From a virus, in the IMG/VR virus record IMGVR_UViG_3300030430_004471, positions 1-32,542 of that record: a DNA stretch of 32,542 nt, one strand, 5' to 3'. Every line of letters begins with the position of its first letter. The stretch's first letter is position 1. The translations under genes were made by a program, and so were the position numbers. Shown here in pieces: positions 1 through 32,542 of the stretch. Under the pieces are notes generated by a model, which saw only the letters and a program-made list of their open reading frames with translations, was not told where the DNA came from and made no database searches.

Positions 1-136
1 GAGGCTAGAGCGTGTTATTACCAGCTCTGTATAGATGCTACAGCTCATAGCCTTACAGCTATTGCAAAATCTATAGGAAAATCACATGGCACTATTATAC
101 ATGCATTAAAAGAATTTCCCTATATGATGAAAAAAA
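1..136. repeat. Terminal direct repeat, left copy
   Basis: The first 136 bases are repeated as the last 136 bases of the window with one difference: A at 78 against T at 32484. This is what a circular or terminally redundant phage genome looks like when linearised, with a unit of about 32,406 bases. The repeat lies inside one open reading frame that joins the two ends without interruption. The difference is in the third base of a glycine codon (GGA against GGT), so it is silent. Confidence 0.97.
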
Positions 137-321
137 ATGCTGATTTAAAATTAAAATATTCCTTTATCAAAAAGGAAATTTTTGGCTGGAACACTGAAAT
201 AAATAATCCAGAGAATTTACTTTTTAATTATCATAAAGTGCTAATAGAAAATTTAGCTCTAAAAGATGATATAAAAGAATTAAAACAAATTATAGAACAA
301 TTAAAAAAACAAATAAAATGA
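1..321 (+). CDS. DnaA domain IV-like DNA-binding protein, C-terminal part
   Basis: This is the 3' part of a gene that starts at 32329; the joined protein would be about 132 residues. The first 40 residues here look like the helix-turn-helix of DnaA domain IV: an ARACYYQL helix, then HSLTAIAKSIGKSHGTIIHA, which parallels the family signature I-G-x-x-x-G-x-x-H-x-T-V-x-x-A. That domain reads DnaA boxes in host origins. The ATPase domain of DnaA is absent. The C-terminal half is Lys/Leu/Glu-rich and probably forms a coiled coil (about residues 75-106 here). The stop overlaps the next start (ATGA). Likely role, inferred: binding the phage origin or acting as a repressor. The DnaA-like call is fairly secure; the function is not. 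Confidence 0.8.
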   Translation, partial: EARACYYQLCIDATAHSLTAIAKSIGKSHGTIIHALKEFPYMMKKNADLKLKYSFIKKEIFGWNTEINNPENLLFNYHKVLIENLALKDDIKELKQIIEQLKKQIK

Positions 322-458
322 AACACTATTTTAATGAGGGTAAAGAAATTATAAATCAAGGGCGCTCAAAAAAACAAATGGAAAATAATTATAAGATATT
401 AGCTCTAAGCTATGGTGGCCTTTTAATTACTTTAATATTAATTTTTTTGTTTTATTAA
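318..458 (+). CDS. Small single-pass membrane protein, 46 aa
   Basis: The start overlaps the stop of the preceding gene (ATGA). The N-terminal half is polar and basic (MKHYFNEGKEIINQGRSKKQ). Residues about 28-46 are a continuous hydrophobic stretch rich in Leu, Ile and Phe that ends at the C-terminus, so this is probably a tail-anchored membrane protein. I do not recognise a family. Tight coupling to its neighbours suggests it is a real gene of the early operon. Confidence 0.55.
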   Translation: MKHYFNEGKEIINQGRSKKQMENNYKILALSYGGLLITLILIFLFY

Positions 459-479
459 AAAATAATTTTATTTTATAGC

Positions 480-851
480 ATGGCTAATCCATTTGAGAAA
501 TATTTAGGAAAAGAAGATAAGCTGCAAAATCAAATAATAAAATATTTAGATTATCAGCATAAAGATTTAATCTACACACACCCTAATAATGAGGGTAGGC
601 GTACAGCTTATGAGCGTTTTAAATTAAAGTTACTAGGCGTTAAAGCTGGTGTGCCAGATTTATTAATTTTCAATCCTAATAATTCTTATAATGGTTTAGC
701 TATAGAATTAAAAATAAAATATAATAAGGCTACACCTAGTCAAGTTAAATGGCTAAAAGATTTAGAACTATGTGGCTGGTTTTGCACTATAGGTAGGGAT
801 TTTGATAGTGTGATAAAATTAATTAACCAATACAAAAATAATGAGTTATAA
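480..851 (+). CDS. VRR-NUC domain nuclease
   Basis: This 123-residue protein has the shape of phage VRR-NUC proteins, a PD-(D/E)XK subgroup related to Holliday-junction resolvases. The visible landmarks are GVKAGVPDLLIF around residues 53-64 with the catalytic Asp60, then the strand AIELKIK with Glu76 and Lys78, then TPSQVKWL around 85-92, the family's Q-x-x-W segment. In phages such enzymes cut branched DNA during replication, recombination or packaging. It lies in the early replication operon and overlaps the next gene by 11 bases. The motif match is good; the exact substrate is unknown. Confidence 0.88.
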   Translation: MANPFEKYLGKEDKLQNQIIKYLDYQHKDLIYTHPNNEGRRTAYERFKLKLLGVKAGVPDLLIFNPNNSYNGLAIELKIKYNKATPSQVKWLKDLELCGWFCTIGRDFDSVIKLINQYKNNEL

Positions 852-1086
852 AGATGTCTATTTTGATGAAGAAAAACAAAAAGTTAAATGGACAACAAAT
901 GCTACTACTGATTTACCACTGACAATGAAGCATGTGGGTAAAATGAATAGAGTAGAATTTGATGCTTTGATTGATTTTCTATGGGATGTATATGAAGATA
1001 ATGATATAAGTTATAAAGATTTTAAAAAGCATTTGCTAGCTTTTAGAAATTTTATAGATAATCAAAAAGAGTTATTTAAAAAATAG
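841..1086 (+). CDS. Hypothetical acidic early protein, 81 aa
   Basis: I do not recognise this protein. It starts inside the last codons of the VRR-NUC gene and ends 14 bases before the replication protein gene, so it belongs to the early operon. The sequence is soluble-looking, with an N-terminal VYFDEEKQKVKW segment and a C-terminal half made of aromatic- and acid-rich predicted helices (FDALIDFLWDVYEDN, then FKKHLLAFRNFID). There is no signal peptide, membrane segment or cysteine motif. Confidence 0.7.
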   Translation: MSYKDVYFDEEKQKVKWTTNATTDLPLTMKHVGKMNRVEFDALIDFLWDVYEDNDISYKDFKKHLLAFRNFIDNQKELFKK

Positions 1087-1100
1087 GGTAAACAAAAATA

Positions 1101-1937
1101 ATGGAAATTAATAGAATTTATAAGCCTAAGCGCTTTGATAGTTTTACTATAGTCCCTAATGATGTATTTAGAATTAAAGGCATCTCAATAGGCGCTACTG
1201 GTCTTTATGCTTATTTATTTAGTCATGATTCCAGAAAGCCTATAACTATAAAATTTATTTGTGGCCATTTTAAAGAAAATTATAGAGCTATAAATACTAG
1301 AATTTTAGAGCTAGAAAAATATAAACTACTTAAAAGAGTAGAGGTTAGAAACGCTGGCCAATTTTCTGGATATAATTATTATCTCACCGATTTGCAAAAT
1401 ACCAATTTGCAAAAAACCGATTTGGAAAAATGCAACCAAAATAATATTAATAATAATATATCTATAGATATTGAAAGTATCGCCTATAAATCTATAAATC
1501 ATTTTATAAAATTATTTCCTAAAAAATATCAGCCAAAAAGTGAATCACAAAAAAATAAATGGATTGAGCTGCTGGATAAAGTAAATAGATTAGATGGTTA
1601 TGATTTAAGAGATGTATATAAGTGCTGTAAAGAACTAAGAGCTGATGATTTCTGGGCTAATAATTTTTTAAGTTTGTTAAAGCTGAGAAATAAAGATAAA
1701 AATGGCATTAAATATATTGATAGATTTATGGATAAATTTATAAATCAAAAGCCAAAATCTTATTTTAAGATTAAAGGTATTAAGCAGCTGGTAATTTATA
1801 ATGATTTAGATAGTAATGTAGATAGGCTAGGTGCTATTACAAATGATAAAAAATTAAATGAATATAATCTAAAACAAATATTAACAGATACAGAATTTAC
1901 AGAGCTGTATAAATATGCTAAAAATGGGTTTAATTAG
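1101..1937 (+). CDS. Replication initiator/organizer with winged-helix N-terminus
   Basis: The first ~95 residues look like the winged-helix domain of phage and plasmid replication proteins: FTIVPNDVFR, ATGLYAYLFSH, then a helix-turn-helix (ITIKFICGHFKENYRAINTRILELEKYKLLKR) and a wing ending GYNYYLTD. A low-complexity Gln/Asn/Lys linker follows (about 96-125), then a helical C-terminal region (about 130-278) in the position of a DnaD-like helicase-loader domain, though I cannot confirm that fold. It lies upstream of the primase-helicase gene, as usual for phage initiators or helicase loaders. Its binding site may be the iteron-like modules near 13.43 or 30.01 kb; that is inference. Confidence 0.75.
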   Translation: MEINRIYKPKRFDSFTIVPNDVFRIKGISIGATGLYAYLFSHDSRKPITIKFICGHFKENYRAINTRILELEKYKLLKRVEVRNAGQFSGYNYYLTDLQNTNLQKTDLEKCNQNNINNNISIDIESIAYKSINHFIKLFPKKYQPKSESQKNKWIELLDKVNRLDGYDLRDVYKCCKELRADDFWANNFLSLLKLRNKDKNGIKYIDRFMDKFINQKPKSYFKIKGIKQLVIYNDLDSNVDRLGAITNDKKLNEYNLKQILTDTEFTELYKYAKNGFN

Positions 1938-2313
1938 AAATAGTAAACAAGTAAAGCAAGCTATAGAGTTTGATGGGATAGGTGATAGTAAATATCATCC
2001 TACTGATATAGATGCTGTTCTGGAGTTTGATAATGAGGCTTTAATTTTATTTGAAGTAAAAAAAATAAGAAATAAATTAAAACTAGGCCAGAGATTATTA
2101 TTAGAGCGTTTAGTAGATTCATGGCGTACTGATAAAGCTATAGCTTTAGTTGTTAAGCATAATTTTAAAGATGATAATAAAGATATACCTTTAGTTAAAT
2201 GCTGGGTAAGGTCTTATTATTATAATGGGCGCTGGTACTATTGTAATAAACCACTAAAAACTTATTTAAATAAAATTTTAAAAACATGGGATATACACAA
2301 ATTAAAAATATAA
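1915..2313 (+). CDS. PD-(D/E)XK nuclease-like protein
   Basis: This is a 132-residue protein with a possible PD-(D/E)XK core. Counting from 1915, Asp33 is in TDIDAVLEF, and Glu47 and Lys49 are in LILFEVKKI, followed by a helix (LLLERLVDSW) and a strand (AIALVVKH). That order matches the nuclease fold used by RecB-like and resolvase-like enzymes. The start at 1915 overlaps the previous gene by 23 bases; an ATG at 1924 is equally possible. It is the second of several PD-(D/E)XK-type proteins in the early region. The fold call rests only on spacing and motif. Confidence 0.65.
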   Translation: MLKMGLIRNSKQVKQAIEFDGIGDSKYHPTDIDAVLEFDNEALILFEVKKIRNKLKLGQRLLLERLVDSWRTDKAIALVVKHNFKDDNKDIPLVKCWVRSYYYNGRWYYCNKPLKTYLNKILKTWDIHKLKI

Positions 2314-2459
2314 TAAGAGATATTAAATGGTTTTATGGGCCAAAACATATTAGATTAGAAGTGCCTAAATCATTTAAAACAGAAAAACAAAAAATAAACT
2401 TTATAAGAAAAACAGAAACCTTTTTAAATAAAATAATAGTAATAGATAATGATAGATAA
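2286..2459 (+). CDS. Hypothetical small basic protein, 57 aa
   Basis: This gene overlaps the preceding gene by 28 bases and the primase-helicase gene by 11 bases, a packing typical of real small genes in this operon. The protein is basic and contains IRDIKWFYGPKHIRLEVP and a Lys-rich C-terminal half. It has no membrane segment and no family I recognise. Confidence 0.55.
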   Translation: MGYTQIKNIIRDIKWFYGPKHIRLEVPKSFKTEKQKINFIRKTETFLNKIIVIDNDR

Positions 2460-4125
2460 ATTTTATGATTTAGGAATAAAAATCAATAGCAAAAAAATAG
2501 AACAAAAAACCATTTGCCCAAAGTGTGGGCCTACTAGAAAAAATAAAAGAGATAAGAGTTTAAGTGTTAATATAGAATCTGGTTTATATAATTGCCATAA
2601 TTGCGGCTGGAGTGGTAATGTATCTTATTCAAAAAATGAGTATAAATTTCCAGAAAAAATTAATTTAAATCTAAATGATAAAATTATAAGCTGGTTTAAA
2701 ACTAGAGGCATTAGTAAAGAATCTTTAGCCTATTGGAAAATAGGTGAATCATTAGAGTATATGCCTCAAGTAAATAAAAAGCAGCGCTGTATTAATTTTA
2801 ATTATTATAGAGATGATAAAGTAGTTAATGTAAAATATAGAAGTGCTGATAAAAATTTTAAATTGATTAGTGGTGCAGAGCTTATATTTTATGGTCTTAA
2901 TAATCTTAAATTAGATACTGATACTTGTTATATAGTTGAGGGTGAAATGGATGCTCTAAGTTTATATGAAGCTGGTATTTATAGCGTTTGTAGTGTGCCT
3001 AATGGTGCAAGTAAGGGTAATCAAAATTTAACCTATTTAGATAATTGCTATGAGGCTTTTAAAAATAAAAAAAATATAGTGTTATGTACTGATAATGATA
3101 CAGCTGGCATAGCCTTAAGAAATGAGCTAGCTAGGCGCTTAGGGTTTTTTAGGTGTAAATATGTAGATTTTAAAGAGTTTAAAGATGCTAATGAGGTATT
3201 AGTATCTGATGGCCCAGAAAAATTAAGACAGCTGCTTAAAAACGCTATTAATTATCCACTTGAGGGCGTATTAAACTTAGATGATATATGGCAAAATGTT
3301 TTAAACTATAATGATAATGGAATTAAAAATTATAGTATTGATTTAGGTGAATCAGATAATTATTTTAAAATTGAGCTGGGCCAGTGGTCAGTAGTTACTG
3401 GTATTCCTAATAGTGGTAAATCTGATATAATAGACCAGATTTTAATAAATGTAGCTAAAAAGCATGGATTTAGAAACGCTATTTTTAGCCCAGAGAGCTG
3501 GCCTTATGAAAGTCATATAAAAAGAATAGCCAATAAATATAATTCAGCTAATTGCAGCTCATCTCAGCTAAATGCTACTAAGGGCTTTATAAAAGAGTAT
3601 TTTAATTGGATTAAAATAGATTTAGCTAATCTTACTTTAAAAAGTATATTAGATAATTTTAAAAATCTGGTGTTACAAAAGGGTGTTAAAATTTGTGTTA
3701 TTGACCCTTATAATATGCTAGACCACACTGCCCAAAAAGATTTTAGTTATATAGGTAAACAGCTAAGTCAAATTACTCAATTTTGCCAGCAAACTAATAC
3801 ACATTTATTTTTAATAGCTCATCCTAGAAAAATTGAAAGTGAAAATGGTATTTTCAAAAAACCTAATTTATATTCAATATCTGGCTCTGCTGATTTCTTT
3901 AATAAGTCATTTAATGGCTTAGTAGTTTATAGATGTATTGGCCAGCGCACAAAATATAAATCTGACTTAGTAAAGGTTTATGTAGAAAAGGTAAAGCGTA
4001 AAGAAAATGGCCAGCTGGGATGTTTTGATTTAGCACCAGATTTTATAAATGGTGGTGTCTATAGGTCAATAGATAAATCTGATAAAAAATTAGAAGTTGT
4101 AAAAGATAATAATATACCTTTTTAA
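2449..4125 (+). CDS. Primase-helicase (T7 gp4-like)
   Basis: This 558-residue protein has the domain order of phage primase-helicases. An N-terminal zinc-binding module has CPKC at 23-26 and CHNC at 49-52. A TOPRIM domain follows, with YIVEGEMDALSLYEAG around 160-175 and a second acidic motif, VLCTDNDTAG, near 220. The C-terminal helicase has Walker A GIPNSGKS around 317-324 and Walker B KICVIDPYNML near 420. It would unwind DNA and make primers at the phage fork. The protein ends in DNNIPF, which resembles the C-terminal peptide of bacterial single-strand binding protein. The next gene starts 2 bases after the stop. Confidence 0.92.
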   Translation: MIDKFYDLGIKINSKKIEQKTICPKCGPTRKNKRDKSLSVNIESGLYNCHNCGWSGNVSYSKNEYKFPEKINLNLNDKIISWFKTRGISKESLAYWKIGESLEYMPQVNKKQRCINFNYYRDDKVVNVKYRSADKNFKLISGAELIFYGLNNLKLDTDTCYIVEGEMDALSLYEAGIYSVCSVPNGASKGNQNLTYLDNCYEAFKNKKNIVLCTDNDTAGIALRNELARRLGFFRCKYVDFKEFKDANEVLVSDGPEKLRQLLKNAINYPLEGVLNLDDIWQNVLNYNDNGIKNYSIDLGESDNYFKIELGQWSVVTGIPNSGKSDIIDQILINVAKKHGFRNAIFSPESWPYESHIKRIANKYNSANCSSSQLNATKGFIKEYFNWIKIDLANLTLKSILDNFKNLVLQKGVKICVIDPYNMLDHTAQKDFSYIGKQLSQITQFCQQTNTHLFLIAHPRKIESENGIFKKPNLYSISGSADFFNKSFNGLVVYRCIGQRTKYKSDLVKVYVEKVKRKENGQLGCFDLAPDFINGGVYRSIDKSDKKLEVVKDNNIPF

Positions 4126-4127
4126 TT

Positions 4128-4427
4128 ATGGAAAAAAATAAAAATAAGCGTAAACAAATTCCTTTATATACTGGCTTAATTAAATATTTTCCTTTAGCGC
4201 TTTGTGAAGTTGCTAAAGTATCTTATGTGGGTAATGCTCAGCATAATGACCCTACTAAGCCTATACATTGGGATAGGTCAAAATCAGCTGATGATTTAGA
4301 TGCTTTAGTAAGGCATTTATTTGAAGCTGATAAAGTAGATAGTGATAATCTTTATCACCTAGCTAAAGTCGCATGGCGCAGCTTAGCTGCATTAGAAAAG
4401 TTATTAGAGAATGAGCGTAAGAATTGA
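4128..4427 (+). CDS. dATP/dGTP diphosphohydrolase-like protein (DUF5664 type)
   Basis: This 99-residue, all-helical protein resembles the family first called DUF5664 and later linked to dATP/dGTP diphosphohydrolase (MazZ) activity. Landmarks are YTGLIKYFPLALCEVAKV, then HWDRSKSADDLDALVRHLFE (the W-x(6)-D-D-x-x-x-A-x-x-R-H segment), then LYHLAKVAWRSLAALEKLLE. Related enzymes remove dATP or dGTP in some phages that use modified purines, but many relatives occur in phages with ordinary DNA. No PurZ-like gene is present, so base replacement is not implied. It is probably a nucleotide-pool enzyme of the replication block. Confidence 0.8.
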   Translation: MEKNKNKRKQIPLYTGLIKYFPLALCEVAKVSYVGNAQHNDPTKPIHWDRSKSADDLDALVRHLFEADKVDSDNLYHLAKVAWRSLAALEKLLENERKN

Positions 4428-4545
4428 TATATATAGTGATGGTATTTTAATGGGGTTTACATATTATCCAGCTGTAAATATTGATGATTTTAATGAGTTT
4501 AATTTATATCTATTATTTATTAGAATTACTATAACATGGAATTAA
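4411..4545 (+). CDS. Conserved-looking small phage protein, 44 aa
   Basis: This short gene overlaps both neighbours (17 and 10 bases). The sequence MSVRIDIYSDGILMGF, followed by NEFNLYLLFIRITITW, recalls small phage proteins I have seen with the same I-D-I-x-x-D-G-x-L-x-G-F and LNLYL pattern. Their function is unknown to me. There is no clear membrane helix; the C-terminal segment looks like a beta strand. Confidence 0.65.
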   Translation: MSVRIDIYSDGILMGFTYYPAVNIDDFNEFNLYLLFIRITITWN

Positions 4546-4748
4546 GATTAAAAGCACAAAGCTGGTGCTTAGAAAATAATATAAAAATATATATAAAGCC
4601 TAAAAAAAATTATAGTGAGGTGCAAATAGAAATAAATGCCAATGGTACTATAATAAATAGCCAAAAAACCTATAGAAATCAAAAAATAGCATCAGAAAAA
4701 ATTTGGGAATTATATGAGTACTTTTACAAAAAACAAAAAAAACTTTAA
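4536..4748 (+). CDS. Hypothetical basic protein, 70 aa
   Basis: This is the last gene of the early operon, overlapping the preceding stop by 10 bases. It is Lys-rich, with a beta-like segment (NNIKIYIKPKKNYSEVQIEINANG) followed by a helix (KIASEKIWELYEYFYKKQKK). I recognise no family. It could be a small nucleic-acid-binding protein, but that rests only on charge. Confidence 0.65.
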   Translation: MELRLKAQSWCLENNIKIYIKPKKNYSEVQIEINANGTIINSQKTYRNQKIASEKIWELYEYFYKKQKKL

Positions 4749-4767
4749 AAAAAACTTAAAAAATTCT

Positions 4768-4796
4768 TTGTATATTAAAATATTATATTATCTTTG
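4768..4796 (+). promoter_or_regulatory. Bacteroidetes-type promoter for the 471-aa gene
   Basis: A TTG element at 4768-4770 is followed, after an 18-base spacer, by TATCTTTG at 4789-4796. This fits the Bacteroidetes housekeeping pattern TTG-N17-23-TAnnTTTG. The start codon at 4864 implies a leader of about 60 nt, with a small hairpin near 4808-4820 (GAGG/CCTC). Confidence 0.8.
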
Positions 4797-4863
4797 TTAA
4801 TGTATTAGAGGATAGGCCTCGTAAAAATACACTAAAACTAAATTAATAAATATTTTAAAAGAC

Positions 4864-6279
4864 ATGAAAAAATTAAATTTTTACACAACGACATTAAACA
4901 GCGAAAATTTTGAGCCTAAAAATTATATAGGTGAAATTAATGAAATGCATCTAAAAGCTAAAGTAAATGATGATGCTATTGACCCTACTTTTTGTAGAGC
5001 TACTAATCTTAATTATCCAGCTCTAAAACAAAGTGCAGTAAGCATGCTAGATAAATTAGTTAGTGCTGATATTATTGTAACAAGCTCTGGACAAAAAACA
5101 AGTATCTTAGATAAATCTTCTGACTTTGTTGGTGATATAAAAAGGTTAGGCTTAACACAAGCTATAGCTATCAATGCGCCAATCTATTTAAAAGATTGTC
5201 CAGCTAATAAAACAGCAGCAGAGCATTTAAGCCAATTAAAAAAACACATTATAGCATCTAAAGATTTTGATAATACTATGATGTTACAGAGGATGCCTTA
5301 TGGTAGATTTTCTAACAGAACTTATTTACCAATAAATCATATAAACCAAGCTGGTGAGTTTATGATATTAGATAGAATGAAAAGGTCTTTAGAGGCTTTT
5401 GAAAAGTGGACTAAACAAGCTAACATGATTGTAGAGGCTGCTAATAAATACAATGCTAAAAAATCTAATACACCAGTTGAATTTACTCAAGGTACTAGAA
5501 AAGTAAATACTGATAATTCTCTAAGATTAGGTACTGATACTAGTAATGAAGTTACTATTACTTTATCTGGTAGTGATTTTACAGAGTTATTTAATACTCA
5601 GCAAGCTAAATTTAATGCTGATGGTACTTTTGCTAAAGAGTGGTCTTATGTAGAGTTATTTGACTATGATAAAAGTTATAGCTCTGGCTTAAATGTAGTT
5701 TTAAATTTCAAGGATGATATGTTTACTCACACCATGCCAGTTATTACTATCAAAACTTATGACTGGACTGGCAGCATCAAAGATGTAAATTTAATGGTAA
5801 AATCAAGTGTGGAAAAGAAATGGGTTGGTAGATTAAGCAAGCATGTAAATACTCTTAAATTTAATGGCGTATGGGATAATAGAACTACTGGACTTGATTT
5901 GTTTGTTGAAAGGACTTTACAGCAAGGTGAATCTAACTTAAGTGATATTATCCAAAGGAAAAAAGATGAGCAAGATGAGATAGTATTAAACAATACTATT
6001 AACAAAGCCTATAGAGATGAAAAGATAGATACTAGAGCTTATAAGCGTTTAGCTGATTTGGACTTTGTTAGCACTGAGTGTGAGTGGGAAAAAATAAGCT
6101 CTTACTCTAGATATGCTAGTAGATACCAATGTATTGAGGTTACTTTAAAAAACAGCAATAGATTAATTTATTGTAGAGCTGCTGCTAAAAATGGTGAGCT
6201 TAAATTATTGGGTGGTATCTCAGCTGAAAAACTAGACAATAGAATAAGCGCAGATAAAGTGTTAGAATTGATGGCATAG
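4864..6279 (+). CDS. Unknown protein, 471 aa, in its own transcription unit
   Basis: I do not recognise this protein. It lies between the replication and packaging blocks, with a good promoter just upstream (4768-4796) and a strong terminator just downstream (6303-6335), so it is probably monocistronic and strongly expressed. It has no signal peptide or membrane helix. The N-terminal part (1-200) is mixed and includes DIIVTSSGQKTSILDKSSDF. The middle (200-300) is beta-rich, with a TITLSGSDFTELF and NVVLNFKDDMFTHTMPVIT pattern. The C-terminal third has Lys/Asp/Glu-rich helices (SDIIQRKKDEQDEIV) and ends near ISADKVLELMA. Placement suggests an abundant early or middle protein, such as a DNA-binding or host-takeover protein, but that is speculation. 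Confidence 0.9.
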   Translation: MKKLNFYTTTLNSENFEPKNYIGEINEMHLKAKVNDDAIDPTFCRATNLNYPALKQSAVSMLDKLVSADIIVTSSGQKTSILDKSSDFVGDIKRLGLTQAIAINAPIYLKDCPANKTAAEHLSQLKKHIIASKDFDNTMMLQRMPYGRFSNRTYLPINHINQAGEFMILDRMKRSLEAFEKWTKQANMIVEAANKYNAKKSNTPVEFTQGTRKVNTDNSLRLGTDTSNEVTITLSGSDFTELFNTQQAKFNADGTFAKEWSYVELFDYDKSYSSGLNVVLNFKDDMFTHTMPVITIKTYDWTGSIKDVNLMVKSSVEKKWVGRLSKHVNTLKFNGVWDNRTTGLDLFVERTLQQGESNLSDIIQRKKDEQDEIVLNNTINKAYRDEKIDTRAYKRLADLDFVSTECEWEKISSYSRYASRYQCIEVTLKNSNRLIYCRAAAKNGELKLLGGISAEKLDNRISADKVLELMA

Positions 6280-6302
6280 ATTTTCATGTTGGTTAGTTTG
6301 GA

Positions 6303-6335
6303 AGTGGGGTCTGTAATGGGCCTCACTTTTTTTTT
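6303..6335 (+). terminator. Rho-independent terminator after the 471-aa gene
   Basis: A 7-bp stem, AGTGGGG (6303-6309) with CCTCACT (6321-6327) and one G-U pair, has an 11-base loop and is followed by nine T (6327-6335). Confidence 0.85.
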
Positions 6336-6387
6336 GGTCATAATCCAGCTGGATGCACAAAAGTTTACATATAAAAAAAGAATTCAG

Positions 6388-6395
6388 TACCTTTG
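6388..6395 (+). promoter_or_regulatory. Possible promoter (-7 element) of the terminase operon
   Basis: TACCTTTG matches TAnnTTTG. No convincing -33 element is at the usual distance. It ends only 5 bases before the ATG at 6401, so if it is used the mRNA would be almost leaderless. Treat it as tentative. Confidence 0.35.
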
Positions 6396-6400
6396 GGCCT

Positions 6401-6736
6401 ATGAGGTCAATAAAGAAAAAAAGTGTCTTAGAGGCTCTAGAAAAGAGTTTAGGGATAGTATCTACTGCATGTAAGAAAGTTGGTATTTCTAGGCGCACAT
6501 ATTATAACTGGTATAATAATGATTCTGTATTTAAAGCAGCTGTAGATGATATTAATGAGATGGCTCTGGATTATGCTGAAAGCAAACTACATGGCCTTAT
6601 TAAAGATTCTAATGTAGCTGCTATATTATTCTACTTAAAAACTAAGGGTAAATCTAGAGGCTTTATAGAGCGTAATGAAGTAGCTGTAGAGGGCAATATT
6701 GAAAGCAAAGTAATTGAATGGAAACCAGCAGAGTAA
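6401..6736 (+). CDS. terS: Terminase small subunit
   Basis: From the ATG at 6401 this is 111 residues. An N-terminal helix-turn-helix (LEALEKSLGIVSTACKKVGISRRTYYNWYN) recognises packaging-site DNA in this family. A helical region follows (VDDINEMALDYAESKLHGLI, then NVAAILFYLKTKGKSRGF), which is the common SDV-x-A-x-x-F-x-L-K pattern of phage small terminases. An upstream in-frame ATG at 6353 would add 16 unusual residues and would lie in front of the possible promoter, so 6401 is preferred. It overlaps the large subunit gene by 19 bases. Confidence 0.85.
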   Translation: MRSIKKKSVLEALEKSLGIVSTACKKVGISRRTYYNWYNNDSVFKAAVDDINEMALDYAESKLHGLIKDSNVAAILFYLKTKGKSRGFIERNEVAVEGNIESKVIEWKPAE

Positions 6737-7899
6737 TTACTGAATATTGCAATAAACAATTTTATCAGATTTCTAATAGTAATAAAAGAATCATAGTGCT
6801 GCAAGGTGGTGCTAGAAGTGGTAAAACCTACAGCTGCTGTCAATATCTAATACAACGCATTTTAAGCGCCTCTAAGCCACTAACTATTACAATAGTTAGA
6901 AATACCTTACCCAGCCTTAAAAGGTCAGTACAGCGTGATTTTATAGGCATTTTGGATAAGCTGGGAGTTTATAATTTAGGTAATCATAATAAATCTGAAA
7001 ATACATGGGCCTATAATAATTGCATAGTGCAAATGATTTCAGCTGATGAGCCTATGAAGCTAAGAGGTGCTAAACATGATATAGCTTTTATTAATGAGGC
7101 TAATGAATGTAACTTTGAAACTTTTAGACAAATAGCCATGAGAACAAATGAAAAAATAATTATTGACTTTAATCCTAGTGATGCAGTAAACTGGATTTAT
7201 ACAGAGCTTATAGATAGTGGTGATAGTGATGTAGATTTTTTTATAAGCACATGGCGTGATAATAAATTTTTACCAGAATCAGTAATTAAAGAAATAGAAA
7301 AGCTAAAGGATAAAGACCCAGATTACTATAATGTATTTGGTATGGGCCAAAGAGCTGTATTTAGTAATAGGCAGATATATACAAACTGGAAATATATTCC
7401 CTATGATGATTTCCCAGATATTGATTATGTGCTGGGCTTAGATTGGGGATATTCAGCTGATAGTACTGGCATAGTAAAAGTAGGTAGGCATAAGGATAAT
7501 TTATATGTGCATGAAATCCTATATAGAAAAGGCATGACTAATGAAGATATAGCTAACTACATAAAGGAAAAAAAGCTAGATGATTTATTAGTTATTTGTG
7601 ATAGTGCTGAGCCTAAAAGTATAGAAGAAATAAGGCGTAAAGGAATTATGGCTAAGCCTAGTGTTAAAGGCGCTGGAAGTGTATCAGCTGGCATAAGTAA
7701 GATTAAAGAATTTAATGTATTTATCAGCAAAGAATCTGCAAACATTTTTAAAGAGCAGCAAGGCTATTTATGGCAAGAGTTAAAGGATGGCACTATTATA
7801 AATAAGCCCATTGATAATGCAGCTGAGCATTTGTTAGATGCCATGAGGTATGCGATATATACAAAGTATAGGCATGCAGATAATTTCTTCATAGTATAA
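6718..7899 (+). CDS. terL: Terminase large subunit
   Basis: This 393-residue protein is the packaging motor ATPase and nuclease, similar to the PBSX/SPP1 type. Walker A is GGARSGKT at 30-37. Walker B is the strand DIAFINEANE, with acidic residues around 127-130. A coupling-like motif, IIIDFNPSD, lies at 147-155. The RNase H-like nuclease domain starts at LGLDWGYSAD (Asp242), continues with VICDSAEPKS (Asp295), and has the last acidic residue in AEHLLDAMRYAIY near 377. All key residues are present and the length is normal. It pairs with the portal encoded next. Confidence 0.96.
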   Translation: METSRVITEYCNKQFYQISNSNKRIIVLQGGARSGKTYSCCQYLIQRILSASKPLTITIVRNTLPSLKRSVQRDFIGILDKLGVYNLGNHNKSENTWAYNNCIVQMISADEPMKLRGAKHDIAFINEANECNFETFRQIAMRTNEKIIIDFNPSDAVNWIYTELIDSGDSDVDFFISTWRDNKFLPESVIKEIEKLKDKDPDYYNVFGMGQRAVFSNRQIYTNWKYIPYDDFPDIDYVLGLDWGYSADSTGIVKVGRHKDNLYVHEILYRKGMTNEDIANYIKEKKLDDLLVICDSAEPKSIEEIRRKGIMAKPSVKGAGSVSAGISKIKEFNVFISKESANIFKEQQGYLWQELKDGTIINKPIDNAAEHLLDAMRYAIYTKYRHADNFFIV

Positions 7900-7913
7900 A
7901 AATTTAAAATTTG

Positions 7914-7921
7914 TATCTTTG
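7914..7921 (+). promoter_or_regulatory. Promoter -7 element before the portal gene
   Basis: TATCTTTG matches TAnnTTTG exactly and lies 20 bases before the portal ATG, right after the large terminase stop. No good -33 TTG is visible at the standard spacing. Confidence 0.6.
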
Positions 7922-7941
7922 AATTTAAAAATATACTTATA

Positions 7942-10194
7942 ATGGGTCTTATAGATAATCTCAGAAATTTCTTTATCAAAAATTCACAAAATACAGCAGA
8001 GGCTTACAATAGAGCAATCTATAATTATTTAGGTAATTCAGTAGTGTGGAATCCAGAAAGTGATGATACTTATATTGATAAAGGTTATAGACAAAACGCC
8101 ACTATTTACAGCTTAGTAAATATTATAACTAAAGCAGCTGGTACTATTCCTATCCAGATTTATGAAAAGAAAAATGAAAATGAATTTAAAAAGTATAGGA
8201 GTTTAACCAGTGGCCTTTTGGATGGTGCTAGTATTTTAAAAAGCCAGATGATTAAAAAAGATGCTATGATAGAGCTGGAAAATACAGAGCTACATAAATT
8301 ATTAGAGCGCCCAAATCCAGCACAAAGTTATAATAGTTTTATCACTGAATTAATAGCTTTTGGTTTGCTTACTGGCAATAGATATATTTATGGGATTGGC
8401 CCAGATACTGGTACTAATTTAGGTAAATATAAAGAGCTGTATATATTACCAAGTCAAAAGATGGAAATTATTTCTGGTGGATTAATGCAGCCAGTAAAGG
8501 AATATGCTTTACAATATAATGGCACTTATAAAATACCAGCTGAAGAAATTTGCCACATTAAGGACTTTAATCCTTACTATGATGGTAGTGGGTCTAATTT
8601 ATATGGCCAATCACCTTTAAAGGCTGGTCTTAGGAGTTTAACTACAAATAATGAAGCTGTTACCACTGGCGTTAAATATCTACAAAACCAAACAGCTAGA
8701 GGTATATTAACTACTCAAGAAGAAGATGGTATAAATGAAGTGCAAGCCCAACAATTAAAAGACAAATTCAGACAAGCACACCAAGGCTCTGATAATGCTG
8801 GTGATATAATTATAACGCCTAAAAAAATGAGCTGGGTAAATTTTGGATTAAGTGCTACTGATTTGAATTTAATACAACAATATAACGCCTCTATAAAAGA
8901 TTTATGTAATATTTATAATGTGCCAGTGCAGCTGCTTAACAATACAGATAGCAGCACATATAATAACATGAAAGAGGCCAGAAAGGCTTTATATTTAAAT
9001 GCTGTTATACCTCAGCTAAATAAAGTTAGAGATGAGTTAAATAGATGGCTAGCGCCTAAATATGGTGATAAGGTTTGTATTGATTTTGATTATTCTAATA
9101 TAGCAGAGCTACAAGAAGAAACTGAAAAGGTAGTAGCTCAAATGAGTGCCAGCTGGTGGCTTACTCCTAATGAAAAGCGTGAGGCTATGAGTTATGGAGT
9201 AGATGAAAATAATAGTGAGCTAGATAGTTATTATATACCAGCTAATTTATTGCCAGTTGGTGGTAAATTAAATGATTTAAATATGAATCTAGTGGGTAAT
9301 CCAATGGCTACAGATGTAGAAACTGAATCAGAAATAGATACTGCTAATAATCCAGATGAAATGCCAGCTGCTGATATATTTGATACTGAAGCTGAAGCTG
9401 AGGCTAGAGCTGAAGAATTAGGTGGCTCTGGCAGCCATAGCCATCAAGCTGAAAATGGTGATACTATTTATATGCCTTTTGAATCTCATGAGGAATATGA
9501 TGAGGCTGTAAATAAACAGATGAGCGATAAGCTAGAAAAGGCTTTAAAAAAAAAGGCTGATGAGCATAATGAAAAGGTAGGTAATGCTAAAACAAAGCGC
9601 ACAAATGTTAGGACTTTATATGCTGTTTATAAGCGTGGTATTGGTGCTTATAGAACAAATCCAGAATCAGTAAGACCATCTGTAAGCAGCCCAGAGATGT
9701 GGGCTATGGCTAGGGTCAATTCGTTTATTTATGTTTTAAAAAATGGTAAGTTTAGAAGTGGTAAACATGATACTGATTTACTGCCTAAAGGCCATCCACA
9801 AAGCACTAAAAAAAGTGCTAAATATCATTATGGTAAACCACATGATGAAGATAAAGAGCAGCATAGTTATAGTGATTACCCACAAAGCGCCACTAACAAT
9901 GCTAAAAGGGTCAAAAATTGGATTGAAAAATATGGGCGTGATGAAGTAAGAGGCATGACAAATGTAGGGCTTACCAGAATGAATCAGCTTATAGCTAGAG
10001 AGGCCCTAAGTTTATCTGTTTTAAAAAGAACATTTAGCTTTTTGTCAAGGACAAAAGGTGGTGGTTATGATAAAATAAATCCAGATTTTAGAGATACACC
10101 ATGGAAAGATAAAGGTTATGTAGCATTTTTAGGCTGGGGTGGTCAATCCATGTTAAGCTATGCTAAAAGAAAATTAGACCAATTAGATGATTAA
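7942..10194 (+). CDS. HK97-type portal protein with long C-terminal extension
   Basis: Residues about 1-440 are a phage portal of the HK97 family: RQNATIYSLVNIITKAAGTIPIQIYEK, then LLERPNPAQSYNSF, LLTGNRYIY, EICHIKDFNPYYDG, GQSPLKAGLRSLTT and STYNNMKEARKALYLNAVIP are its usual landmarks. The protein continues for about 300 more residues. First comes an acidic segment (EAEAEARAEELGGSGSHSHQ, about 480-502) with a His-x-His and a YMPFESHEEYDEA stretch. Next is a region with GAYRTNPESVRP, WAMARVNSFIYVL and KHDTDLLPKGHP (about 570-620). Last is a C-terminal block with FSFLSRTKGGG and FLGWGGQSMLSYAKRKL. I recall similar blocks in other phage head proteins but cannot name them. The stop overlaps the next ATG by 1 base. 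Confidence 0.93.
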   Translation: MGLIDNLRNFFIKNSQNTAEAYNRAIYNYLGNSVVWNPESDDTYIDKGYRQNATIYSLVNIITKAAGTIPIQIYEKKNENEFKKYRSLTSGLLDGASILKSQMIKKDAMIELENTELHKLLERPNPAQSYNSFITELIAFGLLTGNRYIYGIGPDTGTNLGKYKELYILPSQKMEIISGGLMQPVKEYALQYNGTYKIPAEEICHIKDFNPYYDGSGSNLYGQSPLKAGLRSLTTNNEAVTTGVKYLQNQTARGILTTQEEDGINEVQAQQLKDKFRQAHQGSDNAGDIIITPKKMSWVNFGLSATDLNLIQQYNASIKDLCNIYNVPVQLLNNTDSSTYNNMKEARKALYLNAVIPQLNKVRDELNRWLAPKYGDKVCIDFDYSNIAELQEETEKVVAQMSASWWLTPNEKREAMSYGVDENNSELDSYYIPANLLPVGGKLNDLNMNLVGNPMATDVETESEIDTANNPDEMPAADIFDTEAEAEARAEELGGSGSHSHQAENGDTIYMPFESHEEYDEAVNKQMSDKLEKALKKKADEHNEKVGNAKTKRTNVRTLYAVYKRGIGAYRTNPESVRPSVSSPEMWAMARVNSFIYVLKNGKFRSGKHDTDLLPKGHPQSTKKSAKYHYGKPHDEDKEQHSYSDYPQSATNNAKRVKNWIEKYGRDEVRGMTNVGLTRMNQLIAREALSLSVLKRTFSFLSRTKGGGYDKINPDFRDTPWKDKGYVAFLGWGGQSMLSYAKRKLDQLDD

Positions 10195-11045
10195 TGTTAA
10201 GCAGCAAATTCAAAGATTTTTATAAAGATTTTGATAAACAGCGTACAGCTGCTGAGAAAGTTGTAACGCCTAAAATTTATAAATATTATCTTAGTGAGCT
10301 TACTGATATTTTTAATACACTACTTACTAAAGGTCAGATAAATCCAGCTATATATTTTAAAGCCAGAAGTATAAAAGAAATTTATACTGATATTTATTTA
10401 TATATAGGATTTAATATAGGTGAATGGTATATAAAAAATTATTTTACTAATTTAAAAAACACTGCAAACTATCAAGCTCAGTGGGAACAAACTTATATAT
10501 ATTTTGCAGCTCAAGCAGCTGCTACTTATCAGCCAGAAATAGCTAATGCTGTAACTCAAAGAGCCATGACTATTTTTGCTGGTCTTATGGAAGATGCAGA
10601 TTTTTCAGCTCTAGGCTTTGAAGCTAAGGCAGCTGTATTGTTAGAAAAGGCTAAGGTAACTAGTTTAACTTATGTAAATAGAATAGTAGCCACTGAGGCT
10701 AATAGGATAGCTAATTATGCTATCCAAAATAGTGCTACTAGTTTTTTTGATGAGGGTGATTTAGTTAAGTTTTGGATAGCTGGTGGTATGAATATTAGAG
10801 ATACTCACATAGCTGCTATGCAAAGATATGGCCCACAAACTGAGGGAATTCCATTTAAAGATAATTTTTATGTAGGTAATGATGTTATGCCTAGGCCTAC
10901 TAGTGGCTCAGTACCAAAAGAAAATATTAATTGTAAATGTGTTATGGCTACACAAGCAAAACCAGAGGCTCAAAGTATAGGCGCTGATGTAAATGATTTT
11001 GGCTTTGATATGGGTATGGGCTATAGGCCTACTGGCTCTTATTGA
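10194..11045 (+). CDS. Minor head protein, SPP1 gp7 / Mu gpF-like
   Basis: This is a 283-residue head morphogenesis protein. The first ~160 residues are helical. The conserved SPP1 gp7 domain follows, with RIVATEANRIANYA, KFWIAGGMNIRDTHIAAM (the R-D-x-H motif) and ENINCKCVM (the N-C-x-C motif) near residue 245. Such proteins bind the portal and act in head assembly or DNA entry. The start overlaps the portal stop (TTAATG), so translation is probably coupled. It ends in a Gly/Met/Tyr-rich tail. Confidence 0.9.
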   Translation: MLSSKFKDFYKDFDKQRTAAEKVVTPKIYKYYLSELTDIFNTLLTKGQINPAIYFKARSIKEIYTDIYLYIGFNIGEWYIKNYFTNLKNTANYQAQWEQTYIYFAAQAAATYQPEIANAVTQRAMTIFAGLMEDADFSALGFEAKAAVLLEKAKVTSLTYVNRIVATEANRIANYAIQNSATSFFDEGDLVKFWIAGGMNIRDTHIAAMQRYGPQTEGIPFKDNFYVGNDVMPRPTSGSVPKENINCKCVMATQAKPEAQSIGADVNDFGFDMGMGYRPTGSY

Positions 11046-11069
11046 AGTAAAAAAAAATCATTAAATTTG
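11042..11069 (+). promoter_or_regulatory. Promoter for prohead protease and capsid genes
   Basis: TTG at 11042-11044, a 17-base spacer and TAAATTTG at 11062-11069 fit the Bacteroidetes promoter pattern. The protease ATG is 21 bases downstream. The -33 element overlaps the stop codon of the minor head gene. Confidence 0.78.
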
Positions 11070-11090
11070 TTTAATTAAAATAAAAGCATT

Positions 11091-11771
11091 ATGAACAAAT
11101 ATTTATATAAGCAAAGCCCTTTAGGTGAAGTATCTGATGTGGATGAAAAATATGGTATAGTTAAAGGATATGGCAGCTATTTTGATAATATAGATTCTGA
11201 TAAAGATATTATTAAAAGAGGCGCATATAAAAAGACCATTGAAGAAAATGGCTATAGAGTAAAGTATTATTATCAGCATAAGCTAGACCAGCCTTTAGGA
11301 AAAATTAAAGAATTATATGAAGATGATAAGGGTTTAGTATTTGTCGCTGAGATGCCTAAAACCACTTTAGGTAAAGATGTTTTAGAATTAATGAAAGCTG
11401 GTGTGATTACTGAAAATTCAGTTGGTATTATGCCAATGCAAAAAGAGATTAAAGATGGCTACAGAGAAATTACTGAAGCTAAATTATATGAGATTTCAGC
11501 AGTTAGTTTAGCTGCTAATGACCAAGCAAAAATATTAGATGTTAAAGGTGAATTAAAATTAAATGAAACTTTTAGCAGATATGACAAACTTTGTAAACTA
11601 TTAAGAAAAGGAAATATCTCAGATGATATGGGATATGCAATAGAATCAGAAATATTAAAGCTAAAAACTTTGTTTATGGATTTGACTACTGAGCCAGCTG
11701 TTGAAGTTACTCAGCCAGTGATTAAAGAAAATTTTAATGCTATTGGATATTTAATTAATAATTTAAAATAA
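11091..11771 (+). CDS. Prohead protease, HK97 family (peptidase U35)
   Basis: This 226-residue serine protease matures the capsid. The core matches HK97 proteases: VKGYGSYFDNIDSDKDIIKRGAY near the N-terminus, the catalytic His63 in YYYQHKLDQPLGKI, and the Ser110 in ITENSVGIMP, then LYEISAVSLAANDQAKI. The C-terminal ~75 residues are helical and may have a scaffolding role or be removed on maturation. It is transcribed with the major capsid gene 48 bases downstream. Confidence 0.92.
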   Translation: MNKYLYKQSPLGEVSDVDEKYGIVKGYGSYFDNIDSDKDIIKRGAYKKTIEENGYRVKYYYQHKLDQPLGKIKELYEDDKGLVFVAEMPKTTLGKDVLELMKAGVITENSVGIMPMQKEIKDGYREITEAKLYEISAVSLAANDQAKILDVKGELKLNETFSRYDKLCKLLRKGNISDDMGYAIESEILKLKTLFMDLTTEPAVEVTQPVIKENFNAIGYLINNLK

Positions 11772-11786
11772 GTTTAACCTTTTTTC

Positions 11787-11804
11787 GGATTTTAATAAAA
11801 ATCC
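11787..11804 (+). promoter_or_regulatory. Hairpin in the leader of the major capsid gene
   Basis: A perfect 7-bp stem, GGATTTT with AAAATCC and an AATA loop, lies 15 bases before the capsid ATG. It has no T-run after it, so it is not a terminator. It could shape translation or mRNA stability of the capsid message. Confidence 0.6.
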
Positions 11805-11819
11805 CAATTCGTTTTAGTA

Positions 11820-12998
11820 ATGGATGAGAATATAAAAAAAGAGCTAGACCAGTTAGGAAATATCATAGATGAAAAAATTGAGAAAGCCACTGGCCAAGCT
11901 ATGGAAAGCTCTGAGAAAAAAGCTGATGAAACTTTAAAGCGTGAAATTGATAATTTAGTTAATAAATTTAATGAGCGTATGGATGCAGTAGAAGTAGCAC
12001 AAAAGAAAAACGCTGCTGCTAATGAATCAAGATTAAGTTTCAAAGGTGGAATGACCAAAGCAATTAATGAGGGCGCTTTAGAGGCCTTTAGAAGTGGCAG
12101 CGCTAATGCTGCAAGTTTTGAAATCAAAGCTGATATGACTATTGGTGCTGATTTTACTGGTGATGTAATACCACCAGAAAGAGTAGCTGGTTATAAATAT
12201 GACCCAGCTAGACAATTTCACATGAGACAAATTTTGCCAGTAGGTAATACAAGCTCTGATGTGGTGAGATATGTAAAAGAGAGTGGTTATAGTGATGGCT
12301 CAGCGCCCAAAAATGAGGGTGCGACCCTAGGTCAGTCGGATTTTGATATGACAGCTGTAAGTACACCAGTTGAAAAAATTGGTGCTTACTTTAGAATATC
12401 AGAAGAAATGATGGATAGTACGCCACAGCTTACCTCTTATTTAAGCGCTAGAGCGCCAGAAAAATTATTAGCAGTTGAAGATACACAAGTTATTGATGGC
12501 TCTGGAGTAGCGCCAAATCTTACTGGTATCTATACAAATGCTACTAGCTTTTCTGCTGGTGCTTTTGCTGGTGCTGTAAGTAATCCAAATGAGTTTGATG
12601 TATTAGTAGTAGCTCTAAATCAATTAGCTTTAGCTAATTATAGTGCTGATTATATCTTAATGAATCCAAGTGATTTCCATAAGATTTTACTACTTAAATC
12701 ATCTCAAGCTGAGTACTTAATTAAAGATTATCAACAAGGTTTAGTACCTAGAATAGCTGGAGTGCCAATTATTAGCACTACTGCTATTAATAGTGATAAA
12801 TACTTAGTGGGTAACTTTGGTCAAGGCGCTCAAATGTGGGTTAAGGATAATGTGAGTTTATCTTTCCATAAAGAAGATGGCACTAACATTAGAGATGGTT
12901 TCGTAACAGCTAGAATTCAAGAAAGAATTTGTGTTACACCTTACTTACCTAATGCGTTTGTAGCTGGTGATTTCTCAGTAGATAAAGCTGCTATCTAA
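11820..12998 (+). CDS. Major capsid protein, HK97 fold
   Basis: This 392-residue protein has the HK97 plan. Residues about 1-70 form a charged coiled coil (the delta domain, an internal scaffold) that the protease above would remove. Mature shell sequence follows, with FTGDVIPPERVAGYKYDPARQFHMRQILPVG (N-arm and E-loop region), KIGAYFRISEEMMDSTPQLTSYL, VIDGSGVAPNLTGI and the C-terminal LSFHKEDGTNIRDGFVTARIQERICV (P-domain and A-domain strands). I infer cleavage in the segment around residues 85-110, but the site is not evident. A strong terminator follows, as expected for a highly expressed gene. Confidence 0.95.
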   Translation: MDENIKKELDQLGNIIDEKIEKATGQAMESSEKKADETLKREIDNLVNKFNERMDAVEVAQKKNAAANESRLSFKGGMTKAINEGALEAFRSGSANAASFEIKADMTIGADFTGDVIPPERVAGYKYDPARQFHMRQILPVGNTSSDVVRYVKESGYSDGSAPKNEGATLGQSDFDMTAVSTPVEKIGAYFRISEEMMDSTPQLTSYLSARAPEKLLAVEDTQVIDGSGVAPNLTGIYTNATSFSAGAFAGAVSNPNEFDVLVVALNQLALANYSADYILMNPSDFHKILLLKSSQAEYLIKDYQQGLVPRIAGVPIISTTAINSDKYLVGNFGQGAQMWVKDNVSLSFHKEDGTNIRDGFVTARIQERICVTPYLPNAFVAGDFSVDKAAI

Positions 12999-13026
12999 TA
13001 TTTAGATAGATTAGTTTTTATAAATT

Positions 13027-13053
13027 AAGAGGCCAATTTTGGCCTCTTTTTTT
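13027..13053 (+). terminator. Strong terminator after the capsid gene
   Basis: A perfect inverted repeat, AAGAGGCCAA (13027-13036) with TTGGCCTCTT (13039-13048), is followed by a T-run to 13053. In RNA the GAGGCC/GGCCTC core would form the stem with an AT-rich loop. Confidence 0.92.
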
Positions 13054-13066
13054 ATTTAATTTTTAT

Positions 13067-13074
13067 TATCTTTG
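13067..13074 (+). promoter_or_regulatory. Promoter -7 element for the structured RNA
   Basis: TATCTTTG matches TAnnTTTG exactly and begins 14 bases after the capsid terminator. A TTG at 13039-13041 lies 25 bases upstream, slightly farther than usual. No coding gene follows for about 590 bases, so this promoter would drive the RNA at about 13080-13394. Confidence 0.7.
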
Positions 13075-13079
13075 TAACG

Positions 13080-13394
13080 CTTTCTGTAACAAGCTAAGGC
13101 GAAGATTAGTGAGTTTGTGGATAACTTTGATGTCTGAGAAAGCTAGCTACTAAGGACTTGCTCTTTGGGTCGCTAGATGTTCTTTTATGAATTTTTGCTA
13201 AACACTAAAAACCAAAGAGGTTTAAGTTTGCTGCACCTAGTGTAGTAAACTTTCGCAGTTCGGTATTTTAATGTCAATAAAAATCTGTAATTGGACTATC
13301 ACTAGCAAAGTTAGAGCAAGTTACTGGTAGTGATTTTAAGCACTTTTTTAGTGTTTTTTTTATTAAAATTTAGGCCAAAAATTGGCCTTTTTTT
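13080..13394 (+). ncRNA. Probable structured non-coding RNA, about 310 nt
   Basis: No convincing reading frame lies here, yet the stretch sits between a promoter (13067-13074) and a terminator (13372-13394) and folds well by hand. The 5' and 3' parts pair in nested order: 13086-13090 with 13320-13324, 13094-13097 with 13311-13314, and 13107-13112 with 13299-13304. Inside are an exact 8-bp helix, CTCTTTGG (13161-13168) with CCAAAGAG (13212-13219); a 12-bp hairpin at 13224-13252 with loop CCTAG and two G-U pairs; and a weaker A/T hairpin at 13265-13284. The CTAG in that loop could pair with CTAG at 13143-13146 or 13173-13176. A first, weak stop signal (CACT/AGTG then T8) is at 13341-13361. I recognise no known family; it lacks tmRNA, RNase P and group I intron core motifs. 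Confidence 0.7.
13372..13394 (+). terminator. Terminator of the structured RNA unit
   Basis: AGGCCAA (13372-13378) pairs with TTGGCCT (13382-13388) across a 3-base loop and is followed by seven T. It is strong and simple. Confidence 0.87.
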
Positions 13395-13428
13395 ATGCTT
13401 TTTTGTGATTTTCTAACACCCCGTATAA

Positions 13429-13496
13429 GCCATTTTAAGGCACTTTTAAGCCACTTTACCCTATCGCTGGTATCAGTATATCAAAAATCCTAGAAA
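13429..13496. repeat. Iteron-like module, copy A
   Basis: Three tandem ~11-base units with the core TTTTAAG occur: GCCATTTTAAG (13429), GCACTTTTAAG (13440) and the degenerate GCCACTTTACC (about 13450). Eight bases later comes GGTATCAGTATATCAAAAA at 13469-13487, and then GAAAGT at 13493. The same order of elements occurs at 30012-30088 (copy B). In both places a GGCC hairpin terminator lies upstream, and a promoter lies about 165 bases downstream. It may be a replication origin or an operator bound by a phage initiator; the function is inferred. The rest of 13497-13605 is AT-rich and shows nothing else I can name. Confidence 0.65.
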
Positions 13497-13605
13497 GTGT
13501 AATAGGCGCAATTTTCCAGAGTAGAGATTTTGCAAAATTTTTTACTTTTTTGAAAATGTATTTTTAGTTAAAATGATGGTATTTTTTGTAAATAAAAAAA
13601 TATTT

Positions 13606-13637
13606 TTTGTTTTATTAAAAAAAGTTTTGTAGTATTG
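13606..13637 (+). promoter_or_regulatory. Possible promoter of the Trp/Phe-rich gene
   Basis: TTTG at 13606-13609, a 20-base spacer and TAGTATTG at 13630-13637 approach the pattern TTTG-N20-TAnnTTTG with one mismatch. The start codon is 25 bases further on. The spacing equals that of the promoter at 30210-30241. Confidence 0.5.
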
Positions 13638-13662
13638 CTTTTTAATTTAAAATTTATATAAC

Positions 13663-14268
13663 ATGAAAAATTTATTTAACAGAAACTGGAAAGCTAACGC
13701 CAGTCAAAAAAAAGTAATTAGCATCATTAATAATTTGAATGTGATTTTATTTAATCACAATTTCAAGCTATTTAACTTTACTATCTTTTCTATGAATTTT
13801 TGGGCTAGTAATGGCTCTAATTTTCATGACTTTAAAAATGTAAGTATTATTCCAAGTGAAATTAGATTTGAGCTTTTAGGTTTACAATTTTGGTTAATGT
13901 TTAAAGATGATATGAAAGAAATTAGAAAAGGTAGATTTGAAGAAAGAGGAAAGTGCTGGCGTACTCAATTTGTAGGCAGATGCTTTTGGCTTAGAGAAAT
14001 TAGAGTAAGCTGGAGTGGTTTATTTTTTACACAAGGAGAAATAATCTCATGGCAGCCTCATACTATACAGAGAAGTTGGAAATGGCACAATAAAAGATGG
14101 AATGAAAAGAAATTTTTTATTTCTGATTCTTTCAAATTATTTCCACCTAATCACTCTTTTTTTGATGGCTGTAATGGTGGTATAACTACTCGCTGGCATG
14201 CAGTAGATGATTTTGGTAGAACCATGCGCTTTACTTTTAAAATCTTTGGTAAGAGATTTTTTATTTAA
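13663..14268 (+). CDS. Unknown Trp/Phe-rich basic protein, 201 aa
   Basis: I do not recognise this protein. Its composition is striking: about 11 Trp and 29 Phe in 201 residues with many Arg and Lys, for example RSWKWHNKRWNEKKFF and CFWLREIRVSWSGLFF. There is no signal peptide or clear membrane helix because charges interrupt the aromatic runs. The pattern of alternating aromatic and charged residues suggests a beta-rich fold. It is the first gene of an island between the capsid and connector genes, with its own likely promoter and a terminator at 14436-14467 after the next small gene. It is not a reverse transcriptase, so the RNA upstream is not an obvious retron. Confidence 0.8.
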   Translation: MKNLFNRNWKANASQKKVISIINNLNVILFNHNFKLFNFTIFSMNFWASNGSNFHDFKNVSIIPSEIRFELLGLQFWLMFKDDMKEIRKGRFEERGKCWRTQFVGRCFWLREIRVSWSGLFFTQGEIISWQPHTIQRSWKWHNKRWNEKKFFISDSFKLFPPNHSFFDGCNGGITTRWHAVDDFGRTMRFTFKIFGKRFFI

Positions 14269-14286
14269 TAACTTAAATTTAAACTT

Positions 14287-14409
14287 ATGAAAAATAAAAG
14301 AAGTTTTGAGGATTATGTAATTATTGGCATTTTTGCCTTAGGTCTTTGGACTTTAGTTATATTATTTCTTAAATTAGAGTATTGGCTAGATAAATTAATT
14401 TTTAGCTAA
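14287..14409 (+). CDS. Small membrane protein, 40 aa
   Basis: This gene starts 18 bases after the Trp/Phe-rich gene and ends before a strong terminator. The protein has a short basic/acidic N-terminus (MKNKRSFEDY), one hydrophobic helix (about residues 11-30) and a short polar tail. A single-pass inner membrane protein is likely. The family is unknown. Confidence 0.55.
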   Translation: MKNKRSFEDYVIIGIFALGLWTLVILFLKLEYWLDKLIFS

Positions 14410-14435
14410 TTTTCATGTAATTTAGTTAGTTGTAA

Positions 14436-14467
14436 AAACCTCAGCAAACCAGCTGGGGTTTTTTTTT
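14436..14467 (+). terminator. Terminator of the Trp/Phe-rich gene unit
   Basis: AAACCTCAGC (14436-14445) pairs with GCTGGGGTTT (14452-14461), giving 10 bp with one G-U pair and a 6-base loop, followed by a T-run to 14467. Confidence 0.92.
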
Positions 14468-14500
14468 GTAAATTAGTAAATCCTTAAACTAACCAAAAAT

Positions 14501-14875
14501 ATAAACTGCAATATAGTAGGCTGCTTAGCTGAATATCATTTTGCCACTCTAGCCATGTCTAAAGGGTTTATGATTAGCATGCCTTTGCTAGATAGCTCTG
14601 CCTATGATTGTATCTTAGATAATGGCTCTAAGCTGCTTAAAATACAAATTAAAGCTATTTACAAAAAAGCCAAAGTAAGAAATAAAAACAAATGGAAAAT
14701 AAATTTAAGAAATGGCGATAATTTCTATAATCTTAATGATGTAGATTTTTTTGCTATATATCATGCTGATTTAAATGGTTTTTTTATAATACCAAATAAT
14801 AAACAAAAGAGCTTAGTTATAAACGCTAATGGTAAGTATAAAAATAATTTTAATAATTTTGCGCTATTCTATTGA
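14501..14875 (+). CDS. I-Ssp6803I-like PD-(D/E)XK homing endonuclease with abnormal start
   Basis: The frame is open from 14480, but its first ATG is at 14555, inside the conserved domain. Read from the ATA at 14501 it gives 124 residues whose key residues fall at Glu11, Asp36, Gln49 and Lys51 (LAEYHF, SAYDCILD and KIQIK). These are the active-site positions I recall for the cyanobacterial intron enzyme I-Ssp6803I. Starting at 14555 would lose the Glu. Either an AUA codon starts translation, or the original ATG has mutated and the gene is decaying. Upstream is a terminator (14436-14467) and no clear promoter; downstream is a terminator. It is probably a free-standing selfish nuclease in a phage island. 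Confidence 0.65.
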   Translation: MNCNIVGCLAEYHFATLAMSKGFMISMPLLDSSAYDCILDNGSKLLKIQIKAIYKKAKVRNKNKWKINLRNGDNFYNLNDVDFFAIYHADLNGFFIIPNNKQKSLVINANGKYKNNFNNFALFY

Positions 14876-14905
14876 TTTTTGTTTTTCATAAAGTTTACCA
14901 AGTTA

Positions 14906-14936
14906 AGAGCTGCATTTAATGTGGCTCTTTTTTTTT
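14906..14936 (+). terminator. Terminator before the connector operon
   Basis: AGAGCTGCAT (14906-14915) pairs with ATGTGGCTCT (14919-14928), giving 10 bp with two wobble pairs and a 3-base loop. Nine T follow, up to 14936. Confidence 0.9.
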
Positions 14937-14943
14937 ATCTTTA
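14936..14943 (+). promoter_or_regulatory. Possible promoter of the connector/tail operon
   Basis: TATCTTTA differs from TAnnTTTG in its last base and directly follows the terminator T-run. The connector ATG is 17 bases downstream. The terminator-then-promoter arrangement repeats the one after the capsid gene. There is no clear -33 element. Confidence 0.5.
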
Positions 14944-14960
14944 CATAAAAAATAATCATA

Positions 14961-15488
14961 ATGAGGCAAATAAATATTTTAAGTGAAAGTGGTGGTGAGC
15001 CAGTAAACTTATCAGATGTAAAAAATTATATTAAAGTAGATTTTTCTGATGATGATGTATTAATTGAAACTATGCTAACTACTGCTAGAGTGTGGTGTGA
15101 GAATTATATTAGTAGAGATATTGTAGTTAAACAAAGGGAATATTTTTTACCTAAAACAAATGGTGTTTTTGATTTACCATTTGGCCCTATAGCCACAATA
15201 GATGAAGTTAAAATAAATGGCAGTGTTACTACTGCTTATGATACTTTAGGTTTTAATAATGAAACTATAGAGCTTAATGCTGGTGAATCTGAAAAGGTAA
15301 TAGTTAAATATACTACAGCTGGTTATACAGATGCTAATTTAAATACAAACATGATTAAAAGTGCAATTATGCAGCTGGTTTCTACTTATTATGATAATAG
15401 GAGTGAATTTGAAGTAGGTGTAGGTATAAACAATATACCTACTGGAGTTACCACTATTTTATCATCCTTAAAATCTCAATTTATTTAG
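14961..15488 (+). CDS. Head-tail connector protein, gp6/gp15-like
   Basis: This 175-residue protein resembles the HK97 gp6 / SPP1 gp15 connector family. It begins with the typical VNLSDVKNYIKVDFSDDDVLIETMLTTARVWCENYISR helix pair. A beta-rich middle follows (FDLPFGPIATIDEVKING), then an IKSAIMQLVSTYYDNRSEF helix. It would form the ring below the portal. It starts the head-tail joining operon, and the next gene begins 1 base after its stop. Confidence 0.9.
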   Translation: MRQINILSESGGEPVNLSDVKNYIKVDFSDDDVLIETMLTTARVWCENYISRDIVVKQREYFLPKTNGVFDLPFGPIATIDEVKINGSVTTAYDTLGFNNETIELNAGESEKVIVKYTTAGYTDANLNTNMIKSAIMQLVSTYYDNRSEFEVGVGINNIPTGVTTILSSLKSQFI

Positions 15489-15489
15489 A

Positions 15490-15822
15490 ATGAAAAAAAT
15501 ACAAGCTGGTAAATTAAATAAAAGAATATCACTAAAAACCTTTGCAGCTGTCGCTGATGGTTATGGTGGCTTTACTACTGGCTCTGAAACTAGTAGCTCT
15601 ACTATATGGGCAAATGTAAAAGTAAAAGATAGTGATATAGTAGATGAGTTTGGTGAGGTAATTAATAAAGTAATGGTAGAGTTTTTAGTAAGAAAAGATG
15701 CAGCTGGTGCATACAATGCTACAGATATTTTAGAGTACGAAAGTAAGCAGTATAGAATTAATAAAGTATATGATATAGAGATAGATAATTATACTAAAAT
15801 TTTGGCTACTAAATTAGATTAA
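15490..15822 (+). CDS. Head closure / head-tail joining protein
   Basis: This 110-residue protein is of the phage head-tail joining family (SPP1 gp16-like). It opens IQAGKLNKRISLKTFAAVADGYGGF, then a Trp-Ala-x-Val strand (TIWANVKVKDS), then VEFLVRKDAAGAYNATDILEYESKQYRINKVYDI, the usual beta-barrel pattern. It seals the connector after packaging. Its position between the connector and gp10-like genes is canonical. Confidence 0.88.
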   Translation: MKKIQAGKLNKRISLKTFAAVADGYGGFTTGSETSSSTIWANVKVKDSDIVDEFGEVINKVMVEFLVRKDAAGAYNATDILEYESKQYRINKVYDIEIDNYTKILATKLD

Positions 15823-15823
15823 G

Positions 15824-16279
15824 ATGAAAGCAACAATATTAGTAAATGCTGGTGATATGAAGCGTGCTAAAAAAGCCATGAAAAAACTGGCAGCTTTTGA
15901 AGCTAAAGAATTAAGCACTGAGATAAAAAAATGTGTTTTAGATATTGATTTTAGGGCTAAACAAAAAGTAGCTGTAGCCAGCCCTAATGGTGGTACTTTA
16001 AAAAGAAGTATTAGATTTGGCGCTAGTGGTAATAGGGCGTATAATAAAGCAGATGCTAAATATGCAGCTTATGTAGAATTTGGCACTGGTAGTAAATATA
16101 GTGGTGATGAGTTAGATGCTCTGGATATACCTAGAGATTATTCAGCTCAGTTTAAGGGCAAAAGCCAAGATAGAGTACATTTACCAGCTAGACCATTTTT
16201 GTTTAACAGCGCTAGAGAGGCTATACCAATTATGTATAAAAATATAATTAATAAATTAAATAATATTTTAGATAAATGA
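15824..16279 (+). CDS. HK97 gp10-like neck/tail completion protein
   Basis: This 151-residue protein begins 1 base after the preceding stop. The family signature is visible: FRAKQKVAVASPNGGTLKRSI, then YAAYVEFGTGSKY, and VHLPARPFLFNSAREAI near the C-terminus. Such proteins help tail completion or joining. It overlaps the next gene by 4 bases (ATGA). Confidence 0.9.
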   Translation: MKATILVNAGDMKRAKKAMKKLAAFEAKELSTEIKKCVLDIDFRAKQKVAVASPNGGTLKRSIRFGASGNRAYNKADAKYAAYVEFGTGSKYSGDELDALDIPRDYSAQFKGKSQDRVHLPARPFLFNSAREAIPIMYKNIINKLNNILDK

Positions 16280-16713
16280 TAATTACAGCTCATCATATTA
16301 GAAAGGCTATTTTTGATGCTCTAAATGGTAATGTAAACTATAGTGGCTCAGCAGTGCCAGTATATAACAAAGTGCCACATAATACTAGCTATCCATTTAT
16401 TAAGATTTATGGTGATTCTGAAAAATCTATAAACCTAAATCAAAGTGATTTTATTAATGAGGTTGTTACAAAAATAGAAGTAGTTACAAGATTTAAAGGT
16501 AATGCTGGTGGTGAGCTGCAAGCTCAGCTGATTTCATCCCTTATTTTAGATATTATAAAACCTAATGCTGGTGCTGCTTTTACTGGTCTGCATAGTAGCT
16601 TAAATAATTTAATATGTAGATTAGAAAATATTATTTATTTAGAAGATTATACAAAAGATAATACATATTATAGAGCCATTATATCTTTCATCACTGATAC
16701 TCAAAATACATAA
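16276..16713 (+). CDS. Tail terminator/completion protein (DUF3168-like)
   Basis: This 145-residue protein has the layout of the tail terminator family. An N-terminal helix (HHIRKAIFDAL) is followed by PVYNKVPHNTSYPFIKIYGDSE and VVTKIEVVTRFKGNAGGELQAQLISSLILDII, and the C-terminal strands end YYRAIISFITDT. It would cap the tail tube. The ATGA overlap on one side and a 1-base overlap on the other show tight translational coupling. Confidence 0.85.
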   Translation: MIITAHHIRKAIFDALNGNVNYSGSAVPVYNKVPHNTSYPFIKIYGDSEKSINLNQSDFINEVVTKIEVVTRFKGNAGGELQAQLISSLILDIIKPNAGAAFTGLHSSLNNLICRLENIIYLEDYTKDNTYYRAIISFITDTQNT

Positions 16714-16904
16714 TGAAAAAATTAATATTAATCTTTTTATTAATTACTAGTTGTGCTAGTGTACCAAAAGAAAGATTAGCGCCAGATACTTTATTTGAGG
16801 CTTTAAATATTAATGACAATAATCAGAAATTTAACAAAGGTTTAATGAGAACATTAGTGTTTAGTACTGCTGTTTTTATACTTACTATTATAGCTGAAAA
16901 GTAA
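16713..16904 (+). CDS. Small lipoprotein with C-terminal membrane helix
   Basis: This 63-residue protein has a lipoprotein signal (LLITSC, lipid Cys14) and a second hydrophobic helix at the C-terminus (about residues 45-60). An outer-membrane lipid anchor plus a C-terminal helix is the plan of a one-piece spanin, but only about 30 residues lie between the two anchors, which is short for bridging the periplasm. It precedes a membrane/coiled-coil gene and the lysis genes, so a lysis role is reasonable but inferred. Confidence 0.6.
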   Translation: MKKLILIFLLITSCASVPKERLAPDTLFEALNINDNNQKFNKGLMRTLVFSTAVFILTIIAEK

Positions 16905-16940
16905 CAATATTTTTTACATAAAACTTATTTTTTTTTTGAT

Positions 16941-16948
16941 TAAATTTG
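16941..16948 (+). promoter_or_regulatory. Possible promoter (-7 element) in the lysis region
   Basis: TAAATTTG matches TAnnTTTG. It ends 5 bases before the ATG at 16954, so that gene would have almost no leader; the gene at 17109 would have a normal one. The -33 element is unclear. Confidence 0.45.
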
Positions 16949-16953
16949 TAGAT

Positions 16954-17109
16954 ATGAAAAGGATTTATAATATAATTAAATTAGGTTTCATTAGGCGCTG
17001 GAATACTATGCTTAATAAAATGTGTATTAATTGCAGCTGCCGAGTTTATAAGGCAGATTTTGAAAATTCAAAGTGCTGTGATTGGTCATGGCGTAAAAAG
17101 GACTGGTAA
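16954..17109 (+). CDS. Cys/Trp-rich small protein, 51 aa
   Basis: This short basic protein has five Cys in two groups (CINCSC at about 24-29 and CC at 41-42) and four Trp. The C-x-x-C and C-C spacing could bind a metal, as in a small zinc ribbon. It ends 1 base into the next gene (TAATG). No family is recognised. It is supported by the close junction and the promoter-like element upstream. Confidence 0.5.
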   Translation: MKRIYNIIKLGFIRRWNTMLNKMCINCSCRVYKADFENSKCCDWSWRKKDW

Positions 17110-17387
17110 TGGCTCAAGAAATAAATGAAAATACTAAACTTACACTGGATTTAAAAACTATTGCTATAGTGGTGAGCTTTACTATTACCTTAGCCTCAAT
17201 GTGGTTTACTTTAAAATCTGATATAGCTCTAGCTAAAGAATTACCAGCGCCAGAGGTTTCTAAAGTTGAATATGATTTAAAAGATAAATTAGTTAGAGAG
17301 CAAATTTTTCAAACTAGTGAAGATGTAAATGAAATAAAAGAAACTTTAAAAAGGCTAGAGGAAAGAGTTTATGAATTAAATAAATAA
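17109..17387 (+). CDS. Membrane protein with periplasmic coiled coil (i-spanin-like)
   Basis: This 92-residue protein has a short polar N-terminus, one membrane helix (about residues 15-37) and then a soluble part ending in a Glu/Lys/Leu heptad region (SEDVNEIKETLKRLEERVYELNK). That is the plan of an inner-membrane spanin or of the small membrane protein often found next to endolysins. With the lipoprotein at 16713 it could form a spanin pair, although a 51-aa gene separates them. The role is inferred from layout and neighbours. Confidence 0.6.
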   Translation: MAQEINENTKLTLDLKTIAIVVSFTITLASMWFTLKSDIALAKELPAPEVSKVEYDLKDKLVREQIFQTSEDVNEIKETLKRLEERVYELNK

Positions 17388-17390
17388 CTC

Positions 17391-17723
17391 ATGAGGGCTG
17401 TAATTATTTCTATTTTTTGTTTAATGTTAAATTCAGCTTACGCTCAGTACAAAAATGATATATCTATAGTACAATTTACAGCAGATTTTGTAGAATCTGA
17501 AAGCCTTAAAAAATTTAAAAATCATAATACATTTACCTTTATACTTTCAAAGCACACTGAATATTTTGAAAAGGAAAATATAAAAGTAGTGCCTACTATT
17601 GTACTTTATAATAATGGTAAAGAAATAATCAGAGTTAAATCTAACATTATGCTAGAGCTGCCAGATGATTGGGAAAAGCAAATAGCAAATGAAATAGATG
17701 AGCTTTTAAAAAATAAATTTTAA
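17391..17723 (+). CDS. Exported thioredoxin-like protein without CXXC
   Basis: Residues 1-18 are a signal peptide (cleavage likely after AYA). The mature ~92 residues follow a thioredoxin-like pattern: ISIVQFTADFVESESLKKF, where the CXXC is replaced by E-S-E-S, then FTFILSKHTEYFEKENIKVVPTIVLYNNGKEIIRV with the family cis-proline in VVPT, then a C-terminal helix. Without the Cys pair it cannot do thiol-disulfide exchange and may act as a chaperone or binding partner. It is adjacent to the exported protein that follows (2-base gap), perhaps helping it in the periplasm. Confidence 0.75.
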   Translation: MRAVIISIFCLMLNSAYAQYKNDISIVQFTADFVESESLKKFKNHNTFTFILSKHTEYFEKENIKVVPTIVLYNNGKEIIRVKSNIMLELPDDWEKQIANEIDELLKNKF

Positions 17724-17725
17724 CT

Positions 17726-18898
17726 ATGAACAGAAAAAAATTAACCGAAAAATTAACAGCAAAAGCGCTACTATTTTTAGTAGTGTTTTTTGTAATAATG
17801 TTATTTACTGCAAACCTTAGCGCTCAAGTTATTGATAATAAAGCTGAGGATAAAATGGTAAAAAAATATAAAACAAAAAAATTTATAAAAGATATATTTA
17901 ATTATAGTACTTTTTTTGCAGCCTATAGTGAATCTAGCCCACTATTTCAGCCAGAAAGATTTTTTGTAACTCAAGCTGGTGAGGTAATAAATGTAACGCC
18001 AGAAATAGGTAATGATTATTTAGTAAATATTGGACTTAGAAAATTAGCTAGATTTGATTACACTAATAAGCAAAATAGATACTATGATGGCTCTGAGCGT
18101 AATCCATCATTAAGCTCTAATGTAGGCGCTATAAATGGCTTAGAGTATTTATTTATGTATAGTAAAGGCCAGCAACAAAATAGGCAATATAAAAGCCATA
18201 GATATTTTGTTAGATATTCTGCTAAATATTGGTCTTTAAAATTAGAATCTCAAAAAAATGGCCTTATAAATCTTAATTATGAAAATGCTGATTTGAGATT
18301 TAGATTACCTATTAAAAATTTAAGCCTTTCAGCTGGTGCATCTTTGCGCACCCATGCGCCCTATGGCTATTTACCTATAGATGATTATTTAGAAGAAAAT
18401 CCATGGTGGGATTTAGCCTATGAAAATGGTTACATGGATTACTATTATGGTATAGATTATGATAATGATGGCCAGCTAGATAATTTTGACTGGTGGTGGG
18501 CAAATCCAGAGGGTGTAAGAATAGCTGATACAGATGCTGATTTTAGGCGTAATCATTTTACTGATATAGTAAATAGATATAATAAAACTGAGCTAGATAA
18601 GATAGGCACACTGGGTACTTTATCAGCTGTAGTTGGTTTAGATTATTATTATTTTAGAGATAAATTTTTTAGTCATTTATGGGCTAATGCTTATCCAATA
18701 CATAAACACATTATAGGTGATTTTGATTATAGTTATGAGCTAGTATATGGCTCAGATAATTGGGTAGATTATAATGCTGGTCTTATGATGGGCTGGAATG
18801 TATCACAAAAAATTTCTATCTTTACTGAATATGAAATTACTAAGTTTTGGGATAAAAAATTATCATTTCTTAAAACTGGTATAAATTTAAAACTATGA
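17726..18898 (+). CDS. Exported protein, probable outer-membrane beta-barrel
   Basis: This 390-residue protein has a long signal peptide (about 1-33, ending LSA before Gln). The mature part is rich in Tyr, Trp, Phe and Asn, with alternating strands such as RYFVRYSAKYWSLKLESQ, LRFRLPIKNLSLSAGASLR and the last segment ISIFTEYEITKFWDKKLSF. The whole suggests a beta-barrel in the outer membrane. An Asp-rich loop, DYDNDGQLDNFDWWW, resembles a calcium-binding loop. It lies between the thioredoxin-like gene and the endolysin gene. Possible roles are outer-membrane disruption or blocking superinfection; neither is shown. Confidence 0.7.
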   Translation: MNRKKLTEKLTAKALLFLVVFFVIMLFTANLSAQVIDNKAEDKMVKKYKTKKFIKDIFNYSTFFAAYSESSPLFQPERFFVTQAGEVINVTPEIGNDYLVNIGLRKLARFDYTNKQNRYYDGSERNPSLSSNVGAINGLEYLFMYSKGQQQNRQYKSHRYFVRYSAKYWSLKLESQKNGLINLNYENADLRFRLPIKNLSLSAGASLRTHAPYGYLPIDDYLEENPWWDLAYENGYMDYYYGIDYDNDGQLDNFDWWWANPEGVRIADTDADFRRNHFTDIVNRYNKTELDKIGTLGTLSAVVGLDYYYFRDKFFSHLWANAYPIHKHIIGDFDYSYELVYGSDNWVDYNAGLMMGWNVSQKISIFTEYEITKFWDKKLSFLKTGINLKL

Positions 18899-19284
18899 TG
18901 AAATATTTTGATTATTCCGAATTTGACCAAAAGGGTTTAAAAGGCTCTGGTAAAGAGTTTATGAATCCAGATTTTTTAAAGTTATGTGATATGCTTAGGG
19001 AAAGATTTGGTAAACCACTAAAAGTAAATAGTGGCTATAGGTCAGAGGAATATAATAAAAAGATTGGTGGCGTTTCTAACAGCTCACATATAAAAGGTTT
19101 AGCTGCTGATTTCGCTATAAGCTCTAGCGCTGATAGATGGAAATTTATTAAATGCTGTTTTGAGCTAGGTATTACTAGAATAGGTATAGGAAATTCTTTT
19201 ATTCATATTGATATTGATACTGATAAAACTGGTAAACTCATTTGGGATTATTATGGTAGCGCTAATAAAAGTAAAAAGAAATAA
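18895..19284 (+). CDS. Endolysin, M15 family peptidase
   Basis: This 129-residue enzyme belongs to the zinc D-Ala-D-Ala carboxypeptidase / L-Ala-D-Glu endopeptidase fold. LKVNSGYRSEEYNKKIGG is typical, followed by zinc ligands His65 and Asp72 in SSHIKGLAADFA and His104 in FIHIDID. It would cut peptidoglycan peptides at lysis. It has no signal peptide, so release needs the holin encoded next (1-base overlap). Two ATG codons in tandem (18895, 18898) could start it; the first overlaps the upstream stop. Confidence 0.92.
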   Translation: MMKYFDYSEFDQKGLKGSGKEFMNPDFLKLCDMLRERFGKPLKVNSGYRSEEYNKKIGGVSNSSHIKGLAADFAISSSADRWKFIKCCFELGITRIGIGNSFIHIDIDTDKTGKLIWDYYGSANKSKKK

Positions 19285-19712
19285 TGCCAGATAAGAAAAA
19301 ACCTTTTAAAGAAACTAAGCTGGGTAAATTTTTATCATCTAAAGGCAGCAAGCTAGTAGATGTTATTGGTGATGTGCTGCCAGATAAAGGTGTTTTAGGC
19401 GTTGTAAAGGGCCTAATTGACAAAGATGATGCTTTACCTACAGCTGATAAAGATATGGCCTTAGAGCTGCTGAAAATGGATATGGCTGAGATGGATGCAG
19501 TAACTAAGCGCTGGGTAGCTGATGCAGCCAGCTCTAAGCTAGCTGCTAATGTTAGGCCTTTAACTTTGGTATTTTTTTCTATTGCTTATGTCATTGGCTG
19601 GTTTATGCATTATGAGCTTACAGCTATTACTGGATTACTCCAGTTAATTTTTGGCGCTTATTTTGGCAGCAGAGGTTTTGAAAAGGTGATGGGTAATAAT
19701 AGGCATAAATAA
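19284..19712 (+). CDS. Holin of the 3TM type
   Basis: This 142-residue protein has a charged N-terminal half ending in the family-like segment AEMDAVTKRWVADAASSKLAANVRPLTLVFF. Hydrophobic helices follow (about 93-110 and 113-133), with the GAYFGSRGFEKV ending seen in GTA-type 3TM holins. It would open the inner membrane to release the endolysin encoded just before it. Confidence 0.85.
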   Translation: MPDKKKPFKETKLGKFLSSKGSKLVDVIGDVLPDKGVLGVVKGLIDKDDALPTADKDMALELLKMDMAEMDAVTKRWVADAASSKLAANVRPLTLVFFSIAYVIGWFMHYELTAITGLLQLIFGAYFGSRGFEKVMGNNRHK

Positions 19713-19840
19713 TGGCCAGAAAAGCACAAGTAGCTACATATAAACCACCTAAAAAAAAATCTCATCCACATAATAAAAATGCTAGTAGGCTTAAATCATC
19801 TAAAGGTTATAAAAAACCTTATAGGGGTCAAGGCAGATGA
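19712..19840 (+). CDS. Small very basic protein, 42 aa
   Basis: This short gene overlaps the holin stop by 1 base. It encodes an almost uniformly basic peptide, MARKAQVATYKPPKKK, then SRLKSSKGYKKPYRGQGR. I recall similar small basic peptides in other Bacteroidetes phages, but no function. It could bind nucleic acid or a capsid surface. Confidence 0.65.
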   Translation: MARKAQVATYKPPKKKSHPHNKNASRLKSSKGYKKPYRGQGR

Positions 19841-19855
19841 TAGATTTATTTTGTT

Positions 19856-19863
19856 TAAATTTG
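19856..19863 (+). promoter_or_regulatory. Promoter -7 element before the fibre genes
   Basis: TAAATTTG matches TAnnTTTG and lies 20 bases before the ATG at 19884. No clear -33 TTG is visible. Confidence 0.6.
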
Positions 19864-19883
19864 TATAAAATTATTGACAAAAA

Positions 19884-21278
19884 ATGGGCTTAAAAGATAC
19901 TGCAAATTTTGCTAATATACCAGCTGCTTATAAGAGTGGTAAAATATATTCTATATTACCTATTACTAGTGGCTTTGGTCAATATGGTGATTTAACTTAC
20001 TCTGGCCCATTACAATCTAGGCAAAATTCATCTGGTAGCGTTGTTAGTAGCGTTGCTAATTTACCAGCTCTAAATTATCATATTGTAGATGGTGAAGTAG
20101 TTGGATTTCCAGAATTACAAATGGCAAAAAATAGAACTAATTTTTTTAAATATAGTGAGTATTTAAATGCTAATTGGTCAGCTGTAGGACTTACAGCTAA
20201 TTTAAACAGCACAAATATAATAAATGTAAATGGCAATTTTGGTGCTACTAAATTTATGGAAAATACTACTAACAATAGCCATAACATAAGCCAAAGTGTT
20301 AATTTACTTTCAAATAGGACTTATTTTTTTAGCATATATGTTAAACCTATTGACAGAGTTGGTTTTAGGGTTTCTAGTGCTGGTTTTGTAGCTGGCTCTA
20401 CTACTAATAATTCAGTAGAATTTGATTTAGATACTTTTAATATTGACAAATTTGATAGTAGTAGTAGTGTAGCTAGAATTCAGAAACTGCCAAATAATTG
20501 GTATAGATGCAGCTGCCAATTTACAGCAAACAGCTCTGGTGGTTTTTCTAATATAGTTATAGAAGTTGCTAGCAGAAATACTAATGGCTCTTTAGATTAT
20601 TCTTATACTGGTGATGTTAATAAGGGCTTAGCTTTATATGGCGCTCAATTAGAGGCAAATCCAAATAGCAGCGCTACAGAGCCATCACCTTATATAGTAA
20701 CTGATGGTAATATAGTAACTAGAGCAAATGCTACTATACAAAGTGGCGCTAGTACACAATCAAAGGAAATTTTTGATAGAGGTTACCCAGTTACTTTATA
20801 CTGGGAGGGTAAAATAGATAGATATGCTACTAAGCAGCATGCTTATAGTTTGCTTAATGTAGATTCTGGCTCATCTGGTACTGATTATCTTTCTTTAGAT
20901 TTTAATAGTGATACTATCATAAGGATAAGGCGTGCTAATAGTAGCCCTAGCTTTACTGAATATATAGGCAGCGTTTCTTATAGGACTACTAAAAAAGATT
21001 ATTTAAAGATAGTTGTGGTGTTTAAAAATACTACTGACTATGCTATTTATATTAATGGTTTTTTTATACAAAGTTTTAGTGGCTCTGCTATTAACTGGAA
21101 TTTTAATGGCTTAAGGCTGGGATGTGGTCTAGCTAGTAATAATGATGCGAGCCAAAGACAAAGCTATAATCAGTTTTTCTTTTGGGCTAGAGGTTTTACA
21201 GATGCTGAAGCCTCAGAGGTTTCTAGCTATAATTCTTATAATGAGATGGCTACTAGTAGTAATTTTAAATTAGGATAG
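19884..21278 (+). CDS. Fibre/lectin-like structural protein 1
   Basis: This 464-residue protein has a short N-terminal anchor-like part and a central carbohydrate-binding-type domain (KNRTNFFKYSEYLNANW, then LSNRTYFFSIYVKP, NNWYRCSCQFTA and KGLALYGAQLEANP, about residues 75-270). That order is common in phage fibre and spike proteins. The C-terminal ~190 residues look like a concanavalin-type lectin fold (YLSLDFNSDTIIRIRR, FKNTTDYAIYINGFFIQSF, NQFFFWARGFTDAE). Likely a receptor-binding or decoration protein. It is paralogous in layout to the next gene, 2 bases away. Confidence 0.75.
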   Translation: MGLKDTANFANIPAAYKSGKIYSILPITSGFGQYGDLTYSGPLQSRQNSSGSVVSSVANLPALNYHIVDGEVVGFPELQMAKNRTNFFKYSEYLNANWSAVGLTANLNSTNIINVNGNFGATKFMENTTNNSHNISQSVNLLSNRTYFFSIYVKPIDRVGFRVSSAGFVAGSTTNNSVEFDLDTFNIDKFDSSSSVARIQKLPNNWYRCSCQFTANSSGGFSNIVIEVASRNTNGSLDYSYTGDVNKGLALYGAQLEANPNSSATEPSPYIVTDGNIVTRANATIQSGASTQSKEIFDRGYPVTLYWEGKIDRYATKQHAYSLLNVDSGSSGTDYLSLDFNSDTIIRIRRANSSPSFTEYIGSVSYRTTKKDYLKIVVVFKNTTDYAIYINGFFIQSFSGSAINWNFNGLRLGCGLASNNDASQRQSYNQFFFWARGFTDAEASEVSSYNSYNEMATSSNFKLG

Positions 21279-21280
21279 AT

Positions 21281-22738
21281 ATGAGTGCTGATATTAGAAT
21301 AGGAAATGGTTTTTTTGGATATTCAGAAGATACTTTATTAGGCTATGGCGCTGGTGTTAATAATAGGGTTAGAAGTGTGATTTTTGATAGTAAAAGATTT
21401 TATACTAAGCATGTAAAAAATAAAGATGGTTATTTAGAAAATATAGTACAAAATCAGCCAGCTATAGATTATGAATTAAATAGCTCTGGCGCTTTAAGAA
21501 TAGAAAGAGCTATAGCCACTAGAAATAAATATAGTGAGGATTTTACACAATCAGAATATTTTACTAATGGCGTAACGCCTATGACTAATGCAGCTGCTAA
21601 TACTGCTTTAGGTGTTACAAGCCCAAAAAATAATTTTAAAGTTGATGCTAGTGGTACTGATAAATTAATGAAAATATTTAAGCTGCAAAATGTAAGTGGT
21701 AATAATTCTTATATACAATTTCAAGACGCAGCGCAAGGCCAAAGATATGTAGTGAGCTGCTTTTTTAAAAAAGACAATGCTAGATATGTAGGCTTTGAGC
21801 ATGCTTATAGTGGTAATCCTAATAAAGATTTAGCTGTTTATGATTTTGATAGTAATACTTTTGTTAAAGAGATTAGGAATGTATTGGATGGTGATAAAAC
21901 AATAGCAGCAAAAGCTATAAGCTATGCTAATGGCTGGGTCAGATTGGTTTTTAATTTTAAATCTATTTCTAGCACTACAGCATTAATTAGGCTTAAAGTT
22001 TTTCAAGATGCTAATGGCTTAACTACTGCCATTAATGATGCATGTTTTATTACTGGTTTTAATGTTAGTAGGTCAAATCAAGTAACTGCATTTTTTAAAA
22101 GCTATCAAAAATGTGTAGGCGCACTAGTTACCAATGGTCAAGATACTTTGACTAGAGTTAATAATACTCAATACATGCTGCCTAAACTTACTGCAAATCC
22201 AGCTAGAGGCCTTACATGGACTTTTAAATTTATCTTAAATGAGGCTAGGCAGTTTGGTAAAATAGCTTTAAACCAAACTGGTGGTGGTGCTAGTAATAAA
22301 ACCAGTATAGAATTTGAAACTTATCCTATTACAGATAGTGGCTCTTTTTATGGTGGCTTAGGATTAAGAATAAAGCATAATTTAACTAGCTCTGGTGTGC
22401 TTACTGGAAAAGATTTTATAAATCCAGTTTTAAATACTAGTAGCTTAGTATCTGGTGTAGAATATCATGTAGGTTTTACCTATACAGATGGCTTTTTAAG
22501 ATTTTCAGTTAATGGTCAAGATGCTAACGCCTTTACTGATGGCAGCACACCAGAAACTGGTGCTACTAGATATATATTTTCACCTACTTTAGATACTACT
22601 AGTACTAGGCAGATTAATGATATTAGAATAGCTGGGCAAAATAGTCAAATAAATCCAATGCCTTTAAACCTAATTGATATGGCGCTATATGACAAATCTA
22701 GTACTCAAAGTGAATTAAATTTTTTAACTTTACAATAA
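21281..22738 (+). CDS. Fibre/lectin-like structural protein 2
   Basis: This 485-residue protein has the same plan as the preceding one, at low identity: an N-terminal QPAIDYELNSSGAL segment, TRNKYSEDFTQSEYF, a beta-sandwich with RYVVSCFFKKDNARYVGF and NGWVRLVFNF, and a C-terminal lectin-like part (TWTFKFILNEARQFGKI, VEYHVGFTYTDGFLRFSVNG, IDMALYDKSSTQSEL). An old tandem duplication is likely. Probably part of the host-binding apparatus, though it could decorate the head or tail. Confidence 0.75.
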   Translation: MSADIRIGNGFFGYSEDTLLGYGAGVNNRVRSVIFDSKRFYTKHVKNKDGYLENIVQNQPAIDYELNSSGALRIERAIATRNKYSEDFTQSEYFTNGVTPMTNAAANTALGVTSPKNNFKVDASGTDKLMKIFKLQNVSGNNSYIQFQDAAQGQRYVVSCFFKKDNARYVGFEHAYSGNPNKDLAVYDFDSNTFVKEIRNVLDGDKTIAAKAISYANGWVRLVFNFKSISSTTALIRLKVFQDANGLTTAINDACFITGFNVSRSNQVTAFFKSYQKCVGALVTNGQDTLTRVNNTQYMLPKLTANPARGLTWTFKFILNEARQFGKIALNQTGGGASNKTSIEFETYPITDSGSFYGGLGLRIKHNLTSSGVLTGKDFINPVLNTSSLVSGVEYHVGFTYTDGFLRFSVNGQDANAFTDGSTPETGATRYIFSPTLDTTSTRQINDIRIAGQNSQINPMPLNLIDMALYDKSSTQSELNFLTLQ

Positions 22739-22747
22739 AATAATATT

Positions 22748-23065
22748 ATGGGAATGAAACATATAAAATATGCATTTAACAGCCAGAGTGAATGGGATAA
22801 TTTAAAATTAGATATATCTCATGAGGTTGAAACTGATGAAGATGGTAATGAGTTTATTTTTTTTAATGGTGGTGATACTATAGCTGAGCTGGGTAATATT
22901 GTTTTAAGTCAAGATGGTGAAGATGTAGTATATAGTGATACATGGCATGTAGATATTTTATGGCTAGAAGAAGATAATGAGCCAGAAAGTTTTAAAGAAT
23001 TTGCACTAGTATTAGACAATATTGGTATTCATGTATTTGCTGGCTTTAATTACCTAAATCAATAA
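22748..23065 (+). CDS. Small acidic conserved-looking protein, 105 aa
   Basis: This acidic protein has IKYAFNSQSEWDNLK at the N-terminus, NGGDTIAELGNIVLSQDGED in the middle and WHVDILWLEEDNEPESFKEF before a C-terminal IHVFAGFNYLNQ. I recall the same W-H-V-D-x-L-W and H-x-F-A-G pattern in small proteins of other phages, without a function. An ATG 6 bases downstream (22754) is an alternative start. Its position right after the fibre genes suggests a fibre chaperone or small structural protein. Confidence 0.7.
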   Translation: MGMKHIKYAFNSQSEWDNLKLDISHEVETDEDGNEFIFFNGGDTIAELGNIVLSQDGEDVVYSDTWHVDILWLEEDNEPESFKEFALVLDNIGIHVFAGFNYLNQ

Positions 23066-23077
23066 ATAAAAATTGAC

Positions 23078-23085
23078 TATATTTG
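23078..23085 (+). promoter_or_regulatory. Promoter -7 element before the tail tube gene
   Basis: TATATTTG matches TAnnTTTG and lies 29 bases before the tail tube ATG. A TTG at 23073-23075 is too close to be the -33 element. A strong promoter is expected for this abundant protein. Confidence 0.6.
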
Positions 23086-23114
23086 TATAGTATAAAAATT
23101 AAAAAATTATAATT

Positions 23115-23537
23115 ATGGCATCTAATGTATTTAATGGAACAAATTTACTTTTAAAAGTTGCTGCTGATGGTGGTACACCTGTAGTTATTGGTCATAGTAC
23201 TAGCGCCTCTTTGTCTTTATCTCATGATTTGCCAGAGGCTACTACTAAAGATTCAGCTGGTTTTGCAGAACATATTTCTGGTTTAAGAAGTGCTGAGATT
23301 TCTTTTGAGGGCTTAGTATCTTACACTGATACACAAAACATAGCAGAGCTTACTGATTTTATTTTAAATAGAACTAAACTAGATTGGACTTTAGCTACTA
23401 CTACTACTGGAGACCAGATTTTAACTGGTGAGGGATTTTTAGCATCAGCTGAGGTATCAAGTGAGATGGAAAGCCCAGTAACATATTCTGGCTCTATCAC
23501 TTGTACTGGCGCTATAACTAGTGGCTCTGTATCTTAA
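23115..23537 (+). CDS. Major tail tube protein
   Basis: This 140-residue protein resembles TP901-1-type tail tube proteins: VFNGTNLLLKVAADGGTPVVIGHSTSASLSLSHDLPEATTKDSAGFAEHISGLRSAEISFEGLVSYTD is the common start, and VTYSGSITCTGAITSG is the usual C-terminal strand. It polymerises on the tape measure to form the tail. The position just before the tail assembly chaperone and tape measure is canonical. Confidence 0.92.
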   Translation: MASNVFNGTNLLLKVAADGGTPVVIGHSTSASLSLSHDLPEATTKDSAGFAEHISGLRSAEISFEGLVSYTDTQNIAELTDFILNRTKLDWTLATTTTGDQILTGEGFLASAEVSSEMESPVTYSGSITCTGAITSGSVS

Positions 23538-23564
23538 TTAATAGAATAAAAAAAGGTAAACATT

Positions 23565-23957
23565 ATGAATAAAAAAAGAGGTTACTATACCACTAAATTA
23601 GGTGGTAAACAGCGAACACTGCACTTTAGTTTTAATTTCTGGGCTAATCTAACAGATGATTTAGGTATTACACTAGAGCAAATAGGTGAGATTTTTGAGG
23701 GTGGTTTTAACATGGCTGCCTTTAGAAGTATTATCTATTGTGGTGTATTAACATTTGACCAAGAAAATGGTAATGAGATTGATTACAATTCTTACAGCGT
23801 TGGTATGTGGCTAGATGATTTAGACCCTAGCGAAATAGAAAAAATAATTAGCGCCATGATGAACACCAGAATTTTAGGGAATGATTTAAATATGGGAATT
23901 CCAAGAAATTCTGAAACAAAAAAAAACAGCAGCCCAGCCAAAAAGAAAAAAGCATAG
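23565..23957 (+). CDS. Tail assembly chaperone, short (G-type) product
   Basis: This 130-residue protein lies between the tail tube and tape measure genes, where siphoviruses encode tail assembly chaperones. The core LHFSFNFWANLTDDLGITLEQIGEIFEGG, then AFRSIIYCGVLTFDQENG and WLDDLDPSEIEKII, fits that class. It ends in a Lys/Ser-rich tail (NSETKKNSSPAKKKKA) encoded by an A-rich stretch with nine A in a row, the likely frameshift site for the longer product. Confidence 0.88.
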   Translation: MNKKRGYYTTKLGGKQRTLHFSFNFWANLTDDLGITLEQIGEIFEGGFNMAAFRSIIYCGVLTFDQENGNEIDYNSYSVGMWLDDLDPSEIEKIISAMMNTRILGNDLNMGIPRNSETKKNSSPAKKKKA

Positions 23958-24307
23958 CTCTACATAACGAGTGGGATAATCTAACAGATTACTATATTGG
24001 CCAAGTAGGCATTTTACCAGATGTCTTTTGGCGCTCTACATGGAATGAAGCCCAGCTGCTAGCTGAGGCTTATCATATTAGACAAAATTTAGAGTGGGAA
24101 AGATGCAGATATTTAGCTACTATGATATATAATACCAAAGTAGATAAAAAGCATAAAATGATAAATCCAGATAAACTATTTAGATTACCACAAGATTTCA
24201 TGAGGGAAAAAAAGATTAGAGACAATATACCTACACCAGAAGATACTAGACAATTTGCCAAAAAAGTGCAAAATCTTAAGAATAAAAAATTGTTTAAAAT
24301 GTTGTAA
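23565..24307 (+). CDS. Tail assembly chaperone, -1 frameshift (G-T) product
   Basis: A reading frame shifted by -1 is open from 23915 to 24307 and has no ATG until 24122, in the middle of a domain. Its product (HNEWDNLTDYYIGQVGILPDVFWRST, then EWERCRYLATMIYN, LFRLPQDF) looks like the T half of tail chaperones. A slip on A-AAA-AAA at 23918-23924 joins the two frames into about 247 residues. Only a fraction of ribosomes would make it, as for lambda gpG/gpGT. The ratio sets tail assembly in known cases. Confidence 0.85.
23918..23926 (+). promoter_or_regulatory. Slippery site for -1 ribosomal frameshift
   Basis: Nine consecutive A give the heptamer A-AAA-AAA in the zero frame (codons ACA AAA AAA AAC). 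Slipping one base back leads into the T frame, which has a stop at 23912 just before the site and none until 24305. No obvious strong stem-loop follows. Confidence 0.78.
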
Positions 24308-24312
24308 ATTTG
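24305..24312 (+). promoter_or_regulatory. Promoter -7 element before the tape measure gene
   Basis: TAAATTTG matches TAnnTTTG, overlaps the stop codon of the chaperone T frame and lies 17 bases before the tape measure ATG. No -33 element at normal spacing was found. Confidence 0.5.
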
Positions 24313-24329
24313 TTTAAAACTCTACTCTT

Positions 24330-27056
24330 ATGGGAAATGCCAAATTAAGATTTGATTTAATAGCTAATACCTCTGGCTTTACAGCTAAGATGAAAAGTGC
24401 TGGTGCAGCTACTACTAAATTTGGTAACAAAATAGCTGGTATTGGTCGTAGCATGGCTACTAGTTTTAGTTTACCAATGGCTTTAGCTGGTGGTGCTGCT
24501 ATAAAAATGGCTATGGACTTTGATAGGTCTATGACCAAAATTAAAACCTTAGTAGGTCGTACTGATGCAGAGGTGGCTAAAATGAGCCTAGCAGTTAAGC
24601 AAATGGCTAGAGATTTTGCTATTAGCTCTAAAGAGGGCGCTGATGCACTTTATTTTATTACCTCAGCTGGTTTAGATACTGATAATGCTATAAGGACTTT
24701 AAATGCCTCAATGAAAGCAGCTGCATTAGGTTTAGGTGAAACACAAACTATTGCATCACTTACTACAGCTGCTATGGCTGCCTATGGTAAAGAAAATTTA
24801 TCTACAGCTGCTGCTACAGATATTTTAATGGCCTCAGTTAAAGAGGGTAGATTAGATTCAGCTCAATTAGCTGATTCAATGGAAATGGTAATTGATAGCG
24901 CTAATACCATGGGCGTAGAATTCCATGAGCTAGGTGCAGCTTTTGCAGCTGTATCTAGGACTAATAAAAATGCTAGTACTGCTGCTACTGGACTTAGAAT
25001 GGTATTAATGAGCATTTTAAAACCTAGTGAGCAAGCTAAAGGCACTTTAGCAGATTTAGGTTTACAAGCTGATAAAGTAAGACAGCATATTAAGGATAAT
25101 GGTTTACTTAATACCCTTACTATGCTAACTGAAAGATTTAAGGGTAATGATGAAGCTGTTACTAAAGTATTTGGTAGCGTAAGAGCTTTACAGCCAGTAT
25201 TATCTTTGACTGGTGCAAACGCTGAAGCTGTAAGGGGAATCTTTGAGCGTATGGAAAATACAAGTGGCTCAGTAGATGAAGCATTTAAAAAGCTAGAACA
25301 ATCAGCAGATTTTAGATTAAGAAAATCACTAAACGCCTTAAAAGAAGATATGACCAGCTTAGGTGCTGATTTACTAGGCGTTTTAGGGCCAGCTATTTCA
25401 AAAGTTGCTGGTTTTATTAGTGGCCTTTCTGCTAGATTCCAAAACCTAAGCCCAGCTATGCAAAAGGTAGTAATTGTAGTAGGCTCTATACTGGTTGTAT
25501 TTCCAGTACTCTTAATGATTATTGGTAAGGTAATAGCAGCTGTAGGTTTCATGATGACTACTTTTGCTACTCTAAAAGCTGGTATTTTGGCTGCTAGAGC
25601 AGCTGTAATGGGCTTAAATATTCAATTTGGACTTTTACTAAGCCCAGCTGTTTTAATTGCAGCAGCTGTAGCTGGGGTGGCTTTTGCTGTTTATAAGTAT
25701 TGGCCAAAAGTATTAGAGATAGCTGCTAAGGTTTATAATTGGTTTGCAGATATTTATAATAGCAGCGCCACACTAAGGGTAGGTATAGCTGCAATAGGCT
25801 CAGCTTTTAAAGCTGTATTTACTTTGATTAGGGCTAGAATTCAGCAGTTTGTCATAGCTTTCCAAACTATGGCAGCTGTTATAACTGAGTTTGGTGATAA
25901 GGGCTTTAGTGGTAATTTTGGTAAAATTATCTCTGATGGTATGGCAGAGGGTAAGGCAGTAATGACAAAAGCTGGTGAAGAAATAGCTACAGAGTTTACT
26001 GATTCTTACACTAAGGCTTTAAGTAATAAATTAGAACATAAGACAGCTGACCAAATACAAACAAGTATAGATAATGGTATAGATGCTATAAAGGGTAAAG
26101 GTAAAGAGCTGTATGCTAGTTTAATGGATGGCATAGGCAGCTTTAGTTTATTTGGTGATGCTGAGGGTGGTGGTGATGTAGATTTTGATTTAGATGAAAT
26201 TATTAGTGGTGGTGGTGATTTTACCCAAACTGATAATACTGGTGGTGGTGATGGCTCTGGTGGTGGCTCTGGGTCTGGGTCTGGCTCTGGCTCTGGCTCT
26301 GGTGGTGGTGGTAGCACTGGTGAAATTAATAATGTTACTACAGCTCTAGAGCGAATGGGTATGACTAGTGAAGTTGCTAGAGACCAAGTATTAAATAGCA
26401 TGAGCCAGCTGAGTGGTGGCATTGTAGAATCAATGGGCATAGCTGGTACTGCTTTAGGTAATTATGTAAATCAAATGCTTAACATGGTACAAGAGCATTT
26501 AGTAAGTAACATGACTATTTTTATGAGTGATGAGGAAAAGGCAGCTCATAAAGAATCAATGGCAGCTAGAGAAGTTGCAGCTGAAACCATAGTAAATACA
26601 ACAAAGACAGCTGGTGTAGCTACTACAATAAGCTCTAACATAGCTAAAACTGCATCAGATACTACAAGCGCTGCTACAAGTTTAGGCGCAGCTGGTGCTG
26701 AGGCTACTGGTGATGCTATTGTAAGTGCTGGTAAAACTGCTAAATCTTTTGGCCCAGCTGCTGCATTTGTATTACCAGCTTTAGTTGCAGCTGCTGTAAC
26801 GCTTATAACTAAGGCTATGAAAAAAGCCAAAAAATTTAAAACTGGTGGTATTGTTAGTGGCACTACTTTAGGTATGGTTGGGGAATATGCTGGCGCTAGA
26901 AGTAATCCAGAGGTTATAGCGCCATTAGATAAATTAAAGAGCATGCTGCCTACACCACCAGCACCACAAATGGCCATGAGTGGTAATTTTGTAGTAGATG
27001 GCCAAGATTTAGTATTAGCTTTAGGTAGAGCTAATGAGAATGGTGAAAGATTATAA
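24330..27056 (+). CDS. Tail tape measure protein
   Basis: This 908-residue protein sets tail length. The N-terminal ~350 residues are the phage tail tape measure core (FDRSMTKIKTLVGRTDAEVAKM, ALYFITSAGLDTDNAIRTLNASMKAAALG, AAFAAVSRTNKNASTAATGLRMVL, FGSVRALQPVLSL). Hydrophobic helices follow at about 385-460 (VVIVVGSILVVFPVLLMIIG and others). A Gly/Ser linker is at about 637-662, and Ala-rich helices lie at about 690-830. The C-terminal FKTGGIVSGTTLGMVGE and NPEVIAPLDKL segment is usual for the family. At the common rule of about 0.15 nm per residue the tail would be near 135 nm. Confidence 0.95.
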   Translation: MGNAKLRFDLIANTSGFTAKMKSAGAATTKFGNKIAGIGRSMATSFSLPMALAGGAAIKMAMDFDRSMTKIKTLVGRTDAEVAKMSLAVKQMARDFAISSKEGADALYFITSAGLDTDNAIRTLNASMKAAALGLGETQTIASLTTAAMAAYGKENLSTAAATDILMASVKEGRLDSAQLADSMEMVIDSANTMGVEFHELGAAFAAVSRTNKNASTAATGLRMVLMSILKPSEQAKGTLADLGLQADKVRQHIKDNGLLNTLTMLTERFKGNDEAVTKVFGSVRALQPVLSLTGANAEAVRGIFERMENTSGSVDEAFKKLEQSADFRLRKSLNALKEDMTSLGADLLGVLGPAISKVAGFISGLSARFQNLSPAMQKVVIVVGSILVVFPVLLMIIGKVIAAVGFMMTTFATLKAGILAARAAVMGLNIQFGLLLSPAVLIAAAVAGVAFAVYKYWPKVLEIAAKVYNWFADIYNSSATLRVGIAAIGSAFKAVFTLIRARIQQFVIAFQTMAAVITEFGDKGFSGNFGKIISDGMAEGKAVMTKAGEEIATEFTDSYTKALSNKLEHKTADQIQTSIDNGIDAIKGKGKELYASLMDGIGSFSLFGDAEGGGDVDFDLDEIISGGGDFTQTDNTGGGDGSGGGSGSGSGSGSGSGGGGSTGEINNVTTALERMGMTSEVARDQVLNSMSQLSGGIVESMGIAGTALGNYVNQMLNMVQEHLVSNMTIFMSDEEKAAHKESMAAREVAAETIVNTTKTAGVATTISSNIAKTASDTTSAATSLGAAGAEATGDAIVSAGKTAKSFGPAAAFVLPALVAAAVTLITKAMKKAKKFKTGGIVSGTTLGMVGEYAGARSNPEVIAPLDKLKSMLPTPPAPQMAMSGNFVVDGQDLVLALGRANENGERL
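26241..26316 (+). repeat. Gly/Ser-coding microsatellite in the tape measure gene
   Basis: A run of GGT and 6-base GGCTCT/GGGTCT units encodes a Gly-Ser linker (SGSGSGSGSGSGGGG). It contains two slightly different unit types, so slippage and expansion are likely. The linker separates the N-terminal tape measure core from the C-terminal Ala-rich helical part. Confidence 0.85.
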
Positions 27057-27066
27057 AAGATAAAAT

Positions 27067-29922
27067 ATGCCAAGACCCAGTAATTTTTATATAGATATAT
27101 ATAATACTAGATACAGATTATATTTTAGTGATGAAAATGGTAATCCAAAAAGGCTAGATATAGACCAGAAAAATTATGGTGTAAGCATGTCTGAGGTTTC
27201 ATTTTTTTTATCTTCATCATCACCACAAACTACTAGAAATGTGCTGTATTATGATAGGGATTATAATGAGCAAGAATTAACTATAGTCAGAGGCGCTACA
27301 GCCCAAGTAGTTTTAGCTAGAACTGGTACAGCTAGAAGCAGCCCAATATCACCTACTACACACATGACAATTACAGAAACTTTTAAAGAGATAATAGGTG
27401 GCTCTGATAAAATTCAAAACATAGTGGGTACTGGTAATCCAGTTGTAATTAAATATAATACTGGTGAATTATTTAAAAAAAATATTTTAGCTAGTAAATG
27501 CAGTATAAATTTATATAAGCAATTTGATAATGAGTTTGTAAATTTTCATGAATTTCCAGAAAATGAATTTAAGATTAGAATTTATAATGGTATTACACCT
27601 TTTCAATATCATAAACTTAGGATATTATGCCCATCTACTAGCTTAGAAAATCAGATAGAATTTGAGCCAAGTCCAATAATACAAGACCCTAAAAATCCAT
27701 TTTTTAATTATGCTGAAAGAGTTAGTGCTGTAGGTAATAGCTATATATGTGAAGTAGATGATAAAGTAGTAGATAATAATTTTGATAATTATGCTACTAT
27801 AAAAAATAAATTTATAAATAGAGTAGTTTATGATTATGGCATTATAGAAGATGAAGATGCTGTATTAGCTAATGAATTACATGAGTTTAGAGATTCGTAT
27901 TATCAAATGTACTGGCAAGGTTATTTAGTGGCTAATACATTTAAAGAAACTAAAAAACCTTATCCATATAAAATCAGCTTATCTGCTTTAGATATGTTAG
28001 CAGCTTTAGAAAATGCGCCAGTAACTATGTATGGCTCAGATAAAATACCAGCATCTCAAAATTTTGGTACTAGTAGCACTCAAGGTAATACCTATGATAT
28101 GGTAGATATTTTAGCCAGATATTTTTTAAATGGTGTTATATCAGATGTGTTTAATGCAGCTAGTGTAAGCTATAATGTTTATGGGCCTAGTGATAGTTTA
28201 TACCAATACTTTTTTATAGAGATGGATGGGTTGAATGGTGATAATATTGTAGCTAATGATTTTGAAATACAAAATTTAAATCTATATGGTTTTGATGATA
28301 GATTTACTTATGATTATTCTAATACTGCTAAAACAAATAGAGAAAATGTAGTAGGGCAGCATGGTTTAACTGATGAAAATTTTAATTTAAAAAAGGCAAA
28401 GGATGTAATTAAACAGCTGTTAGATTATAAAAACGCTAGATTATATCAATGTTATGGCCAGATTTTTTTAAGTATAACTGGTACTGATAATGGTATTGTA
28501 GGTGATACACCAGATTTTATTGATGCAGAAGATTTTACTTTAAATTCTATGGCTCAATACAAAAAGGATATAAAAAACTTAATGCAAAATCCTTTATCTA
28601 ATAAAAATAAATATTACAAAATAGCTTATAGACAATGGGACACTGATGAATATGGCGCTAGTAGTGATGGTTATAAAACTATAAGTTATTATATGGGCCA
28701 TCCAGCTGTAAAAGTTTTAAAAAGAGATTTAGTGCCTATAAGAAATGATTTTAAAGCTGAATATAGACCACCATATAAAGGCATAAATATAGAAATGCAA
28801 AATGAAATGTTAAATGCAGTGTTAAGTGAAGTAGGTAAAAATCCTAGCATGGAGTTTAATGGTGATTATATTTTAAATAATGGCGCTTTAGTTTTGCAAG
28901 ATAATCCTAAATCTGGCAGAAAATGTTTTAAAACTAGTAGTGTATATTTTTCATCTAGTGGTAATTATAATGTATTACCACAAAATAGCTCTGGTGAATA
29001 TATACCAGCTATAAGAAATACTATGCGCTCTTTTAGTGCTGGTAGCACCTCTACTACTAATGGCTTTGACCAGCTGTTAAGAGTGCCAGTAGGTAAACCT
29101 AAAATAACTATTAAATTAAATTATTATGTAGAGTATAATCCTAATATTGGTGGCTCTACAAATGTACCAAGATGTAGATTATATTATTTTACAAACTTAG
29201 ATACTAGAGAGCTGGCTAATACACCAGCTGCAAATCATGATTATTTTTATGACCAAAATGATAGGCGCTGGGAAAAAAGTGGTAGGTTTAATTTTGTAGA
29301 ATTAGAAAGCGCTACTGATTATAATAAATACAATCAAGTTACTATAAGCGTTGAAGATTGGGATTTATACTCAGCCCAGCCTAATGGTATTAGTAGAGTA
29401 AGAGGTGAAATAGGATATTTAGGTTTAGTGTGCCAAAATAACATTTCATCTATTGGTAATATATATTTAGATAATTTTAGCATTAGGTTAGATTTAATGA
29501 GGCCTAAAGAAGATAAGCTGCAAATGATTAACACAAATTCTAATAATACTAAATATCTGGATTTAAAAAGAGTGCCATTTAGAGCTATAAATGAAAGAGA
29601 TGAGGGTAAAGATTATAAAAAAGTTTTGTCTAGTATTACTAATAAATTTGAGGGTGATATAATAAAATATAATACAGAAATCTTAAATCTTCATAGCTCT
29701 TTTGTTAGTAGATATGAATTTACTTGCAAGGATAAATTTAATAATTTTGGCATGCATAATAATATTTATGTAAACTTTGAGGGTGATGAAGATGATAGTT
29801 TAAGCTATATAGATGGGCTGCAATATAATGTGAAAAAAAATGAATTTAAAGTAATTGCACATAAAGGCACATTACAAAAAACAAATCCAAATAACATAGC
29901 TACTTTTAGCGAAAATACATAA
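27067..29922 (+). CDS. Large tail-tip / baseplate protein, 951 aa
   Basis: This is the last gene of the tail block, 10 bases after the tape measure gene, where distal tail and tail-tip proteins are encoded. The start (FYIDIYNTRYRLYFSDENG, then KRLDIDQKNYGVSMSEVSFFL) resembles a distal tail domain. The middle has KKPYPYKISLSALDMLAALENAP and KDVIKQLLDYKNARLYQCYGQIFLSI, typical of phage tail proteins that bridge to fibres. Around residues 600-800 a beta-sandwich like a carbohydrate-binding module is likely (FNGDYILNNGALVLQDN and later TINLNYYVEYN-type strands). The C-terminus has YEFTCKDKFNNFGMHNNIYVNF. The exact family is not recognised. Confidence 0.75.
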   Translation: MPRPSNFYIDIYNTRYRLYFSDENGNPKRLDIDQKNYGVSMSEVSFFLSSSSPQTTRNVLYYDRDYNEQELTIVRGATAQVVLARTGTARSSPISPTTHMTITETFKEIIGGSDKIQNIVGTGNPVVIKYNTGELFKKNILASKCSINLYKQFDNEFVNFHEFPENEFKIRIYNGITPFQYHKLRILCPSTSLENQIEFEPSPIIQDPKNPFFNYAERVSAVGNSYICEVDDKVVDNNFDNYATIKNKFINRVVYDYGIIEDEDAVLANELHEFRDSYYQMYWQGYLVANTFKETKKPYPYKISLSALDMLAALENAPVTMYGSDKIPASQNFGTSSTQGNTYDMVDILARYFLNGVISDVFNAASVSYNVYGPSDSLYQYFFIEMDGLNGDNIVANDFEIQNLNLYGFDDRFTYDYSNTAKTNRENVVGQHGLTDENFNLKKAKDVIKQLLDYKNARLYQCYGQIFLSITGTDNGIVGDTPDFIDAEDFTLNSMAQYKKDIKNLMQNPLSNKNKYYKIAYRQWDTDEYGASSDGYKTISYYMGHPAVKVLKRDLVPIRNDFKAEYRPPYKGINIEMQNEMLNAVLSEVGKNPSMEFNGDYILNNGALVLQDNPKSGRKCFKTSSVYFSSSGNYNVLPQNSSGEYIPAIRNTMRSFSAGSTSTTNGFDQLLRVPVGKPKITIKLNYYVEYNPNIGGSTNVPRCRLYYFTNLDTRELANTPAANHDYFYDQNDRRWEKSGRFNFVELESATDYNKYNQVTISVEDWDLYSAQPNGISRVRGEIGYLGLVCQNNISSIGNIYLDNFSIRLDLMRPKEDKLQMINTNSNNTKYLDLKRVPFRAINERDEGKDYKKVLSSITNKFEGDIIKYNTEILNLHSSFVSRYEFTCKDKFNNFGMHNNIYVNFEGDEDDSLSYIDGLQYNVKKNEFKVIAHKGTLQKTNPNNIATFSENT

Positions 29923-29975
29923 CAAAAAATGATTTGCCCACACTGCCTTTTTATAATTTTTTTAGGCGTTTTTTT

Positions 29976-29996
29976 GGCCATTTTTAGGCCTTTTTT
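29976..29996 (+). terminator. Weak terminator after the tail block
   Basis: GGCC (29976-29979) pairs with GGCC (29987-29990) across a 7-base loop and is followed by six T. The stem is short, but the surrounding T-runs make termination likely. Confidence 0.55.
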
Positions 29997-30011
29997 AGCA
30001 AAATCCAGCAT

Positions 30012-30088
30012 GCGTTTTAAGGCCCTTTTTAAGCGTTTTAAGCGATTTTAGGGGGTCTAGGGTATCAGTATATCAAAAAGTTGAGAAA
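30012..30088. repeat. Iteron-like module, copy B
   Basis: GCGTTTTAAG occurs at 30012-30021 and 30033-30042 (21 bases apart, two helical turns), and a variant, GCGATTTTAG, at 30042-30051. Nine bases later comes GGTATCAGTATATCAAAAA at 30061-30079, identical to copy A, then GAAAGT at 30084. The stretch 29923-30264 has no gene. It holds the terminator above, this module, AT-rich sequence with a GGCC inverted repeat (30179-30195), and the early promoter at 30210-30241. It is a good candidate for the phage origin or an early operator. Confidence 0.68.
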
Positions 30089-30209
30089 GTCCATTAGCGT
30101 TAAATTCCCTTCGTAGAAAAATCAAAAAATTCTTTCATTTTTTATTTTACATAATGTTAAAAAAAATCTTCAAAATGAGGCCATTTTTTAAGGCCAATAA
30201 AAATTAAAT

Positions 30210-30241
30210 TTTGATATTTAAATTATTTTTATATAACTTTG
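30210..30241 (+). promoter_or_regulatory. Promoter of the early/recombination operon
   Basis: TTTG at 30210-30213, a 20-base spacer and TAACTTTG at 30234-30241 match the Bacteroidetes promoter pattern well. It fixes the start of the next gene at 30265, since an upstream in-frame ATG at 30211 lies inside the promoter. Confidence 0.82.
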
Positions 30242-30264
30242 TTGGTACACAAAAAAATAAAAAA

Positions 30265-30408
30265 ATGGCTATAGTAAATGCAACATTTGAGGCCTTTAGG
30301 GCGCAGCAAAAAAAAGTAGAAAAAGCCAAAAAGCTGTTAAAAAAATCTGGCTACTTAGTAATTAAAAATCCCGAAAAAAATAATAAAGATGAAAGAGAAA
30401 AACTTTGA
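30265..30408 (+). CDS. Small basic protein, 47 aa
   Basis: This is the first gene after the early promoter. The peptide MAIVNATFEAFRAQQKKVEKAKKLLKKSGY is a Lys-rich helix, followed by a short polar tail ending DEREKL. It overlaps the HTH gene by 20 bases. The family is unknown. Confidence 0.6.
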   Translation: MAIVNATFEAFRAQQKKVEKAKKLLKKSGYLVIKNPEKNNKDEREKL

Positions 30409-30601
30409 AATAAATTTTAGAAGTGAGTGTAAAAGGCTGAGATATAAAAAATATCAGCTATGTGAAATTTTAAAAATCACTATGCCCACACTAAAAACTA
30501 AAATAGAAAATCCTGATAAATTTACATGGCGTGAAATTAGAGCTTTGGAAGATTTGGGATTTGATATGGTAGATAATTTAAATTTAAATTTTAGTAAATA
30601 G
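30389..30601 (+). CDS. Small HTH regulator (Cro/CI-like)
   Basis: This 70-residue protein has the length and helix pattern of a Cro-type repressor. FRSECKRLRYKKYQLCEILKITMPTLKTKIENPDKFTWREIRALEDLGFD contains a likely helix-turn-helix (YQLCEILKITMPTLKTKI) and the usual closing helix. It is encoded early, next to the early promoter and copy B of the repeat module, which could be its operator. No partner repressor or integrase was found, so it is more likely an early/late switch than a lysogeny switch. Confidence 0.7.
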   Translation: MKEKNFEINFRSECKRLRYKKYQLCEILKITMPTLKTKIENPDKFTWREIRALEDLGFDMVDNLNLNFSK

Positions 30602-30603
30602 AT

Positions 30604-31152
30604 ATGGAAAAATCAATAGATTCTGCACTACTTAAAGTGCAAAAAGAAATAGTAGGTATTGTTAAAGAAAATAAGAATCCCTATTTTAAAAGCGCTTATT
30701 TTGATATAAATAAAGTGCTTAGCGTGGTAAGGCCTATACTAAATAAGCATGGCCTACTTATTAGCCAGCCCACTAGATTTGAAAAAGAATCTGGTAGAAC
30801 TTTAGTATATACTATTATAGTTGGCTATGATGAGTTTAGAGATGCGAATTTAGCTTTGCCAGATATATCAGACCCACAAAAATTAGGCAGCTGTATTACT
30901 TACTATAGGCGTTATACCTTAGTAGGTTTACTAGCCTTAGAGGCTCTGGATGATGATGGTAATGCTGCTGCTGGTAAAGTTGTAGAGGTAAAAGAAATAC
31001 CAAAAGAAACTAAACCAAAAGCCAAAAGCTCAGAGGTTTCAGCATTAATTAAAAAAGATGATGCTGATAAAGCAAGAAATTATTTTACTCAGCATGACTG
31101 GACTGGGTTAGATAAATTAAAAAATAAATTAACCAGTCATTTTAAAAATTAA
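30604..31152 (+). CDS. erf: ERF-family single-strand annealing protein
   Basis: This 182-residue protein matches the ERF recombinase family: ALLKVQKEIVGIVKENKNPYFKSAYFDINKVLSVVRPILNKHGLLISQP, then LGSCITYYRRYTLVGLLALEALDDDGNAA (the conserved S-x-x-T-Y-x-R-R-Y segment). It anneals single strands during phage recombination and repair, with the RecE-like nuclease encoded two genes later. The C-terminal ~60 residues are a Lys-rich linker and a small helical end. Confidence 0.92.
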   Translation: MEKSIDSALLKVQKEIVGIVKENKNPYFKSAYFDINKVLSVVRPILNKHGLLISQPTRFEKESGRTLVYTIIVGYDEFRDANLALPDISDPQKLGSCITYYRRYTLVGLLALEALDDDGNAAAGKVVEVKEIPKETKPKAKSSEVSALIKKDDADKARNYFTQHDWTGLDKLKNKLTSHFKN

Positions 31153-31157
31153 AAATT

Positions 31158-31415
31158 ATGAGTAATACTTATGAACACAAAGAGGGTACTGGTAGCCTTT
31201 TTAAAAATGATAAAGAGCCAGATAGCAAGCAGCCAGATTATAAAGGCAAAGCTAAAGTAGATGGTAAAATGAAAGATTTAAGCGCATGGCTTAATACCTC
31301 TAAGGATGGTAAAACAAAGTACCTTAGCTTATCAATACAAGAGCCTTATAGTGCGCCATCTGATGGCGTAAAGGTTACTAAAGTAGCGCAAGCTGATGAT
31401 GATTTACCCTTTTAA
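31158..31415 (+). CDS. Small DUF736-like protein with SSB-like C-terminal tip
   Basis: This 85-residue protein has GTGSLFKNDKEPDSKQPDYKGKAKVDGKMKDLSAWLNTSKDGKTKYLSLSIQEP, which I recall as the pattern of DUF736-like phage and plasmid proteins. It ends ADDDLPF, almost the same as the C-terminal peptide of bacterial SSB (D-D-D-I-P-F). The primase-helicase of this phage also ends NNIPF. It may bind single-stranded DNA or recruit SSB partners, and it lies between the ERF and nuclease genes. A strong terminator follows. Confidence 0.75.
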   Translation: MSNTYEHKEGTGSLFKNDKEPDSKQPDYKGKAKVDGKMKDLSAWLNTSKDGKTKYLSLSIQEPYSAPSDGVKVTKVAQADDDLPF

Positions 31416-31422
31416 TAATTAC

Positions 31423-31451
31423 AGAGGCTCTTAATTGAGCCTCTTTTTTTT
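31423..31451 (+). terminator. Terminator after the DUF736-like gene
   Basis: AGAGGCTC (31423-31430) pairs with GAGCCTCT (31437-31444), 8 bp with a 6-base loop, followed by eight T. It would reduce transcription of the nuclease and replication genes downstream, so read-through or a weak promoter beyond it is needed. Confidence 0.9.
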
Positions 31452-31453
31452 AA

Positions 31454-31561
31454 ATGAATAAATATCTTAAATATTTAAATGATTATTACTTTAGGGAAAA
31501 GAATTTTATAAAAATAGAATCAAAGATAAATAAAGATAAAGATGAAAAAAGTAAAAGATAG
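31454..31561 (+). CDS. Possible tiny basic protein, 35 aa
   Basis: An ATG just after the terminator opens a 35-residue, Lys/Tyr-rich frame (MNKYLKYLNDYYFREKNF) that overlaps the nuclease gene by 20 bases. The overlap is the only support. Low confidence. Confidence 0.3.
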   Translation: MNKYLKYLNDYYFREKNFIKIESKINKDKDEKSKR

Positions 31562-32342
31562 TAATGCTGAGTATCATAGTAAAGATAGCCTCAGCTCTAG
31601 CGCCCTTAAAACTATATATAAATCTAGTGTAAAGGCGTGGTTAAATTTAAAGGTTACAGCTACTAAAGCCATGAATTTTGGCACAGCTGTCCACACTGCT
31701 TTACTAGAGCCAGATGTATTTAAAAATGAGATAGCTATAAAGCCATCTACAATAGATAGGCGCACAAAAGCTGGTAAAGAGGCTTATAATGAGTTTGTAG
31801 AATCTACAGCTGGTAAAATAATTATAGAGCAAAATGATTTAGATATGATTAATGCTATAGTAGATGAGGTATATAAAAAACCAAATATATTACATTATTT
31901 AAATGGCCAAAAAGAATTAAGCCACTATAAAGAATTCATGGGTTTTGATTGTAGATGCAGACCAGATGTAATAAACTATAAAGATAATTTTATTAGTGAT
32001 GTAAAAACTTGTCAAGATACACACCCAGCTGCATTTAATAGAGATGCTATAAAGTGGGCCTATCATTTACAAGCTGCTTTTTATAGTGATTTTTGTGGAG
32101 TGCCAATGGAAAATTTTAGATTTATAATAGTTATGAGTAAAATAGTAGATGGTAAGCCTTATGCAGATGCTCAGCTAATTAAGATGGATGATAATTTTTT
32201 AGAGGCTGGTAGAGCTGCATATAAAGAGGCTATAAGCAAATATAAATTTTATGTAGAAAATGAAATTGATGATTTAATTAGCTGGCCCTACATTGATGAT
32301 AAAGATGAATCTTATATAATAAAAGGATATGGAAAATATTAG
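31542..32342 (+). CDS. RecE-like PD-(D/E)XK exonuclease
   Basis: This 266-residue nuclease resembles the phage exonuclease VIII/RecE-type domain (DUF3799 family). SLSSSALKTIYKSSVKAWL, then TKAMNFGTAVHTALLEPDVF and CRPDVINYKDNFISDVKTCQD carry the core acidic residues (Asp142 in RPD, Asp153 and Lys155 in SDVKT). The W-A-Y-H-L-Q-A-A-F-Y helix (about 170-182) is also typical. It would resect double strands for the ERF protein. It overlaps the DnaA-like gene by 14 bases. Confidence 0.92.
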   Translation: MKKVKDSNAEYHSKDSLSSSALKTIYKSSVKAWLNLKVTATKAMNFGTAVHTALLEPDVFKNEIAIKPSTIDRRTKAGKEAYNEFVESTAGKIIIEQNDLDMINAIVDEVYKKPNILHYLNGQKELSHYKEFMGFDCRCRPDVINYKDNFISDVKTCQDTHPAAFNRDAIKWAYHLQAAFYSDFCGVPMENFRFIIVMSKIVDGKPYADAQLIKMDDNFLEAGRAAYKEAISKYKFYVENEIDDLISWPYIDDKDESYIIKGYGKY

Positions 32343-32542
32343 AGATAAAGTAGAAAAGGTATTTGAATTGGATATATCAGATACTACAAGACAATTAAAA
32401 TATATAGAGGCTAGAGCGTGTTATTACCAGCTCTGTATAGATGCTACAGCTCATAGCCTTACAGCTATTGCAAAATCTATAGGTAAATCACATGGCACTA
32501 TTATACATGCATTAAAAGAATTTCCCTATATGATGAAAAAAA
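32329..32542 (+). CDS. DnaA domain IV-like protein, N-terminal part
   Basis: This is the start of the gene whose end is at 1-321. The first 26 residues (MENIRDKVEKVFELDISDTTRQLKYI) resemble the N-terminal part of DnaA domain IV, and the HTH follows (see the entry at 1). The start overlaps the nuclease stop by 14 bases, so the gene is the last of the recombination operon and continues into the replication genes across the join. Confidence 0.8.
   Translation, partial: MENIRDKVEKVFELDISDTTRQLKYIEARACYYQLCIDATAHSLTAIAKSIGKSHGTIIHALKEFPYMMKK
32407..32542. repeat. Terminal direct repeat, right copy
   Basis: This is the copy of bases 1-136 with T in place of A at 32484. See the left copy. It shows that the genome is circular or terminally redundant. 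Confidence 0.97.

Follow-up and report, generated by a model that had tools for sequence, protein, structure and literature searches.

Introduction

To our knowledge, few large structured RNAs encoded by phages have been described, and almost none of them has a function. ROOL and GOLLD, structured phage RNAs located outside protein genes, have no function assigned to them; they are longer than 500 nt and often lie near tRNA genes. A three-way junction in which the loops of P2 and P3 pair with each other is the layout of purine riboswitches. The packaging RNA (pRNA) of phage phi29 likewise has a three-way junction of which two arms carry complementary loops (PMC5340915), and some other large phage RNAs assemble into RNA-only complexes (PMC12286853). 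Small phage RNAs that act as decoys also exist; they have their own promoter and bind a host defence protein (PMC10651486).

Our subject is an RNA encoded by the virus record IMGVR_UViG_3300030430_004471, whose full 32,542 bases we call the window (W). It resembles phi29 pRNA in being phage-encoded and free-standing and in having, on a three-way junction, two arms whose loops (L2 and L3) are complementary to each other. It differs from pRNA in host group, terminase type and genome, its L2-L3 contact may lie within one molecule, and pRNA has no equivalent of its long P4 helix and the conserved internal loop there. Like ROOL and GOLLD it is a structured phage RNA outside protein genes without an assigned function, but those RNAs have other folds and the window has no tRNA gene. 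Domain 1 shares the P2-P3 loop pairing of the purine riboswitch fold, whereas the RNA is free-standing rather than a leader and its junction sequence is another one. With RNA anti-CRISPRs (Racr) and antitoxin-mimic RNAs it has in common an own promoter; it is much larger and more elaborate.

Results

Bases 1-136 of the window recur at 32407-32542 with 135 of 136 positions identical, a direct terminal repeat; the genome is therefore probably complete and circularly closed, at ~32.4 kb. Its head and DNA-metabolism genes are of the ordinary tailed-phage kind: large terminase, portal, head protease, major capsid protein, head-tail adaptor and DNA primase/helicase. For the large terminase the match is phrog_2, a family common among the terminases of tailed phages, and not a phi29-type packaging ATPase. 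The host is probably of the Bacteroidetes type and flavobacteria-like, because of the type of promoter box described below and because Flavobacterium phages are among the distant capsid relatives.

The RNA occupies the gap between the end of the capsid gene (12998) and the start of a 201-aa ORF (13663) to which no function is assigned. From 5' to 3', the gap contains the capsid terminator, a -7 box, the structured stretch, a weak hairpin with a U-run and a strong terminator (Table 1). A sequence-only reading had described a gene-free stretch between the -7 box and the GGCC terminator, and we find the stretch, the box and this terminator where it placed them. TAnnTTTG is the Bacteroidetes-type -7 promoter box, and we take TATCTTTG to be an example of it. 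By itself the motif is not rarer than chance in the window (64 found, 57 expected). The box carries weight because its spacing to P1 is fixed: all complete members (W, L001, L003, L082, L084, L010 and L213) have it 4-5 nt ahead of P1, L010 in the version TATCTTTA. With P1 beginning so close to the box, the predicted RNA should start at or near P1. A coding gene was rejected. No ORF of at least 60 aa was found in the gap, the frames of 13061-13400 stay open for 36 codons at most, and indels separate the homologues; a conserved reading frame, which had been named beforehand as an argument against an RNA, is absent.

Table 1. Elements of the RNA unit in the window.
Feature	Position	Strand	Evidence or remark
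Capsid gene terminator, upstream boundary of the RNA unit	13027-13052	+	9-bp stem with U-run
Presumed promoter -7 box TATCTTTG	13067-13074	+	fixed spacing 5' of P1 in members
Domain 1, predicted three-way junction	13079-13143	+	covariation; R1/R2 model matches in other contigs
P1 (7 bp)	13079-13085 with 13137-13143	+	covariation
P2	13093-13097 with 13106-13110	+	covariation
L2 half of kissing pair, CGAAG	13100-13104	+	pairs with 13125-13129
P3 (5 bp)	13119-13123 with 13131-13135	+	covariation
L3 half of kissing pair, CUUUG	13125-13129	+	within 7-nt loop ACUUUGA, 13124-13130
Single invariant G joining P3 to P1	13136	+	conserved in members
Domain 2, long bulged helix P4	13146-13331	+	covariation on four sequences
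P4 outer stem	13146-13150 with 13327-13331, then 13155-13164 with 13313-13322	+	
P4 internal loop, 5' side, UUGGGUC	13165-13171	+	invariant in W, L001, L082, L084, L003
P4 beyond internal loop	13172-13189 with 13285-13306	+	
Exchangeable P4 tip, including 12-bp hairpin 13224-13252	13190-13284	+	comparison of relatives
P4 internal loop, 3' side, AAAGUU	13307-13312	+	invariant in W, L001, L082, L084, L003
Weak hairpin then U-run, possible 3' end	13339-13361	+	sequence; under terminator-scan threshold
Strong intrinsic terminator, downstream boundary	13372-13394	+	7-bp GGCC stem with U-run

As had been anticipated, the stretch 13075-13394 folds better than shuffled sequence: its -89.4 kcal/mol compares with -70.6 on average for shuffles (z -3.74), and none of 100 shuffles is equal or better. 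Homologues gave z values of -3.2 to -5.9. The minus strand of the same stretch is as extreme as the plus strand (z -3.85), and energy alone therefore cannot fix the strand. The closing pair of P3 is G-U in six of six sequences. On the opposite strand such pairs would be A-C mismatches, which argues that the plus strand is the strand under selection and the functional one.

The covariation expected among homologues proved strong in domain 1, the kissing pair and P4. In domain 1, the P2 loop has the form GG-n5-A, longer in L010, and P3 always combines its G-U closing pair with a 7-nt loop at the end. The five positions of L2 are complementary to positions 2-6 of L3 in every member: CGAAG/CUUUG in W, CAGAG/CUUUG in L001 and L084, CGUAG/CUACG in L003, CAGAG/CUCUG in L213 and UCGGA/UCCGA in L010. 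Across the whole domain (six distinct sequences, 22 pairs), 98.5% of cells are paired and 19 pairs have changed on both sides. These figures lean towards structure: L001 and L084 are near-identical, and nucleotides of the junction and loops whose homology was unclear, some of the L010 loop among them, were trimmed by hand before alignment. The domain 1 covariation score was 0.945, compared with 0.309 for shuffles (0 of 500 as high) and at most 0.175 for slid controls. P1 and P3 are supported likewise in the untrimmed alignments A4 and A6.

The kissing pair alone is paired in 30 of 30 cells, with double changes in all five pairs and a score of 0.933 versus 0.360. L2-L3 was spotted by eye after more than one partner had been tried, and was then scored against shuffles and slid controls. 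An earlier candidate partner of L3 (ACUUUG) was CAAAGU in the P4 internal loop. That pairing works for W and L001 and breaks down in L003, L213 and L010; L2-L3 replaced it because the latter fits all members. Covariation cannot separate L2-L3 pairing within one molecule from pairing between molecules. Loop contacts had previously been sought at a CTAG loop; the covarying complementary loops are L2 and L3 instead.

In domain 2, P4 comprises 27 pairs in the four sequences compared, excluding the distal tip and a joint of 3-4 nt; all cells are paired and 10 pairs show double changes. The internal loop of L213 reads GGGAACU on its 5' side and UAAAG on its 3' side. Beyond the internal loop the relatives diverge in kind. 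One tip is found in W and L001, another, unrelated to it, in L003 and L082/L084, and L010 and L213 have none. The base of P4 is nearly invariant while the tips differ between close relatives, which suggests that the tip has been swapped as a module. The 12-bp hairpin reported earlier is present in the window's tip, and L001 has a hairpin at the equal place built from different bases.

Other helices proposed in the sequence-only reading did not hold up. Its nested long-range pairings (13086-13090/13320-13324 and others) and an 8-bp helix (13161-13168/13212-13219) are exact complements, but they compete with the covarying helices, are not conserved and are missing from the minimum-energy fold. 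The predicted architecture is one of two domains, with no long-range closing stem.

We compared the gap behind the capsid gene, by blastn and by reading the gaps, in 80 loci drawn by capsid protein. The same RNA lies behind the capsid gene in L001-L006, and L082, L084, L085 and L086 were added by a pattern from the most conserved block. It is present in all 10 contigs that have a capsid identity of ~80% or more and reach past the capsid gene; L178 is cut off inside the RNA. L010, whose capsid protein is 71% identical, has a short version of 149 nt in the same place. Altogether there are six clear sequence types, the window's and five further ones, all from metagenomic, uncultured phages. Among capsid relatives at ~58-69% identity no RNA was found, bar the tentative case of L031 discussed below.

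A further copy, at G002:2546-2618 on the minus strand, was detected with R1, a covariance model built on the 5' domain (44.7 bits, E ~2e-9 to 8e-8 depending on search size). It lies in the contig of L009, ~7 kb downstream of the capsid gene and between other late genes, and its neighbours differ from those of the other members. This copy, detected by the model alone, has the same promoter box and domain 1, and the internal loop of its P4 (GGGAACU/UAAAG) is similar in shape. Its distance from the capsid gene indicates that the RNA unit is transferable.

Model searches of more than 1.1 Mb of other viral loci failed to detect any copy, records of isolated phages and plasmids gave no credible match to the RNA, and bacterial genomes searched by exact pattern or through capsid relatives contained none. 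A looser promoter-plus-P3 pattern gave no new member among the matches listed, and the pattern built for the L010 type matched L010 alone. Weak model matches in L009 and L011 (4 kb upstream of the capsid gene) and in L233 were judged to be chance.

L031 has a structured stretch behind its capsid gene (3783-3930) with a TATATTTG box, a 7-bp P1, GUAA, a 5-bp arm with a 7-nt loop and a GGGUA/CAAAG internal loop. We did not accept it as a distant member: model R2 misses it even with filters off, its kissing pair has just 4 bp and its fold scores z -2.0. Tentatively it is a very distant relative or an independent RNA, and it is left out of the counts.

Rfam yielded no family at gathering thresholds for the window and six relatives, and chance-level matches alone at relaxed E values, as the view of an RNA outside known families had implied. 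This includes the phi29-type pRNA model at gathering; the 6S RNA model gave no match, and neither did those of ROOL and GOLLD, whose 500 nt the members (149 to ~320 nt) do not reach. No purine riboswitch was matched in Rfam either, and the next gene is convergent in L082 and L084. ARAGORN found no tRNA or tmRNA in the window. Mimicry of a tRNA was rejected: a 7-bp stem and an arm of 5 bp with a 7-nt loop are alike, but there is no T-loop, CCA or ARAGORN match. What the RNA shares with phage structured non-coding RNAs in general is an own promoter, the lack of a reading frame and compensatory changes that keep the structure.

Discussion

On the agreement of folding energy, covariation, the lack of a conserved frame and the Rfam result, 13079-13334 is almost certainly a real structured non-coding RNA, in keeping with the earlier proposal of a free-standing phage-encoded RNA. 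We put at about even the chance that it acts in trans, mainly by binding protein. The fuller reading that we prefer, and hold with no more than balanced confidence, is that of a moron-like, self-contained unit from which a non-coding RNA of ~255-320 nt would be made during infection to act in trans on a protein. We call it moron-like because of its own promoter and terminators, its position in a variable accessory region between head genes and its other site in G002.

In such an accessory cassette, host RNA polymerase would initiate at P1 and the compact 5' domain would shield the RNA 5' end. The junction, the loop-loop contact and the UUGGGUC/AAAGUU surfaces would act in trans by binding a protein of the host or the phage, as a decoy, inhibitor or scaffold, and the swappable tip might adjust partner choice or stability. 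Counter-defence is a frequent purpose of morons and one plausible purpose of such protein binding, though as a specific assignment it is unlikely. Points in favour of the preferred reading are the covariation of domain 1 and P4, the copy elsewhere in G002, the 10 of 10 carriers, the strand-fixing G-U pairs, the convergent next gene of L082 and L084, which speaks against a leader there, and the decoy precedent (PMC10651486). Against it, relatives with a capsid identity under ~70% do without the RNA, and the conserved loops could alternatively serve base pairing or self-assembly.

The free-standing organization, with an own promoter and terminator, would equally suit a regulatory RNA that base-pairs with host or phage mRNAs through exposed loops or the tip, and such phage sRNAs are generally known. 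However, those unpaired stretches that are conserved are short, the loops are engaged with each other, the selection seen acts on structure, and the tip varies among close relatives; we regard an sRNA as unlikely. Self-assembly, with L2-L3 pairing between molecules into dimers or rings as in the phi29 packaging RNA, or into a homo-oligomer like ROOL and GOLLD, is improbable. It would account for a three-way junction with two arms whose loops are complementary, as in pRNA (PMC5340915), for the location behind the capsid gene, and would have parallels in the RNA-only complexes of other large phage RNAs (PMC12286853). Short arms and a 5-bp complementarity fit an intramolecular contact equally well, though, the packaging proteins are ordinary, and one copy is remote from the head genes. 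Since the RNA is missing from relatives whose capsid proteins are similar, it is no general packaging part. An intermolecular L2-L3 ring or chain that works in assembling heads, packaging DNA or sequestering a host factor we consider quite improbable; if true, a pRNA-like self-assembling RNA would have been invented a second time, unrelated to the first, in tailed phages of Bacteroidetes-type hosts.

Action in cis, as a leader or riboswitch of the downstream gene or as the 3' UTR of the capsid gene, would suit the purine riboswitch-like layout of domain 1 and the position downstream of the capsid gene in most members. We rate it very improbable: terminators flank the RNA on both sides in the window, G002 has other neighbours and Rfam gave no riboswitch match. 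In L082 and L084 the next gene is convergent, its stop overlapping the end of the RNA, so the RNA is not a leader there and that form of the explanation is refuted for these two loci. A last rival is a DNA element, such as an origin or a site for packaging or binding, that merely looks structured. In its favour, both strands fold better than shuffles, and another non-coding DNA element, present in repeated form, follows just downstream (13391-13631). Against it, G-U pairs are kept on one strand, the promoter spacing is fixed and compensatory changes preserve RNA pairs, the pseudoknot included, making a DNA element extremely improbable.

What is new is a structured RNA that matches no Rfam family, keeps its shape across diverged relatives and has a covarying loop-loop contact. 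Its compact size (149 to ~320 nt) suits structure determination, and the relatives with swapped tips and short natural versions are ready-made deletion experiments. The RNA may hint at a new strategy of decoy or self-assembly, and phage RNA biology would extend to uncultured phages of Bacteroidetes-type hosts.

Some further features of these genomes deserve mention. The convergent ORF directly behind the RNA in L084 (7282-7797, minus) and L082 (3632-4147, plus) encodes 171 aa with an HExxH motif (LHEIKHV) like that of ImmA/IrrE-type metallopeptidases; a Pfam search gave no match. In the window, the accessory stretch between the capsid and head-tail adaptor genes contains a small PD-(D/E)XK endonuclease-like gene (PF11645, 14555-14875). 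The downstream element mentioned above occurs in two copies, at 13391-13631 and 29971-30243, upstream of the ORFs at 13663 and 30266, and GGTATCAGTATATCAAAAA is common to both. The L010 phage likewise has two copies, one of them 77% identical to the window's 29971-30243 copy, and L007-L009 have one each, behind the capsid terminator. Possibly this is a shared regulatory or replication element.
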